Below, piece by piece: positions 1 through 64,000 of a DNA stretch of 64,000 bases; within the stretch, counting starts at the first letter, position 1; each line of letters begins with the position of its first letter. The position numbers and the translations under genes are program-made. This DNA is from Acidimicrobiales bacterium (lineage in GTDB: Bacteria; Actinomycetota; Acidimicrobiia; Acidimicrobiales; MedAcidi-G1): assembly GCA_029242745.1 (NCBI GenBank), contig JAQWTI010000016.1, forward strand, positions 1 through 64,000. The letters are read 5' to 3'. The notes below the pieces were generated by a model. That model did no database searches, had not been told where the DNA came from, and saw only the letters and a program-made list of their open reading frames with translations.

Positions 1-82
1 TCACCTAGCTGGGTACATGACAAAAATGACCTAGCCAGTTTGGCTGTTGCCAGCATCCCGCGTTGAGACCCAGATCAAATCT

Positions 83-817
83 CTATTTCCAGCGCTCAGC
101 CAGCCGAATCGAAACTCCTCCTAGAAGTTGTTGTACCGGAGTCGACAAACCCTCTAGGACAACCCAAATTTCTTCAAGGCTTAAATCTTTTTCACTGAGA
201 CCAGCAGCAGGATTTGAAACCACCCCAATGGCCGCGTATGGCAAGTTGAGCTCTCTGGCGAGCGCCACTTCTGGATAACCAGTCATCCCGACAAGGTCGC
301 CTCCGAAACTTGCGTACATCTGAATCTCGGCAGCCGTTTCGAACCTGGGCCCATTTGAACAGACGTAGGTCCCACCATCTAAGAGTCCAATGCCCTCAGA
401 AACAGCTGTCTCCATCAGCAACCGCCGAAGATCGCTGTCATAAGGATCGGACATATCGGTATGTCGAACTTCTTCGTCGAAAAAAGTGTGGTCTCGGCCA
501 TGAGTGAACTCGATGAACTGATCAATCAGGACCAACTCGCCAACTCGGTATTTGGGGTTTATTCCGCCACTCACCGCCGTCGCGAGAATCGCCTCTACCC
601 CAACGTCATGGAGTGCCTGCAGATTGGCTCGATAGTTAATTCGATGGGGTGGTACACGATGACCTACCCCGTGTCGTGGAAGAAAGGCAACGGGACATCC
701 GTGCCAAACCCCCTGAGTGATCTGAACTAGACCAAATTCAGTCCCAACCTCTTGTGAACGAGCCTCCTCAATACCCGGGAGATCGTAAAAACCGCTTCCA
801 GTAATTAAGCCAAGCAC
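83..817 (-). CDS. mtnP: S-methyl-5'-thioinosine/thioadenosine phosphorylase
   Basis: Family 2 purine nucleoside phosphorylase of 244 aa. It splits a 5'-modified nucleoside with phosphate into the free base and (methylthio)ribose-1-phosphate in the cytoplasm. Visible family motifs are TGSGFY at residues 6-11, the phosphate-site PRHG (47-50), PPHRINYRAN (56-65), NGPRFET (155-161) and MTGYPEVALARE (178-189). The base-binding loop reads SNPAAG (201-206). Human MTAP has an Asp-x-Asp at this point, whereas Asn is what I recall for 6-oxopurine enzymes such as the Pseudomonas methylthioinosine phosphorylase. Methylthioinosine is therefore the likelier substrate, which fits the deaminase at 4275. The start codon is GTG with no clear ribosome site. 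It lies 45 bp after mtnA in the same direction, so the two are probably one operon. Family membership is certain; substrate choice is inferred. Confidence 0.9.
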   Translation of the reverse strand: MLGLITGSGFYDLPGIEEARSQEVGTEFGLVQITQGVWHGCPVAFLPRHGVGHRVPPHRINYRANLQALHDVGVEAILATAVSGGINPKYRVGELVLIDQFIEFTHGRDHTFFDEEVRHTDMSDPYDSDLRRLLMETAVSEGIGLLDGGTYVCSNGPRFETAAEIQMYASFGGDLVGMTGYPEVALARELNLPYAAIGVVSNPAAGLSEKDLSLEEIWVVLEGLSTPVQQLLGGVSIRLAERWK

Positions 818-862
818 GACTGAAAGTTAGTGTTCCGGGGACACAGGAGTCGCACATTCGGT

Positions 863-1882
863 TCAGACTGAACTCAACGACTCCCCTTGGTCCAAGCGAA
901 CTACTCGCTGGTCCGTGACGATCGCAGTAATCAACCCACTAGGGGTCAGATCAAATGCTGGATTTATTGCTTCAGTATTGTTCGGAGTAGTCATGGCACC
1001 TCCAAACGAAATGACCTCCTGGCCATCTCGGTACTCAATTTCTATGTCGTCACCACTTGCCGTAGCCATGTCAATTGTCGATTCAGGAGCAACAACTATG
1101 AAAGGCACCCCGGCATGCTGGGCAGCCAGTGCCAGTGAGAACGTTCCAATCTTGTTTGCAGTGTCGCCGTTCGCAGCAATCCGGTCAGCGCCTGCAAGGA
1201 CTGCATCAACAATGCCTATCGAAATCAGATAGGGGCCGGCACCGTCCACGACCAATCTGTTTGGGGCCCCCATCCGTTGAAGTTCCCAGGTGGTGAGACG
1301 CGCTCCTTGAAGCAACGGGCGAGTTTCAAGCACAAGCGTTTCTTCGAGGGCAGCACGCTCATGCAGTGTTTGGACGACCGCAAGCGCGGTTCCTCGTTCG
1401 ACACTGGCAAGGCCTCCTGTATTGCAGATTGTAAGAATCCGATATGCACTGCGGCCAAAGGAAAGCTCGCTGACCAGATCAGCGCCACGAATTCCCATTA
1501 GTTCCGAAGCGATGATTTCCTCATCGCGAACAGCCAGTGCCTCCTCCAACGCGGCATCTGGACCTCTAACTGCAGCAGCTGCAACCCGGTCGACCATCTT
1601 TGCCAAGTTCACCGCAGTAGGACGTGCCATGCGAATGGTCTGCACAGCGTCATCAAATGCTGTGTTACCGGTACCGCATCTACGAGCCGCCAATGCAACT
1701 CCAAAACCACCAGCAACGCCGATAGCCGGTGCTCCACGCACCGAAAGTCGGCGAATGGCCGCTACCAGATCCGGAACGTTGGAAATCCGGATCGTCTCGA
1801 ATGACCCTGGCAGTCTCGTTTGGTCAACCATCACAATGGCGTCTTCAAGCCAATCAAGTGTTCTCGCACCAAGGCTCTGCAT
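863..1882 (-). CDS. mtnA: S-methyl-5-thioribose-1-phosphate isomerase
   Basis: Aldose-ketose isomerase of the eIF2B-like family, 339 aa, converting methylthioribose-1-phosphate (or 5-deoxyribose-1-phosphate) to the ribulose-1-phosphate. The sequence shows RGAPAIGVAGG (49-59), TICNTGG with the catalytic Cys153, the ETRPLLQGARLT block (186-197) and GADRIAANGD with the catalytic Asp233. Length and motifs are normal for MtnA. The ATG is preceded by GGAG at a 7-base distance. It is the first gene of a leftward pair with the phosphorylase and diverges from the aldolase-dehydrogenase gene at 2135, with 252 bp between them that probably hold both promoters. No MtnB, MtnC, MtnD or MtnK is visible, so the classical methionine salvage path is not encoded here. 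Confidence 0.95.
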   Translation of the reverse strand: MQSLGARTLDWLEDAIVMVDQTRLPGSFETIRISNVPDLVAAIRRLSVRGAPAIGVAGGFGVALAARRCGTGNTAFDDAVQTIRMARPTAVNLAKMVDRVAAAAVRGPDAALEEALAVRDEEIIASELMGIRGADLVSELSFGRSAYRILTICNTGGLASVERGTALAVVQTLHERAALEETLVLETRPLLQGARLTTWELQRMGAPNRLVVDGAGPYLISIGIVDAVLAGADRIAANGDTANKIGTFSLALAAQHAGVPFIVVAPESTIDMATASGDDIEIEYRDGQEVISFGGAMTTPNNTEAINPAFDLTPSGLITAIVTDQRVVRLDQGESLSSV

Positions 1883-2134
1883 TTAGTTGCTCCGAGTAGT
1901 CGTTTTCACCCCTTTGTCATCCTAAAAGGAGCGATCTGCTTTGAACGCTAGGCATGATCTACCTTGCAATGGAGAGGTAGCCATATGTGATCAGGGGTAT
2001 ACAGAGGATGCCCACACCTGCCAAAGTAGAGGCTCCTGGTATCAACGGAGTTGAGTTGCAAATCTTGCTATGGGCGCTTGGGCCAGGCAACCGCTGCCAA
2101 CGATCGGTGCATACCCGATTAGAAATGTGGCCTT

Positions 2135-4105
2135 ATGGAAAATCGGTGGAACCACTCGTTTGCAAAGACCCTTGAGAACTCCCTTGATGAGTGCGTCTAC
2201 GGGTCTCGACTCATCGGTTCAGACCCAGCCCTAGTTCTCCATGGTGGTGGGAACACATCGATCAAAGCCCCTTTCGATGACATCACCGGCAAAAGCGTCG
2301 ACGCTCTGTTCGTTAAGGGGTCGGGTTGGGACCTGGCAACGATTGAAAGACAAGGGTTCGCGCCTCTGAACTTGTCACGACTTCAAGATCTCTTGGCCCT
2401 TGACTCTCTGTCAGACCCTGAGATGATGCGCGAACTTGCCGCTTCGAGTTTCGACCCTGGTGCACCGGCGCCGTCGGTTGAGAGTCTTCTGCACGCTTAC
2501 ATCCCTCATCCAGCAGTGCTCCACAGCCACGCCGATGTAGTTGTCTCAATTACCAATACTGCTAACGGTGAAGAGTTCATCCGTTCCATCTTTGGGGACT
2601 CTGTCATTGTCATCCCCTACGTCATGCCTGGCTTCGAACTGGCGAAGATGGTCGCCTCGATATGGCCTACCCAGGCCCAGGACCACACAGTTGGGATGGT
2701 GCTCCTGAATCATGGACTGTTCTCATTCGGCCGAACAACAGCTGAGGCCTACGCCCGTCACCACGAATTAATATCGAAGGCTGAACACTGGCTTGACGAA
2801 TGCGCCCCGATTGAAACGACGACGGTCAATGATCTACCCCGGGTCGACAAACTCGCTCTAGCGGACCTACGAAAGAAAATCTCAGACTCAGCAAAGCAAC
2901 CGATGATCGTGTGCCGCCACACTGATCCTCTCTCGACCCGCTTTGTTCAACGTACAGACCTTGCAAGTCTCGCTACACGAGGTCCGCTTACGCCAGATCA
3001 CGTGATTCGAACGAAACGCGTCCCGATGATCGGCAACAACATCGACGCCTATGAGCGGGCGTACATCGAATACTTCAAACACTTCGAGGAGCGAGGTGGC
3101 AAAAACCTCGAAATGCTTGACCCGGCACCCCGTGTGGTAGTCGACAGTGATCTCGGTGTCCTAACTGCTGGTAGGACGATTTCTGAATCAGACGTCACCT
3201 TTGACATCTATAACCACACAATGTCAGTTCTCGAGCGTGCTGAGGACCACCTGGGCGGTTATGTGGCTCTTGAGCCAGCAGATATTTTCGATGTTGAATA
3301 CTGGGATCTTGAACAAGCCAAACTGCGCTTGGCAGGTCCACCACCTGCGCTTGCCGGAACCGTTGCTGTTGTAACCGGTGCTGCATCCGGGATAGGTCGC
3401 GCTTGTGCTGCCAGATTGCTCGCTAAAGGCTGTGCTGTATGTGGGATCGATATTGATCGTTCAGTGGAAACGTCCTTCGACACCCCTGCTTGGCTTGGGC
3501 TGAACGTCGACGTGACCGATGCCTTGGCTCAGATAGTTGCTCTGGAAAAGGCTGTTGACCGATTTGGTGGCGTTGACATTGTGATTCCAGCTGCCGGGAT
3601 ATTTGGCGTAGTTGCACCAATCAGCCAAATTGATGCGACCAACTTTCGGTCTGTTCAGGCTGTAAATGTCGACTCCGTTGTCAATCTTCTCCAAGCCGTC
3701 TACCCGTTACTAACTCGGTCGCCTATCGGTGGTCGTGTTGCAATCATCGGGTCAAAGAACGTTGCTGCGCCTGGCCAAGGAGCTGTGGCATATTCGGCTT
3801 CAAAAGCCTCCCTAGCGCAAGTGGGCCGGATCGCAGCACTGGAATGGGCTGAAGACGGGATCCGAGTCAATACCGTCCACCCAGACTCAGTATTTGACAC
3901 TGGGCTATGGACTGACGAGTTACTAGAAGAGCGCGCTGCAAAATATGGCTTGACTGTCGAAGCATACAAAAGTCGCAATTTGCTCAAGACTGAGATCACT
4001 GCAGCTCAAGTGGCCACCTTGGCCGTCGAACTTTGCACTGACACTTTTGCCAAGACGACTGGTGCTCAAGTTCCTGTTGATGGGGGAAACGATCGGGTCA
4101 TATAA
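2135..4105 (+). CDS. Class II aldolase fused to short-chain dehydrogenase
   Basis: Two-domain cytoplasmic enzyme of 656 aa. Residues about 10-260 are a class II (zinc) sugar-phosphate aldolase: HGGGNTS near residue 36, catalytic Glu in SVESLLHAY, zinc ligands H130 and H132 in HSHADVVV, and the third His in LNHGLFSFG. Residues about 405-652 are a classical SDR with TGAASGIG near 414, PAAG in place of NNAG, a Ser in IIGSKN and YSASK with the catalytic Tyr near 553. This architecture is known as rhamnulose-1-phosphate aldolase/dehydrogenase, giving DHAP and lactaldehyde. No rhamnose isomerase, kinase or transporter is nearby. The divergent mtnA-mtnP pair and downstream mtaD suggest instead that it cleaves 5-methylthioribulose- or 5-deoxyribulose-1-phosphate and then reduces or oxidises the aldehyde. 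The domain call is secure; the substrate is inference. Confidence 0.9.
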   Translation: MENRWNHSFAKTLENSLDECVYGSRLIGSDPALVLHGGGNTSIKAPFDDITGKSVDALFVKGSGWDLATIERQGFAPLNLSRLQDLLALDSLSDPEMMRELAASSFDPGAPAPSVESLLHAYIPHPAVLHSHADVVVSITNTANGEEFIRSIFGDSVIVIPYVMPGFELAKMVASIWPTQAQDHTVGMVLLNHGLFSFGRTTAEAYARHHELISKAEHWLDECAPIETTTVNDLPRVDKLALADLRKKISDSAKQPMIVCRHTDPLSTRFVQRTDLASLATRGPLTPDHVIRTKRVPMIGNNIDAYERAYIEYFKHFEERGGKNLEMLDPAPRVVVDSDLGVLTAGRTISESDVTFDIYNHTMSVLERAEDHLGGYVALEPADIFDVEYWDLEQAKLRLAGPPPALAGTVAVVTGAASGIGRACAARLLAKGCAVCGIDIDRSVETSFDTPAWLGLNVDVTDALAQIVALEKAVDRFGGVDIVIPAAGIFGVVAPISQIDATNFRSVQAVNVDSVVNLLQAVYPLLTRSPIGGRVAIIGSKNVAAPGQGAVAYSASKASLAQVGRIAALEWAEDGIRVNTVHPDSVFDTGLWTDELLEERAAKYGLTVEAYKSRNLLKTEITAAQVATLAVELCTDTFAKTTGAQVPVDGGNDRVI

Positions 4106-4274
4106 GAAACAGGCGATCGTCCGTCGCCTTGCCTCTGCACGGATCAGGTGCAACAGAGACCGTTCGACGGAGCCAGCAGTCACGGTACCGCTACCACGCC
4201 CGGGACCGTTAGCAACCAAGTTAAGTACAGATTTAAAAAGGGTTAACAACTAATGCACAGGAGGACCGGCGCCC

Positions 4275-5585
4275 ATGGCCCAAATTCACCCACAGCGGTT
4301 TGTCGCAGATGTGGTGGTGACATGTGATGCGGTCAACACGGTCTATGCCCCTGGCATAGTTGATGTAGAAGACGGAAAGATCCAGTGGGTCGGGCCAAAG
4401 GGCGATGCGCCAGAGGCAAATTCCGTTTTTGAGGAAAACGATGTCGGTGGTTTACTTATGCCCGGTCTCGTTAATACGCACTGCCACACGCCCATGACCC
4501 TCGTAAGAGGTGTCGGGGATGGCCTCCCACTCCAAAAATGGCTTACTGAAGCCATGTGGCCACGGGAAGGTCTCATGACATCTGAGGACGTGTGGTGGGG
4601 TATGACTCTCGGATCCGCCGAAATGCTTGAGCGAGGCGTCACAACAAGTTGCGAGATGTACCTCTTCGAGGAAGCAATTATTGACGCTGTTCAACAAACA
4701 GGTGCACGCCTGGTGATGACACCTGTTGTTATTTCTGAAAGTGGTCGAAGCCTCAGGAAATACATCAAAGATCTCACCGAGTTGTACGAAGATCACCACA
4801 ACCCGACAGGCCGGACGACAATTGGAGTCGCCGCCCATTCCGCCTACAACTTGGGCATCAATCCTGTTGCAGAACTTGCTGGCTTAGCTCGCTCACTAGA
4901 CACCATCTTTCACCTTCATCTAGCAGAAACTCAACAAGAGAGCGCCGACTTGGAAAGACAGTTCGGCCAGTCCATTACCCAAATTCTTTATAACCATGGT
5001 GTTCTCGATGGCCAGGTTCTTGCTGCCCACAGCGTTTGGGTTGACCAGGCAGATATCGATTTGATGGCAGAGACTGGGGTAGCGGTCGCCCACTGCCCAG
5101 TCAGCAATATGAAACTTGGATCCGGGATTGCCCCCCTCCTTGATCTAAGGGCTGCAGGAGTGACCGTTGGCTACGGAACTGATGGTCCAGCATCAAACGA
5201 CTCTCTTGACCTCTGGGAAGAAGTCAAGATTGCTCCACTCTTAGCAAGAGTTCGGGCGTTGGACTCAACTGCTGTAACCGCAGCCGAAACACTGGCTATG
5301 GCGACACGCGAAGGAGCTAGCGCCCTCGGGCTGCATAACACCGGCAGTCTCATAGCTGGAAATGTCGCCGACATAATCCGTATCGACCTGAATCAGAGCA
5401 CATTCGTCCCAGTAACTAGCCCAGATGAATTAATTGCCCATCTTGCTTGGTCTGGATCAAACCGACTGGTTACCGATGTCTGGGTAGCCGGAAGACAGGT
5501 TGTGGTTGACGGCGGTGTCCAGACGGTGGATACCGAAAGAGCACAGGCGCAGGTCCAAGAACGGGCTTTTCGCCTTGCTGGATAA
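4275..5585 (+). CDS. mtaD: 5-methylthioadenosine/S-adenosylhomocysteine deaminase
   Basis: Amidohydrolase of the MtaD/ATZ-TRZ family, 436 aa, expected to deaminate methylthioadenosine, 5'-deoxyadenosine or S-adenosylhomocysteine to the inosine form. Metal ligands are seen in NTHCHTPM (HxH after MPGLV), the HLHLAE strand, AHSVWV and GTDGPASND. The substrate region GVGDGLPLQKWL and AHCPVSNMKLGSG are typical of the family. An AGGAGG lies about 10 bases before the ATG. It follows the aldolase-dehydrogenase gene by 169 bp on the same strand. With a phosphorylase of the methylthioinosine type at the other side of the cluster, it gives the first step of a consistent pathway. Other deaminases of this family, acting on guanine or triazines, fit the motifs less well. 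Confidence 0.88.
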   Translation: MAQIHPQRFVADVVVTCDAVNTVYAPGIVDVEDGKIQWVGPKGDAPEANSVFEENDVGGLLMPGLVNTHCHTPMTLVRGVGDGLPLQKWLTEAMWPREGLMTSEDVWWGMTLGSAEMLERGVTTSCEMYLFEEAIIDAVQQTGARLVMTPVVISESGRSLRKYIKDLTELYEDHHNPTGRTTIGVAAHSAYNLGINPVAELAGLARSLDTIFHLHLAETQQESADLERQFGQSITQILYNHGVLDGQVLAAHSVWVDQADIDLMAETGVAVAHCPVSNMKLGSGIAPLLDLRAAGVTVGYGTDGPASNDSLDLWEEVKIAPLLARVRALDSTAVTAAETLAMATREGASALGLHNTGSLIAGNVADIIRIDLNQSTFVPVTSPDELIAHLAWSGSNRLVTDVWVAGRQVVVDGGVQTVDTERAQAQVQERAFRLAG

Positions 5586-5616
5586 ACCGAACTAGCACCC
5601 CACTACGGTTGGAACC

Positions 5617-6447
5617 ATGCAACTGTCACCAGGCTCCGTGGTCGTCATCACTGGGGCTGCGAGTGGTATCGGCGAAGGCCTCGCCCGTGAATGTGTTCAT
5701 CGCGGCTACAGCGCCGCACTCGCAGACATCGAAGGTCCTGCCCTCCAAGAGTTAACGGCTGATCTGGTAGCAGACGGCGGAACCGTGGCCTCGAGCGTCG
5801 TCGACGTCGCTGACCCGATGTCTGTCTTCAACTTCGCTGAAACAGTGCATGATGAACTGGGCATACCCGATCTAGTAATTGGCAACGCAGGAGTAATCAG
5901 CCCTCAAGCACCACTGTGGGAACAGCGGCCTGAAGACTGGGAATGGTTATGGCGAGTAAACCTGTTTGGGGTAGTGAATACCTGGACGGCATTTCTTCCA
6001 GCGATGATCGAACGCGGCACTGGTCACATAGTCGCAACTTCATCGATAGCAGGGTTAGCCCCGGGCCAGAGCAGTGGTAACACCCCATACGCTGCTACGA
6101 AGTACGGAATCGTGTCGCTTGCCGACAACCTTCGGATAGAACTCGAGGAAGTTGCACCGGATATCGAGGTGACCGTGCTCTTGCCGGGGCCGGTTAAGAG
6201 TCGAATTCGGCAAGCAGCCCGCAACCGTCCTGAAGTATTCGGGGGACCCGATACGCCCCCCGTGCCCACGATCGATTCATTCCCAAATCGACTTGAAGCC
6301 AACGAATTTGCAGCACGTGTCTTCGACGGTCTCAACCGGGGTGAGCGTTACCTCCTACCAAATGAAGAGTTCATCGAGCCAATCGCTAACCACCTCGACG
6401 AAATAGCTTCTCTGCTTCGTCGAAGCCAGATAGAAGGTTCAGAGTAA
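5617..6447 (+). CDS. SDR family NAD(P)-dependent oxidoreductase
   Basis: Classical short-chain dehydrogenase of 276 aa. The N-terminal TGAASGIGEG binds the dinucleotide and the Asp of LADIEG, at the end of the second strand, favours NAD(H). GNAGV stands for NNAG. Catalytic residues are the Ser pair in ATSSIAG and Tyr/Lys in YAATKYG. The C-terminal part is longer than in the minimal fold and contains the substrate-covering region around FGGPDTPP. It starts 31 bp after mtaD and is followed 37 bp later by the GntR regulator, so it may be transcribed with the salvage genes. Its substrate cannot be read from the sequence. A second alcohol or aldehyde step of that pathway is possible but not shown. 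Confidence 0.85.
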   Translation: MQLSPGSVVVITGAASGIGEGLARECVHRGYSAALADIEGPALQELTADLVADGGTVASSVVDVADPMSVFNFAETVHDELGIPDLVIGNAGVISPQAPLWEQRPEDWEWLWRVNLFGVVNTWTAFLPAMIERGTGHIVATSSIAGLAPGQSSGNTPYAATKYGIVSLADNLRIELEEVAPDIEVTVLLPGPVKSRIRQAARNRPEVFGGPDTPPVPTIDSFPNRLEANEFAARVFDGLNRGERYLLPNEEFIEPIANHLDEIASLLRRSQIEGSE

Positions 6448-6484
6448 AGAAAATGATTTCACGAACTGCACCTACGGCAAATAT

Positions 6485-7261
6485 ATGAATGACAACCGCA
6501 ACAAGTCGGCAACATCAGGTACCGATTACTCAGCAGGTCGACCTGTAAAGGTTGCTGAGTCGGTTGCACGCCAGATTCTTGAGGATGTCATCGAGTTGGG
6601 CTACAAACCGGGCACAAAACTCCCAGTCGAATCTGAGATGGTGAAAACGTACGGCGTCGCTCGGGGGTCGCTCCGCGAGGCCCTCAGGATTCTTGAAATC
6701 CACGGACTTGTCAGGATTAAGCCAGGACCCGATGGAGGTCCGGTCGTTGCTGACATCACCAGCAAAGACATCGCCCAGACCCTTGCCTTCTTTTTCCGAG
6801 CCTCAAAAGTAACGTTCAAGGAGGTCATGGAAGCGAGGCTGATACTTGAACCAGTAATGGCCCGGCAAGCCGCTGAACGGCGAAATCCAGAGATTCAAAC
6901 TGCACTTCGAAACAGTATTGATCGCTCACGAGCGGGCCTGGAAAGCCACGAAACTGACGACGAATACCGCCAGACAGCGGCTGGATTCCACGAAATAATC
7001 ACTGGGACTACAGGCAACTCAGTCCTTGACCTCTTAACTGGTTCTCTCAAAGAAATCTATTCGGCTCGCTTTCATTCATTTGTCTACACCTCCGACGAAC
7101 GTAAAAAACTTGTCGACGATCACGAAATAGTTGCTCAAGCCATTATCTCTGGGGATTGCGCCCAGGCTGAGGCTCTGATGCGTGCCCATATGGAAGACTG
7201 GATCAGCCTATTTTCAGAAAGGTTCCCTGATTTCTTGGATGAACCCATCAACTGGTTCTGA
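6485..7261 (+). CDS. GntR-family transcriptional regulator, FadR subfamily
   Basis: DNA-binding regulator of 258 aa. Residues about 20-90 form the winged helix of the GntR family, with the typical YKPGTKLPVESEMVKTYGVARGSLREALRIL pattern split as PGTKLPVESE and SRGSLREAL-like ARGSLREALRIL. Residues about 105-245 are the all-helical FCD effector domain, with the metal-site residues expected in EARLILEP, the central FHEIITG and the late DHEIVAQAI. FCD regulators usually bind organic acids or sugar acids and often control the adjacent catabolic genes. It lies last in the rightward run from 2135 and next to the leftward atuA pair, so both flanking sets are candidate targets. I found no convincing operator half-sites. 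Confidence 0.9.
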   Translation: MNDNRNKSATSGTDYSAGRPVKVAESVARQILEDVIELGYKPGTKLPVESEMVKTYGVARGSLREALRILEIHGLVRIKPGPDGGPVVADITSKDIAQTLAFFFRASKVTFKEVMEARLILEPVMARQAAERRNPEIQTALRNSIDRSRAGLESHETDDEYRQTAAGFHEIITGTTGNSVLDLLTGSLKEIYSARFHSFVYTSDERKKLVDDHEIVAQAIISGDCAQAEALMRAHMEDWISLFSERFPDFLDEPINWF

Positions 7262-7310
7262 CCACTTGAGCGAAGGTGTTTTCAGATCCTGATAAATCTG
7301 GAATGGCGAG

Positions 7311-7333
7311 GTCAACCCCGGTATCTGGTTGAC
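7311..7333. terminator. Hairpin between convergent genes
   Basis: GTCAACC at 7311-7317 pairs perfectly with GGTTGAC at 7327-7333 across a 9-base loop. It lies between the convergent gntR and atuA C-terminal genes, where a two-way terminator would be expected. No T-tract follows on either strand, so this is a weak candidate only. Confidence 0.3.
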
Positions 7334-7340
7334 TAACTGC

Positions 7341-7652
7341 TCAAACTGAGGATGAAATCTCCATGTCGAGGATCAGCGATTGGTAGGACTTGCCGTGAGG
7401 GTCGGCACGAAGACTCCTCGAAACCCCACCAGCCAGCGCCTGTGTCATGACGAAGTTGAGGCCCTTGGTGCCAGGCAGTTCATACCGGACTATGTCGCCC
7501 TTTACGAGATCCCCGAAGGTATCTCGCACCCGATCGACTGTGACCTCACTACGTATGGTCTCCCAGTGGATGTCCTCATAGGCGAATACACAGATATTGG
7601 ATATATCTCCCTTGTCGCCTGACCGGCTGTATGCGATCTCTCGAAGTTTCAT
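7341..7652 (-). CDS. AtuA C-terminal-domain protein
   Basis: Small protein of 103 aa equal to the C-terminal domain of acyclic terpene utilisation protein AtuA. The signature is the early ARSGDKG-like SRSGDKGDISNICV segment, followed by a mixed alpha/beta fold ending in SLRADPHGKSYQSLIL. In Pseudomonas AtuA this domain is part of a longer chain; here it is a separate gene that overlaps the end of the N-terminal partner by 4 bases (ATGA type), which implies translational coupling and a complex. Its molecular role is not established. It is translated second in a two-gene operon read leftward. Confidence 0.8.
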   Translation of the reverse strand: MKLREIAYSRSGDKGDISNICVFAYEDIHWETIRSEVTVDRVRDTFGDLVKGDIVRYELPGTKGLNFVMTQALAGGVSRSLRADPHGKSYQSLILDMEISSSV

Positions 7653-8980
7653 GTGTCAACCACCTCTGTCCAGATTTTCACATCGTCTCTTGGCAGGAAC
7701 GCTGGTGTTACCCCGACAGCAGGAACGATCTGGGTCACAACACCCCCTCCTCCAGCTGGACCCATCCATAAGTACTGGCTTTCGAAGGACACAGCATTGG
7801 CTACCTCACGGTCTTGACATAGGGCAGCGATCCGGAGCCTGACCTCTGCGGGTTCATCTCGAGACAACTGGTGGTTGAAGAGTGCACTTACCCCGTGCAG
7901 GTCGTAACGGATCTCACTGATGCCTGAGTTGTAGGGCTCAAGGCGCTTGGCGACGACCTCGGCAGCAAGCTGAGCTCTGCTGACGCAGCCGGAGCCCCCG
8001 TAAGAGATCTCGGTGACAACCTTCCAGCCTTCATCGACTCCGACCAGAACCTTCAGGTCATCTGGCCGTGGCTGACCGGTAGCGCCGCCAATCCGAACCT
8101 GGTTGGGTCCTACTTCTTCTACCCAGACATTGCTGAAATTTGATGTGCTGTCCGGGGTGAGATAGGCGCAGGGGTCGTGTATTTCGTATGCAAGTTGGGT
8201 CTTGACTACACCAGTGTCTATCGCCCCTCCAGTCCCAGGAAGTTTGGTGATCAAAGATTCGTCATCACTGACGTGGGCTATTGGGAACCCCAGATGGGCG
8301 ATGTCGTCAAGAACCCGGTAAGGAGGATCAACGTAGTTTCCGCCTGTGCCATGAGTTCCACATTCGAGTAGGTGAGCTACAAGGGTGGCTGCAGCCATTT
8401 TTTCCCAGTCGTCAACTGCCCAACCAAGTTCATAGGCAATGGGACCAACGAATAGTGAGGGGTCAGCGATCCTCCCCCCGAGAATAAACTGGGTGCCCTG
8501 TTCCAAGAGTTCCACAATGGGTTCAGCGCCAATATAGGCATTTGCCGAGACCAACTTCTCGCCAAGATCAAGCACGCTGACGCCCATTTCGGGCAACTCA
8601 AGATTTTGATTTCTTACGTGATCGAGAACGTCATCTCCATAGATGGCTCCGATCCGAACACCGGAGACACCCGTTGTTCGTAGGCCCCGTAAGACGTCGT
8701 CCAATGCTGCTGACGGATTTGCGGCACCAAAGTTACCCACGATGTTCCCACCTGATGACAGGTAACTAGCGAATCGTTCCATGAGCTCAGGAATCCGTTG
8801 GTCCTGACCACAACTTTCATCATCTCGGCGTCGGATTTGCGCCAGCGCCATCGTCCGTTCCGCAAGGCAGTCAAATCCCATGTAACTAACTAGACCGCTG
8901 TCGGCAAGTTCTTGAGCCCAGTCAAGACGATCATCAGACCATGCTGAGCCACATCCAATGGAAATTCGCTTAGTCATCAT
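7649..8980 (-). CDS. Acyclic terpene utilisation AtuA family protein (DUF1446)
   Basis: Cytoplasmic protein of 443 aa matching the large N-terminal domain of AtuA. Recognisable parts are the opening ISIGCGSAWSDDR, LVSYMGFDCLAERTMAL, the GGNIVGNFGAANP loop, GRIADPSLFVGP and the GTGGNYVDPPYR segment. AtuA-type proteins occur with CoA-dependent degradation of citronellol, leucine-like acids and other branched substrates, but no reaction has been firmly assigned. Two tandem Met codons (8980 and 8977) can start it, with GAAG just upstream. The gene diverges from the amidohydrolase at 9167 over a 186 bp AT-rich gap. Context points to a degradation cluster of unknown substrate. Confidence 0.82.
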   Translation of the reverse strand: MMTKRISIGCGSAWSDDRLDWAQELADSGLVSYMGFDCLAERTMALAQIRRRDDESCGQDQRIPELMERFASYLSSGGNIVGNFGAANPSAALDDVLRGLRTTGVSGVRIGAIYGDDVLDHVRNQNLELPEMGVSVLDLGEKLVSANAYIGAEPIVELLEQGTQFILGGRIADPSLFVGPIAYELGWAVDDWEKMAAATLVAHLLECGTHGTGGNYVDPPYRVLDDIAHLGFPIAHVSDDESLITKLPGTGGAIDTGVVKTQLAYEIHDPCAYLTPDSTSNFSNVWVEEVGPNQVRIGGATGQPRPDDLKVLVGVDEGWKVVTEISYGGSGCVSRAQLAAEVVAKRLEPYNSGISEIRYDLHGVSALFNHQLSRDEPAEVRLRIAALCQDREVANAVSFESQYLWMGPAGGGGVVTQIVPAVGVTPAFLPRDDVKIWTEVVDT

Positions 8981-9166
8981 TCATCTTCTCACGATTCTGA
9001 AACTTAGCCTTACCTACTGTAGTTAACGAGGAAATACAAAACTCTAGAAAGACGTCCGTCCAATATAGTTTGCTGTACCACTAGAATCTATGGTAATAGA
9101 TAGAAATAAACCAGCTATTCGCAACAATCAACGCAACTACCGTCAATCTGTAACCAGGACTAAATA
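8981..9166. promoter_or_regulatory. AT-rich divergent intergenic region
   Basis: This gap separates leftward atuA from the rightward amidohydrolase operon and is clearly richer in A and T than the genes around it. It must hold promoters for both directions. A TAGAAT hexamer at 9082-9087 resembles a -10 box, but no matching -35 is seen at the usual distance, so no precise site is called. Confidence 0.35.
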
Positions 9167-10429
9167 ATGATCAGCAAAACGGGCCCACTTGACCAATTCA
9201 AGATCATTGACTGCGATGCACACTTCACTGAACCACCAGAATTGTGGACGGCACGAGCGCCAGCCACGATGTTGGACAAGGTTCCAGTCCAACGCACCGT
9301 AGATGGAAGAACTGCTTGGTATCTCAACGAAGAGGTTTGGTCAACCACAGGTGGGAACACTATTCAAAACGGTCAAAACAAGATCTTGGGGACACACGTA
9401 GTTCAACCTTTTGAAGATGTTGATAGCAGTTCTTACTCAGTTAAAGATCGACTTAATCTCTGCGATCAAATGGATATCTACGCTCAAATTTTATATCCAA
9501 ATGGTATCGGCTTTGCTTCTAATCATATTTTCTCAATTGAGAATCTTTCCCAGCGAAAAATGATTCTAGAAATCTATAATGACTTCTTCGTAGATGTGCA
9601 AGAAGAAGGAAACAACCGGCTATACCCCCAGGCAATGCTGCCGATCTGGGATATGGAATTTACCGTCACCGAGATGACCCGGCTCATTGACAAGGGAATT
9701 CGCGGTTTTACCCTTTCCGACAAACCAGAAATGATCGGTCTTCCTGAACTCTGGGAGCCCTATTACGAACCGATGTGGGACATCTTCAATGAGTCTGGAG
9801 CTGTAGCAAACTTCCATATTGGAGCTGGCATGAGTCGTGCGGAGATGGAAGATATCCGGGGATCACGCGACAGGCAGGCCAAAGTTGGTGGTGAAGCAGG
9901 AGCCAGTGACGGTTCTCTCCGTCCAATCCCAACTAAAGCCCCAACTTACTGGAGTCAGTTTGGGCACCAAAGACGTCTGGCAATTCATGCAACCCAGATG
10001 TATATGAGCAACGTTCGGATCATCACCAACCTCTGCATGAGTAATCTTTTCGACCGTTACCCAAAGCTCAACATCGTGTCTGCAGAGAGCGGAATAGGTT
10101 GGATCCCCTTCATTCTTGAAGCACTGGAATATCAATTTGACGAAATGATTACTGAGTCCGATGAGCTTTTGTCAACACAGCGCAGACCAACAGAATATTT
10201 TCGGGATCATCTCTATGTGATGTTCTGGTTTGAGCAGTCAGCCCCAGCCAAATTGATCCCCGAAGTAGGGATCAACAACGTCCTAGTTGAAACTGATGTT
10301 CCCCACCCGACATGCCTCTTCCCATCTACCCGGGAGCACTTTGAGAGAGTCTTGGCAGATGTTGACCCAGCGGTTCAACGCCGGGTGCTGCAAGACAACG
10401 CTGCAGAACTCTACGACATAGCTATCTAG
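9167..10429 (+). CDS. Amidohydrolase family protein (TIM-barrel, ACMSD-like)
   Basis: Metal-dependent hydrolase or decarboxylase of the amidohydrolase-2 family, 420 aa. The N-terminal IDCDAHFTEPPELW motif, NFHIGAGMS in the middle, SAESGIGWIP and the late ETDVPHPTCLFP supply the metal and substrate residues typical of the group. Members act as decarboxylases or ring hydrolases on aromatic and cyclic acids, so the exact reaction is open. It is first in a tight rightward series with an LLM oxidoreductase 20 bp downstream, then aldehyde dehydrogenase and SDR. The base composition of the first 700 bases is more AT-rich than its neighbours. Confidence 0.82.
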   Translation: MISKTGPLDQFKIIDCDAHFTEPPELWTARAPATMLDKVPVQRTVDGRTAWYLNEEVWSTTGGNTIQNGQNKILGTHVVQPFEDVDSSSYSVKDRLNLCDQMDIYAQILYPNGIGFASNHIFSIENLSQRKMILEIYNDFFVDVQEEGNNRLYPQAMLPIWDMEFTVTEMTRLIDKGIRGFTLSDKPEMIGLPELWEPYYEPMWDIFNESGAVANFHIGAGMSRAEMEDIRGSRDRQAKVGGEAGASDGSLRPIPTKAPTYWSQFGHQRRLAIHATQMYMSNVRIITNLCMSNLFDRYPKLNIVSAESGIGWIPFILEALEYQFDEMITESDELLSTQRRPTEYFRDHLYVMFWFEQSAPAKLIPEVGINNVLVETDVPHPTCLFPSTREHFERVLADVDPAVQRRVLQDNAAELYDIAI

Positions 10430-10449
10430 TTTTAAGGAAGACTCAGCCC

Positions 10450-11532
10450 ATGAAATTTGGAATGCTCATCAGTGACACACCGCGTGACGTTGATCCAATT
10501 GATCAGCTGGACGGATTGCTCCGCCAGATTGAGGTAGGCCAGCAAAATGGCCTTAGTTACTTCGATATTGGCCAACATTTCCTGTACGGCGAACTTCGTT
10601 GGCTTCAACCGATACCGGTACTCGCACGACTGGCTGCAGAGATCGACGACCACGTACGGCTTGGCGCGACCATTCTCTTAGCGCCTTTATACAACCCAAT
10701 TATTCTGGCTGAAGAAATAGCCACTCTGGACATCATCACTCGTGGAAAACTTGACGTTGGCCTTGGTCTTGGCTACCGGAAAGATGAGTTTGACCTATTG
10801 AACGTGCCGTTCAAGCAACGGGTAAGTCGGTTCGACGAGTGTCTCGAAATCATGAAGTTGTGCTGGGCAATGGACGACTTCGACTACCACGGCCGACACT
10901 GGCAGATCGAAGGAGCAACCCCGCACATCCAGTGCGTTCAGCAACCACATCCCCCAATTTGGATGGGTGCCCACTCGCGTGCCGGGGCTCGACGCGCAGG
11001 ACGTGTCGGCGATTGTTTCACCATTCCACCGGAGTACGACATCCACGAGATGCGGGTCCGCCTAGGGATCATGGCGGTCGGATTCGAAGAACGTGGAAAG
11101 ACCATGGGGCATCAACCCCTTCGCCGCAACACGTTTGTCGCTCCAACAACTGAGGAGGCGATTGCCCAATTCGTCAAGGTCAGTCGCGACCGTTACCTCG
11201 CCTATGCCCAAAAAGAACTCGACCGATACGACGAAGAAGAGTTGATGCGGAACTTCTACGAGACGGTTAAAAATTCAGTCGCAGTTGGCACTGCACAAGA
11301 AGTCATCGATCATTTCACCCACATAGCCAGGGAACTCCCAGTAGACCCAATCGTGCTCAGACCCGAGTGGCCCGGTATGTCAATCGATGAAGTCTTGGCG
11401 AACATGGAACTGATGGGCCGTGAGGTAATACCAGCGTTAGCTGATGTGGCGCCAATGCCCATAGAGGACATCCCGTCTTCCCTTGCACCAGTGGCTGCTG
11501 AAGTCGCCCGTGAGGTCGAGCTTCTAGGTTAG
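10450..11532 (+). CDS. LLM class flavin-dependent oxidoreductase
   Basis: Luciferase-like monooxygenase of 360 aa with a TIM-barrel fold, using FMN or F420. Marks of the family are the start MKFGMLISD, the region RLGATILLAPLYNPIILAEE split around LGATILLAPL and the segment GLGLGYRKDEFD, followed by HPPIWMGAHS and the C-terminal substrate cap. Family members oxidise alkanesulfonates, ketones, pyrimidines or chelators; actinobacterial ones often use F420. Spacing of 20 bp to the amidohydrolase and 43 bp to the aldehyde dehydrogenase indicates one operon. The second LLM protein at 16369 has a similar layout, so the two may act in successive steps or on related substrates. Confidence 0.88.
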   Translation: MKFGMLISDTPRDVDPIDQLDGLLRQIEVGQQNGLSYFDIGQHFLYGELRWLQPIPVLARLAAEIDDHVRLGATILLAPLYNPIILAEEIATLDIITRGKLDVGLGLGYRKDEFDLLNVPFKQRVSRFDECLEIMKLCWAMDDFDYHGRHWQIEGATPHIQCVQQPHPPIWMGAHSRAGARRAGRVGDCFTIPPEYDIHEMRVRLGIMAVGFEERGKTMGHQPLRRNTFVAPTTEEAIAQFVKVSRDRYLAYAQKELDRYDEEELMRNFYETVKNSVAVGTAQEVIDHFTHIARELPVDPIVLRPEWPGMSIDEVLANMELMGREVIPALADVAPMPIEDIPSSLAPVAAEVAREVELLG

Positions 11533-11575
11533 TGCAGAAAAATAAACGATTTAGAGAACCTGCGGGAGCAAAGCA

Positions 11576-13054
11576 ATGACAACTAACGACCCATATGAGC
11601 ACATACGGAACTGGATACCCGAGACTCGCAATCTTCTGATCGGGGGACGTGAGGTCACTCCTGAAGGTGCTACTTGGGAAGTTGTTAATCCCGCCACTGA
11701 AGCCATAATCGCAGAAGTGGGTGGGGCATCAACCCATCAGGTCGATGCTGCCGTTCAAGCAGCAAGAGCGGCCTTTGGCCCCTGGTCCCGACTCTCAGGT
11801 GAAGAGAGGAGCCGGCACCTCCACCGGCTTGCCGACACCCTCGAGGAGGCGCAAGACCGGCTCCTTCCTTCGATTGTTAACGAGGTCGGCACTCCGGTCT
11901 CGCTGGCCTCCTATCTACAAGTCAAGATGGCGGTCGAGGAACATCTCCGTTTTGCAGCTGAAGCAGCAAAGGTAGACCGCACTGTCCACCTAGGTGAGTA
12001 TCACTTACCCCATCCCACGATGAGCGACGTGGTCTATGAACCAGCCGGCGTGGTGGCGATCATCACGGGTTACAACTACCCACTCAACCTAGCGATCTTC
12101 AACTTTGGTGGAGCCCTGGCAGCTGGCTGCACAGCGGTAATCCTTCCATCGCCGCGTACCCCGATCACCACGTTATTGCTCGGAGAACTCATTCGAGAGT
12201 CCGGCCTACCAGAGGGCGTTTTGAACGTCGTAGTTGGCGAGATGGAAGTCGGCAAACACCTCTCATCACACCCTGGCGTTGATCGGGTGTCATTTACTGG
12301 GTCCGACACTGTCGGTGAGAAAATAATGGAACAGGCGGCCAGAAACTTGGCTGGCATCACCCTCGAGTTGGGTGGCAAATCGCCAAGCATCGTCATGCCA
12401 AGCGCAGATGTGCAGAGCATCGCAATGGAAATGCACCTTCGGTGGGCCCGAAACGGTGGGCAGGGTTGTGCAGCCCTTGCCAGACTTTTGGTGCACGAGA
12501 GCCGGTATGACGAGTTCCTAGACGCTGGAGCTGGAGCCTTCGATCAGATGGTGGTGGGGGATCCATGGGACCCAGCAACCAACGTGGGCCCCATGATCCG
12601 ACCAGATCACCGTGCACAAGTCGAAGGTTTCGTTACAGAGGCACTGGATTCAGGGGGGGTGAAACTTCTCGAAGTCAACAAACCACTCCCCAGTAAGGGA
12701 TACTTCGTCAACCCGGTCTTACTTGGAAATCTGCCACACACCGCGCGCGCTGTCCAAGAGGAAATCTTTGGGCCAGTAGCTGTAATCCTGCCCTTTTCAA
12801 CAACAGAAGAGGCCCTCGAAATGGCTAATGACACCGTGTTCGGGTTGGCCGCGAATGTGTGGAGTGAAGATGCCAATGAGGCTCGGCACATGGCTGAGCA
12901 AATTCGTGCCGGCACCGTGTGGATCAATGGCGGGGGTGGGATGCGAGGTGATGCACCCTTTGGTGGCTACGGCCGTTCGGGGATCGGCCGACAGCTCGGT
13001 GAGTGGGGTGTTCGCGAGTACCAGGAAGTGAAACACATCCAGTGGAGGATCTAG
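11576..13054 (+). CDS. Aldehyde dehydrogenase family protein
   Basis: NAD(P)-dependent aldehyde dehydrogenase of 492 aa. Catalytic Cys298 lies in GGQGCAA, the general base Glu264 in LELGGKSP and the transition-state Asn167 in TGYNYPL. EEIFGPV and the C-terminal GGYGRSGIGR are also in place. One departure is seen: the usual VVLKPSE strand reads VILPSPRTP, so the Lys that contacts the cofactor ribose is Leu190. The enzyme would oxidise an aldehyde produced by the upstream oxygenase to an acid, which the CoA-transferase pair could then activate. A start codon ATG follows GCGGGAGCAAAGC. Substrate unknown. Confidence 0.92.
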   Translation: MTTNDPYEHIRNWIPETRNLLIGGREVTPEGATWEVVNPATEAIIAEVGGASTHQVDAAVQAARAAFGPWSRLSGEERSRHLHRLADTLEEAQDRLLPSIVNEVGTPVSLASYLQVKMAVEEHLRFAAEAAKVDRTVHLGEYHLPHPTMSDVVYEPAGVVAIITGYNYPLNLAIFNFGGALAAGCTAVILPSPRTPITTLLLGELIRESGLPEGVLNVVVGEMEVGKHLSSHPGVDRVSFTGSDTVGEKIMEQAARNLAGITLELGGKSPSIVMPSADVQSIAMEMHLRWARNGGQGCAALARLLVHESRYDEFLDAGAGAFDQMVVGDPWDPATNVGPMIRPDHRAQVEGFVTEALDSGGVKLLEVNKPLPSKGYFVNPVLLGNLPHTARAVQEEIFGPVAVILPFSTTEEALEMANDTVFGLAANVWSEDANEARHMAEQIRAGTVWINGGGGMRGDAPFGGYGRSGIGRQLGEWGVREYQEVKHIQWRI

Positions 13055-13111
13055 CCAGCTGAGGTACTAACGGAGTTTGTAAATTTCTGGTCTACAGAGG
13101 AGTAGTCGCAA

Positions 13112-13891
13112 ATGATTGAGGGACGATTTGAAGGAAGAATTGCCGCCGTGATAGGCGGAGGTTCTGGTATGGGTGCGGCGATTTGTCGCAGATTTGCCTC
13201 TGAAGGCGCTCACGTATACGTAGTTGATCTAGACGAAACTTCTGCTTCTAAGATCGGAGGCCAGATCCAAGAATCCGGAGGCAAGGCGACAGCTAGATGC
13301 TTTGATGCAACCAACGTCGAGGAACTTAAGTCGCTGTACCAGGAAATTGATCGTGACCACGGTGTGCTCCATGCCTTGCATCACCAGGTGGGAATGCCAG
13401 GTCCTGCCGGTCTAGATGTCAGTGAGAGTGATTGGGAAACGACGGTTGCTGTAAACATGAAAAGTCCTTTTTATGCTGCAAATCTTGCATTTGAACTTCT
13501 TAAGAAGGCTGAAAAGAAGGGCTCTATAACACTTACAGCCTCGACCTCGGCTCTGGTCGGGTCACCCTTCAGCCCCATCTATTCACTCACCAAAGGTGCG
13601 CTCACGGCCTATGTACGTGCCCTTGCGCTGGTCGGTGCACCTGATGGCGTCCGGGTCAACGTTATTTGCCCAGGTTCGGTCGATACCCCGATGTTGCCGA
13701 CCTTCTTTGGTCGCGAAGCCGGTGCAGACATCGAAGACCTCAAATCTAGTTTCATTGCTGATTTCGTCCCGCTCGGACGCCCAGCGCAACCCGAAGAGAT
13801 CGCAGGTGTTGTCGCCTTTCTCGCCAGTGACGATGCGTCATACGTCACCGGCACGACTATTCCGGTTGATGGAGGAATAGTCGCGAAATAA
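13112..13891 (+). CDS. SDR family oxidoreductase
   Basis: Classical SDR of 259 aa. The cofactor loop is GGGSGMG after AVI, with Asp in VVDLDE suggesting NAD. The catalytic Ser is in TASTSALVG, Tyr/Lys in YSLTKG and the C-terminal DGGI is normal. The structural NNAG motif is replaced by HHQVG (ALHHQVGMPGP), which is unusual. It starts 57 bp after the aldehyde dehydrogenase with GGAG before the ATG. Next to a CoA-transferase pair it could serve as a beta-hydroxyacyl-CoA dehydrogenase, but that is inferred from position only. Confidence 0.86.
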   Translation: MIEGRFEGRIAAVIGGGSGMGAAICRRFASEGAHVYVVDLDETSASKIGGQIQESGGKATARCFDATNVEELKSLYQEIDRDHGVLHALHHQVGMPGPAGLDVSESDWETTVAVNMKSPFYAANLAFELLKKAEKKGSITLTASTSALVGSPFSPIYSLTKGALTAYVRALALVGAPDGVRVNVICPGSVDTPMLPTFFGREAGADIEDLKSSFIADFVPLGRPAQPEEIAGVVAFLASDDASYVTGTTIPVDGGIVAK

Positions 13892-13977
13892 CGACTTAGA
13901 TTCCACACAGTTGGCTTGCCTGGAAGTGTGGTCTGTTCTGAATTTATCTGGATTAAGCAAACACAAAAGAAGAGCAT

Positions 13978-15168
13978 ATGAGCACTGGTGAACCTCTCCG
14001 AATAGTCGACTTTTCAACACATTTATCAGGCCCACTTGCCTCCCATCTCCTGGCAGAGCTGGGCGCCGACGTAATCAAGGTGGAACACCCGATCCAAGGC
14101 GATGGCAACCGAGGGAACGAGCCCAAATTCCATGGTGTAAGCGACCTCCATGTGGCTTTGAACTCTGGAACTCGCAGCATCTCAATTAGTACGCGCTCCG
14201 AGCACTGGGCAGAAGTGACCGGAGCCCTAACTGGTTGGTCTGATGCTGTGATTGTGGGCTCACGACCTTCAGATGCCGCTCGGAGAGGCCTCGACTACGC
14301 ATCTCTTCTCAAGTCGAACAGCAAATTGGTCTACTGCCTGGTTTCTGGATTTGGCCTCACCGGACCATGGGCCGACTTTAAAGCCCATGGCCAGACAATG
14401 GATGCGCTAGCCGGCAGAGTCGATATCGAGTGGGTGGACGGACAACCAAAAACCAAAAAGGGTTGGCGATCTGCCGGAGCACCACTAGCCGGAGTGTTTG
14501 GAGCAATGGGCGTCCTAGCGGGAGTGACTCGACGTGACCGCGGAGGTGGACCCCAATTCGTGCACGCGTCGATCTGGGATTCAGCAATGTGGTGGAACTG
14601 GCGAGACGTCAACAGTCTCGCCAACACCCAAGAGCCTTGGCATGAATACCAATCCCTGGGTTCGCGCTACGCGATGTACTCAACCTCTGACGAGCGAGCA
14701 CTTCTCCTCTGCCCACTCGAACGTGTCTTCTGGCAAAAATTTTGCGATCTAGCAAGCCTTTCCGATGAATACAGGGAACGCGGCAACTGGGAACACAGCA
14801 TGGACTTCGGCTACGACGACGAAGCCCCTGTAATAGCTGCTGCGGTGGCTGCCCGAAGCCTCAATGAGTGGGTCACCGAACTGACGAAAGCTGAAATTCC
14901 ATTTGCCCCCATTCTGACGCTCGAAGAGGCAATGAATAGTGAGCATGCTGAAGCAACCGGGCTTCTTCGTGGAACCATGCTCCCAGAGGGTCGAGCAAGA
15001 ATCTCGTCCTCCCCTGTTGGCATCTACCAGGACCAGGAAGATGCCGAATCTCCAGCGGTTGAAGATCTGTCTTCCCCACCGGACCTTGGGGCCCACAACA
15101 AAGAAATCCTTGGCCTCTTAGGCCTTAACGGCCTCCAGGGAGTTGACTTGTCAGGAGGGTTGAAATGA
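13978..15168 (+). CDS. Class III CoA-transferase family protein lacking catalytic Asp
   Basis: CaiB/BaiF/Frc-family protein of 396 aa, with the family opening IVDFSTHLSGPLASHLLAELGADVIKVE (seen in pieces IVDFSTHLSGP and LGADVIKVEHP) and SGFGLTGPWADF. The position of the covalent-intermediate Asp (Asp169 of Frc and CaiB) falls in APLAGVFG, giving Gly172 in place of Asp. The chain alone should therefore not form the acyl anhydride. Its stop overlaps the next gene's start by 4 bases (ATGA), and that protein has the Asp. Heteromeric class III transferases such as benzylsuccinate CoA-transferase have two different subunits, so this is probably the non-catalytic partner. Confidence 0.88.
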   Translation: MSTGEPLRIVDFSTHLSGPLASHLLAELGADVIKVEHPIQGDGNRGNEPKFHGVSDLHVALNSGTRSISISTRSEHWAEVTGALTGWSDAVIVGSRPSDAARRGLDYASLLKSNSKLVYCLVSGFGLTGPWADFKAHGQTMDALAGRVDIEWVDGQPKTKKGWRSAGAPLAGVFGAMGVLAGVTRRDRGGGPQFVHASIWDSAMWWNWRDVNSLANTQEPWHEYQSLGSRYAMYSTSDERALLLCPLERVFWQKFCDLASLSDEYRERGNWEHSMDFGYDDEAPVIAAAVAARSLNEWVTELTKAEIPFAPILTLEEAMNSEHAEATGLLRGTMLPEGRARISSSPVGIYQDQEDAESPAVEDLSSPPDLGAHNKEILGLLGLNGLQGVDLSGGLK

Positions 15169-16391
15169 CAAAGCCCCTTGAAGGCATCAAGGTGGTCGAC
15201 TTCACCCGCCACATGGCCGGACCGTACGGCACAATGTTCCTTTCAGATTACGGAGCCGACGTGATCAAGGTGGAGTCGCTACCCGATGGAGACGGCAGCA
15301 GGAATATTGGCACCGCCTTCGTGGGTGATCAGAGTGCCTTGTTCTTGATCTGGAACAGAGGTAAACGAAGCATCGCCCTCAACCTCCGCGAGGCCGAAGG
15401 ACTCGAAGCGGTCCACCGGTTAATTAGCGACGCCGACGTGGTCTTCACAAGTTATCGACCGGGGGTAGCAGACACCATCGGTGTCGGTTACGAGACTCTT
15501 AATCAAATCAACCCCAAATTGGTTTATGTAGCCGTTTCCGCATTCGGTGACCAGGGGCCACTAGCCCCGTTCCCAGGCACTGACCCAGTCGTTCAGGCAA
15601 TGTCTGGAGTCATGTCCGTAACAGGTGAACCAACTGGTGGCCCAAACCTTGTCGGTGTACCGATAGCTGACTTCACAGGGGCCATGATCGGCGCCCAAGC
15701 AGCCATGCTGGGACTCTTTGCAAGAGAAAAGACCGGTAGAGGGCAGTTCATTGATGTGTCAATGCTCTACGGGCTTCTCTCTGCTCTAACCACGAGGCTG
15801 GCCACCCAATGGGTCGACGGCCAAGAACCCGGCCGTCACGGCAGTGCACACAGCGTCGTAGTGCCATACGAGGCGTTTAAGACATCTGATGGCTACGTGG
15901 TGGCAGGGGTTTGGGGAGGTGCCGACGGTTGGGAAAAATTCTGCAAAGCATTGGGTAAACCGGATCTAGCCAACGACGACCGTTACAAAACGAACCAGCA
16001 GCGTGTCGAAGGTCGTCAAGAATTGACCGAATACCTAAGCAAAATCTTCCTTACGAAAACTTCTACTGAATGGGAGGAATCTTTTAACACCCACAAGGCT
16101 CTCTTTGGTTCAGTCCTGACCTTCTCTCAGGTCCTTAACCACCCACAGATCCAGCAAGCAGGCTTAGTCCAATCAGTCGAGCACCCGACCCTTGGAGAGA
16201 TCCCACAACTCGGGCCAGTTATTTTCCTTCATGACACGCCCGGTGAGATTGCCGGCCCACCGCCACTTTTGGGTGAACACACTGTGGAAGTACTGAAGGA
16301 ATCTGGCTACAACGAAGAAGTTATTTCAGAAATGCTCTCTTCTGGGATTGCAGGAACACCAGAAACACTTAGCCCAAAAAATGTGGAATAA
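15165..16391 (+). CDS. Class III CoA-transferase, catalytic subunit
   Basis: CaiB/BaiF/Frc-family enzyme of 408 aa moving CoA between carboxylic acids. The predicted catalytic Asp is residue 169 in VPIADFTG, exactly the number known for Frc and CaiB. Other family blocks are VVDFTRHMAGPYGTM, YGADVIKVES, NRGKRSIALNL and SAFGDQGPLAPFPG. It begins inside the last codon of the Asp-less paralogue, with GGAGG 7 bases upstream, so the two are made in equal amounts. Its last 23 bases overlap the end of the convergent LLM gene. Acceptor and donor acids cannot be told. Confidence 0.92.
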   Translation: MTKPLEGIKVVDFTRHMAGPYGTMFLSDYGADVIKVESLPDGDGSRNIGTAFVGDQSALFLIWNRGKRSIALNLREAEGLEAVHRLISDADVVFTSYRPGVADTIGVGYETLNQINPKLVYVAVSAFGDQGPLAPFPGTDPVVQAMSGVMSVTGEPTGGPNLVGVPIADFTGAMIGAQAAMLGLFAREKTGRGQFIDVSMLYGLLSALTTRLATQWVDGQEPGRHGSAHSVVVPYEAFKTSDGYVVAGVWGGADGWEKFCKALGKPDLANDDRYKTNQQRVEGRQELTEYLSKIFLTKTSTEWEESFNTHKALFGSVLTFSQVLNHPQIQQAGLVQSVEHPTLGEIPQLGPVIFLHDTPGEIAGPPPLLGEHTVEVLKESGYNEEVISEMLSSGIAGTPETLSPKNVE

Positions 16392-17361
16392 CTTCACTTC
16401 CAAATCTTTCTAACTGCCGCATCGCCGTCATATGGTCCTGTCCAGGCCACTGCGGCTTATAAATGAAATCTGAATGCTCAACTTCATTCATTAACGTATT
16501 TAGGCCGTCCACTACGGTCGCCGGGCTCCCCATCACGAAACGGCTATCTAACCAGTCGCCATCACCCAAACTTGGGCCTCCAAATTTTTGGCCCCAATCC
16601 GCATATGTTTCGTAACGCGAGGCCGCGCCCTGATCAACCGCAGCTCTCGCTTCAGCAGCCGTATCCGCCAAATAGACCTCCCGTCGTACAGGGATAGCAG
16701 TACCAGAAAACCCCCCACTTGTTTCTCGCTCTTCAAGGTAAATACGGTAGAGGTCGATCAGCTCTCGATGAGTTGGAAATGGTGGCACGTACCAAGCATC
16801 GGCGAATCGCGCAGCCCTTCGAACAGCCGGTTCAGATTGCGCTCCAAGCCAGATAGGTGGACCGGGGTCCTGAACTGGAATCGTGGAAACACTGACGTCT
16901 GCCAACTGAAAAAACCCAGTTTCAGTAGTAACTGGGTTTCCTGTCCAGAGTGCCCGGATGAGTGGAATCCCTTCTTCCACACGGGCCACTCGAGAAGCAC
17001 GCTGAATTCCAAATGCATCAAACTCATCTTGGAGGTACCCGCCGCCTACTCCAAGAATCATTCGACCTTCAGTGATGACGTCGAGGGTTGCTGCCTCTTC
17101 TGCTATTCGAACTGGATGAGTCAGTGGTAGGAGAATAATTCCAGTCGCCACTCTCACAGAGGGGAACTGGGCTGCAATAGAAGCGAGATATGGAATCGGT
17201 TGCAGATACCTCAATGCTGGAGCAACAAAGTGCTGCCCGGCGACCACTAAGTCCATACCAGATTCAACAGCCAGAGAAATTAGTTCTCGATGTTCAGTAA
17301 TTTGCCGCTTCGGTGGCACCGAGCGGTCGTGCACCGATGTTAGAAGCAGTCCAAAGTTCAT
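16369..17361 (-). CDS. LLM class flavin-dependent oxidoreductase
   Basis: Luciferase-like protein of about 330 aa. The start chosen (MNFGLLLTS) is the second Met of the open frame, because family members begin just before this strand and GAAGAGCTGAG precedes it. Further signs are VATGIILLPLTHPVRIAEE in part (GIILLPLTHP), LGVGGGYLQDEFDAFG, GPPIWLGAQSEPAVRR and the C-terminal YKPQWPGQDH. It faces the CoA-transferase operon and overlaps its end by 23 bases. It would form a leftward unit preceded by the SnoaL-like gene (25 bp away). FMN or F420 may be the cofactor; the substrate is unknown. Confidence 0.87.
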   Translation of the reverse strand: MNFGLLLTSVHDRSVPPKRQITEHRELISLAVESGMDLVVAGQHFVAPALRYLQPIPYLASIAAQFPSVRVATGIILLPLTHPVRIAEEAATLDVITEGRMILGVGGGYLQDEFDAFGIQRASRVARVEEGIPLIRALWTGNPVTTETGFFQLADVSVSTIPVQDPGPPIWLGAQSEPAVRRAARFADAWYVPPFPTHRELIDLYRIYLEERETSGGFSGTAIPVRREVYLADTAAEARAAVDQGAASRYETYADWGQKFGGPSLGDGDWLDSRFVMGSPATVVDGLNTLMNEVEHSDFIYKPQWPGQDHMTAMRQLERFGSEVIPHFLG

Positions 17362-17385
17362 CTCAGCTCTTCGCATACCTCGTGT

Positions 17386-17886
17386 TCAGGGGATATCTGC
17401 TGGTTGTGGAGCAGCACCTGGCCAACGCTTACGGAGTTCGCTAGCCATTCCTTCCGAAAGTTCCTCGAAGGGCATGGCGTAGTACTGGCGCATCTCTCTC
17501 TCTCGGAACCGCCACTTCCCGTCTACTCCCTTGATGTAATGATCAAGGTAACGCATGGCAATCCAAAACGCCTTTCCCTCCAGCGCCATTTCCACTGCTC
17601 CCAAGGTCACCCCCCGTGCCTCCGTAGTTGAGATTTGATGAACCTCTTGAGAGTAGGGAATATGAAAACTAGGCCCTTGAATAGCCAGCCTCTCACGATA
17701 GAAATCAGCTATCGCTTGACGGCCACGTATAACTCCACTTGAACCTTCAAACACTGCATCTTCGGTATACAAGTCCGCCAGCGTGTCGATATCGCCATCA
17801 TCGGTAGCAACCGAATACTTGACAATAAGGTCATTGAGCGCCCAACGATCTTCAACCCACTGAAGGCGATCTTCAATTTCACTCAT
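17386..17886 (-). CDS. SnoaL-like/NTF2-fold protein
   Basis: Protein of about 166 aa with the cone-shaped SnoaL_4/NTF2 fold, as shown by the helix-rich start (LNDLIVKYSVATDDGD), LADLYTEDAVFEG, a GRQAIADFY helix and closing beta strands with YLDHYIKG. Members are dehydratases, isomerases, small subunits of ring dioxygenases or binding proteins. The frame is open 27 codons further upstream, but the Met at 17886 has GGAG six bases before it and fits the family start. The gene lies directly upstream of the LLM oxidoreductase in the same direction and may act with it. Confidence 0.75.
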   Translation of the reverse strand: MSEIEDRLQWVEDRWALNDLIVKYSVATDDGDIDTLADLYTEDAVFEGSSGVIRGRQAIADFYRERLAIQGPSFHIPYSQEVHQISTTEARGVTLGAVEMALEGKAFWIAMRYLDHYIKGVDGKWRFREREMRQYYAMPFEELSEGMASELRKRWPGAAPQPADIP

Positions 17887-18109
17887 GGTTTCTCCATTCC
17901 TACGCAGAATGCCGACCGTAGCGGCACTTTTATCTATATAAGTTGTAGCACTCTCTCTGGTTCTCATAGGTATCTATTCACCATCTACTCAGTGCCGATA
18001 CTGCCAGTCTGTAAAGTGGCACAGGTTCACAAGCAGTTAACTGTTTGACGCCCAAAATTGATTTCTCACCGCGCACTTGGGTCTAGCCCTTTAATAAAGG
18101 ACATGAGAA

Positions 18110-18925
18110 TTGATTATTAATGAGTCACTAGTTGAAGAGTTTCGGCGCGAGGGCTGGGTGAAGTTGCCGCGCATCACTGATGATGCACAACTAGAACGAC
18201 TGCAAGAAATCTACGACATCGAAGAGGAGACGGGGTCAAGCACTCTTTCTGGACAGAGCGGTGAAGATGGGCTTAAAGGAGACTTCGCCTACCAGACCCA
18301 TCCAGATATGACAAAGATGTGGACTAACAGGATTGATCTACGGCTCCGCTGGCCAGAACTACAGGACCTAGTCAGAATCTATTCCAAACTCGCCCTTGCC
18401 TTCATAGGTTGTCCTGAAGTCCTTGTGTTTTGGGACAAGACCTTTACCAAACCACCAAAGACAGAAGGAACCCGGCAATCAGTTTGGCACCAAGATCTTC
18501 CCTATAACCCAATTGACCGACGCGGTTTCCTCTCAGTATGGATAGCCGTAAATGATGTTTCTGAGCAGATGGGCGCAATGAGGTTTATTCCGCGCTCACA
18601 CCGGCTTGGGCCTTTGGGCCGCCTCGACCTCATTGGTCAAGATCACACCTGGGAGGAGCTCCTCAGACCCGATGATCTAGAGATTGTCAAACCACCGGTG
18701 ACACAACCCCTCGCCGCAGGGGAAGCAACTGTGCATGACGGCCTGACACTGCACGGCGCTGGAGAAAATTCTTCAGACAAACCCCGTCGTGGCTGGACAA
18801 TTATTTTTATTCCCTCAGACACACGCTGGACCGGCGGCCCCCATCCACATGCACAAAACAACATCCCAGGAATGAAACTGGGAGACACCTGGGATTACCC
18901 GCAATTTAGAATCGTCACCCACTGA
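18110..18925 (+). CDS. Phytanoyl-CoA dioxygenase (PhyH) family protein
   Basis: Fe(II)/2-oxoglutarate-dependent oxygenase of 271 aa. The iron ligands are the His and Asp of VWHQDLPYNP and the distal His in LTLHGAGENSS; the Arg of KPRRGWTIIF would bind 2-oxoglutarate. The fold around AGEATVHDG is typical. The start is TTG at 18110, supported by AAAGGA eight bases before it; the nearer ATG at 18103 is out of frame and stops after five codons. It stands alone on the plus strand between leftward genes. Family substrates range from phytanoyl-CoA to ectoine and alkaloids, so none is assigned. Confidence 0.85.
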   Translation: MIINESLVEEFRREGWVKLPRITDDAQLERLQEIYDIEEETGSSTLSGQSGEDGLKGDFAYQTHPDMTKMWTNRIDLRLRWPELQDLVRIYSKLALAFIGCPEVLVFWDKTFTKPPKTEGTRQSVWHQDLPYNPIDRRGFLSVWIAVNDVSEQMGAMRFIPRSHRLGPLGRLDLIGQDHTWEELLRPDDLEIVKPPVTQPLAAGEATVHDGLTLHGAGENSSDKPRRGWTIIFIPSDTRWTGGPHPHAQNNIPGMKLGDTWDYPQFRIVTH

Positions 18926-18967
18926 CACAACAACATCTGGCTTGTCCTAGGAACCCGCTTATACCAG

Positions 18968-19864
18968 TCAGCTGACTGAATGCCCAACGCTGAGATTCCT
19001 TGCCTTACTCGCAATCATGGCTAGTGAGGTGATAACAATTCCTGTTCCGATTGCCTGCGTTCCACCAATGCCTTCTCCAATAAGCCACCAGGTGTAAAGC
19101 GGTGCGAAAGCGGTAAAGCCCAGGTTCATTAGACCAACAAAACTCAAAGGGATGTGACCATGAGCAAAGTTGGTAAGTAGATGACCAGTCCCTGGGATCA
19201 GTGCCATGGCCACTACTAGGAACCAATCGTTACCGGAAGGAATTGGTATCCCCCTTTCGCTAATCAACATAAAGGGAAAGACCGTTGCCAAAGCCACAAG
19301 CACGAGGAGCAACTGGTAGGTAAGTGAATCAAGGCTCTCCCGTGCTTTCTTGCTTGACGCGAAATAAAGGGTGAAGAGAAGCATCGCGACTACAGAACCC
19401 ATGTCCCCGGAAAGACTCGCCACACCGCTGGCATCAGCAGCCGTCAATGTCAGAGCTACTCCACCGAATGCCGTAAGTGAATAGAGATAGACCGACAACC
19501 GAGGACGTTCACCAAAAAACTTGATGCTTACGAGCAACACAGCGAGTGGCTGGAAAGACATGATGACCATGTGGTGCAGCGCACTCGTACGTCGTAACGA
19601 ATACACGCCAACCATCAAATTAAGGCCAAAAACAAACCCTCCCAAGACGGCATGACGAAGGTCTGCCCACACAAGTCGACGTCGAGAGGCAACTAGGAAG
19701 ACAGTCAAGGGGATAGCGGAAAACAGAAGCCGCCAGAAGACAAAAGCGGTAATCGCAATTTCTACTTTTTTGACAATTACCGGACCAAAAGCAAGAAGGC
19801 AGACTGCTCCGATTGCAGCACCTCTACCCAGACCGGGCTGCTTATCTCTCATTTCAATCTTCAT
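18968..19864 (-). CDS. EamA/DMT-superfamily transporter
   Basis: Integral membrane protein of about 298 aa with ten predicted helices in two EamA repeats, for example GAAIGAVCLLAFGPVIV, AVLGGFVFGLNLMVGVYSL in part and the last LAMIASKA segment. Exporters of this superfamily carry amino acids, metabolites or drugs. The Met at 19864 (MKIEMRDKQ) was preferred to the upstream end of the open frame because the first helix follows it directly. A 14-base perfect palindrome (18965-18978) overlaps its stop codon. Direction and substrate of transport are unknown; proximity to the catabolic genes may be accidental. Confidence 0.85.
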   Translation of the reverse strand: MKIEMRDKQPGLGRGAAIGAVCLLAFGPVIVKKVEIAITAFVFWRLLFSAIPLTVFLVASRRRLVWADLRHAVLGGFVFGLNLMVGVYSLRRTSALHHMVIMSFQPLAVLLVSIKFFGERPRLSVYLYSLTAFGGVALTLTAADASGVASLSGDMGSVVAMLLFTLYFASSKKARESLDSLTYQLLLVLVALATVFPFMLISERGIPIPSGNDWFLVVAMALIPGTGHLLTNFAHGHIPLSFVGLMNLGFTAFAPLYTWWLIGEGIGGTQAIGTGIVITSLAMIASKARNLSVGHSVS

Positions 19865-20006
19865 TACTCTTGACCCGATTCCTAATGGAAAGAAAGAACA
19901 CCTAGACGCTCGGGCCAATCTTCTATGGGAACTGAGATCAGCACCATGGATTCTTTTGGTGCCAAGCCCACCAAGACAATCGTAGACAGAATTAACTTCT
20001 GACTAA

Positions 20007-21215
20007 TCAGTTAGCCGCAAGCGCCTCACACTTCTGCAAGAGAGCGTCAAACACCGTGTCACCACCACTCAAAAGCAGCGAATACTGCCCACTCTGTGAG
20101 TTTGCAAACCCGTAACTCCGGGCGTTAACCCTGTATGCGCCAGTTTCACAGAGTTGAACAGCCACGAACGAATCCGTACCGACATGATCATCGTTGGAAG
20201 CAATAAGCTCTCCTAACGGACCAAATACTTCGAGATAAGTGTCGAAATGGCTTGAGGTCATCTGGATTTGAACTGAAGTCCCAGCCTGACCGAAAAAGAT
20301 CCATTCGTCAGACATTCCAGGGTGTTTGAAATCCTGAACCTGCTCATACCCGTACAGGTTGTTCACCTGATTGTTCACCGGGGGAAGTGTCGTTGACGTT
20401 GTAGGAGGAGGAGGTAAGTGGTCAAGTGAAAGGCCGCGATCAATAAGGGCCCGGACGTGCTTGTCAAAGGTTGACGGCCCATAGGTCCAATCAGCTTGCA
20501 TGCCGAGAACGATCTGCAGAACTTGAATCCGCTCTCCAACCTCCCAGAGGTCATAGTTGTCGAGAAGAACCGCTTCTTCGTTGATCTCAGCAACCGGCTC
20601 CTCCACATCAGGATCAATCGGAAGAGTCGGCTCCAGCGTCGTGGTGGTAGTTACTGGTGGCACCAAAGAAGTAGTGGTACGGGTGGGTTCCAAAGTGGTA
20701 GTTGTTGGAACCGTCGAGCCGACAGACGTGGCCGGCACCGTGGCCGCCACCGTAGCCGGCACCGTAGCCGGCACCGTGGCCGGCACCGTGGCCGGCACCG
20801 TGGTCGGCACCGTGGCCGGCACCGTGGTCGGAGCCACGATTACCTCAGTGTCCCCACCAATAGCACCACCCAACAGGGCGATCACCACTCCTGACAACAG
20901 TAAGGAACCCACCACGAAAACTCTGGTCCGGACTTTGTGCTGATCCCTGTCCCGCTGCGCCCTGTCCTCCGCCCCCTGAAGCTTTTCTGCAAATTTCAAG
21001 CGCTCCGCTTCAGCTTCTTCCAACTGCTCAAGCACTCTGGCCCGTTCAAGTTGGACGGTCTCCTGCTCGCGTTCAATCTGTTCTGCGGCCTTGCCGGTCA
21101 TCTCCAGATCTCGTGCCTGAGCAACCTTTTCCGCAGACTCCAACTCCTCCTTGAGGCGCGTGATTTCTTCACGGCTCTCACGGAGCTTCATATGGAGGTA
21201 GTTGTTCTTTGCCAT
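20007..21215 (-). CDS. Membrane-anchored protein with coiled coil, TVPA repeats and PPC domain
   Basis: No known function. The 402 aa chain has a charged N-terminal coiled coil (about 1-90, Glu/Arg/Leu-rich), one membrane helix near 103-123 (VFVVGSLLLSGVVIALLGG), then a low-complexity outside linker of TVPA repeats and Thr/Val/Pro runs (about 128-200). Near residues 220-265 is a peptidoglycan-binding-like motif (LQIVLGMQADWTYGPSTFD), and about 300-390 is a bacterial pre-peptidase C-terminal (PPC) beta domain with DTYLEVFGPLGELIASNDD. The order suggests an inside coil, a spacer through the wall and an outer adhesive domain. It precedes a secreted protease-FN3 protein on the other side of a 223 bp gap, both read leftward. 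Confidence 0.75.
   Translation of the reverse strand: MAKNNYLHMKLRESREEITRLKEELESAEKVAQARDLEMTGKAAEQIEREQETVQLERARVLEQLEEAEAERLKFAEKLQGAEDRAQRDRDQHKVRTRVFVVGSLLLSGVVIALLGGAIGGDTEVIVAPTTVPATVPTTVPATVPATVPATVPATVAATVPATSVGSTVPTTTTLEPTRTTTSLVPPVTTTTTLEPTLPIDPDVEEPVAEINEEAVLLDNYDLWEVGERIQVLQIVLGMQADWTYGPSTFDKHVRALIDRGLSLDHLPPPPTTSTTLPPVNNQVNNLYGYEQVQDFKHPGMSDEWIFFGQAGTSVQIQMTSSHFDTYLEVFGPLGELIASNDDHVGTDSFVAVQLCETGAYRVNARSYGFANSQSGQYSLLLSGGDTVFDALLQKCEALAAN
20731..20831. repeat. 12-base tandem repeat encoding TVPA units
   Basis: Eight full units of GCCGGCACCGTG and near variants run in exact 12-base register, followed by a 5-base partial unit. On the minus strand they encode Thr-Val-Pro-Ala with occasional Thr or Ala changes. 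Variants differ only at one to two positions, so the array is young or kept uniform and could vary in copy number. Confidence 0.95.
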
Positions 21216-21283
21216 CAGCTAACCGTGGATCGAATCGAGTGTGAGTAGTTAAAGAAGGTTTGGTCGGCCGCATCATTCGACCT

Positions 21284-21314
21284 GCCCGTTAGACGACCAC
21301 CGTCGCCTACGGGC
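21284..21314. other. Imperfect inverted repeat in intergenic region
   Basis: GCCCGT at 21284-21289 pairs with ACGGGC at 21309-21314, and the inner bases continue the stem with one bulge and one mismatch to a 4-base CACC loop. It lies between two leftward genes, downstream of the protease gene. There is no T-tract in the leftward direction, so it may be an RNA processing or pause element rather than a terminator. Confidence 0.4.
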
Positions 21315-21438
21315 ATGACGTCGATCGGACTAGTCATTCTGTCATTCCCGCGGTACATCGCCACCTCTTGAATATCTTCCATCATTGTGGCTTACAGGAC
21401 TGAAATTGCGGATTAGATCGACCAAAGATGAACAAGGA

Positions 21439-24400
21439 TCACCCAACTACTGCCCACACGCTTGAAGACGCTGAACCACGGCCCAAATCATTCTCCATGG
21501 TCACCCGCACCTCGTACTCCTCCCCTGAAATCAACCCACTGACTCGAGCTGTAGTGGTCGTTGGACCACCACTGAACCATTGCCAATCAGCAAGACCCCT
21601 TTGTCGGATTCCGACATGGACCGCCGTGATAGATGAACCTCCATCTTCTGGCAGATTCCAAGTAACAAAAAGGTTCTCATCGTTGCCAACCACCATTACT
21701 CCGTAAGCCACTCCAGGAACATTCGCTGGAACAACAACCGTGGACGCATACCGGCTGACCCCTAGCGCTGTCACCGCCGACACCCGCACCCGGTAGGTAA
21801 CGCCATTCTGGAGATTAACGATGGTCGCTCCATCCGCTGCACCTACCTCTCCACTCAAAAGGTTCCAGGTGTCACCATCGTCTGACGAAAACTCGATCCG
21901 ATAACCAACGATAGGTGAGCCTCCGTCCTCACCTGATTCAGTCCAAGTCAGAATGGCGGAACCATTACCAGGCTCGATCCAAAGATCAGTTGGTGGTGCA
22001 GGCCGCCCAGGTACAAGGGTGATAATGCCGCTCACTGGTCCACGCCCAACAATGGTCACCGCTGAAACCCGAAAGTCCTCCCGGGCCCCGTTCACCAATT
22101 TGTCAACCACCGAAGACGGCACCACTGATGTCCCATCCTCTACCGGTACCCAACCCACATCACTCAATCGCTCAATTACATAGTCCAAGACCGGAGAACC
22201 ACCATCATCAATTGGGGCAGTCCACGACAACTCGACTCGTCCGTCTCCTGCGATCCCAGTGAGTCCCGTCGGGGCATCAGGTTGACCCACCACCACAACT
22301 GCCTCGTTTGATGCCGCGCTCACTCCGCGGCTATTGATAGCCATAATCCGGAACCGAAGCCGGGTCTCGTTAACGAGGCCCGTCACCGTCAACTCGGTTC
22401 CAACCGTAATTCCATCGTCAACAGTCACCCATGTCTCACCATCGATCGAATACTGCACTCTGTGGTCGATCACTGGATCATCAACTGGCGCAAAGCCTCG
22501 CTTCCATGAAAGGACCGCTGAAGAATCACCTCCACGTCCAGTCAGACCAGTCGGGGCGCTAGGAGGACCAACTGGAACAATCGTGACTGACCTTGGGCTG
22601 GTATTGCGCCCCGTTGCATCCACCGCTGTCACATAAAAGGTGTACGTGCGCCCGTTTACCAGTTCTTCAATGTTGTGCGCCAGCGCAGTCAAACCTTCGA
22701 CAGCCTGCCACGGATCACCGATTCTTGAAGCAATCCAATCTGCATGACTGCTAACCCGCGTAGCCACGTTGGGATAGGTCTCATCGCCACATCCACCAGA
22801 CAAACCGTATGAGGTAACGCCCACCAACTTCGTCATGCCTAACTCAGCGGTGACTGGTCCTCCACTGTCTCCCGAGCACGCTCCTTCACCACCCGGTGAA
22901 CCGACACAAAGCTCTAGAGATGCATTGAAACCCCGCCAACTTCCACAAAGGTTGTCCAACGGTCCTCCCAAGGTTAAACCGACTGCAGTCTTAAGTTTTG
23001 ACTCGTACTGTTGTCCGTCCGCTGTTACGGCTCCCCAACCAGAAACATCCAGTGCGGTCCCAGTTATGGGGAAATCTCCGTTGATCTGCCATGGAATCGC
23101 AGTTCCTGATGCTTCGGAGGCCAACTCAATAAGTCCGATGTCGTAAAGAATCCGCTCTGCGTTGTATTGCTCATGAATATGCAAGGCATTTACCGGAATA
23201 CGGTCACTAGTTGAGACCTCGTTCAAGTCAAACAGTCCAGCGATTTGGATCTCATCTACAGTTTTTTCTTCCAGACAGTGGGCTGCCGTTATCACCCACC
23301 GCGGGGCAACAAGAGTTCCTCCGCAGAAGTGCGCCTGAAACGGGTCTGCCCGGTCGCTCGCGAGTAGCGCTACTACGTGGGTAGCTGAGTCCAGCAGTAC
23401 CGGTAAGCCGCCAACGATCATCGGAGTTCGGGGGCCCACCCTCATCTGAGCCAGATGAGTTGGTCCTAACTGCATAAAGACCTCTGGAGATACTGTCTGA
23501 ATTTGCTTATTTTTCAAGTTGTTCGTAGCACCACGAATAACGGCAGTATCCGATAAGACCCGAGACTCATCGAAGTACACGACACTGTACGAAAAAGGCC
23601 CTACACCGGATGGTGCCTCCCAAACCAGCTCGACCCTGCCGTCCCCGACGGTTGCCACCAAGCCATCAGAGGCAACCACTTTGACAGGCGTTGCCGGTAC
23701 GTCCACCAGTGCTGCCGTCCATAGGCCCGGACCCACACCGTTTATAGCTCTTACGCGGACCTGTCGTGCCGTACCGTTATCCACCCCACTAAGGGTGAAC
23801 GACCTAGTGGTTCCCGGAACCTCGATCACTATCCAATCAACAGAATCGTCTCCAGCCGGTACCGGACGATGAGCTACTTCAAAACTGGTGATCGATGATC
23901 CGCCACTGGAGGGCACTCTCCAAGCCACTTCAATAGAACGATCACCAGCTAGCAGAGTGCCTTCTCTGGGTCGACCAGGAGGTAACAAATCACCGTCAGC
24001 CAAGGCCCACTCACCCGTAGTCGCAATCTCAAGTACGTGCCCACCAGTTGGGATCCGGAGGCGACTCACTAACGGACCCTCAGCTACCGCCAAAACCTCA
24101 GACCCAACTAGGTCGGGCCCCATCGATCGAATGCTGATTGATCCGCCGCCGATATGTCGAAATCGAGGTGCTAAACCACGAGCAGCAGGAGACAGGAGAA
24201 ACACCGTGTCCCCCGATCCAGTGACCGGCAAGACAAGATCAATAGTCGGACTTTCAATTACCGATTCAAAATTCACTGACCAGTCTCCATCAGCCTCCAC
24301 TGATACCGAAGCAATAGCAGCAGGATTGCCAACAAGCAACCGGCCGGCTACCACCCCATCGCGCTCAACCAAGACCTCAACTTCTTCACCAGACACGTCT

Positions 24401-25005
24401 AATCCAACTACCCGGAACGGGCCTGCGCCTACATGTTCATAGGCCACCACTCTGTAATCAACCGGAGGTGGCTCATCGAGAACAACGGCACGAGACCCGG
24501 ATCCAGCCAACATCAATGGTGCCCCCGTTCCCGGAGATGTGATCTCTTCAACTAGGCGTCTAACTACACCAGTTCCATTAACCCCAGCATCTAGCCCAGC
24601 GAAGAAAGTCAGAATGGCTGCGCCGAACAACTGCGCTTGCTCCTGACTTATGCAGTAATGAGCGGCAACTCGATCAAGTGTGGCCAATTCAACGCCTGAC
24701 CAGTCAGTGGCAAACCGATGTGAGCCCAGGGGATCAAGTTGAGTGGCGTATCCAAGTCCACATTCATTTCCAGTCTCACCGGAGATGGACAAGATGAAGT
24801 TCACCACTGCTACCCCAGCACGTTGAAGTTCTGCTGGGTTGCCATACCCAAGGTGCTCAGTAGCCCACTGGAGATCAACCAATTCCCCATCGTCATAGCC
24901 GGTTCCCACCACGTCAGCCGATGCACGACTGATTCCTGGACCCAGCGAAAACACAACGGTGACCAACACAACGCCTGCAAAGTGGAGGAAGAATCGCCGT
25001 CGCAT
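21439..25005 (-). CDS. Secreted multidomain protein: six FN3 domains with inserted S1 protease
   Basis: Exported protein of 1188 aa. It opens with a signal peptide (MRRRFFLHF, hydrophobic core, then SRASA). An unassigned region follows to about residue 340, then fibronectin type III domains. The second FN3 domain begins at TPVKVVASDG, is broken after YFDESRVLS by an S1 trypsin-like domain (about 500-763), and resumes at LTALAHNIEELVNGRTYTF. Four more FN3 domains follow. The protease has a complete triad: TAAHC, YDIGLIEL and GDSGGP. The residue at the S1 specificity position (chymotrypsin 189) is Gly, so trypsin specificity is not expected. The Met at 25005 has AGAAGG five bases before it and was preferred to the longer frame. 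A role in surface adhesion or polymer degradation is likely. Confidence 0.88.
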   Translation of the reverse strand: MRRRFFLHFAGVVLVTVVFSLGPGISRASADVVGTGYDDGELVDLQWATEHLGYGNPAELQRAGVAVVNFILSISGETGNECGLGYATQLDPLGSHRFATDWSGVELATLDRVAAHYCISQEQAQLFGAAILTFFAGLDAGVNGTGVVRRLVEEITSPGTGAPLMLAGSGSRAVVLDEPPPVDYRVVAYEHVGAGPFRVVGLDVSGEEVEVLVERDGVVAGRLLVGNPAAIASVSVEADGDWSVNFESVIESPTIDLVLPVTGSGDTVFLLSPAARGLAPRFRHIGGGSISIRSMGPDLVGSEVLAVAEGPLVSRLRIPTGGHVLEIATTGEWALADGDLLPPGRPREGTLLAGDRSIEVAWRVPSSGGSSITSFEVAHRPVPAGDDSVDWIVIEVPGTTRSFTLSGVDNGTARQVRVRAINGVGPGLWTAALVDVPATPVKVVASDGLVATVGDGRVELVWEAPSGVGPFSYSVVYFDESRVLSDTAVIRGATNNLKNKQIQTVSPEVFMQLGPTHLAQMRVGPRTPMIVGGLPVLLDSATHVVALLASDRADPFQAHFCGGTLVAPRWVITAAHCLEEKTVDEIQIAGLFDLNEVSTSDRIPVNALHIHEQYNAERILYDIGLIELASEASGTAIPWQINGDFPITGTALDVSGWGAVTADGQQYESKLKTAVGLTLGGPLDNLCGSWRGFNASLELCVGSPGGEGACSGDSGGPVTAELGMTKLVGVTSYGLSGGCGDETYPNVATRVSSHADWIASRIGDPWQAVEGLTALAHNIEELVNGRTYTFYVTAVDATGRNTSPRSVTIVPVGPPSAPTGLTGRGGDSSAVLSWKRGFAPVDDPVIDHRVQYSIDGETWVTVDDGITVGTELTVTGLVNETRLRFRIMAINSRGVSAASNEAVVVVGQPDAPTGLTGIAGDGRVELSWTAPIDDGGSPVLDYVIERLSDVGWVPVEDGTSVVPSSVVDKLVNGAREDFRVSAVTIVGRGPVSGIITLVPGRPAPPTDLWIEPGNGSAILTWTESGEDGGSPIVGYRIEFSSDDGDTWNLLSGEVGAADGATIVNLQNGVTYRVRVSAVTALGVSRYASTVVVPANVPGVAYGVMVVGNDENLFVTWNLPEDGGSSITAVHVGIRQRGLADWQWFSGGPTTTTARVSGLISGEEYEVRVTMENDLGRGSASSSVWAVVG

Positions 25006-25056
25006 AGAACCTTCTATCTGCTCACCACTGACGCCTCTGACCATAGGCTTCCGTCT

Positions 25057-25836
25057 ATGGAAAAAAGTGCGGCCCCTCCCGCAGATCCAGAAGACCTAAA
25101 ATTTGCTGAGGAAATTGCGCGTGAGGCCGGGCTGCTCACCCTAGGCCTGTTCCGTCAAACAGACTTGGTTGTAGAAGATAAAGAAGACGGGACACCTGTC
25201 ACCGCAGCCGACCGGAAGGCCGAGAGACTTCTACGAGAACGAATAAAAGATACGCATAAAAACGATGCAATAGTCGGTGAAGAGGAAGCTGACACCGAAG
25301 GAACTTCGGGTCGGACCTGGATATTGGACCCCATAGACGGAACTCAGTCATTCGTGCATGGAGTGCCCCTCTACGCCAACCTCGTCGCCCTTGAAGATGA
25401 ACATGGGCCAGCAGTTGGTGTAATCAACATTCCAGCACTTAACGAATGTGTTTCAGCCGGCCGAGGTCTCGGCTGCTTCATGAACGACGAGCCAACCCAA
25501 GTTTCCAAACAAACCAATCTTTCTTCGGCGTGCATCGTGACCAGTGGAATCGACTACTGGCCATCAGCAGTGCTACTAGACCAGTTGATCAGCGCCGGTG
25601 CTCTAATCCGAACATGGGGTGACGCCTACGGCTATGTACTTGTAGCCACTGGTCGCGCCCACGCCATGGTGGACCCAATAGTCAGCCGTTGGGACGTAGC
25701 CCCAATGCTCACCATTTTTCCTGAAGCTGGTGGAGTGTTCACTGATCTCTCCGGCAAAGTGACCGCCGAAGGAGGAGACGCACTTGCAACTAACGCGCTC
25801 CTTGCCCCCAAAATTCTTGAAATTATCGGCCGTTGA
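25057..25836 (+). CDS. hisN: Inositol monophosphatase family protein, probable histidinol-phosphatase
   Basis: Mg-dependent phosphatase of 259 aa. Metal-binding motifs are GEEEADT, DPIDGTQSFVHGVP and the late WDVAPMLTIFPEAGG, complete and in order. The TQSF in place of TxNF and the overall shape resemble actinobacterial HisN, which removes phosphate from histidinol phosphate; inositol-1-phosphatase or CysQ-like activity are alternatives. The ATG at 25057 was chosen because the family starts here, and the upstream open frame overlaps the divergent protease gene. The two start codons are 51 bp apart, so promoters overlap. Confidence 0.85.
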   Translation: MEKSAAPPADPEDLKFAEEIAREAGLLTLGLFRQTDLVVEDKEDGTPVTAADRKAERLLRERIKDTHKNDAIVGEEEADTEGTSGRTWILDPIDGTQSFVHGVPLYANLVALEDEHGPAVGVINIPALNECVSAGRGLGCFMNDEPTQVSKQTNLSSACIVTSGIDYWPSAVLLDQLISAGALIRTWGDAYGYVLVATGRAHAMVDPIVSRWDVAPMLTIFPEAGGVFTDLSGKVTAEGGDALATNALLAPKILEIIGR

Positions 25837-25851
25837 CTGAATCTTTGATGC

Positions 25852-26868
25852 TCAGGAAAGAGTGAGTTCGCCTTCAAATACTGACGCTTCCAATCCGCGC
25901 CTTGCCAAGTCAGTCAGAAAAGCTACAGGTTCAACCATCTCAGCAAGTCCGGCCATACCAGCCACCCGATGACGACCGGTTAGCAACCATTCCACGGTGG
26001 TGGCAGCCACTGCTGCTGCTGCGACAGCCGGACGCTCCGTTGCACCCAGAACAACGACATCACTTGTACGACCTCTTTGACCCCGGACCTCAACTCTGAC
26101 CGCTCCCATACCCCCTTCAACATGAGGCGGTGACAGCATGGGCATGGGTGCTGTAAGCCGATCTCGACGGGTGGCAGCCATACGCGAGGTGATCCGGTTG
26201 ACGGTAGGAAAGGCGTGGTGGAGTAGGACCGGATCAGGAAGGGCCGCCCGATAGCAATCGCGCGGGCCGACAGGATCAGGAAACCAGACCAGTTCTCGCC
26301 CAGAACCACCAGCCCGACGAACCCAGTCACCAACACCGGATTGGTCGTTCATCCGCCAGTCAAAGGAACGCCGACTAAGCGCCCGATGGTGGACCAGCGC
26401 GCAGGCTGGGCCCCCAGTACCGGCCTTAGCCACATGTATTTCGTCAACCTCGTCGAACCAAGATGCAGCATGAGCGGCCAGAACACACGACAACCCTGGT
26501 CCAAACCCACCACCAATCGCTATCGGAACGCCCGCTCTAGCCGCCTCATCAGAATGTCGTAGTACCGCAATTGTCTCCGCTAGACCGTCGCCGACAAGTA
26601 CAGCAGGTCGCCGTGCCGCGATGGCCTCAAGGACTGCTTCGACATGAGTCCCTTGTGGTGTAGCAACCACGAGGGCATCAGCCTCCAGTGATTTGGAAAA
26701 CGGGGCCTCTTCAACCCAACACCGTTCACCTAATGCACGCGATGCCCGCGCTAACCGTTCAGCCGAGGTGTCTCGAAGGACTATTTGATCCACTGAATCC
26801 AACGTCAGAAGTTGGCGAGCCACCCTGGCCCCCACAGCGCCCGCACCCAACACGGCAACACAAGTCAT
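25852..26868 (-). CDS. Saccharopine dehydrogenase/Gfo-Idh-like NAD(P)-binding protein
   Basis: Oxidoreductase-like protein of 338 aa. Residues 1-110 form a Rossmann fold that begins with VAVLGAGAVGARVARQLL and continues with VVATPQGTHVEAVLEAI, as in saccharopine- and Gfo/Idh-type dehydrogenases. The C-terminal half shows GGGFGPGLSCVLAAHAASW and KAGTGGPACALVHHRAL, which recur in saccharopine dehydrogenase-like proteins, and ends with VAAAAVAATTVEWLLTGRH in part. The Met at 26868 places the nucleotide loop at the N-terminus; a Met at 26937 with GGAG close by is a possible alternative. It lies between HisN (convergent, 15 bp) and tRNA-Ile. The substrate is unknown. Confidence 0.72.
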   Translation of the reverse strand: MTCVAVLGAGAVGARVARQLLTLDSVDQIVLRDTSAERLARASRALGERCWVEEAPFSKSLEADALVVATPQGTHVEAVLEAIAARRPAVLVGDGLAETIAVLRHSDEAARAGVPIAIGGGFGPGLSCVLAAHAASWFDEVDEIHVAKAGTGGPACALVHHRALSRRSFDWRMNDQSGVGDWVRRAGGSGRELVWFPDPVGPRDCYRAALPDPVLLHHAFPTVNRITSRMAATRRDRLTAPMPMLSPPHVEGGMGAVRVEVRGQRGRTSDVVVLGATERPAVAAAAVAATTVEWLLTGRHRVAGMAGLAEMVEPVAFLTDLARRGLEASVFEGELTLS

Positions 26869-27021
26869 GAAAACCAACTCATCGAAGATTCGGCCCAGCC
26901 AGAGTTCGCCATCCGCCAGAACGGCGCGCGACTCCATCAGCTCCGTGGATGCGGAGAGCAGCAGCTACAGCAGCAGCCACACTCACCGCGGCGAGGGCTC
27001 GTCTAATAACCTGCATGGACG

Positions 27022-27095
<74 letters not shown>

Positions 27096-27134
27096 GCAGA
27101 CCAGAGAACGGTATCGGAGCCAGCGGAAGCACCA

Positions 27135-27929
27135 CTACTCGCCGGAGGACGTCTCGGACAATGATCCCGCATCATCGCCGGTATTTCCCACAAGAATGTC
27201 TCCACGCCGCAGTCGACGCTGTCGGACCGCTGTCTCTTCTTCAACCATTGTGAATCGGATACCACCAGTCAAATCACTTATGAGGTTGAACAAAACCACG
27301 AGAACGACAGTGACGCCGATCCAACCGACAACTAGAACCAACCCACCCAGTACGAAAATTCGGAAGATCTGCGCCGAGTCAAAAACAAAAGACTCCAAAG
27401 CAAAGAGCTCCTCGATAAATGATTCAATTTTCGAGATGGTGCCGGCTTCCTCGGCGGCGCTCCACAGCATGCGTGTGGCGATAACCAAAAGACCCCAAAC
27501 ACATAAGTAGAAGACCAAACTGACTTTGAGCACCGACCATGGTTCTACATGACGGATAAGCCGTCGGACCCGACGCACCCGATACCCACCGGCAGGTGTT
27601 TGAGAATCTAATTCGGCCTGAGAACGACGACTAAGACCCAGCTTTCTCCCTGTTTTAGATCGATCAGATCGATTCTTTAACGCTCTCAGGGGGTCTCGCC
27701 GAAAAACCGGTGCCGTGGCAAGGTCCTCTCCATCGGAATCACCTCCGGAGATCCGTGCCAGAAGATCAGCCGACGACTCCACTGGAATTGGAGTACTTTC
27801 AAACTCCTCGGAATAATCAACTTCCGAGGAACCCTCCTCAGCCGCAGACTGTGGCTTCTTAAACTCATCGTTGTCATCGAGGGCCACAAAGAGAAAGTCT
27901 ATGGGTCGGATATCAATCCGTCCGGGCAA
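27135..27929 (-). CDS. DUF3566 family membrane protein
   Basis: Protein of 264 aa at the usual actinobacterial place downstream of gyrA. The first 115 residues are acidic and disordered, then come RRVRRLIRHVEPWSVLKVSL and two membrane helices (VFYLCVWGLLVIATRML and IFRIFVLGGLVLVVGWIGVTVVLVV in part), ending in the conserved LFNLISDLTGGIRFTMVEEE. The helix-helix layout matches DUF3566, as in mycobacterial Rv0007. The function is unknown. The start is uncertain: the open frame begins with TTG and no Met precedes the membrane part, so an internal GTG is possible. It lies 192 bp after gyrA. Confidence 0.82.
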   Translation of the reverse strand: MPGRIDIRPIDFLFVALDDNDEFKKPQSAAEEGSSEVDYSEEFESTPIPVESSADLLARISGGDSDGEDLATAPVFRRDPLRALKNRSDRSKTGRKLGLSRRSQAELDSQTPAGGYRVRRVRRLIRHVEPWSVLKVSLVFYLCVWGLLVIATRMLWSAAEEAGTISKIESFIEELFALESFVFDSAQIFRIFVLGGLVLVVGWIGVTVVLVVLFNLISDLTGGIRFTMVEEETAVRQRRLRRGDILVGNTGDDAGSLSETSSGE

Positions 27930-28121
27930 GGTCGGGTTTGCCTACCCCACCATGACAACAACTTCCAACCTCTCGTTGTTAAACCGGTAGGCAAGGCTGC
28001 AAAAACAACAAGTTGGTCTAGACGCACAAAGGGGTCAGCCCAATTCACCCAGAAATATTTTGAGCCAAGAATGCAGAAAGTTCCAGTAAACCTGACTCCC
28101 TGCAGGAACGGCTTGAGTGCC

Positions 28122-30641
28122 TTAGAGGGTCAAATTATCTTCATCATCTTCGCCAGCTGGCACCGGAGATACAGCCGCAACTTCCTGCCCATCGCCCGGC
28201 GACATAACTAACACCCCGGTGGCATCACGACCTTGAATAGATATCTCTGAAGCTGGCATCCGGATAATCATTCCAGCCGTTGTGATGGCAAAAAGATCCT
28301 CAGATTCGTTCAATACCAAAGCACCAGCCACCCGTCCCCGATCATCTGTCGTCCGGATACCTCTCACGCCAAGGCCTGCTCTTCCCTTAACCGCAAACTC
28401 ATCGAGTTTCGTGCGCTTACCAAACCCCTCAGTGGTTAAATGAAGAATTGTTGCTTCAGCCCGAGCAACACAGCACGACACCAGTACGTCCTCACCCCGG
28501 AACTTCATTCCCAGCACGCCCGCCGCGCTCCGCCCCATCGGTCGCACATCAGCCTCAGAGATCCGCAAAGTCTGTCCTGAACTCGAAACCAGGAACAGAT
28601 CATCATCGCCATTGGTCGGAACCACAGCCACCAATTCATCACCGTCATTAAGTCGAACGGCAATCAACCCAGCTTTTAGTGACGAGTCATAAGCCGTGAA
28701 CAATGTTTTCTTTACCCTGCCGGTCTTTGTAGCAAAGAATAAAAATCGGTTGGACTCATAGTCACGGGTGTCAATGATGGCCTGAATGCGCTCGTCAGGC
28801 TGCAGGGGTAACAGATTCACTATTGACATTCCACGAGCCGTCCGGCTGGACGAAGGTATTTCATGTGCTTTCAGTCGGTAAACCCGCCCACGTGTTGAGA
28901 AAAACAGCAGGTACGCATGCGCCGTGGTGTGGATCAGGTGGGCTACAGCGTCTTCATCTTTGAGTTTGGTACCAGTTACTCCCTTACCGCCGCGCCCCTG
29001 GGTCCGAAACTCACTAATCGACATGGTCTTGACATAGCCCGATGTGCTCATGGCGAACACCAGCTCTTCATCATCAATTAAATCTTCAATATCGAGTTCA
29101 CCAGGATCGTGGACCATCTGGCTTTGCCGTGGTGTGGCGTGCCTAGCACGTACATCACTTAGGTCATCTTTGATAACCGCTCTTAAACGACTTTCGTCGC
29201 CCAAAATGGCCTCTAACTCAGTGATCGTCACTTGCAACTCATTCATACGGTCTTCGAGGTTGGTTCGACCAAGACGAGTCAGGCGAGCTAACTGCATATC
29301 GAGGATGTGGTTGGCTTGTACCTCGCTGAATTCGAAGTTGTTGCTCATTAGCCCGTCACGGGCCGTCGCCCGATCAGCTGAGCCTCGAATCAAGGCGATG
29401 ATGTCGTCAATCCGATCCAACGCTTTGAGAAGACCCGCGTTGATATGTGACTCATCACGCGCCTTTGACAGCCGGAACTCGCTTCGCCTTCGCACCACCA
29501 CGACCTGATGATCTACATAGGCCACCAGTAGGTCCCGCAAATTAAGCGTTCGAGGAACTTCATCAACTAACGCCACTGTGTTGACCGAAAATGTGGTTTG
29601 TAATGGTGTTCTTTTGAAAAGGTTGTTCAAGATGACCAACGCAGGAGCATCACGCTTGAGCGTAATTACGATCCGGGTCTCCCCTTGGGCAGACTCATCG
29701 TTTATGTCAGCGATACCTTCGATCTCACGGGCGTCCACCAAGTCACGGATTTTGGACATAATCAAGTTAGGGCTTGCCTGATAAGGCAATTCAGTGACAA
29801 CAATCCGACTGGATCTTGGGCCTTCTTCAATATCGGTTCGGGCCCGCATCCGAACCTGTCCCCGCCCGGTCCGATATGCCTCGCGAATGCCTGACCGTCC
29901 AAGTATCAGGGCGCCCGTTGGAAAATCCGGCCCAGGTAAATGTTCCATCAGATCGTCTGGTGTGGCATCCGGATAATCAATGAGATGGATCGTTGCGTCA
30001 ATGACCTCACCCAGATTGTGCGTTGGAATATTAGTCGCCATTCCCACAGCAATCCCTTGACTACCATTGACCAACAAGTTGGGAAAACGGGCGGGTAAGA
30101 CTGCTGGTTCTTTAAATTCACCTGAGTAATTTTCTGTGAAATCAACGGTGTCTTCATCGATTCCCGCCAAAAGATCTAATGCGATTGGATCCAGCCGACA
30201 TTCTGTGTATCGGGCTGCGGCCGCAGAATCATCTGGTGAATAGCCAAAATTCCCTTTGGGATGAACGACCGGGTGCCGCAAACTGAAGTCCTGGGCCATC
30301 CGAACAAGTGCGTCATAGATTGCTTGATCTCCATGAGGGTGATATTTCCCCATGACCTCACCGGTGACCCGTGCACACTTCATGGTTGGTCGGTCTGGAC
30401 GGGCCCCAAGGTCGTACATACCCCAGAGAATCCGACGATGTACCGGCTTGAGACCATCGCGCGCATCAGGCAGGGCACGGGCGACGATGACGGACATGGC
30501 GTAATCCAGAAAGGACTGTTCCATCTCCTCTTGAATCTCTATGGGTTGGATAAACCCCAGGTTCCGATCCTCAGACATCGTGTCGCTCACTGATTCATCT
30601 GCAACGGGGACATCAATGGGAACGTCTGTTTCGTCAGTCAT
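28122..30641 (-). CDS. gyrA: DNA gyrase subunit A
   Basis: Breakage-reunion subunit of gyrase, 839 aa. The catalytic Tyr145 is in AAARYTECRL. The quinolone region reads YHPHGDQAIYDALVRM: Asp110 is kept, but the Ser of E. coli (Ser83) is Gln106. The following loop has HPKGNFGY where most gyrases have DGQGNFGS. A GyrA-box-like QGRGGKG lies at the start of the C-terminal beta-pinwheel, and the chain ends in an acidic tail. The ATG overlaps the gyrB stop (TAATG), so both subunits are translated together. Near the origin, expression at high dosage is expected. Confidence 0.98.
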   Translation of the reverse strand: MTDETDVPIDVPVADESVSDTMSEDRNLGFIQPIEIQEEMEQSFLDYAMSVIVARALPDARDGLKPVHRRILWGMYDLGARPDRPTMKCARVTGEVMGKYHPHGDQAIYDALVRMAQDFSLRHPVVHPKGNFGYSPDDSAAAARYTECRLDPIALDLLAGIDEDTVDFTENYSGEFKEPAVLPARFPNLLVNGSQGIAVGMATNIPTHNLGEVIDATIHLIDYPDATPDDLMEHLPGPDFPTGALILGRSGIREAYRTGRGQVRMRARTDIEEGPRSSRIVVTELPYQASPNLIMSKIRDLVDAREIEGIADINDESAQGETRIVITLKRDAPALVILNNLFKRTPLQTTFSVNTVALVDEVPRTLNLRDLLVAYVDHQVVVVRRRSEFRLSKARDESHINAGLLKALDRIDDIIALIRGSADRATARDGLMSNNFEFSEVQANHILDMQLARLTRLGRTNLEDRMNELQVTITELEAILGDESRLRAVIKDDLSDVRARHATPRQSQMVHDPGELDIEDLIDDEELVFAMSTSGYVKTMSISEFRTQGRGGKGVTGTKLKDEDAVAHLIHTTAHAYLLFFSTRGRVYRLKAHEIPSSSRTARGMSIVNLLPLQPDERIQAIIDTRDYESNRFLFFATKTGRVKKTLFTAYDSSLKAGLIAVRLNDGDELVAVVPTNGDDDLFLVSSSGQTLRISEADVRPMGRSAAGVLGMKFRGEDVLVSCCVARAEATILHLTTEGFGKRTKLDEFAVKGRAGLGVRGIRTTDDRGRVAGALVLNESEDLFAITTAGMIIRMPASEISIQGRDATGVLVMSPGDGQEVAAVSPVPAGEDDEDNLTL

Positions 30642-32569
30642 TAGATATCCAAAAACCTCACATCGCGGGCGTTGGTTTGGATAAACCGTTTTCGGCTCTC
30701 CACGTTCTCACCCATAAGCGTCGCAAATACCTCATCGGCAACAGTCAACATCTCGACAGAAACTTGAAGAAGATTCCGTCGTGATGGATCCATCGTTGTC
30801 TCTTTGAGTTCATCGAAATCCATCTCACCAAGACCCTTAAGGCGCTGGAACTCTCGTTTATGCCCTGGATTATCAATCATGAAGGCGTCCTTGGCATGGT
30901 CGTCCTTCAAATAAAGCTTTTCCCTTCCAACCACGGTTGAGTACAACGGTGGCTGCGCGATGTAAACGTGCCCCGCTTGTACGAGCGGTCGCATTTGCCG
31001 AAAGAAGAACGTTAAAAGCAAGGTCCGGATGTGACTCCCATCTACATCCGCGTCACATAAGAGAATGACCTTGTGGTAACGAATACGGTCGAGTTCAAAG
31101 TCATCACCAAAACCGCTGCCGATAGCTTGAATTAGTGTCTGAATCTCTGTGTTCTTAAGCATCCGATCAGCCCGCGCCCGCTCAACATTTAGAATTTTTC
31201 CTCTAATTGGCAGGATGGCCATGGTGCGTGGATCACGAGCCTGTACGGCAGAACCTCCAGCCGAATCACCTTCCACAATGAATATTTCGGACTCTCGAGG
31301 ATCTTTAGACGCACAGTCCTTTAGTTTCTCGGGCATTCCCGCACCGTCTAAAGCCGATTTTCTCCGAGCAGACTTACGGGCATCCTGAGCAGCCACACGC
31401 GCCCTCTGGGCATTTATGGCCTTCTGGACAATCACTTTCCCTTCGGAAGGATGCTCTTCAAGCCAATCTGCCAGACGGTCATTCGTGGTGCGTTGCACCA
31501 GTGAACGGATCTCAACATTGCCCAACTTCGACTTTGTCTGCCCTTCAAACTGAGGATCCGCCAAACGCACACTGATGATTGCGGTCAGCCCTTCGCGAAT
31601 GTCCTCGCCTTGCAGATTGTCGTCGTTTTCCTTGAGTAAGTTGCGTTTTTTGGCATAACGGTTCATCACAGCGGTCAACGCACTACGAAAACCTTCCTCG
31701 TGCATTCCCCCCTCAAGCGTGTTTATGCCGTTGGCAAATGAGTGGAGGCCGTCAGAATTGAAACCAGTGTTCCACTGGAAGGCGACTTCAACCTCTTGTT
31801 CGTCCTCAATCCCCTCGATATAACCCACCTCAGCAAACAAAGATTCTTTTGAAGCATTGACATGGGCTACAAAATCTCGAATTCCACCTTCGTACTGATA
31901 GTTAATCTCTTCGTGATTTTCATCTGACCGCTCATCTCGCAACTTGATTTGGAGATTTTTGTTCAAAAACGCCATCATCTGAAACCGCTCCGACAGAGTT
32001 TGAAAACGGAAACGAGTCTCCTCAAATATCTCTCCATCTGGCCAGAATCGAACGGTGGTCCCCGTCCGACCACCAGGAGCCTCACCAGTAATTCCCAGTC
32101 GTGTCTCTAACTGGCCACCCTCCACAAAATCCATGTAGTGGCGTTTACCATCACGGTAAATTTCAACTTCAACCCGAGACGAGAGAGCATTAACAACCGA
32201 TATCCCCACGCCATGGAGACCACCAGAAACCTTGTAGCCGTCACCTCCAAATTTGCCTCCAGCGTGGAGCACCGTGAGTACCACTTCAGCAGCCGTGAGG
32301 TCTTCATATTGGTGGTGGACGCCTACTGGAATACCTCGACCGTCATCAGATACTTCACAACACCCGTCGTTTTTTAAAGTAATTTCAATGACGGTGCAAT
32401 GACCAGCCATGGCTTCATCAACCGAGTTGTCGACAACCTCCCAAACCAGATGATGAAGGCCTGTCGGACCAGTTGATCCGATGTACATTCCGGGTCGTTT
32501 CCGGACAGCTTCAAGTCCCTCTAGAACGGTAATATCTGCTTCACTGTAAGAGGTCTCAGCAGTCGTCAT
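30641..32569 (-). CDS. gyrB: DNA gyrase subunit B
   Basis: ATPase subunit of gyrase, 642 aa. GHKL ATPase motifs are VDNSVDEA, DDGRGIPVG and GGLHGVGISVVNALS. The TOPRIM domain starts with EGDSAGGSA near residue 429 and has DADVDGSHI near 503. The segment after the first Toprim motif reads SAVQARDPRTMAILPIRG; most bacteria have a Lys in place of this Val (SAKQGR or similar). There is no intein and no long insertion, as in other Gram-positive-type GyrB. It overlaps gyrA by one base and follows dciA after 171 bp. Confidence 0.98.
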   Translation of the reverse strand: MTTAETSYSEADITVLEGLEAVRKRPGMYIGSTGPTGLHHLVWEVVDNSVDEAMAGHCTVIEITLKNDGCCEVSDDGRGIPVGVHHQYEDLTAAEVVLTVLHAGGKFGGDGYKVSGGLHGVGISVVNALSSRVEVEIYRDGKRHYMDFVEGGQLETRLGITGEAPGGRTGTTVRFWPDGEIFEETRFRFQTLSERFQMMAFLNKNLQIKLRDERSDENHEEINYQYEGGIRDFVAHVNASKESLFAEVGYIEGIEDEQEVEVAFQWNTGFNSDGLHSFANGINTLEGGMHEEGFRSALTAVMNRYAKKRNLLKENDDNLQGEDIREGLTAIISVRLADPQFEGQTKSKLGNVEIRSLVQRTTNDRLADWLEEHPSEGKVIVQKAINAQRARVAAQDARKSARRKSALDGAGMPEKLKDCASKDPRESEIFIVEGDSAGGSAVQARDPRTMAILPIRGKILNVERARADRMLKNTEIQTLIQAIGSGFGDDFELDRIRYHKVILLCDADVDGSHIRTLLLTFFFRQMRPLVQAGHVYIAQPPLYSTVVGREKLYLKDDHAKDAFMIDNPGHKREFQRLKGLGEMDFDELKETTMDPSRRNLLQVSVEMLTVADEVFATLMGENVESRKRFIQTNARDVRFLDI

Positions 32570-32740
32570 AAAAGCTGTTCTCCAACGTTAGTGATTTCGG
32601 GAGAAAACATTTCCGTCAGTTGCGCTTTAAAGTACAAAACTGCAGGTCAGAGGGCATGTTCACGGTTCCGGTAGACTACCAGCCGGAGAGCCTGAGACCT
32701 TGGATGGAGCTGGCTTTACAACAAGGTGAACTTTAGTTGT

Positions 32741-33055
32741 TTAAGGGCCTTCACGGGGTTGAACACGAACCTGAACTGACGTAATTTTTCCCGGCCCAAT
32801 GAGGCTGTCAATTCGCTCCAGCAACTGGGCCTCAAGCCAGGCAACTTGGCTCGCCCACGCGGGATCATGAACCACGACTAGGAGTTCAGGTCCACGCACT
32901 GCAACGGCCTCTACTCTGCTCGCTAGCCGATCCCCGACAATCTGTGGCCATTGTTCAAGAAGTGTCGTCGTGTCATCAATTTCAGGGGCGCCCATGCCGG
33001 TCAACAGCCATTCCAAACTCTGCCGCAAGGGTACGGGGCCTCGTTGAGATTTCAC
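32741..33055 (-). CDS. dciA: DciA-type helicase loader (DUF721)
   Basis: Short DUF721 protein of 104 aa. The core is LEQWPQIVGDRLASRVEAVAVRGPELLVVVHDPAWASQVAWLEAQLLE seen in parts such as WPQIVGDRLA and DPAWASQVAWLE, a KH-like fold. DciA loads the DnaB helicase in bacteria without DnaC or DnaI; its mycobacterial homologue (Rv0004) is in the same place between recF and gyrB. It overlaps recF by 4 bases. The dnaB gene is also in this window (55914), and no dnaC-like gene is seen. Confidence 0.88.
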   Translation of the reverse strand: MKSQRGPVPLRQSLEWLLTGMGAPEIDDTTTLLEQWPQIVGDRLASRVEAVAVRGPELLVVVHDPAWASQVAWLEAQLLERIDSLIGPGKITSVQVRVQPREGP

Positions 33056-34140
33056 GAACCGCCCTTTGAAACAATTTTTTCCCCATCAAGCTGGATGATG
33101 ACTCCGGCCTCTACCCCTGCAGGAACCGCTCCCGCAGATGTCATCAGTGCCTGGCTAGAAGGCAGCAACCCCACCAGGGCCGCGCATCGTCGAACATCAA
33201 GTTCAGAAAACACATCGTCGAGCAAGACAATGGGTTCTTCCCCTGTTTGATCAGCGACCAACCGATGTCCGGCTAACCGCATAGCAAGCGCTATGGACCG
33301 CTGTTCGCCTTGCGAAGCATGGGTTCGAGCTGGCATACCATCAAGCGATAAAAAGATCTCATCCCGGTGAGGACCAACGGTGGTCACTCCCCTTTTTACG
33401 TCATTATTTCGTGCTGCACCGAGTGCCTGTTTAAGACTGGTTGTAGACCATTGATCTAACACGTTCATACTCATTGAACTTTTGCCATCAGTCAGCGCAT
33501 TTAATAAGTTGTCCACCAGCGGCTCGAGTGTCTCAATCACCTCCCGCCGGGCATTCGCTATTCCCTCACCAACCTCAGATAACTGAGTATCCCAAACATC
33601 AAGAGTCGCTTCCACTTCCGTTGAGAGTCGGCCACGCGCTTGTTTTAATAACGTGTTCCGTTGTCGAAGAATGCGATCTAAATCACGACGAAGTACATAA
33701 TTTCTGGGATGTAGGTCAACCAAAAGATCGTCTATCCACCCTCGTCGTTCACCAGGGCTTCCTTTGACTAACTGGAGATCTTCAGGACCAAACACAGTGG
33801 TTCTTATATAGCCAAGTAAATCTCGAAGTCGAGTAACTCTTTGACGGTTAACTTGAATTCGGTTTCTTCCAGACGCCAGCAATTCGGCTTCAAGAAGAAT
33901 TTCACGGCCATCAGTATTTATTTCACTTCGGATCACTGCTCGATCAGAACCAAGTCGCACCATCGCTTCAGTAGATGCCCCTCTAAAGGAAGTGCCTCTG
34001 GAAAGCCAGTTTAAAGCTTCAATTAAATTTGTTTTACCACGCCCATTATCGCCAATAATGAGAGTTATCCCAGGATCCAGTTTAAGATCAACCTCTGGAT
34101 GATTTCGAAAGTCTTTTAACCAAAGATGTGCAACAGTCAT
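33052..34140 (-). CDS. recF: DNA replication and repair protein RecF
   Basis: SMC-like ATPase of 362 aa that binds gapped DNA with RecO and RecR. The Walker A motif is GDNGRGKTNLIEALN (30-44), the signature region near ASQGEQRSIALAMRLA, and Walker B is PIVLLDDVFSELD. Length is normal. The gene lies 61 bp after dnaN and overlaps dciA by 4 bases, as in other actinobacteria. Confidence 0.96.
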   Translation of the reverse strand: MTVAHLWLKDFRNHPEVDLKLDPGITLIIGDNGRGKTNLIEALNWLSRGTSFRGASTEAMVRLGSDRAVIRSEINTDGREILLEAELLASGRNRIQVNRQRVTRLRDLLGYIRTTVFGPEDLQLVKGSPGERRGWIDDLLVDLHPRNYVLRRDLDRILRQRNTLLKQARGRLSTEVEATLDVWDTQLSEVGEGIANARREVIETLEPLVDNLLNALTDGKSSMSMNVLDQWSTTSLKQALGAARNNDVKRGVTTVGPHRDEIFLSLDGMPARTHASQGEQRSIALAMRLAGHRLVADQTGEEPIVLLDDVFSELDVRRCAALVGLLPSSQALMTSAGAVPAGVEAGVIIQLDGEKIVSKGGS

Positions 34141-34201
34141 CTTTGGTTACACCCAAAAAAAATAAGAGTTGAACGCGGGTCGAACGGGTACTTACCCTTG
34201 A

Positions 34202-35296
34202 TCAAGACACCCTGACTGGCATGAGTAAGTACAGGAACTGTTCATCTCCAGTCGAACGAATCACTGCTGGCTTACTTGCCTCGCTGGTCTCTAAGCGAAC
34301 CTCTTCACCTGGACTTACCTCGAGACCGTCTAATAAAAACTGCGGATTAAAAGCAACAGTCAGATCAGAACCGGTATACGTAGCATCCAACGTTTCATGG
34401 GCTTGCCCTACATCTTGTGTAATGGCAACTAGTTCCAGCCCTTCAGATGACATGGAGAGACGAACCGGTGTTGATTCTTGGGCCAATATTCGTACTCGAC
34501 GAACAGCCTCCTGCAACGCCACTCGGTCTACCACCAAGACATTTGGATGATCGTCAGGAATTAAGCCGCGATAATTTGGAAACTCACCTTCTATCAAACG
34601 GGTAACTATTTGGACATCACCCACCTCAAAGGTTGCATCCCTCTCCCCTAAGCGAATAGTTAATTCTTCGCAATCCCCGAGTATTTTTCCAACCATGTCC
34701 AAAGCCCGTGATGGCACCAGAACCGTTTGATCTCGCCCGAGTACTGCTGTACCTGGAAGATCACGAACAGCTAACCGGTAAGAGTCCGTTGCCACAAAGC
34801 GAAGACCGTCAGCCTCAGCCGCCATGAGTACACCTGTGAGAATCTGGCGTGAATCGTCAATACTGGCTGCTTTGATTACCTGGTCAAGAGCATCTGCCAC
34901 CATTTGAGCATCAAGGGTTACCGATTCACCACCAGGTTCATCAAAGCGGGGGTACTCCTCAGGAGACATAACGCGCAAACTGAAATCAGATCTACCCGAT
35001 ACCAAGTTAGCTCCATCATCATCCACTGAGAACTCAACTTGCCCACTGTCTAAGGATCGGACTATCTCGGCTCCGAGTTGAGCCGAGAGAACTACCGCTC
35101 CGTCTTCCTGACCACCCACTTGAACCGTGACACGAACTACTAGATCTAGATCGCTGCCTACCACTGTTAATGTGTTGCCACGTAGTTCGAGATGAAGACC
35201 AGACAGAACTTGAAGAGTTCCTCCTCTACCTGCGACGGCGCGCCGAGTGATTGAAAATGCATGGTCTAGAACATCGCGTTCGCATCGGAACTTCAC
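34202..35296 (-). CDS. dnaN: DNA polymerase III beta sliding clamp
   Basis: Processivity clamp of 364 aa with three similar domains. Typical stretches are MKFRCERDVL at the start, LSGLHLEL, EFPNYRGLIPDDHPN in the middle domain and the end QFLYLLMPVRV. The start ATG lies 241 bp after dnaA, and this gap holds several DnaA-box-like sequences. It forms a leftward operon with recF and dciA. Confidence 0.97.
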   Translation of the reverse strand: MKFRCERDVLDHAFSITRRAVAGRGGTLQVLSGLHLELRGNTLTVVGSDLDLVVRVTVQVGGQEDGAVVLSAQLGAEIVRSLDSGQVEFSVDDDGANLVSGRSDFSLRVMSPEEYPRFDEPGGESVTLDAQMVADALDQVIKAASIDDSRQILTGVLMAAEADGLRFVATDSYRLAVRDLPGTAVLGRDQTVLVPSRALDMVGKILGDCEELTIRLGERDATFEVGDVQIVTRLIEGEFPNYRGLIPDDHPNVLVVDRVALQEAVRRVRILAQESTPVRLSMSSEGLELVAITQDVGQAHETLDATYTGSDLTVAFNPQFLLDGLEVSPGEEVRLETSEASKPAVIRSTGDEQFLYLLMPVRVS

Positions 35297-35353
35297 AGGA
35301 TAGTTACTTTCGCCATATCAAGATTCTCATCTGGTGGTAGTAGTGGTAGGTGC

Positions 35354-35527
35354 TGTGGATTGTGGATTATTGGGCATTATCGCAGGTCAAAGCGATGATA
35401 GCGCTGAGCGCGTTATCCACGGGCGTCCCCAGATTGAAGTGTGTCGCAATAATGGCTGGGGATGTGTGACGGGTAATCCACCAGTCCTCCACAAAGAACC
35501 CACTGTTCGTTCACTGGGTAGTCCACA
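35354..35527. promoter_or_regulatory. DnaA-box-like cluster between dnaA and dnaN
   Basis: Five 9-mers close to TTATCCACA occur in the dnaA-dnaN gap: reverse CAATCCACA at 35354-35362, reverse TAATCCACA at 35361-35369, TTATCCACG at 35413-35421, TAATCCACC at 35474-35482 and TAGTCCACA at 35519-35527. In mycobacteria and Streptomyces the origin lies in this gap. Here the sites could be part of the origin or regulate dnaA and dnaN. Confidence 0.65.
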
Positions 35528-35537
35528 GGTCCGTTCA

Positions 35538-36956
35538 TTAGTTACCCGATCGGATTTCAGAAGTCAACGTTGAAACCTGGTCGTATATCTCTCTGCGTTC
35601 AGCCATCAACCGAGTGATCTTGTCGACTGCGTGAATAACAGTTGTGTGGTCACGACCACCAAACTCGCGACCGATCGCCGGATAACTTAAGTCTGTAAGT
35701 TCCCGGAAAACATACATTGAGACCTGTCTAGCTGTTACTAGGGGCCGCCGTCGACTCGCTCCAGTCAAATCATCGCGACTAAACCCATAGAGCTTAGATG
35801 TTCTATCAAGAATTAAATCTGGGGTGATAATCAGTGGAGCATTGCTTCTAATTAGGTCTGCAAGGACTGTCATAGCTAGATCCGTTGTACATTTTTCTTG
35901 ATTGAGGCTGCAGTAAGCAGTAATTCTGGTTAGAGCACCTTCTAACTCTCGAATATTTTCAGTAATATTTTCAGCTATAAAGAACAAAGCGTCATCAGGA
36001 ATTTCAACGCCGCTTCTTCCCTGCTCAGACTTCTTTCGGAGAATAGCAAGTCGAGTTTCGACATCGGGAGGCTGAATACGTGTTACCAGACCCATCTTGA
36101 AGCGGCTTCGTAGTCGATCTTCTAAAGTGGAAATATCGTCTGGCGGTCGGTCGCTGGTAAGCACAATCTGTCCACCGTCTTGCTGAATAGCGTTAAAAGT
36201 ATGAAAGAATTCTTCCTGGAGGCCTTCTTTACCTTCCATGAACTGTATGTCATCTACTAGAAGCACATCATTGTGTCGATGTCGTTCCTTAAATTCAGGA
36301 AGCTGTTTGTTCCGAATTGCCTCAACAAAGCTGTTCATAAAAGTTTCGCTGGAAACGTACCGCACCTGTTTGGTTGGGTAATGAGCGAGAACATAATTTC
36401 CAACGGCTTGAAGCAGGTGGGTTTTACCAAGACCAGCTTCAGCGTAAATAAACAAAGGATTGTATGAACGACCCGGCATCTCAGCTACTGCTTGTGCTGC
36501 AGCGTGTGCAAAACGGTTGGATGAGCCAATAACAAAATCTTCAAAAGTAAGACGGCCAGTAAACGACGTATAGCCAGTACTGGAAGAAGACGGTGGGGTG
36601 TGACCTTTCGTTATTGGAGAAGTTGAAGAAACTTGGCCAACAGTGGACGGTGGGGTCGCATCAAACTGGGGTAGATCGACCACAAGGTCATCCAAATCAT
36701 CCATTGCTTCTTTACGGACGACAATGTTCAGTGTGAGTTGGTCATCACTCACTTCAGAAACAGTGTTGTGAATCAGGTCGTGGTACCGACCCTCAATACG
36801 ATCCAAAGTAACGCTGCTAGGGACTGAAACTGTCAAAGTCTGATCGTCAGCGGCTACCGGATGAGCTGCGCTAAATGTCATTTGCCAAACCACATCTGAC
36901 ACCTTCGACTGGATAGCCGCGGCACAGGCCTCCCAGAGAACTGTCGCATCTGCCAT
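35538..36956 (-). CDS. dnaA: Chromosomal replication initiator DnaA
   Basis: AAA+ initiator of 472 aa. Domain I covers residues 1-80 (LWEACAAAIQSKV), then a Ser/Pro-rich linker to about 133. Domain III has Walker A AEAGLGKTHLL (172-182), Walker B VLLVDDIQF and the arginine-finger segment LEDRLRSRFKMGL. Domain IV ends with the box-binding helix-turn-helix GGRDHTTVIHAVDKI. The gene reads leftward, away from the rpmH side. DnaA-box-like sites lie both before and after it, so autoregulation is likely. Confidence 0.98.
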   Translation of the reverse strand: MADATVLWEACAAAIQSKVSDVVWQMTFSAAHPVAADDQTLTVSVPSSVTLDRIEGRYHDLIHNTVSEVSDDQLTLNIVVRKEAMDDLDDLVVDLPQFDATPPSTVGQVSSTSPITKGHTPPSSSSTGYTSFTGRLTFEDFVIGSSNRFAHAAAQAVAEMPGRSYNPLFIYAEAGLGKTHLLQAVGNYVLAHYPTKQVRYVSSETFMNSFVEAIRNKQLPEFKERHRHNDVLLVDDIQFMEGKEGLQEEFFHTFNAIQQDGGQIVLTSDRPPDDISTLEDRLRSRFKMGLVTRIQPPDVETRLAILRKKSEQGRSGVEIPDDALFFIAENITENIRELEGALTRITAYCSLNQEKCTTDLAMTVLADLIRSNAPLIITPDLILDRTSKLYGFSRDDLTGASRRRPLVTARQVSMYVFRELTDLSYPAIGREFGGRDHTTVIHAVDKITRLMAERREIYDQVSTLTSEIRSGN

Positions 36957-37568
36957 GGGTGTCTCCGATCAAGTTGTCCACAGATGTGGAATCTGCTGTG
37001 GAAAAGGGTTTCAAATACGAAAAGAGACTATTGGAAGCCTATTTCGCTCTCTCTGTGGGCGTCGAAAGGTAGCAGCCTGTGGATGACGGTGCGCAAGTCC
37101 TATTTCTGTAGCGCGTCGCGCCTGTTCAGATGCTGTTTCCTCTCTGGTAATGCCAACAGACCATTTATACACAACACCTTGTTTCTCTGGAAAGTTGGGC
37201 CTGCTGAGAAAGGAAACACCCTGTGGAAAATGTGGATAACTCAATTCTGAAATTGACCTTTTTGGAAATCAAGGACCTTACAGACGCTAAAGAGAACGTT
37301 GTTTCAAGACCGTGCCATGGTTGGTGTGTCTACCGATAGGCCCATAGCCTGTAGGCGGGAAACTTAAGTTGGTCTAAGATTCGTTTTGGTCCAGCATTCT
37401 GTTTCAATCGGCACTAGAGCCGGTCCCACCGTCTTTGACAGTGGCCCAGCGAACATCGCTACTAGATAGGTTTGTGTGGTAGCGGATTTCGAGCGGATCT
37501 AATCAATCGATGGCATTCGGGTGCTCCCCTTCCTGACGACACCCTCCGATGCCAGCAGGAGAATATTT
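36957..37568. other. Candidate chromosomal origin oriC between dnaA and rpmH
   Basis: This 612 bp gap without a gene separates leftward dnaA from rightward rpmH. It contains TTGTCCACA (36974-36982), reverse GATTCCACA (36985-36993), reverse TTTTCCACA (36997-37005), reverse TCATCCACA (37078-37086), TTATACACA (37165-37173), reverse TTTTCCACA (37222-37230) and a perfect reverse TTATCCACA (37231-37239). An AT-richer stretch (37240-37280) follows the last pair. All core genes point away from this gap on both sides, as expected for leading-strand transcription from an origin. Promoters for dnaA and rpmH must also be here but are not resolved. Confidence 0.75.
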
Positions 37569-37703
37569 ATGAAGCGTACGTATCAGCCCAATACCCGGCG
37601 TCGAGCCAGGAAGCACGGCTTTCGCAAGCGGATGCAGACTCGCGCTGGGCGCGCAATTATTTCGGCCCGCCGTCAGAAGGGTCGCGCCCGATTGTCGGCT
37701 TGA
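37569..37703 (+). CDS. rpmH: 50S ribosomal protein L34
   Basis: Ribosomal protein of 44 aa, basic throughout, starting MKRTYQPN and containing [18 protein letters not shown], the universal L34 pattern. The ATG follows CAGGAG about seven bases upstream. Its stop TGA overlaps the TTG proposed as the start of rnpA. It is the first gene rightward of the origin gap. Confidence 0.97.
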
Positions 37704-38047
37704 TAGGTCGGCTGCATCAGCGAGATGATTTCCGTCTGCTTGCTCGCGAAGGCCTCACGGTTCGCCGTGGACCATTACGGGTTCGTTTCCGTTCCGTTAA
37801 GGGACGGATAGATGACCCAAGTGTGCGGGTGGCTTATGCCATTCCCCGAATTGTTGGGTCAGCGGTAGAAAGAAATCGGATTCGGCGTCGTCTTAGGGCT
37901 CTCATTGTTGATCTGTACCGACGGCGGCAGGGCGTTCCTTTTGGTGATTATCTAATTCGGGTGTCACCTGGTGCCGCGAACCTGTCATATGAGGAAATGC
38001 AGCAGTACTTGACGGATGCCATTGATTCTTTTTTGAAAGTTGATTAA
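37700..38047 (+). CDS. rnpA: Ribonuclease P protein component
   Basis: Protein subunit of RNase P, about 115 aa, which helps the RNA subunit to process tRNA 5' ends. The core begins [15 protein letters not shown] and carries the RNR motif [13 protein letters not shown]. No ATG or GTG lies near the expected start; a TTG at 37700 overlaps the rpmH stop (TTGA) and gives a normal-length protein. The same frame stays open back to 37472, through all of rpmH, so a longer form of up to 191 aa as known in Thermus cannot be excluded. Confidence 0.88.
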
Positions 38048-38064
38048 TAAAACACTCTGATCTG

Positions 38065-38355
38065 ATGAAAACCTTTCCTGAAATCAGTGTTCTCAACAAA
38101 ATTCTCCGCTCGATGGTGCGGGGCTACCAACGTGTTACTGCCAATCGTCCTACCCCGTGCCGTTTTATTCCCACCTGTTCCAGTTACGCCATAGAGGCCT
38201 TGGAAAAGCGTGGGGCTATCCGAGGGTTACTGCTTACTGGTGGGCGTTTGTGTCGATGCCATCCATGGGGGGGCCAAGGTTGGGATCCCGTGCCTCTGCC
38301 CGTAGAAGCGTCTCATCCGCTTGATAGTCCACAAGGATCCACATGTTCGACCTGA
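38065..38355 (+). CDS. yidD: Membrane protein insertion efficiency factor YidD
   Basis: Small peripheral membrane protein of 96 aa that aids YidC. The family pattern is clear: [21 protein letters not shown] in part ([11 protein letters not shown]), [25 protein letters not shown] in part ([14 protein letters not shown]). It lies 17 bp after rnpA and overlaps the start of yidC by 13 bases. Confidence 0.95.
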
Positions 38356-39593
38356 TTGCGGCCATTTTGGCCTGGTTTTACGCGTTAATACCCAGTTACG
38401 GCCTAGCCATCGTGATGCTCACACTTGTAGTCATGTTGATCGTGACCCCGTTGACCCTTAAGGGCACGAGATCGATGATCAAGATGCAGCACCTTCAGCC
38501 AGAAATGAAAAAAATTCAAACTCGGCATAAAGGTGATAGAGAAGCAATGAATCGGGAGATGATGGCTTTTTATCAAGCCAACAACATCAATCCGATGGGT
38601 GGATGTCTGCCGCTGCTGATTCAAGCGCCCGTATTTATGGTGCTTTACAACGTGTTGCGGGGGCTGACTCGGCGACAGTCGGACATCGGCGACAGTGTTG
38701 GCTGGGTAGCCGGGAGATTGTCAAGTGGATCTGATGCGGTACTGGTTGGGGGACCAGATGACTTACAGGCCTTCTATCCGGCTTACGTTGACCCAGGATC
38801 AGAACTTTTCACTGATCTAGCAGGTGAGACTGAAATGCTTTTTCTGGGCTTCGACCTTGCTAGGTCAGCGGGAACAGCATTTTCCCAGGGCTTAGGTGCT
38901 GCACTGCCCTACTTTTTTCTGATTCTGATCGTTTTTGCAAGTTCTTGGGTTCAGCAGCGTCAAATTCGAGGCAGAAATCCTGATGCGTCGGTGAATCCTC
39001 AGCAGCAAATGCTGATGAAGGTCATGCCGTTCTTCTTGCCGGTGATCTCGTTCAGCCTAGATGCTGCACTGGTGATGTATTTCGTGGTGTCGAACCTCTA
39101 TCGGATTGCTCAACAGGCTTATATCACAAGCACTTTGTATGGTCCCGGTAAAGAACAACCCCAAGTTGTGGTGCCGACTAGTTCAGAATCATCCAAAAAG
39201 GCGAACGGTGGGAAATCGGGAAGAAAAACCGGCTCCAAGACTGAGGGTGGAGTGGGTAACAAACCTTTAGAGAAGTCGAAGAATAGATCGACAGGTAGTG
39301 ATTCAACCCGTAAAGGCAGAACTACAGCAGGTAGTAATAGGAATGATTCGCAAAACATAGAAAATGAAACGCCAACTGAGAAAGATTTGCCATCACGCAA
39401 TTCTCGTTTGCGAAAGTCAAAGTCCAGTACTCCTTCGGCGAAGAAAACAAGTCGTCGTGGACGTGGTGCTGCGTCAAAGGAATCCAAAACAACCGACAAA
39501 AGGCCGCCGGCGGGGCGGTCTAGCGGGGGTCGGACGACTCCCCCTGGAACGGCCCGTGCGCGTAGTGCCAAAAAGAAGAACAGGAGGAAGTGA
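38343..39593 (+). CDS. yidC: Membrane protein insertase YidC
   Basis: Insertase of the Oxa1 family, 416 aa, Gram-positive type without the large periplasmic domain of Proteobacteria. The first helix follows [17 protein letters not shown]; the conserved block [19 protein letters not shown] and the positively charged groove with [23 protein letters not shown] in part are visible. After the last helix near residue 265 comes a tail of about 140 residues rich in Lys, Arg, Ser, Thr and Gly, which probably binds the ribosome. Start overlaps yidD. Confidence 0.96.
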
Positions 39594-39596
39594 GTC

Positions 39597-40634
39597 ATGG
39601 AGTGGATTGAAACCACCGGTATCTCACTAGATGAAGCTAAGGAACGAGCTTTAGATCGACTTGGTGTGGCAGAAGATGAGCTGGAAGTAGAAGTGCTTGT
39701 CGAGGCCTCTCGATCGATGTTTGGGCTTAAGAAGACGGAGGCTCGGTTACGGGCCCGGGTCCGACCGAACAATCCCCGTCCTAAAGTTGAACGACGAGAT
39801 CGAAATCGCCGGAATGACCGCAATGGTGGTAGGGGCCGTAACGGTTCAAGTAAAGGTGGCAGCCGTCAGAACGGCAACTCGAAGAAGACAGACGAGGATA
39901 AGGGCCGGGGTAGTGCTGAGGGTCGGGGAGATCGTCAGCAGAGCCGTGGGGACGTTCGAAAAGGCGACCGACCAAATAATAGTGGCCGTGGCCGTCAGCA
40001 GGGTGCTAAGAAGCAGGTGCAGCCTGTAGGTACCACTTCTGAAGATAATGCCTCTGGTAGTGCTGAAAAGCGTGGTGGTGGTCGAAGTCGTAGTGGAGAT
40101 TCGGCAAAAGCGTCGATTAAAAGAAACGGTCGTGAAAGCGGTCGGGAAAGGGCTGATGTGGAGACCATGGATCTGCAGACACAAGCACAAATCACTGAAG
40201 ATTTTGTCCAGGGTCTTCTAGACCGGATGGGATTGGAGGCTCGTGTAGCTAGTCGTATTGAGGAGGATCGACTAACGGTTGAGGCACAGGGCCTTAATTT
40301 AGGTCTGGCTATCGGTCAGCGTGGCGAAACAGTACGAGCCATCACCGAACTTTCGCGGACCCTTGTCCAACGTAGCTCGGACGGCCAAGCCGAAGGTTCA
40401 ATGACAGTAGACATCGGTGGGTACCGTGAGCGACGGAGGACCTTTTTAGCCGATTTTGCTCGAACCCAGGGGGAAGCCGTTCTGGGTGATGGTCGTCCGC
40501 GTGCTTTAGAGCCGATGGGTGCCGCAGACCGAAAGGTAGTGCACGATACCGTTGGGGAGATAGACGGCCTTTCGACAGCATCAGAAGGAAGTGATGCTGA
40601 TCGTCGGGTAGTTATTTCACTGATTGAAGACTGA
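39597..40634 (+). CDS. jag: Jag/KhpB family RNA-binding protein
   Basis: RNA-binding protein of 345 aa. The Jag N-terminal domain is residues 1-55 (EWIETTGISLDEAKERALDRLGV in part, with SRSMFGLKKTEARLRARV). Residues about 60-190 are a low-complexity Arg/Gly/Asn/Ser linker. The KH domain has GLAIGQRGETVRAITELSR and the R3H domain the helix around ALEPMGAADRKVVHDTV, where the R3H motif normally has ER-x-x-VH; here it is DRKVVH. KhpB-type proteins affect cell division and elongation. It starts 3 bp after yidC, translationally linked. Confidence 0.93.
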   Translation: MEWIETTGISLDEAKERALDRLGVAEDELEVEVLVEASRSMFGLKKTEARLRARVRPNNPRPKVERRDRNRRNDRNGGRGRNGSSKGGSRQNGNSKKTDEDKGRGSAEGRGDRQQSRGDVRKGDRPNNSGRGRQQGAKKQVQPVGTTSEDNASGSAEKRGGGRSRSGDSAKASIKRNGRESGRERADVETMDLQTQAQITEDFVQGLLDRMGLEARVASRIEEDRLTVEAQGLNLGLAIGQRGETVRAITELSRTLVQRSSDGQAEGSMTVDIGGYRERRRTFLADFARTQGEAVLGDGRPRALEPMGAADRKVVHDTVGEIDGLSTASEGSDADRRVVISLIED

Positions 40635-40679
40635 TTCGTTTGTGTGAAGGTTTAACAAGGGAAACGTGTTTTTAAAGGT

Positions 40680-41303
40680 GTGACTAAAGTCGAGAAAGTT
40701 CTTGACGCAGCTGTAACGGAGGGGTATCTAACTCCGTCAGCTGCATCTGAGGGGCCCGCGCATAGCGCGGGCTTCTTAGGGTTTAAGGGTTCTAATCTTT
40801 TAGATAAGGATATTGCGGTAGATCTTGGCGCCGGAGGAGGTCTGCCTGGGTTGGTTTTGGCTACGTTGACCCCTTGCCGTTGGGTTCTGGTCGAACGCAG
40901 TGAGCGAAAAGTCACTTTTTTAAAGTGGGCTGTGAGAAAGTTGGACTTAGAGGCCCGGGTGGAGGTGGCGGCGTCAGATGCCGTTGATGTTGGCCGAAGC
41001 GTTCTTCGCGGGTCGGCTTCGTTGGTGACAGCTCGAGGGTTTGCTCCTCCATCGGCTACGGCTGAATGTGCAGCCCCCTTGTTGGCTGAACAAGGGGTAC
41101 TGGTGGTGAGTGAACCTCCCACAGATGTGGGTATTCGGTGGTTAAATGAAGGATTGCTTACACTGGGGCTCCAAATTGCTGATAGCTGGGTCAATGATGG
41201 CACAGTTGATGCACAGCGGTACCAAGCCATAGCTCGAATTGAGCCTTGTCGGGAACGTTTTCCACGACGCTTTCCGCGCCAGTTGGCTGAACCCATTTTC
41301 TAA
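40680..41303 (+). CDS. rsmG: 16S rRNA m7G527 methyltransferase RsmG
   Basis: SAM-dependent methyltransferase of 207 aa modifying G527 of 16S rRNA. The SAM loop is AVDLGAGGGLPGLVLA, followed by VERSERKVTFLKWAVRKL and VTARGFAPP. The segment before the SAM loop is about 25 residues shorter than in E. coli and lacks the usual WNxxxNLT and HxxDS patterns. The start is GTG. A strong GC hairpin (40754-40772) lies inside the 5' part of the gene. It is the last gene before the parS-parA region. Confidence 0.9.
   Translation: MTKVEKVLDAAVTEGYLTPSAASEGPAHSAGFLGFKGSNLLDKDIAVDLGAGGGLPGLVLATLTPCRWVLVERSERKVTFLKWAVRKLDLEARVEVAASDAVDVGRSVLRGSASLVTARGFAPPSATAECAAPLLAEQGVLVVSEPPTDVGIRWLNEGLLTLGLQIADSWVNDGTVDAQRYQAIARIEPCRERFPRRFPRQLAEPIF
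40754..40772. other. Perfect GC hairpin inside rsmG
   Basis: GCCCGCGC pairs completely with GCGCGGGC across a 3-base ATA loop, about 75 bases after the rsmG start codon. TTCTTAGGGTTT follows. This has the stem of an intrinsic terminator but not a clean T-run. It may slow transcription or translation; it may also be chance from the codon use of the encoded GPAHSAGF. Confidence 0.55.
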
Positions 41304-41333
41304 TCACATCAATAATTTGACTCACGTTGGCTG

Positions 41334-41349
41334 TGTTCCACGTGAAACA
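41334..41349. promoter_or_regulatory. parS centromere-like ParB site
   Basis: TGTTCCACGTGAAACA differs by a single base from the perfect palindromic parS consensus TGTTTCACGTGAAACA. It lies in the rsmG-parA gap beside its own parA and parB genes and about 4 kb from the proposed origin, as expected for the nucleation site of the ParB complex. Confidence 0.93.
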
Positions 41350-41439
41350 ATTTTTGATTGAATCAATGCAGAAGAAAGCACCTGCATGGTGTTTCTGTAT
41401 TTCCACTTAGGGTGCTTGTGTTTTGACGTTGATCTAGCC

Positions 41440-42312
41440 ATGATGCTTGAGATGTCTCCAGAAACCAGCAAAGCTCGGGTTATCGCCGTTGCGAACCAGA
41501 AAGGTGGGGTTGGAAAAACCACTACAACCATCAATCTTGGGGCTTCAATGGCGGATGAAGGGCACCGGGTGCTGATTGTTGACCTTGATCCTCAGGCGAA
41601 CGCGACTACTGGTCTTGGATTGAGCACGAGAGATCTCAACCATTCAATTTACGATGTTCTTCTTCAGCATACGACGGCTGCTGAAGTTCGTTGTGGAACA
41701 GAGACACCCAATCTTGACCTGCTTCCGTCCAGTCTTGCTTTGGCGGGTGCTGAGATTGAGCTTGTGACGGCCTTTAGTCGAGAACATCGACTGCAACGGG
41801 CGTTAGCGGAGATCGTTGACGACTATGACATTGTCTTAATCGATTGCCCACCTGCTCTTGGCCTTTTGACTATCAACGCATTGGTTGTGGCAGGTGAGGT
41901 ATTAGTCCCAATTCAGTGTGAGTACTATGCCTTAGAGGGCCTTGGGCAGCTTATTGGCAATGTGGACTTGGTCAAGGCAAATCTCAATCCTGGTCTTGAG
42001 GTGTCGACGATCGCACTTGTCATGTATGACGCACGCACCAAACTTTCTGAACAGGTAGCTGCAGAAGTTCGCTCTTTTTTTGGTGCCAAGGTGTGCCGTC
42101 AGGTCATTCCTCGGTCAGTTCGACTTGCTGAAGCACCGTCGTTTGGTCAACCGATAAGCATTTATGATCCTACTAGTCGTGGAGCAGTGGCATATCGGGA
42201 GTTAGCGCGAGAAGTCCTACGTGGACCAGTGGATTCAGGACTTGCTGAAGTCACTGGAATCGACAAGGAACAAATCGATCAGGATGCAACAGATAGAAAT
42301 GAGGAGGTCTAG
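41440..42312 (+). CDS. parA: Chromosome partitioning ATPase ParA/Soj
   Basis: ParA ATPase, about 290 aa. The deviant Walker A motif KGGVGKTTTTINLG (21-34) has both lysines, and VDLDPQANAT and DIVLIDCPPALGLL supply the other nucleotide residues. The DNA-binding and interface regions are normal (PIQCEYYALEGLGQL in part). The open frame extends 18 codons upstream; the Met at 41440 was chosen because the extra part is cysteine- and phenylalanine-rich and unlike ParA starts. Mets at 41443 and 41452 are also possible. It is followed 2 bp later by parB. Confidence 0.95.
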   Translation: MMLEMSPETSKARVIAVANQKGGVGKTTTTINLGASMADEGHRVLIVDLDPQANATTGLGLSTRDLNHSIYDVLLQHTTAAEVRCGTETPNLDLLPSSLALAGAEIELVTAFSREHRLQRALAEIVDDYDIVLIDCPPALGLLTINALVVAGEVLVPIQCEYYALEGLGQLIGNVDLVKANLNPGLEVSTIALVMYDARTKLSEQVAAEVRSFFGAKVCRQVIPRSVRLAEAPSFGQPISIYDPTSRGAVAYRELAREVLRGPVDSGLAEVTGIDKEQIDQDATDRNEEV

Positions 42313-42314
42313 TT

Positions 42315-43262
42315 ATGAAAAAAGGTGGATTAGGAAAAGGGCTATCTGCATTGATTCCTGAATCGGGGCCAACAAGTTTGGATCGTGAACAAGCATCACC
42401 AGTAGTGGACACTTTGTCAGGTGATGTAGTTATGACGAGTGAAGATCAACGGGCGATTGGTGTTGCTGGCGGCATGCATCTCGAAGCGCTTGCTGTCTCA
42501 GACATTGAACCGAATCGTTATCAACCTCGACGAATGTTTGACGATGAGAAGATGGCTGAGTTGTCCCAGTCAATTCAAGAACTAGGTGTTCTGCAGCCGG
42601 TTTTGGTACGTCAGACCGAGCATGGCTATGAACTGGTGGCTGGAGAGCGTCGGTGGAGGGCTGCTCGGCGAGCTGGATTGTCGACTATCCCGGCTCTTGT
42701 TCGTGATACTGGCGACCGGGAAAGCCTTGAACAGGCCATTGTCGAGAACGTGCACCGAGATGACCTCAATCCGTTGGAGGAGGCCGCAGCATTCCATCGC
42801 CTGATGGATGAGTTTGGCTTGACTCAGCACCAAGTTGCCGTGCGTGTTGGTCGGAGCCGTCCATCGGTAGCTAATGCGTTGCGCTTACTCCACCTCCCAG
42901 ACGCTGTTCAAGATTTGATTATGGATGGTGTTTTAGGGGCTGGACATGCTCGGGCGCTGGCCGGACTAGGGGATCGGCAGTTGGTTGAACGGCTGGCCGC
43001 GCGGGTGTTGGAAGAGGGCTTATCAGTCCGACAGGTAGAAGAATTGGTACGGACGCTGGATGATGTTGAGGAGCCAAACAACAATAGTGTTGATGTAGCG
43101 GCAACCAATCTGGATGCTGCTGCACTTGAAGTTGAGCGAATCCTAGGCGACCGTCTCGACACTAGAGTCCGGGTGGTTACCAGGGGCCGCAAAGGTCGAA
43201 TCGTGGTGGATTATGCTGACCAAGACGATTTGCAGCGAATCGTTGATCTCCTAACCGACTGA
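42315..43262 (+). CDS. parB: Chromosome partitioning protein ParB/Spo0J
   Basis: CTP-dependent DNA clamp of 315 aa. It starts with the ParA-stimulating segment KKGGLGKGLSALIP, then the CTP-binding N-domain has NRYQPRRMFDDEKMAELSQSI in part, VAGERRWRAARRAGL and ENVHRDDLNPLEEA. The helix-turn-helix that reads parS is LTQHQVAVRVGRSRPSVANALRLL in part. The C-terminal dimer domain (RIVVDYADQDDLQRIVDLL in part) is present. AGGAGG precedes the ATG. It is convergent with the CwlM-like gene with 18 bp between. Confidence 0.97.
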   Translation: MKKGGLGKGLSALIPESGPTSLDREQASPVVDTLSGDVVMTSEDQRAIGVAGGMHLEALAVSDIEPNRYQPRRMFDDEKMAELSQSIQELGVLQPVLVRQTEHGYELVAGERRWRAARRAGLSTIPALVRDTGDRESLEQAIVENVHRDDLNPLEEAAAFHRLMDEFGLTQHQVAVRVGRSRPSVANALRLLHLPDAVQDLIMDGVLGAGHARALAGLGDRQLVERLAARVLEEGLSVRQVEELVRTLDDVEEPNNNSVDVAATNLDAAALEVERILGDRLDTRVRVVTRGRKGRIVVDYADQDDLQRIVDLLTD

Positions 43263-43280
43263 TTTAAATAGGCTCATTTC

Positions 43281-44297
43281 CTAGGAATTTTTGCTGGTTA
43301 CAGGATCGCCTGCTGGATCAGCGAGCCAGTCGGCAATCGCCCCAGCCAGACCGTGAGCTAGTTCCGCAGTAGTAAGAACAACTGCAGAAGGTGGCGCCAG
43401 CGTGCACAATACGGCTGGCATCCGGGTCTGGCGGAGTATGGGGAGCCGTCGTCCTGTGCATACTGTGGGTTGAGTTTCGTTTTTTGGTTCCAGAAGCGGG
43501 ACTCGTAGTGCGAGGTCAATGGCATTAGCGCAGTGGTGAGCAAGACGTAAACCACCTTCAGAATGAAATCCAGAGGTAGCGAAGTAGTCTGTCCTACAAT
43601 AGGATTCATTCTCAATTCGAAACCCTAAGTAGATTCCGGCTTCGAAACCATTGGCTGTAGCGGCCTGAAGCTCTTCTTTGGGTTGGTCCAGCTGGAGGAC
43701 ATGTGCCCCACGTGCCCTTAGTAGGCGGGTGAGAGCAGAAGTCAAAGCAGCAGCACCACCGAATTGACCAATAGCGATTCGCTGATCAATTAGATCTGGC
43801 CGACTTTGTCTGAGGCGGTCCAACTCCCTTACTTGCGCCACCGGCTGACTGCCGGCCGACCGGCTTAGTAGGCGCCTAAGGCTGCTGACAGTTGACTGTC
43901 CAGCGATACCGTCGGGTGCCAGACCTACGTTGCGCTGAAATTCAGCTACTGCCCCAGTTGTATCTGGCCCAAAAATACCATCGATTCTGCCAGCATCGAA
44001 TCCCAGGCTCCCAAGGCGTAACTGTAAGTCGGCTACGTCGTCACCCCGAAACATTGGGGCATGGAGGTATAGGTGACGATCACCGAGTTGGTGACCCGCT
44101 TCGACCAGAGCGGCATGGGTGGTCTCGTCAATAATTCCATGTTCGTCCAAGCCTCTTTCTGCTTGGAACGCTAGGAGCGCGCGGGTGGTGTCAGGTCCGA
44201 ATGACCCGTCAGCAACCTCCTGTTGATCTATTTGGTGCCCAACGTCGTTAAGTCGACGGTGGAGGTCTCGGATCGTCGGATCGTCGGATCCGGTCAT
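43281..44297 (-). CDS. cwlM: CwlM-like protein: two peptidoglycan-binding domains and degenerate amidase
   Basis: Protein of 338 aa at the same place as mycobacterial cwlM, between trxA and parB. Two PG_binding_1 repeats (about 8-65 and 80-145) show SFGPDTTRALLAFQAERGL and IFGPDTTGAVAEFQRNVGL. The C-terminal amidase_3-like domain (about 165-330) lacks the zinc pattern: the expected DPGHGG start reads IAIGQFGG, the Glu is replaced in the next helix, and the SIHxN strand is IYLGFRIEN. Enzymatic cleavage is thus unlikely. Mycobacterial CwlM controls MurA and peptidoglycan precursor supply, so a regulatory role is inferred here. Confidence 0.82.
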   Translation of the reverse strand: MTGSDDPTIRDLHRRLNDVGHQIDQQEVADGSFGPDTTRALLAFQAERGLDEHGIIDETTHAALVEAGHQLGDRHLYLHAPMFRGDDVADLQLRLGSLGFDAGRIDGIFGPDTTGAVAEFQRNVGLAPDGIAGQSTVSSLRRLLSRSAGSQPVAQVRELDRLRQSRPDLIDQRIAIGQFGGAAALTSALTRLLRARGAHVLQLDQPKEELQAATANGFEAGIYLGFRIENESYCRTDYFATSGFHSEGGLRLAHHCANAIDLALRVPLLEPKNETQPTVCTGRRLPILRQTRMPAVLCTLAPPSAVVLTTAELAHGLAGAIADWLADPAGDPVTSKNS

Positions 44298-44347
44298 GGT
44301 CGAGGTTGGTCCCCTTGGTCGGGGTCTGTCGGCGGTCGGGTCGAATC

Positions 44348-44674
44348 CTAAAGGTGGGCGGCCAGTTCTTCGAGTAACTGTGTTTTTCCTTTTGCTCCAA
44401 CGATGCGTGTAGCCGGCTGGCCGTCCGCAAACAGAATTAGCGTGGGAATGCTCATGACCTCGAAGCGGCGAGCTAGTTCTGGTGCTTCATCAACGTTGAC
44501 TTTTGCAATTCGGATCGAGTCGCTCTGTTCAGTAGCGATTTCCTCAAGGATCGGTGCAATCATTTTGCAAGGGCCGCACCATTCGGCCCAGAAATCGACA
44601 AGTACAGGCTCGGTAGCCGAACCAATTTCCTCATCAAATGTAGTTTCGGACAAGTTGCTAATGGCACCAGCCAT
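44348..44674 (-). CDS. trxA: Thioredoxin
   Basis: Thioredoxin of 108 aa with the active site WCGPCK (Cys33 and Cys36), the cis-proline segment MSIPTLILF and the end LLEELAAHL. It is reduced by the reductase encoded just upstream (44788). AAGGAAG and GAGAG precede the ATG. The cytoplasmic disulfide reductant pair lies next to cwlM, as in mycobacteria. Confidence 0.97.
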   Translation of the reverse strand: MAGAISNLSETTFDEEIGSATEPVLVDFWAEWCGPCKMIAPILEEIATEQSDSIRIAKVNVDEAPELARRFEVMSIPTLILFADGQPATRIVGAKGKTQLLEELAAHL

Positions 44675-44787
44675 GGGCTCTCACTTCCTTCAGGTCCCGG
44701 AGGACAGGCTTATTGCTGTGTTGGATGCCGGTCATCAATCGATAGACGAACACACATATTTGATGAGCGTAGACCGTTAACGGGGGA

Positions 44788-45777
44788 TCAGTCGGTTCGG
44801 CTCTCCAGCCACCGTTCTGCGTCGATCGCTGCCATGCATCCAGAGGCTGCTGCAGTGATGGCTTGACGATAGGTGTGGTCCTGTACGTCGCCGCATGCAA
44901 ATACGCCTTCAACGTTGGTGGCTGATCTATCGGGAACGGTCACTAGGTAGCCGGCTTCGTCCATGTCAAGACAGTCGGTGAACAGGTCAGTGTTTGGTCG
45001 GTGGCCAATGGCGATGAAGACGCCTGTCACGGGCAGAATTCGGGTGTCGTCTGTGACCGTGTCTCGCAGGATCAGTCCCTCCACTTTGGATTCACCGAGC
45101 ACGTCTTCGACCATTGAGTTCCAAGCGAACTCAATCTTTGGGTTGTCAATAGACCGCTTCTGCATAATCTTTGAAGCGCGGAGTTCATCGCGACGGTGAA
45201 CCACCGTCACCTTGGAAGCGAATTTGGAAAGAAATCCCGCTTCTTCCAGTGCTGAATCACCACCACCCACGACAGCAATCTCTTGGTCGCGGAAGAAAAA
45301 TCCATCGCAAGTTGCACATGTTGAGAGGCCGTGGCCGATCAGGCGCTGTTCGGCCTCCAAGCCGAGCATCACTGAACGAGCTCCCGTTGAAACGATCACG
45401 GCATCTGCAGTATGGGTGGGCTCACTGGCCTCTGAATTGCCAATCCAGAGTCGAAAGGGCTGGTCAGAAAAATCGACGCGCGAAACTTTGGCAGACACTA
45501 TCTCGGCACCAAACCGAGAGGCTTGGGCCCGCATGTCAGCCATGAGTTGGGGTCCCATGATTCCTTCTGGGAAGCCTGGGAAATTCTCGACATCGGTCGT
45601 CAGCATTAACTGGCCCCCTGGCTGATCACTGGTCGATGATGGTTCACCTTCAATCACCAACGGGGCGAGGTCGGCTCGGGCAGCGTAGATGGCTGCCGTT
45701 AGGCCGGCTGGACCTGATCCGATAATTACCACCTCTCGGTGGATAGGCAATTTCTCAGAGACTGATTGTTCGGACAC
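44788..45777 (-). CDS. trxB: Thioredoxin reductase
   Basis: NADPH-dependent flavoprotein of 329 aa. FAD binding is by IIGSGPAGLTAAIYAAR, the redox pair is CATC (Cys154 and Cys157), NADPH binding is by VVGGGDSALEEA and VVHRRDELRA, and the FAD end motif is GVFACGDVQDHTYRQ. The start is taken as GTG at 45777 with AGGAG five bases before it; the upstream 42 codons of the open frame do not look like a reductase. It precedes trxA by 113 bp on the same strand. Confidence 0.96.
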   Translation of the reverse strand: MSEQSVSEKLPIHREVVIIGSGPAGLTAAIYAARADLAPLVIEGEPSSTSDQPGGQLMLTTDVENFPGFPEGIMGPQLMADMRAQASRFGAEIVSAKVSRVDFSDQPFRLWIGNSEASEPTHTADAVIVSTGARSVMLGLEAEQRLIGHGLSTCATCDGFFFRDQEIAVVGGGDSALEEAGFLSKFASKVTVVHRRDELRASKIMQKRSIDNPKIEFAWNSMVEDVLGESKVEGLILRDTVTDDTRILPVTGVFIAIGHRPNTDLFTDCLDMDEAGYLVTVPDRSATNVEGVFACGDVQDHTYRQAITAAASGCMAAIDAERWLESRTD

Positions 45778-45808
45778 GGGTGCTCCTAGAAGTCTGATGA
45801 ATTGAGGA

Positions 45809-46126
45809 TCAAGGTCGACGTCGCAACCAGAGCAACGTTCCGAGTGCACAGAAGAGAGCGCCAAGTGCAAGGTGGGCGGACCAACTCTCGCCGGGAATAG
45901 CAATGTTAAGTAGGCGAAAGATACCTATTCCGGCTACAACGGTTGCCGCTAGGGCGGAACACACCATCACTAGGCCGAAAACCAGGGCTCGTGAAAGAGA
46001 AATTACCGGTTGGGTGGTGACACTACGAACTTGATCAACGAGGTCGATAAACCGGCCGACGATAGACGAAGCCCAATCGGTGGTAGGAACGTCAAATTCT
46101 GAATCGGGGTCAACCGAGGCCGTCAT
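45809..46126 (-). CDS. Holin-like (actinobacterial Holin-X type) membrane protein
   Basis: Small protein of about 105 aa with a soluble N-terminal part (VGRFIDLVDQVRSVTTQP) and two membrane helices, LVFGLVMVCSALAATVVAGI and HLALGALFCALGTLLWL, followed by basic RRRP. This two-helix form is typical of the phage-holin-superfamily proteins common in actinobacterial chromosomes. It is not near phage genes. The Met at 46126 is a convenient start; an upstream TTG at 46159 is possible. It lies 31 bp before trxB on the same strand. Confidence 0.6.
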   Translation of the reverse strand: MTASVDPDSEFDVPTTDWASSIVGRFIDLVDQVRSVTTQPVISLSRALVFGLVMVCSALAATVVAGIGIFRLLNIAIPGESWSAHLALGALFCALGTLLWLRRRP

Positions 46127-46218
46127 ATGGGCGAGCCTACCGATCACCCTTGGTACCAACGCTTTCTAGGGTTGGAGCTGGCTACCCCATGAGAAATTAT
46201 CGAAAGGGGTAACTACGA

Positions 46219-47055
46219 TCAGGAACGAAGCGTGAAGCAAAGTCCGACTAGTCCTGGGCCACCGTGGCTGGCCACTACTGGACCTATGACCCCAACCCGG
46301 ATAGTTGTTGGGTCTACAAAAGCGGACAGCATGGTGATTAATTCATCGATGTCATCGGCTTGAGCGTGCATCACTGAAAGTGTTTCGATCTCGTCTGAGT
46401 GCTCGGCTACCTTGTCGCGGAGCCATGCCAGAGATTTTTTTCGGGTACGTTGACGCCCAGCCTCTTCCACGACTCCGGTGCTGATGTCTATAAGAGGTTT
46501 GATCGACAACATGGATCCCAGCAGCGCTTGGGCATTTCCAATTCGGCCGCCTTTTTTGAGGTTTTCGAGGGTGTCAATGGCTCCATACACCCGAGTTCGG
46601 TTTCGGATGTCCTCAACGAGGGTCACAATTTCGTCCGCAGATGATCCCGCTTCTGCAGCTTTCGCAGCAGCCATCACCATGGTCCCTAATCCTGCTGTGA
46701 CCGATCGGCTATCTACGATGCGAATGTCGCCGTCGACCTCCCTTGCAGCCAGCTGAGACGACTCCATGGTGGCCGAAACTCCGCTTGAAAGATTGATGCA
46801 AACTACGGCGTCAGCACCCTCATCGAGCCGTTGCTGGAACACCTGGGCAAATGCTCCTGGGGACGGTGCGGCGGTTTCAGGAAGTTCCTCTGATTCGGCC
46901 ATTCGTTGGTAGAAGTCGTCGACAGAAATTTCGTCGCGATCTAGTTGGACATCTTCACCAAACCGGATGCTCAATGGAACGACAGTAATGCTGTGCGTCT
47001 CGATCTCAGCCTCTGTGAGGTCACAGGCACTGTCGGTAACGATGCGGACGTTCAT
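46219..47055 (-). CDS. DegV family fatty-acid-binding protein
   Basis: DegV protein of 278 aa, which in Firmicutes (FakB) presents fatty acids to the FakA kinase. The usual blocks are VRIVTDSACDLTEAE, VVPLSIRFGED, INLSSGVSATMESSQLAA and VDSRSVTAGLG. The C-terminal part with PVVASHGGPGLVGLCF is complete. No fakA-like kinase is next to it, so the partner would be elsewhere. It sits between the DUF6049-like gene (35 bp upstream of its start) and the holin-like gene. Confidence 0.92.
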   Translation of the reverse strand: MNVRIVTDSACDLTEAEIETHSITVVPLSIRFGEDVQLDRDEISVDDFYQRMAESEELPETAAPSPGAFAQVFQQRLDEGADAVVCINLSSGVSATMESSQLAAREVDGDIRIVDSRSVTAGLGTMVMAAAKAAEAGSSADEIVTLVEDIRNRTRVYGAIDTLENLKKGGRIGNAQALLGSMLSIKPLIDISTGVVEEAGRQRTRKKSLAWLRDKVAEHSDEIETLSVMHAQADDIDELITMLSAFVDPTTIRVGVIGPVVASHGGPGLVGLCFTLRS

Positions 47056-47090
47056 GATGGAGCTCCGAAATCAGTTGACGGACACAGGTT

Positions 47091-49085
47091 TTAAGTATGT
47101 GTCGATCGTAACCGCGCGGAGCGGATCCACCAGATCGCTAACACCGCTAGTGCCCCCACAAATAACGCCACACCAACTCCTGGGAGACTTGTGGTTCGGA
47201 CCATCAGTTGTGTCGAGCGAAGTTGGAGCAGCCGGGCGTTGTCGGGAGAACGGACGGTGACTTGTAGTCGGGCATCACCTGAAGTTCGCGCCCAGACCGG
47301 AATCGCGATTCGGTTGCGCCCGGGAGCGAGGACAGTTTCAATGACGTCACCTTCAGGGAAGTCCAGTCGTCCGTCGCTTTGCAGGACCAGAACCACTCGG
47401 GTATCCGTGCCCAACCCATTGTGGATGGTGAAGGGCAGGTCCGCTCTTCGCGCCGTTAGGCGCACACTCTGGTCTGTTGGGGTGGTGAATGCTCCGAGTA
47501 CGTCAGACACCGTTGTGTATACCGCCGACAAATAAGCGCTCATGGCATCGCTATCGAGTTCGGCTGCGGCAGTTACTTCTAGTAGATCGTTGAGTGCTGC
47601 GGCATCAGGGTGGGGGCCTCCGAGCATGGCCGTGTAGGCCGCGACGGTGGTTTCAGCCAAACTCCGGTCGGTGGCGCGTCGTGAAACTGGGGTGATCGGG
47701 TTCGGCCATAGGTCGTAGGTGACCGCTGCGGCAGCATCAGCTGCCAGTGAAGCTTCGAAAAGGTCCGGTAGTGATTGCAGCCGAAGAAACGGCGCGTCCT
47801 CCAGTGCACCTAGAACCAAGTCGAGGGTGAGCCCATCGATGGCTAGGCCCTCCGGCATGGTGATGACGGACGTCCGGGTCACCGTGGGGTCGGACCAGGC
47901 CAGCAGAGCCAGGTCAGCCACTAGTTGTTGGGCGGCGGATACCGATCCTCGGGGGTCAATGAGATGGCGGGCCAGATTTGGGTCAGCTACCAGAGTTGGA
48001 TGGGCTATGCCAGCGTCATCGAATAATCGGGCAGGATAAGTGGCGCCATATAAAGCGGTGATAGGCCGTGGGTCGAGCCGATCGGCCGACACGACGAGGT
48101 GGACGGTTCCTAGACGACCCAATAAGCCGAGGGTGGCGGGGGCGGCCGTGGGGCCTAGGACAGTTACCGACCGGTCGGCGACCATGCCGAGGTGCTCTGT
48201 CAGTACCCGATCACCATGCTCGAGTAGGTCCTGGTGGATGTCTGAGCGGCCAGCTTGTCGCCAAGCCTCAGGATCAGCAGTTACGAATGGAGATGATCGG
48301 AGATGGATACCACCAGAACGCACAGCATTTTTGAGCTTCGCTAGGAGGCGAGCGTGTGCAAGGTCGTCAGATCGGGCCAAGCCAAGCACTGTGGCTGGAG
48401 GTAGGCGAACATCTATTGGCGTTCCGGGATGGTCGAGAACCGCGTTTGCCACTGCGTCGAGGTGACGTACTGTCGCCTTGTCTAACTCGATTTGACCGTT
48501 GGGTCGTAGTGGTGGAGGCCCGTCAATGGCCAGAGATATCGCAACCAGTAGGGGACGTTGTGCAGCCGCCTCACCAGCGGGGATCACAGGGAGGTGGACC
48601 ACTGGGGTGGTTAAACGGTCAAAGAGATGGCCGTCAGCGGCCACCAACTCGATGGTTAATGGCGAGACCTCTCCTGGCTGAGATCTCAGTATTCCATTGG
48701 GGCCGACGGGAAGAGTTATAGACGCTATACCAGCTGAATTAATGACATCGGCAACGTCGATGTTGTGGGTGGTCTCTGGACGCTCAAGTACTGGATCGTC
48801 TGAAAGTGCCAGAAGGCCCCGGCGGTCCACGGGGTGGTGGAGGCTCAACCGGAGTACAGCGCCATTTGGGTCACCGGTGATGCGGAGTTGTAGTGCCAGA
48901 TCGCCATTGTCGGCAATCCATGGGGACTGGGCGACGAGGCTGAGGCTGGCCGAACCACCTTCGGCCAGGGCCGGGCTCGCTATTGAGCTGGTGAAAAAGA
49001 TTCCAAGGATTGCTCCGAGCAGAATTCTTGGTAGGAGCGGCTTTCTACCGAGCGTCGCTGGGCGCACAACCCCAGTTCTGATCAC
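47091..49085 (-). CDS. DUF6049-like secreted, membrane-anchored protein
   Basis: Protein of 664 aa with a signal sequence (PRILLGAILGIFFTSSIASPALA), a long extracytoplasmic region and one C-terminal membrane helix (VGVALFVGALAVLAIWWI) before a short basic tail. The outer region is rich in Ala, Asp, Leu and beta strands and ends with an Ig-like part (VRLTARRADLPFTIHNGLG in part). Size, topology and position near pcnA correspond to mycobacterial Rv3909. The function is unknown; a cell-envelope role is likely. Its start overlaps the GNAT gene's stop by 4 bases (ATGA). Confidence 0.78.
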   Translation of the reverse strand: MIRTGVVRPATLGRKPLLPRILLGAILGIFFTSSIASPALAEGGSASLSLVAQSPWIADNGDLALQLRITGDPNGAVLRLSLHHPVDRRGLLALSDDPVLERPETTHNIDVADVINSAGIASITLPVGPNGILRSQPGEVSPLTIELVAADGHLFDRLTTPVVHLPVIPAGEAAAQRPLLVAISLAIDGPPPLRPNGQIELDKATVRHLDAVANAVLDHPGTPIDVRLPPATVLGLARSDDLAHARLLAKLKNAVRSGGIHLRSSPFVTADPEAWRQAGRSDIHQDLLEHGDRVLTEHLGMVADRSVTVLGPTAAPATLGLLGRLGTVHLVVSADRLDPRPITALYGATYPARLFDDAGIAHPTLVADPNLARHLIDPRGSVSAAQQLVADLALLAWSDPTVTRTSVITMPEGLAIDGLTLDLVLGALEDAPFLRLQSLPDLFEASLAADAAAAVTYDLWPNPITPVSRRATDRSLAETTVAAYTAMLGGPHPDAAALNDLLEVTAAAELDSDAMSAYLSAVYTTVSDVLGAFTTPTDQSVRLTARRADLPFTIHNGLGTDTRVVLVLQSDGRLDFPEGDVIETVLAPGRNRIAIPVWARTSGDARLQVTVRSPDNARLLQLRSTQLMVRTTSLPGVGVALFVGALAVLAIWWIRSARLRSTHT

Positions 49086-49978
49086 TGGGTCGGATGTTGT
49101 GTAGACGAGTCTTTCGACCAGCGGAGCACAACGAGACCCTCTCCGTGTTCGATGAATCCGTACCGGAGGTACAGGGACCGTGCTCTGTCGTTATCGGGTT
49201 GTGTGTTTACCCAAGCTTCACGGGTTCCCATAAGGCTCAGCCACCGCAGGGCGTCAGCCAATAGTGCTGAGCCTATGCCCTGACCTTGGACGAGAGGATC
49301 GACTGCAAGCCGTTGGATGAAACCGATGGAAGCTGTTTTCCCAGTCAGTGCATATCCAGCCGGTTCTCCACTAGCACCACGTATCAGACGACGATGACAG
49401 ACGTCAGTAGCCCACTGGGCTTCATCAAGTGCTGGAGCGTCGAACTGCCAGAAGGTGGAGAAAGGGGCAAATGCTTGTCTGTCGAGTTCTAGTACTGCGT
49501 CATGGTCATTGTCCTGGACTGGATGGACACGAAGTTTGGACCTCTGCGTGAAGTATCGACGGACTCCATGCTTCTTGGGGTTGAGATCCGTCTGGTTGAT
49601 CAAACGGTGGAGGAGAACCAGATGTTCGTGGACAGTAAAGGAACACGCCATGAACGGATGCTGGTCTGCCGCTCTAAGGGCTGTGGTAACGACGGTTCGA
49701 ACGTCACGGTTAGCGAGGTGTTCGAGTACCTGAGCCACGTCATCGGGCTGGGCCACCGGGCCACTTGTCGCTACGACCTGAGCTGTCTGGGGGTCTCCCC
49801 GCCATGGACTAAGTCGTAGCACGGTCCCGGAGTTGGTTACGAACCGTTCGACTTCGGGCACCCCGGAATCTAAAGGATTGTTCGATGGGTTAGGGGCGCG
49901 GCCCTTTGGTGGTGATCCTTTAAACAAGGCTTTCTCAATCTTGATGGTGATGTTGACAGGGTACGGCTCACCTGACAC
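49082..49978 (-). CDS. GNAT family N-acetyltransferase
   Basis: Acetyltransferase of up to 298 aa. The GNAT core is at the C-terminus: GFIQRLAVDPLVQGQGIGSALLADALRW holds the acetyl-CoA loop (QGQGIGSA), and AWVNTQPDNDRARSLYLRYGF the last helix and strand. The N-terminal half is weakly conserved and may be a second, degenerate GNAT domain. The frame opens with GTG at 49978, but an internal GTG could be the true start. It diverges, with about 37 bp between starts, from an HDAC-type deacetylase. Its target could be a protein lysine or a small amine. Confidence 0.82.
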   Translation of the reverse strand: MSGEPYPVNITIKIEKALFKGSPPKGRAPNPSNNPLDSGVPEVERFVTNSGTVLRLSPWRGDPQTAQVVATSGPVAQPDDVAQVLEHLANRDVRTVVTTALRAADQHPFMACSFTVHEHLVLLHRLINQTDLNPKKHGVRRYFTQRSKLRVHPVQDNDHDAVLELDRQAFAPFSTFWQFDAPALDEAQWATDVCHRRLIRGASGEPAGYALTGKTASIGFIQRLAVDPLVQGQGIGSALLADALRWLSLMGTREAWVNTQPDNDRARSLYLRYGFIEHGEGLVVLRWSKDSSTQHPTQ

Positions 49979-50015
49979 ACCGGAACCGTCAGGGATTGGG
50001 GGTTACGCTCGCTGG

Positions 50016-51041
50016 ATGTCTCTCTTGCTCGTGACCGATGAGCGGTTCTTGGAACACAAGGTGGGTTTGCGGCACCCTGAGCAGCCCGCTCGTCTCACTG
50101 CCGTCTGGGATGGATTGGAGGCCGCCGGAATTGAGGATGCGTTGGTGCGCCGAGCACCGCGGCTGGCTGAAAGAGCAGATTTACTGACGGTCCACCCGAC
50201 AGAACATATAGAGCGGTTGTCCTTGATTGATGCTGCGGGTGGAGGCAAATGTGACCGTGACACGGTCATGGGTCCGCAGTCCTGGGCAGCCGCTCAGCTG
50301 GCAGCTGGTGCTGGCTTGGCAGCTATTGATGGGCTCTGCGCCGGTGACGCTGACGTCGCATTTTGTGCCGTGCGTCCTCCGGGTCACCATGCCACTTCTA
50401 ACGTCTCTATGGGATTTTGTTTGCTTAACAACCTGGCAGTAACGGCTAGGGCACTGGTTGGCAGTGGTAAGCGGGTGGCGATCGTTGACGTAGATGCTCA
50501 CCACGGGAACGGCACTCAGGAAATTTTTTACAACGACGACCAAGTGCTTTTCATTTCATGTCATCAGTGGCCTTTGTACCCGGGTACTGGCGCCATTGAC
50601 GAGACGGGGTTTGGTGCAGGGTCAGGTACCACGATCAATGTGCCTCTTCCTCCTGGCGCAGCGGGCGATGATTACCGGCATGTACTCAACTCGGTTGTGT
50701 TACCTGCCGTTGAACGGTTCGGACCCGACTGGCTTCTCGTCTCGGCTGGGTTTGACGCCCATCGGTCTGATCCACTGACCAACCTCGGTTTAACCTCATC
50801 GGACTATGCCGACCTAATTGTCAGTTTGGTAGGAGTGGTGCCTCGTGGGCGGACGGTCCTATTCCTTGAGGGTGGCTACGACCTAACAGCGCTAGCCAAC
50901 TCGGTAGGAGCGACCGTTGCCGCCATCCTTGGTGTTGACTATCGGCCGGAGGCAACAACCGGCTGTGGTCCGGGAGGAGTGGCTGACGAAGTTGATGCGT
51001 TAGTTACCCAGCTGATTAGTTGTCACAATCTAGAGAGTTGA
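50016..51041 (+). CDS. Histone deacetylase-family (AcuC/polyamine type) amidohydrolase
   Basis: Zinc deacetylase of 341 aa. The arginase-like fold shows HPEQPARL, the tandem His in RPPGHHAT, zinc ligands in VDVDAHHGNGTQEIF, SAGFDAHRSDPL and the GGYDL loop. All are present, so it is likely active. Bacterial members deacetylate acetyl-CoA synthetase (AcuC) or acetylpolyamines. The Met at 50016 (MSLLLVTDERFLEH) fits the family; the open frame further upstream overlaps the GNAT gene. pcnA follows after 3 bp, so they are co-transcribed. Confidence 0.9.
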   Translation: MSLLLVTDERFLEHKVGLRHPEQPARLTAVWDGLEAAGIEDALVRRAPRLAERADLLTVHPTEHIERLSLIDAAGGGKCDRDTVMGPQSWAAAQLAAGAGLAAIDGLCAGDADVAFCAVRPPGHHATSNVSMGFCLLNNLAVTARALVGSGKRVAIVDVDAHHGNGTQEIFYNDDQVLFISCHQWPLYPGTGAIDETGFGAGSGTTINVPLPPGAAGDDYRHVLNSVVLPAVERFGPDWLLVSAGFDAHRSDPLTNLGLTSSDYADLIVSLVGVVPRGRTVLFLEGGYDLTALANSVGATVAAILGVDYRPEATTGCGPGGVADEVDALVTQLISCHNLES

Positions 51042-51044
51042 CTG

Positions 51045-52346
51045 ATGGACGGGGAACGGTTGTCGGTGTCCGGTGGCATGTTTGACGATCTCCGTAGTGC
51101 GGTAGCGCCCCTGGCTGCTCCGATGCACGCTGAAGGCCACCGCCTATTCCTAGTAGGCGGCGTGGTGCGAGATCGGCTACTCGGCGACGATCAGACCCCT
51201 GATTACGATCTGACCACTGATGCCATGCCCGATCGCATTCGTGCCTTGGTGGCAGGAGTTGCGGACGCTATGTGGTTGCAGGGTGAGAGGTTTGGGACCA
51301 TCGGCTTGCGGATCGGAAATGTCACCATGGAGGTGACCACTCACCGTTCTGAGGCTTATGTAGACGAGTCCCGGAAGCCGGTCGTTAAGTTTTCCTCAGA
51401 TCTCATCGAAGACTTGGCTCGTCGAGACTTTACGGTCAATGCCATAGCTGTCGACGTAGCCGACGGGATGCTGCACGACCCGTTTGATGGGCAGACCGAT
51501 CTCATCAACAGGGCCCTGAGGACACCACTTGATCCAGCTGAGTCCTTCTCAGATGACCCATTGCGCATGTTGCGGGCGGCGCGCTTCCTCTCACGCTACG
51601 GGTTAACGGCAGTTGATGGGCTGGTAGAGGCTGCGCTTCTGTTAGCAGATCGGATAGGAATCGTCTCGAGGGAGCGGATCCGTGATGAACTGTTTCGCCT
51701 CTTGGAGGTTAGAGATCCGACTTCGGGATTTGCTCTGTTAGACGACATGAACCTGCTCACTCTTGTTCTGCCCGAGGTTGCGGCCCTTCAAGCATCTGCT
51801 GGCAGAGCACTTAAGAGACAGGTAACTGATGCGCCCCCAGACCCAGTCCTGCGTCTGGCGGTTCTTGCCTACGGCGCCGGTGGTGACGACACGCTCCGGC
51901 ACTGGCAATCGACTCTCAGATTGTCCGGACGAGATGTTGGACGTATTGCAACCCTTCTCGACGGGACCGGGCTCCTGGCTGGTATGACAGCGGAAGCAGG
52001 GGTTGATGTAATTGCTCCATCGTTTGATGAGGGGCTACGTCGAACTGCTGTACGTTCTGGAGAGTATTTTGACGAAGTGCTGGCTTTCGCAAAAGTGGTG
52101 GGGGTCGATCCTGATGGACGAGGGGTAGGCAGTGCTGTCTCCCGGCTTCGTGCCATAGGTGAGTTTGATGATCTTGGACCAGCTTTGGACGGGGCCACCG
52201 TGATGCGGTTATTGGACCTCAATGCGGGTCCTGTCGTGGGTGAGGTCATGAACTGGTTGGGCGAACTGCGACTTCGTGAGGGGAACTTGGATAATGATGA
52301 GGTCCAGCGGCGCCTATTGGATCGGTGGGGCTCAGGAGATCGTTGA
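51045..52346 (+). CDS. pcnA: CCA tRNA nucleotidyltransferase
   Basis: Class II nucleotidyltransferase of 433 aa that adds or repairs the tRNA 3' CCA. The head has LVGGVVRDRLLG (36-46) and the metal-binding DYDLTT (53-58); EVTTHRSEAYVDESRKP in part and RRDFTVNAIA are the neck and Arg-binding parts, with EDLARRDFTVNA. An HD-type C-terminal region follows in the family, but no clear HD pair is seen here. Encoded tRNA-Ile lacks CCA, so the enzyme is needed. It is annotated as in mycobacteria next to DUF6049. Confidence 0.94.
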   Translation: MDGERLSVSGGMFDDLRSAVAPLAAPMHAEGHRLFLVGGVVRDRLLGDDQTPDYDLTTDAMPDRIRALVAGVADAMWLQGERFGTIGLRIGNVTMEVTTHRSEAYVDESRKPVVKFSSDLIEDLARRDFTVNAIAVDVADGMLHDPFDGQTDLINRALRTPLDPAESFSDDPLRMLRAARFLSRYGLTAVDGLVEAALLLADRIGIVSRERIRDELFRLLEVRDPTSGFALLDDMNLLTLVLPEVAALQASAGRALKRQVTDAPPDPVLRLAVLAYGAGGDDTLRHWQSTLRLSGRDVGRIATLLDGTGLLAGMTAEAGVDVIAPSFDEGLRRTAVRSGEYFDEVLAFAKVVGVDPDGRGVGSAVSRLRAIGEFDDLGPALDGATVMRLLDLNAGPVVGEVMNWLGELRLREGNLDNDEVQRRLLDRWGSGDR

Positions 52347-52394
52347 TGGTTTGGTCAGCTGAGGGATTCCAGACAGTTCGCCTATTGTGTTGGT

Positions 52395-52808
52395 ATGGCA
52401 AAGTTGGGAGTCGGCGAGCTCAGCGGACTCCGCGAAGGTCTGCTCCCCACGCAGCGTCCAGCTGATGTTGACTATCGCCTAGCCCGTCAGGCCACGTTAG
52501 ATGATTGGCGTCGTGGTTCCCTTGGGCGTGATGTGCTGTGTGATGCCCAGCCAATGCTGCGGCGTAATGCTGTGGAGTGCGGGACTCCGACATCGGAGAC
52601 CTGTCCAGTTTGTGAGGATTATGAGGTATCCCACGTAACTTATGTGTTCGGTCCCCGCCTGCCCGCTCACGGACGATGTATCTCCACACCAGGTGAGTTA
52701 GCACGTCTTAACGCCCGGAGGGCTGGTCTTACCGGGTATGTGGTAGAGGTCTGTGCAGCTTGTGGGTGGAACCACTTGGTTCGTGTGGCGTCCCTGGGGA
52801 GGGGTTAA
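52395..52808 (+). CDS. DUF5318 family protein
   Basis: Actinobacterial protein of 137 aa and unknown function. RPADVDYRLARQATLDDWRRG at the start is typical (in part), followed by two Cys pairs, CPVC near residue 71 and CAAC near 120, which may hold one zinc ion. It lies 48 bp after pcnA and overlaps the longer, less likely frame of panB. It may belong to the pcnA transcript. Confidence 0.82.
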   Translation: MAKLGVGELSGLREGLLPTQRPADVDYRLARQATLDDWRRGSLGRDVLCDAQPMLRRNAVECGTPTSETCPVCEDYEVSHVTYVFGPRLPAHGRCISTPGELARLNARRAGLTGYVVEVCAACGWNHLVRVASLGRG

Positions 52809-52936
52809 CACTCTCTTCATCAGAAGTGGTGTGGGTTGGAAGTCGATTACCTGCTTATCCCAGACCAAAGGGACCTTGGTATCCTTGGAACGACCGCTGG
52901 CAGCCGATGCGCGCTAGACGGGGGAGGAGGCCGGTG

Positions 52937-53788
52937 ATGGCCAATAAATGCACGGTGCCCGATATTCGGGACCGCAAGGTGGCTCGTGGGGATAATCCGC
53001 TTGTCATGCTCACGGCTTACGACGCGCCCGGTGCCCGCATGGTGGATCAGGCGGGTGTCGACATGATCCTTGTAGGGGACTCAGTGGCCATGGTCGTGTT
53101 GGGATATGAGGACACTCTTCAGGTGACGGTGGGTGATATTGCCCACCACACGGCTGCTGTGGCCCGAGTTCGCCCGTCGGCTCTCGTCGTGGCTGATATG
53201 CCTTGGATGAGTTACCACTTATCTATTGAAGACACCTTGAACAACGCAGCCTTGCTGATACGGGCTGGTGCCCAGGCTGTGAAACTTGAGGGAGGGCAGC
53301 GTCGGATCCCCATGGTCGAGGCACTGGTGGCTGCTGAGATACCCGTTATGGGCCATTTAGGTCTTACACCCCAGTCGGTAAACGCCATGGGTGGATTCAA
53401 AGTACAGGGAAGAAACCTCCAGGCTGCTCTTGACCTGGTCGAAGCTGCAAAGGCACTTGTTTATGCTGGATGTTTTGCCATTGTGTTGGAAGGTGTGCCT
53501 TCGCTAGTGGCTGCGATGGTTACTGAGGCGGCGGAGGTACCGATTATTGGTATCGGTGCTGGCCCTAGTTGTGACGGCCAGGTGCTGGTGTCCCACGATG
53601 TGCTGGGCCTTGAGCAGCGAGTGGTTCCGAAGTTTGTGCGCCGGTATGCCGATCTCCACACCGCTGGTGTCGATGCGATGTCGGCGTTTGCTTCGGACGT
53701 GCGGTCTGGGACGTTCCCATCAGTCGATGAGGGTTATCGAATGGCTGAAGCAGAGGTCGAGGCATTGGGCCTTTATGGGGTTGCTTGA
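52937..53788 (+). CDS. panB: 3-methyl-2-oxobutanoate hydroxymethyltransferase
   Basis: First enzyme of pantothenate synthesis, 283 aa, transferring a one-carbon group from methylenetetrahydrofolate to 2-oxoisovalerate. Family motifs are MLTAYDAPGARMVDQAG, LVGDSVAMVVLGYEDTL, VVADMPWMSY, KLEGG and IGIGAGPSCDGQVLVSHD, with the catalytic Glu in VLEGVPS. The ATG at 52937 is preceded by GGAGGAGG with a 6-base spacer; the upstream part of the frame is not conserved. It is 128 bp after DUF5318. A weak hairpin follows it. Confidence 0.95.
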   Translation: MANKCTVPDIRDRKVARGDNPLVMLTAYDAPGARMVDQAGVDMILVGDSVAMVVLGYEDTLQVTVGDIAHHTAAVARVRPSALVVADMPWMSYHLSIEDTLNNAALLIRAGAQAVKLEGGQRRIPMVEALVAAEIPVMGHLGLTPQSVNAMGGFKVQGRNLQAALDLVEAAKALVYAGCFAIVLEGVPSLVAAMVTEAAEVPIIGIGAGPSCDGQVLVSHDVLGLEQRVVPKFVRRYADLHTAGVDAMSAFASDVRSGTFPSVDEGYRMAEAEVEALGLYGVA

Positions 53789-53802
53789 GTTGGTTTTTCA
53801 CG

Positions 53803-53817
53803 AAGCCTTTAAGGCTT
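53803..53817 (+). terminator. Weak hairpin after panB
   Basis: AAGCC and GGCTT pair around TTTAA, followed by GATTTTCC. The stem is short, though it can extend if the loop closes. Its place 15 bases after the panB stop makes a terminator possible. Confidence 0.35.
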
Positions 53818-53947
53818 GATTTTCCGGGCAGTGTCACAGGCACCTGCGATAGTTGCTGTGTGGATGCAAACCTCGGGCCGGTAGCCTGCAGTCGCCTCAT
53901 TGGATACCAGTAGGTATTTGAGATGGCTCTGACAACCCGTTACCCCT

Positions 53948-53987
53948 GCCCCACCGTGGGGCCCCGGGCACGCCGTGGGCGGTGTCC
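53948..53987 (+). promoter_or_regulatory. Structured leader of the rpsF operon
   Basis: Two hairpins follow each other. GCCCCA-CCG-TGGGGC at 53948-53962 is perfect with CCG in the loop. GGGCAC at 53966-53971 pairs with GTGTCC at 53982-53987 with an inner GCC/GGC stem and one bulge. They lie shortly before the AGGAGG of rpsF. In many bacteria the S6:S18 complex binds an rpsF leader stem that exposes CCG and represses the operon; the match here is by eye only. Confidence 0.45.
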
Positions 53988-54013
53988 GAGACCAGAGGAG
54001 GTGAGTGCCTGTC

Positions 54014-54370
54014 ATGCGGGCTTACGAACTCATGATTATCTTTGACGGCGATCTCGACGAAGAGGCCGTGTCGGCCAGTCTGTCGAAGGTCACTAGCAAC
54101 ATTGAATCTGAGGGTGGACGTATTGCTTCTCTTGAAGATTCCGCGCCGTGGGGCCGTCGGCGATTCGCCTATCGGATTAACCACAAGTGGGAGGGCGTTT
54201 ACGTGGTCCTCAACGTGGTAACTGATGCAGCCAGTTTGGATTCCACTAGTCGAATGCTCCGGCTAGCAGACCGCAGCGAAGTGGTTCGTCACAAAATTAT
54301 GCGCCTACCTGATAATGAGGTCGCGCGTCGTGGGCTTTTGGGTGAGGTAGAGCCGGCTGAGGCTGGCTGA
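54014..54370 (+). CDS. rpsF: 30S ribosomal protein S6
   Basis: Ribosomal protein of 118 aa, starting MRAYELMIIFDGDLDEE and showing APWGRRRFAYRINHKWEG in part and the S18-contact region. The ATG at 54014 was chosen because S6 proteins begin at this point; a GTG at 54005, nearer to AGGAGG, would add three residues. It is the first gene of rpsF-ssb-rpsR-rplI. A structured leader lies just upstream. Confidence 0.96.
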   Translation: MRAYELMIIFDGDLDEEAVSASLSKVTSNIESEGGRIASLEDSAPWGRRRFAYRINHKWEGVYVVLNVVTDAASLDSTSRMLRLADRSEVVRHKIMRLPDNEVARRGLLGEVEPAEAG

Positions 54371-54386
54371 GGACTGGAGGAAAAAC

Positions 54387-54827
54387 ATGGCATTTGATAA
54401 CACCGTTACGGTCGTGGGCAACGTGACCCGTGACCCGGAACTTCGCTTTACCCCCGGAGGTGCTCCTGTCACGAACTTTGGACTGGCATGGAACCGCAAG
54501 GGTCAGAATGATGAGGAGGTTGTCTCCTTTTTTGACATCACCTGTTGGCGGAATCTTGCAGAGAACGTGGCTGAGTCAATTACCAAGGGTTCACGAGTCG
54601 TTGTCTATGGTCGACTTGACCAGAGGTCTTGGGAAACTCAAGACGGTGATCGACGCTCCAAGGTGGAGATCGTTGCCGATGACGTAGCGCCAAGTTTGAA
54701 GTGGGCGACAGCGGAGATCACCCGTAATGAGTTCCGGGGTGGAGATAGCGGGGGATCAACCGCTCCACCAAGTGGAGGTGGCCAAGCTGCTTCTGGAAAC
54801 TATCCGACTGATGAGGAGCCCTTCTAA
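54387..54827 (+). CDS. ssb: Single-stranded DNA-binding protein
   Basis: SSB of 146 aa with an OB fold ([33 protein letters not shown] in part, [16 protein letters not shown]) and a Gly/Ser/Pro-rich tail ending DEEPF, which matches the acidic tip that recruits repair and replication proteins. It begins 16 bp after rpsF with GGAGG, and its stop overlaps rpsR (TAATG). Confidence 0.97.
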
Positions 54828-55273
54828 TGGCACGTCGCACCCCTCCCCGCCGTTCAAAACCCCGTGAGACGGGTAGGCGAGGCAAGAAAAAGATCAGCGC
54901 ACTGACGATCGGCAAGATCGACTATGTCGACTACAAAGACTCCGAACTCCTGAGGAAGTTTGTATCTGAGCGGTCGAAGATGAAAGCCCGTCGGGTTACT
55001 GGGAATTCTGAGCAACAGCAGCGCGAAGTTGCGCGCGCAATTAAAAACGCTCGTGAAATGGCTTTGATCCCCTACACCAACCGTGTTACTACCCAACGGC
55101 GCGAGCGACGCAGCGATGATCGGCCTGCCCGGGCTGATGGACCGCCGCCGCGTCCATCAGGGCCGCCACCAGGCACGGATGCGGAGGTCGGGAGCGAAGA
55201 TAATTTTGATGAGATAAGCGACTTCGTTTCGATTGATGCCATCGACGCAGTAGATGAGGAGGCGGGGTTGTGA
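54827..55273 (+). CDS. rpsR: 30S ribosomal protein S18 with C-terminal extension
   Basis: S18 family core (about 20-90) with [19 protein letters not shown] in part, the MKARRVTG stretch and MALIPYT. The chain is 148 aa, while S18 is usually 75-90 aa. The extra C-terminal 55 residues are first Arg/Pro-rich ([15 protein letters not shown]) and then acidic ([21 protein letters not shown] in part). The tail has no stop or frameshift and the rplI start overlaps its end (GTGA), so it is translated. The extension is unusual. Confidence 0.95.
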
Positions 55274-55716
55274 AACTTTTGCTGCGTTCTGATGTAGATG
55301 GCTTAGGCCGGACTGGCGACATTGTCGAGGTGGCTCGGGGGTATGCCCGTAATTATCTAGTTCCTAAAGGTCTGGCTATTGAAGCGGTAACCGGTGTGAC
55401 TGCGCAGGCTGAGGCGATGCAGCGGAAGCGAGCATTGAAGGCGGCGACCGACCGTGCCGAAGCTGAGACAACAGCAGCGCGTATTGCTGGCTTAGTTGTC
55501 CAGATAACTGCCAAGGCATCCAATGAAGGCCGATTGTTTGGTTCGGTTGGTTCGGCCGAGGTGGCTGCAACTTTGACTGCTCAAGTAGGACTAGAGGTCG
55601 ACCGCAGGCAGGTTGTTGGTGAGGTAATCAAAGAGGTGGGCTCGCATGAGTTCACTATCGAGCTTCATAGTGACGTAGCCGTTCCAGTTACTGTCGAGGT
55701 TCAGCCTGAGGCCTAA
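55270..55716 (+). CDS. rplI: 50S ribosomal protein L9
   Basis: L9 of 148 aa. The N-domain has [32 protein letters not shown] in part ([19 protein letters not shown]), then the long connecting helix and the C-domain with [15 protein letters not shown]. The start is GTG overlapping the rpsR stop. It ends the ribosomal block and is followed by an inverted repeat and dnaB. Confidence 0.97.
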
Positions 55717-55730
55717 TTTTCTTGTTTGGT

Positions 55731-55776
55731 GAACGTCGACTGGTCCTACACGAGGATTTAGGTCTGGTCGACGTTC
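55731..55776. other. Inverted repeat between rplI and dnaB
   Basis: GAACGTCGAC (55731-55740) and GTCGACGTTC (55767-55776) are exact inverted copies, 26 bases apart, and the stem can extend inward with GU pairs. No T-run follows. It lies 14 bases after the rplI stop and could end, process or protect the ribosomal transcript, or be a protein-binding site. Confidence 0.5.
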
Positions 55777-55913
55777 GTCCACAGTTCAGCAAAGGTTTTC
55801 CCCGGTTATCTGTGGGTAGTTGGGGAGAAGTTTGAAGTTTTTCCTTCTGGTTCCCCACAGGCATATGAAGGCATGCTGACCCCTATGGATGGGGTAAAGA
55901 TCACAGGGATGTT

Positions 55914-57431
55914 GTGAACGCGATGGCAGGTGAATCTCCGGAGGTGGTTCCGGTTGAGACGCTGTCAATTGAACCTCCAGATTTTGACGAACCTTTGCCT
56001 GTTGAACCACCAGCAGAAGATGAACAGTTCCGCAGAGAGTCGATTTCCGGTTTTTCAACTGGGGTCAGATCGCGTGGCAGCCAAGTCCGGCATCTGAGTG
56101 GATCGTTGGCGTCCCGTGTGCCACCGCACAACCTTGACGCTGAGGCTTCATTATTGGGCGCCATGCTCTTGTCGCGCGATGCAATTTCTGACGCCCTTGA
56201 GGTAGTTGCGACAGAGCATTTCTACAAGCCTTCTTACGCTCATGTTTTTGAGGCCATCTGTGGCCTGTATTCCTCGGGTGAGCCAGCTGACCCAGTCACT
56301 GTGGCAGAAGCACTTGTCCGATCGGGATTGCTTGAGCAGATCGGTGGTCCGGGGCTGCTGCTGGAACTCCAGGCATCAACTCCGGCGACTTCGAGTGCTT
56401 CTAAGTACGCCCGGATTATTCAGGAAACCGCCACCCTCCGGGGCCTGATTGGTGCTGCAAACGAGATCTCCGAGATCGGGTATGGCCGACCAGACGATGT
56501 CATCAAGGCGGTCGATGCTGCCGAGAACCTGGTGTTTCAGGTAGGCCAAGGACGGGTTACCGACTCGATGGCCAAGATGAAACAACTGATAAGTACGAAC
56601 CTTGACAAGCTGGAGGATTTGTACGAGCGGGGTGACGATATGACCGGCACTCCCTGCGGCTACAACGATCTCGACCAGTATTTGTCTGGCCTGCAGGACG
56701 ACGCATTGATCATCGTGGGGGCACGACCCGCTATGGGTAAGACGTCGTTCGCTCTTGGTGTTGCCGCCCATATCGGAATCCGTGAGGACAAGCCGGCTGT
56801 GGTGTTTTCCCTCGAGATGAGCCAACTAGAGGTCTCTCAGCGGATTCTCTGCGCAGAGGCTCGAGTTGATGCCACCAAGATTCGTAATGGTCACTTAGAT
56901 GCTGCGGACTGGGCAAAAATCAATAAGGTTTCCGGTCACCTAGCGGATTCCAAGATTTGGATTGACGACAACCCGAGTATCTCAGTTATGGAGATTCGCG
57001 CTAAGGCACGGCGTCTCAAGAGTCGGGAGGGCCCTTTAGGCGTGGTAATTGTTGACTACATCCAACTCATGACTGGACGATCCGCAGCTGAGAGCCGTCA
57101 AGTCGAAGTCGCTGAGATAAGTCGCGGCCTCAAGATTCTGGCGCGCGAGTTGCAGTGCCCGGTGATAGGTCTGTCTCAGCTCTCCCGTGGTCTTGAGTCC
57201 CGGCAGGACAAGCGTCCGATGTTGGCTGACCTACGAGAGTCAGGCTCGATAGAACAGGATGCTGACGTGGTGATCTTTCTCTATCGCGACGAGGTTTACA
57301 ACGTTGAAACAGCTGACTCAGGTATGTCTGAGGTAATCATTTCCAAGCACCGGAACGGGCCTACCGGCACCGTCCGGCTGGCCTGGCTGCCCAAGCACAC
57401 TCGGTTCGCCAATATGGCTCGGACAGGCTGA
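55914..57431 (+). CDS. dnaB: Replicative DNA helicase DnaB
   Basis: Hexameric RecA-type helicase of 505 aa. The N-terminal domain begins near residue 65 (VPPHNLDAEASLLGAMLLS in part) after a Pro/Glu-rich leader. Walker A GARPAMGKTSFALG lies near residues 267-280, Walker B in VVIVDYIQLM and the arginine-finger region in LRESGSIEQDADVVIFLYRDE in part. There is no intein. The start is GTG at 55914 with a nearby Met four codons later. DciA at 32741 is its probable loader. Confidence 0.97.
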   Translation: MNAMAGESPEVVPVETLSIEPPDFDEPLPVEPPAEDEQFRRESISGFSTGVRSRGSQVRHLSGSLASRVPPHNLDAEASLLGAMLLSRDAISDALEVVATEHFYKPSYAHVFEAICGLYSSGEPADPVTVAEALVRSGLLEQIGGPGLLLELQASTPATSSASKYARIIQETATLRGLIGAANEISEIGYGRPDDVIKAVDAAENLVFQVGQGRVTDSMAKMKQLISTNLDKLEDLYERGDDMTGTPCGYNDLDQYLSGLQDDALIIVGARPAMGKTSFALGVAAHIGIREDKPAVVFSLEMSQLEVSQRILCAEARVDATKIRNGHLDAADWAKINKVSGHLADSKIWIDDNPSISVMEIRAKARRLKSREGPLGVVIVDYIQLMTGRSAAESRQVEVAEISRGLKILARELQCPVIGLSQLSRGLESRQDKRPMLADLRESGSIEQDADVVIFLYRDEVYNVETADSGMSEVIISKHRNGPTGTVRLAWLPKHTRFANMARTG

Positions 57432-57435
57432 CGAG

Positions 57436-57639
57436 ATGTTTCTAGGCGAGGATCTGCTCAGTTGGCTTGTACTAGCCCTTGGTGGAGCGATGGCAGCCGG
57501 TAATGCACTGGCGTTGATTCGTCCGCCTAATGGGCGCAAAGAAGGGGATCTAGAGCGGGCACCATTGTGGCGAAGTGTGATTTATATCTCACTTGGCGTG
57601 GGCGCGTCGCTATGGGCCTTGGCCACTCTTGCTGGCTGA
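57436..57639 (+). CDS. Small two-helix membrane protein
   Basis: Hypothetical protein of 67 aa. Two hydrophobic helices (LSWLVLALGGAMAAGNALALI and VIYISLGVGASLWALATLA in part) flank a polar loop RPPNGRKEGDLERAP. The start is 4 bp after dnaB with CTGACGAG before it, so it belongs to the same transcript. No function is recognised; similar small proteins occur after dnaB in actinobacteria as I recall it. Confidence 0.65.
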   Translation: MFLGEDLLSWLVLALGGAMAAGNALALIRPPNGRKEGDLERAPLWRSVIYISLGVGASLWALATLAG

Positions 57640-57714
57640 TTAGGCAGTCTTAGACAAGCCGCATCAGTCAGTTGGCTCTTTGTTCCACTACCGTCCGTGT
57701 TGGAGGTAATGGTG

Positions 57715-58827
57715 ATGGCTGAAACGGGTACCACGGTGGCATTGGATCAGGAGTTAGTAGACGCGTGCGGCATCGATCCTGGATACGCCTGTGAGTGGGT
57801 CTTGAATGCCACCGACAATGAGGCACTTGCTTCACTGGTCGACTGGCTCATTGAACGGCCATTGAAGGTCGTGGTGATCTTGGTCGGGGCATTGATAGTG
57901 AACCGTTTGGTTAAGCGGGCCATCGACCAGATGGTTAATCGCCTAGTTGAGACACGGACTCAGGAAGAGACCAAAGCGGAGGACTCTGCGTCAGCCACGC
58001 TTGCCCGCCTGGGCCGACGGGCTAGGGGAAAGTTGACGAGGATCCACGAACAGGCTGAACGCTCACGACAGCGGGCGATGACCCTCGGAGCAGTGCTGCG
58101 TAGTCTCGCTGGCTTCTCGGTGTATGCCCTAGCGTTCATGGTTGCTCTTGGAGAACTTGGTCTTGACTTGGGACCACTGATCGCGGGGGCCGGCATCGTT
58201 GGACTGGCAATCGGATTTGGTGCCCAATCGTTGGTGGCTGACTTCATTGCTGGAATTTTTATCATTATCGAGGACCAGTACGGCGTTGGCGACTTCGTCG
58301 ACGTTGGTGCTGCCTCAGGCACTGTTGAGAAGGTCACCTTGCGGACCACCGTGCTTCGTGACGTGCATGGGGCGCTTTGGGTCGTGCCCAACGGTGAGAT
58401 TCGCCGGGTTGGTAACTCCTCGCAGTTATGGGCCCGGACTGTGCTCGATGTCGACGTGGCTTACGACACCGACATCGACCTAGCAGCCAGCGTCATCAAG
58501 GAGGTAGCAGATGGTGTCTGGCGTGAGCAGCTCGAATCGTCGACCATCATTGAGGAGCCGGAAATCTGGGGTGTGCAGAACTTCGGCGCCGACGCTATTT
58601 CGATCCGTCTAGCTGTCAAGACCGAGCCCGGTGAGCAGTGGGCGACCGGGCGTCTGATTCGTGGTCGCCTCAAGAAGGCCTTCGATACCAACGGTATTGA
58701 GATTCCGTTTCCTCAACGGACCGTCTGGGTCAATCAGGTATCTGAACGTTCCTCACCGACTGTTCCAACAGCGAAGATCCGAGATGACCTTTTGGAGAAC
58801 CGTTCAGGCAGTGACGGCGACGAATAG
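57715..58827 (+). CDS. Mechanosensitive ion channel MscS family protein
   Basis: Channel protein of about 370 aa protecting against osmotic downshift. A first helix (PLKVVVILVGALIVNRLV) is followed by a long basic loop, then two helices with the pore-lining GLAIGFGAQSLVADFIAGIF in part, and the beta domain with YGVGDFVDVG and VVPNGEIRRVGN. The ATG at 57715 was chosen for its 8-base spacing from GGAGG; earlier ATG/GTG codons are too close. Its stop abuts the stop of the convergent Liv-type gene without a spacer. Confidence 0.9.
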   Translation: MAETGTTVALDQELVDACGIDPGYACEWVLNATDNEALASLVDWLIERPLKVVVILVGALIVNRLVKRAIDQMVNRLVETRTQEETKAEDSASATLARLGRRARGKLTRIHEQAERSRQRAMTLGAVLRSLAGFSVYALAFMVALGELGLDLGPLIAGAGIVGLAIGFGAQSLVADFIAGIFIIIEDQYGVGDFVDVGAASGTVEKVTLRTTVLRDVHGALWVVPNGEIRRVGNSSQLWARTVLDVDVAYDTDIDLAASVIKEVADGVWREQLESSTIIEEPEIWGVQNFGADAISIRLAVKTEPGEQWATGRLIRGRLKKAFDTNGIEIPFPQRTVWVNQVSERSSPTVPTAKIRDDLLENRSGSDGDE

Positions 58828-61710
58828 TCAGTGCGAGTTCGAACGGTCGATTGCCCGCTGGTCAGTGCCTAGGTAACTGGCTATGACGCTCGGGTCATTT
58901 CGAACATCGTCCGGGCCACCTTCAGCAATAATTTGTCCGGCTTCTAGGCAGTAGACCCTGTCTGAGAGGGCCATGATCATTGGCATATCATGCTCGATTA
59001 CGACCATCGTCGCGCCTAGTTCGTGCTGGATCTCTTTGAGTAACGGCCCAAATGCCTCGGTCTCCCGCTGAGCGATGCCTGCAGTTGGCTCATCTAGACA
59101 GAGAACTCTGGCGTCGAGGGCGAGCAAGCCAGCCAACTCCACAATGCGGCGGGTACCAGTTGAAAGATCAGCTATGAAAGCATCTGCGTAACGCCCGAGT
59201 CCGAGAAATCCAATTAGGTCATCAGCGTTGGAACGCTTGGCCCGCTCGGATCTAGTGGCAGATGGAAGGTACGCGACGGTTGGAAGCAGACTGGTGCGGT
59301 AGCGGGCTTCAAGGGCCACTTGCACGGTTTCGCGAACTGTGAGGTCTGGAAACAGTCGGGCGGCTTGAAACGTCCGCCCAAGGCCCAGCCGGGCCCTGTT
59401 GGCAGAATTCATATTTGATACATCCCGACCCAGGATCTTGATGGTGCCCTCAGATGGCGTGAAGCCGCCGATTGCGTTCATTAGCGTTGATTTGCCGGCA
59501 CCGTTTGTGCCAATAAGGCCAACTACCTCTCGAGGGTGAGCGACGATGGTTACCTTGTCGACAGCCCTTAGGCCGCCGAAAGTCACCGATACCCCTGTTA
59601 CAGATATTGCCGGACCCGTCGTTGAATGGTGCTTGCTGTCACCCCCAAGTGGTATTGCGGGTCGCATGGCTTTTTGTTCTGGTGAAAACTGCTCTAAACG
59701 GTGCTCGGCTATGCGAAGCACGGCATCTCGTGCCCCATAGGCAATTTGTATGAGACCACCGGGGAAGTAGAGAAGCAGTATCAGTAGGCCAATGCTGGAT
59801 GTAAAAAGTGGTATGAGGTCGTTGTCGGGCCAGAAGGCAGGTAGGCCAACTACCCACATGGCGCCGATGACGGGACCCATGAGCGTGCCCAGCCCACCGA
59901 TGACGACGATTGATACCAGACGTAGCGAGTCTCCGATTTGGAAGAGTCGATCGGTGTAGGGAATATTCTGAACGAGGCCACCCAGCAGTGCTCCGCCTAG
60001 GCCTGCGATGCCGCCAGCCAACGCAAACGCCATCAGTTTCGTGCGTGAAGGGCCAACCGTGTAGGCAGCTGCGGTGTATTCGTTTTCCCGGACCCCGATG
60101 ATGGATCGTCCGATACCGCTGGCTCGTAGGGTCCGTACGATTATCAGCACGACGATTAGAGCTGCCAGACATAGGTAGTAGTACGAGCGTTGGCTTGTCA
60201 GGCTGATCGGGCCAATGCTGCCTCGTCGAAATGGAATGCTTTGGGTAAAGCGACCGTTAAAAGCTGGGCGTCGGAACACGTACTGCTGGGCCGCTAAGGC
60301 AAACGCGAACGTTGTCACGGCGAGCAACAGGCCCTTAACGCGGAGTGCACCCAGTCCGATGACAGCAGCCACTGCAGCAGCCACTAGTGAGGCCAGAAGC
60401 ATGGAGATTAGGTAGGGAACGCTAGGCAGATTTATTGAGAGGAGGTGCCAGTCCCCGAGACCGATGCCGACCTCAAGGCCGCGGTTGAGTCCAGCAGCGA
60501 TGAGCGCCCCGACGCCGGCGAACGTCATTTGTCCAAGCGAGAGCTGTCCGGCCCAGCCGGTGACGATGGTCATGGATACGGCACAGATAGCAAAGGCCAA
60601 GATGCTGGCATAGAGCAGATGGCGAGATGGTCGGCTGACTATCAAGGGGAGAACTATGGCGACGACTAGCAGCAGACCCAGTGTGATCGTTGACGTGTGT
60701 CGGACCCACCAGATCTGGCGAAGTCGTTCAGGGATCGGCTTCCAGCGGGCTGAGAAAGAGAAGGATCCTTCGTTATCGGATGCACCGCGACTTTGGAAGG
60801 CTATGGCTACGGCTACTACGAGGAAGAGGATGAAGTCGATTAACCCCCCCTGTTCCAGGAATAGAAATTGGACGTGGGCTTGGGCTACGCCAATGAGGAG
60901 GCCGGCTATTAGAGCGCGAGGAAATGAGACCATTCCTGCAATAACTGCAGCAACGAGAGCCCTTGACATGGTGTTAGGCCCAAGATTGGCCATGCCGGTG
61001 ATGGAGCCTCGATTGCCCGAGAGGAGCAGCAGGGAAACACTTGAGAGCAGTCCAGCCACCGTCCACACGAAGAGTTGGACTGTCTTTGGGTCGATACCGG
61101 ACATACGCGCTAGATCAGCGTTGGATGCCGAGGCCTGCACTGTTTGGCCAAAAACTGTCCGGTTGAGAAACAGTGACAGGCCAAGCGCCAGAAGGGGAAC
61201 CAGAATAAGAATAGTGACCTTTGGACCGGTAATTCGTAGTCCCAAGACGTCGGTCCACTGGAATCCAAGTGGTACCGGGTAGCGCTGTCCTCGTACCTTT
61301 TCTATTTCCGGAAATGACGCAAGTACAGCTTGCATGAGTTGGGCCACGCCGATGGTCGCCACCAGCACGATCACCCGGGGAGCCTCGAAGAGGCGCCGGA
61401 TTATGGCTCGCTCAATAATGGCTCCTACCAGGATTCCGACCAGTAGGGCGATTGCCAGAGCTAGCCAGTAGGGGTAGCCGTAGTTGATAACCATGACGCC
61501 CATTAGGCCTGAGGCGGGAAGCCCCATGTTTCCGACAGCCAGATTGATGACCCGGGTAGAGCGGTAGATGAGGACAACACCTAGGGCCAGTAGGCCAAAG
61601 ACCATGCCATTGACGAGGCCGTCGAACCAGAGTTGACGGGTCGTCCAAACGGCCAGTATTAGTGGGGAAGCAACCAACTCCGGGAGGAGGGCACCCATCT
61701 CAAATCCCAT
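58828..61710 (-). CDS. Fused LivH-LivM-LivG branched-chain amino acid-type ABC transporter
   Basis: One polypeptide of about 960 aa holding two permease units and an ATPase. The first permease (LivH type, GLVNGMVFGLLALGVVLIYR in part) spans about residues 10-310, the second (LivM type, SMTIVTGWAGQLSLGQMTFAGVGA in part) about 340-660. The LivG ATPase follows (about 690-940), with Walker A GTNGAGKST, signature LSTGTRR and Walker B VLCLDEPT. Mets at 61710, 61698 and 61743 are possible starts; 61710 overlaps the upstream gene slightly. The substrate-binding protein is not in the window. Such transporters carry branched-chain amino acids, but also urea, amides or aromatic acids, so the substrate is open. 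Confidence 0.9.
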   Translation of the reverse strand: MGFEMGALLPELVASPLILAVWTTRQLWFDGLVNGMVFGLLALGVVLIYRSTRVINLAVGNMGLPASGLMGVMVINYGYPYWLALAIALLVGILVGAIIERAIIRRLFEAPRVIVLVATIGVAQLMQAVLASFPEIEKVRGQRYPVPLGFQWTDVLGLRITGPKVTILILVPLLALGLSLFLNRTVFGQTVQASASNADLARMSGIDPKTVQLFVWTVAGLLSSVSLLLLSGNRGSITGMANLGPNTMSRALVAAVIAGMVSFPRALIAGLLIGVAQAHVQFLFLEQGGLIDFILFLVVAVAIAFQSRGASDNEGSFSFSARWKPIPERLRQIWWVRHTSTITLGLLLVVAIVLPLIVSRPSRHLLYASILAFAICAVSMTIVTGWAGQLSLGQMTFAGVGALIAAGLNRGLEVGIGLGDWHLLSINLPSVPYLISMLLASLVAAAVAAVIGLGALRVKGLLLAVTTFAFALAAQQYVFRRPAFNGRFTQSIPFRRGSIGPISLTSQRSYYYLCLAALIVVLIIVRTLRASGIGRSIIGVRENEYTAAAYTVGPSRTKLMAFALAGGIAGLGGALLGGLVQNIPYTDRLFQIGDSLRLVSIVVIGGLGTLMGPVIGAMWVVGLPAFWPDNDLIPLFTSSIGLLILLLYFPGGLIQIAYGARDAVLRIAEHRLEQFSPEQKAMRPAIPLGGDSKHHSTTGPAISVTGVSVTFGGLRAVDKVTIVAHPREVVGLIGTNGAGKSTLMNAIGGFTPSEGTIKILGRDVSNMNSANRARLGLGRTFQAARLFPDLTVRETVQVALEARYRTSLLPTVAYLPSATRSERAKRSNADDLIGFLGLGRYADAFIADLSTGTRRIVELAGLLALDARVLCLDEPTAGIAQRETEAFGPLLKEIQHELGATMVVIEHDMPMIMALSDRVYCLEAGQIIAEGGPDDVRNDPSVIASYLGTDQRAIDRSNSH

Positions 61711-63976
61711 CTTTGCCAAGAAAGACGGCTCTTGCGAGGTCATCACGTTCGGCCAGTTCAGATGCTGCACCTTCGAATCGGATTTGACCTTTTTCGAGGA
61801 AGATGGCTCTGTCGGCGATTGCCAATGCAACGTTTAGCGACTGCTCGACTACCACAATGGTTTGGCCACGTTCTTTTAGTCGTTCGATAAGTACCAGGAG
61901 ATCCTGAACCACGGCGGGGGCAAGACCCAGTGAGAGTTCGTCGATGAGAAGCACTTCAGGTTTGTGGAGAAGTACGCGGGCCAAGGCCAGCATCTGCTGT
62001 TGGCCACCTGACAGTGAGCTGGCTTTCTGTTCCTGACAGTTAGTCAAACTAGGGAACAGTTCAAGGGCTTCAAGAATTCGTCGTTCTACATCCGCCCTGT
62101 TGGTTCGGTGGATGTAGGCACCCATAACCAGATTTTGGCGAACGGTCATGTCACCGAATATGCCCTTACCGCCTGGGAGTTGCTGGATGCCGAGTTGGGA
62201 CCGCAGTTGGGGTGAGGAGTAGGTGATAGTCCGACCGTTTAGTCGCACGACTCCCCGCTGAGGGACACCTAGTCCGCTGATGATGCGAAGGATGGTCGAT
62301 TTGCCTGCCCCGTTGGTGCCTAACAGGGCCAATGTCTCGCCCTTTTTCACCTCAAAGGCCACGTCGAAAAGTACTTGAACGGACCCATAGGAGAAGTCCA
62401 GATTATTGACCTGCAGCGCTGGGACTTCAGTTTCCTCGCTCGACCGCCTTTGCTCGTCCTGCTCGTCAAGAAGTTCCTGGACATTGAGCGATAGGTCACC
62501 ACGGATGTGGTGTGCGCCTCGGTACATGATCCAGCCACCGATGATGCCGCTGGGTACGGTCAATACGAGAGTGGTGACTCTCGGACCCCAGGTATCGGCA
62601 AACATGAATGAGATAAGCCCACCGCCGGTACCGCCAACAAAGAAAATGTAGAGCGTGATGAGTGCCGTGCCGGTACCCCGCAGCCGGTAGGGAACGATGG
62701 CTTGCATCAGTGGGCTGACCATGGCAAATGCCGTGTTCAGCATTACCAAGGTCGGAATGGAAAAGCCAATAAAGAGCGGCACCGTTGGCATCGCCCATTG
62801 GATGGGCTTGAAGATGACTGAGAAGCCGATCAGGGCACCCACCAGGTGCAGAGTACGGGTGGGGTTGTCGCGCCACATCCGATCAAATTTTGGCCCTACG
62901 TAGAGGAGAGATACGACAGTGGCAAGACCGGCTGCGGTACCCCACGCGCCGCGTTCGAGCGACTCGAGGCCGAATCTGTCCTCCAGCCACAGGTTCTCTA
63001 ACACTGGGGCGGTGAATAGCCCAAAGCCCAGGGCGCTGAAGCCGACCACCACCGTCTTGATGGTCCTGATCTGCATAAGTCGGGAAAAGGCCGCATCCAT
63101 AGAGATGGGTAGGGGATCGTCTTCGGTGAACGACTCTTGGAGCACATCTTCTTTTTCCCAACGCCCTCGTTGCGGCTCCTTGAGAAAGAAGGCAGCGATG
63201 GCAGCGACAGCCACCGGGATGCCGAGCAGGTAGTAGGCCCAGCGCCAGCCGTCGATCTCACCGGGTCCGTTGGCTGCAGCGGCGATAGCCCCCACTAGAA
63301 GTGGGCTACACACAGCAAGTAGTCGACCAGTCCCTTTGTCGATGGCTCCGATTCGTCCGCGTATTCCAATGGGGTATGTGTCGGCGATGACTGATGAGTG
63401 GACAGGGATGGTGTTGGCCTTGGCGATGCCGACACCGAAACGGGCCCAGAAGAATGCGAATGCATTTACGGCCCAACCGGACATGGCGACCATGACCCCA
63501 AAGATGATGCTGGACCAACCAATGATGGGCATACGTCGGAAGCGGTCGGCTGCCCACCCCATGGGGATGGCACCCAGCACTACGAAGGCGCCAGAAGAAC
63601 TGGCAATGAAGGTAATTGTGCCGTCGCTTACTCCGAAGGTGTCTCGGATGTCTGGAGCCAGTACGGCAATGGCGGCCATTTGGAGTTCGTCCAGCGAGTT
63701 GAGGATCATCAGGACCACAAATGTCGCTGCGCCTCCACCCATGGCCAAACCCTTCTTAAGGGATAGACCGGCGGTCTGAACTCCGGGCAGAAGGTCATCT
63801 GGGAACAGAACTTTGCTGCTTTCCTGCTTGGCATGTCGTGCTGCCTCTTCAGCCAGCACTGATGCGGCTAGGGAGGCAGCGTCGCCCAACTCTCCAGATT
63901 CGCCGACAGGTTTGTCGGTGTGTTCTTCGGTCACGGCGTCCGTTCCCCTCGACCCCCGTTCAACTACGAGGCACAT
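61700..63976 (-). CDS. MFS transporter fused to LivF-type ABC ATPase
   Basis: Fusion protein of 758 aa. After a soluble leader of about 70 residues comes an MFS carrier (about 75-500), with GWAADRFRRMPIIG as the loop-2 motif, and helices such as TALITLYIFFVGGTGGGLISF in part. A linker rich in Glu leads to an ABC ATPase (about 520-755) of LivF type: Walker A GTNGAGKST, LSGGQQQMLALARVLL signature, Walker B VLLIDELSLGLAP and the switch His region replaced by VVEQS as in LivF. It supplies the second ATPase to the LivHMG protein encoded directly after it. The first Met is near the window end; a GTG 14 codons later has the better ribosome site. Confidence 0.9.
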   Translation of the reverse strand: MCLVVERGSRGTDAVTEEHTDKPVGESGELGDAASLAASVLAEEAARHAKQESSKVLFPDDLLPGVQTAGLSLKKGLAMGGGAATFVVLMILNSLDELQMAAIAVLAPDIRDTFGVSDGTITFIASSSGAFVVLGAIPMGWAADRFRRMPIIGWSSIIFGVMVAMSGWAVNAFAFFWARFGVGIAKANTIPVHSSVIADTYPIGIRGRIGAIDKGTGRLLAVCSPLLVGAIAAAANGPGEIDGWRWAYYLLGIPVAVAAIAAFFLKEPQRGRWEKEDVLQESFTEDDPLPISMDAAFSRLMQIRTIKTVVVGFSALGFGLFTAPVLENLWLEDRFGLESLERGAWGTAAGLATVVSLLYVGPKFDRMWRDNPTRTLHLVGALIGFSVIFKPIQWAMPTVPLFIGFSIPTLVMLNTAFAMVSPLMQAIVPYRLRGTGTALITLYIFFVGGTGGGLISFMFADTWGPRVTTLVLTVPSGIIGGWIMYRGAHHIRGDLSLNVQELLDEQDEQRRSSEETEVPALQVNNLDFSYGSVQVLFDVAFEVKKGETLALLGTNGAGKSTILRIISGLGVPQRGVVRLNGRTITYSSPQLRSQLGIQQLPGGKGIFGDMTVRQNLVMGAYIHRTNRADVERRILEALELFPSLTNCQEQKASSLSGGQQQMLALARVLLHKPEVLLIDELSLGLAPAVVQDLLVLIERLKERGQTIVVVEQSLNVALAIADRAIFLEKGQIRFEGAASELAERDDLARAVFLGKDGI

Positions 63977-64000
63977 CCTTCCACGAGACTCCCCGATTGG

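Follow-up and report, generated by a model that had tools for sequence, protein, structure and literature searches.

An aldolase-dehydrogenase fusion encoded beside mtnA in an Acidimicrobiales bacterium: a probable oxidative DHAP shunt for 5'-deoxynucleoside salvage

The DHAP shunt of R. rubrum and extraintestinal E. coli consists of MtnP or MtnN-MtnK, the isomerase MtnA, and the aldolase Ald2, and its counterpart in Bacillus thuringiensis consists of DrdK-DrdI-DrdA. Each of these systems uses a single-domain, FucA-like aldolase to which no aldehyde dehydrogenase is fused. Two entry variants of the shunt have been described, one that uses a phosphorylase and one that uses a kinase (PMC10986504, PMC6079011). 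In Pseudomonas aeruginosa, methylthioadenosine (MTA) is deaminated before phosphorolysis (PMC6302742). A protein in which a class II aldolase is joined to a dehydrogenase has been characterised from rhamnose metabolism: RhaEW of Chloroflexus aurantiacus (Ca_RhaEW) yielded DHAP and lactate with NAD+, had no activity with NADH, and released no DHAP when NAD+ was omitted (PMC3870299).

We analysed a window of 64,000 nucleotides from an Acidimicrobiales bacterium (GCA_029242745.1, contig JAQWTI010000016.1, positions 1 to 64,000), which starts at base 1 of the contig, so that any genes farther upstream are cut off. The original prediction had placed an aldolase fused to a short-chain dehydrogenase (SDR) beside mtnA, with the catalytic residues kept in both domains, and both statements held. 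A single ORF at 2135..4105 (+) encodes a bifunctional class II aldolase/short-chain dehydrogenase of 656 aa, in which Pfam recognises an Aldolase_II domain (residues 28-217; 2216..2785, +) and, within an SDR domain (residues 409-652; 3359..4090, +), adh_short_C2 at residues 415-651. The mtnA gene lies 252 bp away and is divergently transcribed. By homology, the aldolase half has zinc ligands H130, H132 and H193 and the catalytic acid E116, and the SDR half has a GxxxGxG motif at 415-421, D439 of the NAD type, and N511-S540-Y553-K557. Across 62 family representatives, E116, H130, H132, H193, D439, N511, Y553 and K557 were invariant, and S540 was replaced by Thr in a single representative. The AlphaFold2 model of the fusion was confident (pLDDT 91.4, pTM 0.89). 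Among solved structures, the closest to the aldolase half was the N-terminal aldolase domain of a Thermoplasma acidophilum protein, 3m4r (44% identity; target-normalised TM 0.94), and the SDR half resembled many solved SDRs in the structure search. More than 80 other genomes encode the fusion at full length, which excludes an assembly artefact.

The protein matched the NCBIfam model NF006196 (PRK08324.2-4) at 907.8 bits against a cut-off of 831, with residues 1-656 aligned to profile positions 1-657, and we conclude that it is a full-length member of this family. The entry is named "bifunctional aldolase/short-chain dehydrogenase" and gives neither substrate nor pathway, and we found no tested activity for any member in the literature we searched; the pathway proposed below comes from gene context. 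Members occur in Actinomycetota, Pseudomonadota, Cyanobacteriota, Chloroflexota, Verrucomicrobiota and Planctomycetota. The claim that this type of fusion is known only for rhamnulose-1-phosphate therefore needs amending, since the family is already catalogued, although under an entry that has no specific function. As a separate observation, the approximately 190 residues between the two catalytic domains (residues 218-408; 2786..3358, +) match no Pfam domain, are predicted to be folded, and contain conserved motifs in the family alignment, RGPxTPDHVIRTKR and EYWDLEQAKL, with invariant TPDH and EYWDLEQ stretches.

The neighbouring genes supply the other steps of a shunt. MtnA, S-methyl-5-thioribose-1-phosphate isomerase, is encoded at 863..1882 (-) and scored 341.7 bits with TIGR00512 (cut-off 279). 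Two further genes in the flank went unmentioned in the original prediction. The first, at 83..817 (-), encodes a 5'-deoxy/5'-methylthio-nucleoside phosphorylase of the methylthioinosine-phosphorylase type: it scored 243.6 bits with NF006599 (cut-off 223), while its 249.1 bits with TIGR01694 (MTAP) fell under the cut-off of 274.85. Its best PDB match was 3ozb, which we take to be the P. aeruginosa MTI phosphorylase. The two proteins have an Asn in common (SNPAAG/VNPAAG) where archaeal MTAPs have Asp (VTDYD), and Asn at this site presumably goes with 6-oxopurines. The second gene, downstream of the fusion at 4275..5585 (+), encodes an MTA/SAH-deaminase-like amidohydrolase. Its best model was NF006549, at 334.6 bits and below the cut-off of 540, and its PDB neighbours were 4dyk, 4gbd and 4f0r, the last of which is named 5-methylthioadenosine/S-adenosylhomocysteine deaminase. 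Other Acidimicrobiia carry relatives of this amidohydrolase in the corresponding cluster. The Asn-type phosphorylase site with its 3ozb match, and the resemblance of the deaminase to 4dyk and 4gbd, liken this pair to the P. aeruginosa MTA deaminase and methylthioinosine phosphorylase; to our knowledge, that route has not been found coupled to an aldolase-dehydrogenase. By analogy, the pathway in the window probably starts with deamination as well.

Compared with the DHAP shunt, the window contains a phosphorylase, MtnA, and a class II aldolase with zinc ligands and catalytic acid, and the isomerase and the phosphorylase or kinase options in the family are the same. The difference lies in the aldolase, which here is fused to an SDR; a single-domain aldolase of the Ald2/DrdA type was absent from the genome. 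We considered whether a second aldolase might run the shunt and rejected this candidate, because the two other Aldolase_II proteins in the genome are both adducin-type and not FucA/DrdA.

We asked how consistently the fusion occurs with mtnA. Among 198 Acidimicrobiia genomes, all 17 with the fusion carried mtnA, compared with 33 of the 181 others (Fisher p 6e-12, a value that takes no account of kinship); in two of the 17 the fusion was split over contigs. We also scanned public genomes, recovering 80 relatives of the fusion from many phyla. Because longest-frame ORF calls in the GC-rich loci merge adjacent frames, we relied on homology searches for the neighbouring genes. MtnA was encoded within the examined flank (up to 10 kb) in 32 of the 80 loci and less than 400 bp away in 24. 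These linked loci span Actinomycetota, Pseudomonadota and Planctomycetota, and mtnA was upstream, downstream or divergent. In the other 48 loci, many of them from Gammaproteobacteria and Cyanobacteria, mtnA lay outside the flank (up to 10 kb). It was found elsewhere in the genome for 39 of these and was undetected in nine, many of which are incomplete MAGs. With these results, we conclude that the link between the fusion and mtnA is real. Neighbour clustering over 6 kb brought out no fixed neighbour for the members without a linked mtnA; loci L079, L082, L091 and L094, along with other gammaproteobacterial and cyanobacterial loci, are examples that have neither mtnA nor a conserved neighbour nearby.

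The clusters around the relatives gave further information on the pathway. In five proteobacterial loci (L078, L083, L086, L093 and L100), mtnP, apt, mtnA and the fusion gene occur together, in the order mtnP-apt-mtnA-fusion in Betaproteobacteria, where apt would serve to reuse released adenine. In two other loci (L098 and L042), ABC transporter genes, mtnA, the fusion gene, mtnK (TIGR01767, 402 bits), a second mtnA and a split transketolase gene are clustered. The ABC genes there are of the sugar type, and two different mtnA paralogues flank the fusion and mtnK (1538-11795 in L098). The clusters of Acidimicrobiial relatives include a BMP/PnrA-type binding protein of a nucleoside-type ABC transporter, an ABC ATPase, a permease, and a relative of the deaminase. 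One Acidimicrobiial locus, L035, has a pair of nucleoside-phosphorylase genes beside the fusion (3412-4137 and 2554-3384), one of them uridine-phosphorylase-like. Taken together, the relatives' clusters correspond to the phosphorylase and kinase entries described for the DHAP shunt, except that the fusion stands in for the single-domain aldolase. The repeated occurrence of the fusion gene near mtnA, as well as near mtnP or mtnK, in different phyla thus supports a shunt-type role, as originally proposed.

The genome, which is about 95% complete, also bears on which nucleosides would enter the pathway. We found no MtnD (acireductone dioxygenase, PF03079), which is required for universal methionine salvage, and no match to the spermidine synthase family; radical SAM matches numbered about ten, and the only PNP_UDP_1 protein found was the one beside mtnA. 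Given that level of completeness, this gene content points to 5'-deoxyadenosine as the chief substrate arising inside the cell; MTA may come from other sources or from outside. As only one nucleoside phosphorylase was found, the salvage cluster appears to be the sole route for such nucleosides in this organism.

From this context we infer the following substrates and order of steps. 5'-Deoxyadenosine from radical SAM enzymes, MTA, or both would be deaminated to the inosine form by the 4275..5585 protein, and the phosphorylase would then release hypoxanthine and 5-deoxy- or 5-methylthio-ribose-1-phosphate. MtnA would isomerise the latter to the corresponding ribulose-1-phosphate, which the aldolase half would split into DHAP plus either acetaldehyde or methylthioacetaldehyde. 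Before the aldehyde could escape, the SDR half would use NAD+ to oxidise it to the acid, acetate or methylthioacetate, and this oxidation may pull aldol cleavage forward, as the precedent of Ca_RhaEW suggests. Most likely, then, the substrate of the fusion is 5-deoxy- or 5-methylthio-ribulose-1-phosphate, and the protein that cleaves it also removes the reactive aldehyde product by oxidation. Putative physical channelling between the two sites is plausible. We assign a probability of roughly 0.7 to the reading that the cluster serves 5'-deoxynucleoside salvage by an oxidative DHAP shunt in which aldehyde oxidation is built into the aldolase. Counted against it are the 48 of 80 loci with no mtnA in the flank, the deaminase scores, which lie under the family cut-offs, and the presence of MtnD in some family genomes (8 of 49).

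The same pathway could instead end in an alcohol, methylthioethanol or ethanol, if the SDR used NADH to reduce the aldehyde. This is the reaction of the separate alcohol dehydrogenases of R. rubrum and E. coli. Alcohol/carbonyl pairs are the usual substrates of SDRs, and the N-S-Y-K tetrad of this one is complete. Further, E. coli builds up ethanol from 5-deoxyribose in aerobic growth (PMC10986504). Against reduction, the characterised fusion made lactate with NAD+ and was inactive with NADH, and by analogy we favour oxidation to the acid. The direction may not transfer from Ca_RhaEW, however, because N511 is invariant in this family and its position is occupied by Met, Leu or Phe in the fusions linked to rhamnose isomerase (RhaI). 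On balance we consider a reductive ending unlikely. The original prediction had left the product as methylthioethanol, ethanol or the acid; the acid is the part that we retain, and the alcohols are disfavoured.

We next considered whether the protein is a rhamnulose-1-phosphate aldolase/lactaldehyde dehydrogenase, RhaEW. The two share domain order, zinc ligands and the SDR Ser-Tyr-Lys residues, DHAP-releasing chemistry is expected of both, and the fusion is 31-36% identical to RhaI-linked fusions. In contrast, its score with the RhaEW model TIGR02632 was 426.1 bits, under the cut-off of 567.75, and its context is mtnA rather than rhaI. RhaI was present in all 27 RhaEW genomes but in only 8 of 49 NF006196 genomes, and family searches of the genome under study found neither RhaI nor RhaA, in agreement with the earlier statement that rhamnose genes are absent. 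A phylogeny against rhamnose fusions had been named as the analysis that could overturn the shunt interpretation, and it did not do so. In a tree of 87 fusions, eight RhaI-linked rows and one other split from the rest (SH-aLRT 99), 70 rows holding NF006196 grouped together (SH-aLRT 100), and the fusion of the window fell outside the RhaI-linked group, among Acidimicrobiial rows that are mostly mtnA-linked. The position of E116 is mostly D in the RhaI-linked rows, a second difference in addition to N511. One genome, G058, carries both kinds of fusion, one beside RhaI and the other on a contig with mtnA. Considering score, gene context, co-occurrence and tree together, we reject a RhaEW identity as largely refuted and give it very little weight.

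It is similarly improbable that the aldolase half is an MtnB-like dehydratase feeding classical oxygen-dependent methionine salvage: MtnB, a homologue of class II aldolases, has the same substrate, but MtnD is lacking here and in 41 of the 49 family genomes, and fusion to an SDR suits release of an aldehyde and not dehydration.

Each of the three elements, namely the fused domains, the DHAP shunt and the NF006196 model, was already known. In the literature we searched, no paper was found that placed this fusion family in the DHAP shunt or tied it to mtnA, though an earlier mention is possible. This gene pairing, found again in several bacterial phyla, points to a role for a large enzyme family to which none has been assigned, and it provides a testable substrate and pathway for a widespread family that NCBI names by its domains only. 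More tentatively, and at somewhat less than even odds, NF006196 as a whole could form a cross-phylum, one-protein end to an oxidative DHAP shunt, in which the aldehyde passes directly from aldolase to dehydrogenase and leaves as acetate or methylthioacetate, replacing the volatile-alcohol route and oxygen-dependent methionine salvage. If our reading is correct, an oxidative branch would be added to the DHAP shunt, and disposal of the radical SAM by-product and of MTA would be tied to central carbon with a gain of NADH. It would also raise the question of the fate of methylthio sulphur as methylthioacetate.

Elsewhere in the window, we observed a pair of genes encoding AtuA and an AtuA-ferredoxin-like protein at 7341-8980 (-), with genes for a GntR regulator (6485-7261), an Amidohydro_2 protein (9167-10429) and an aldehyde dehydrogenase (11576-13054) nearby.
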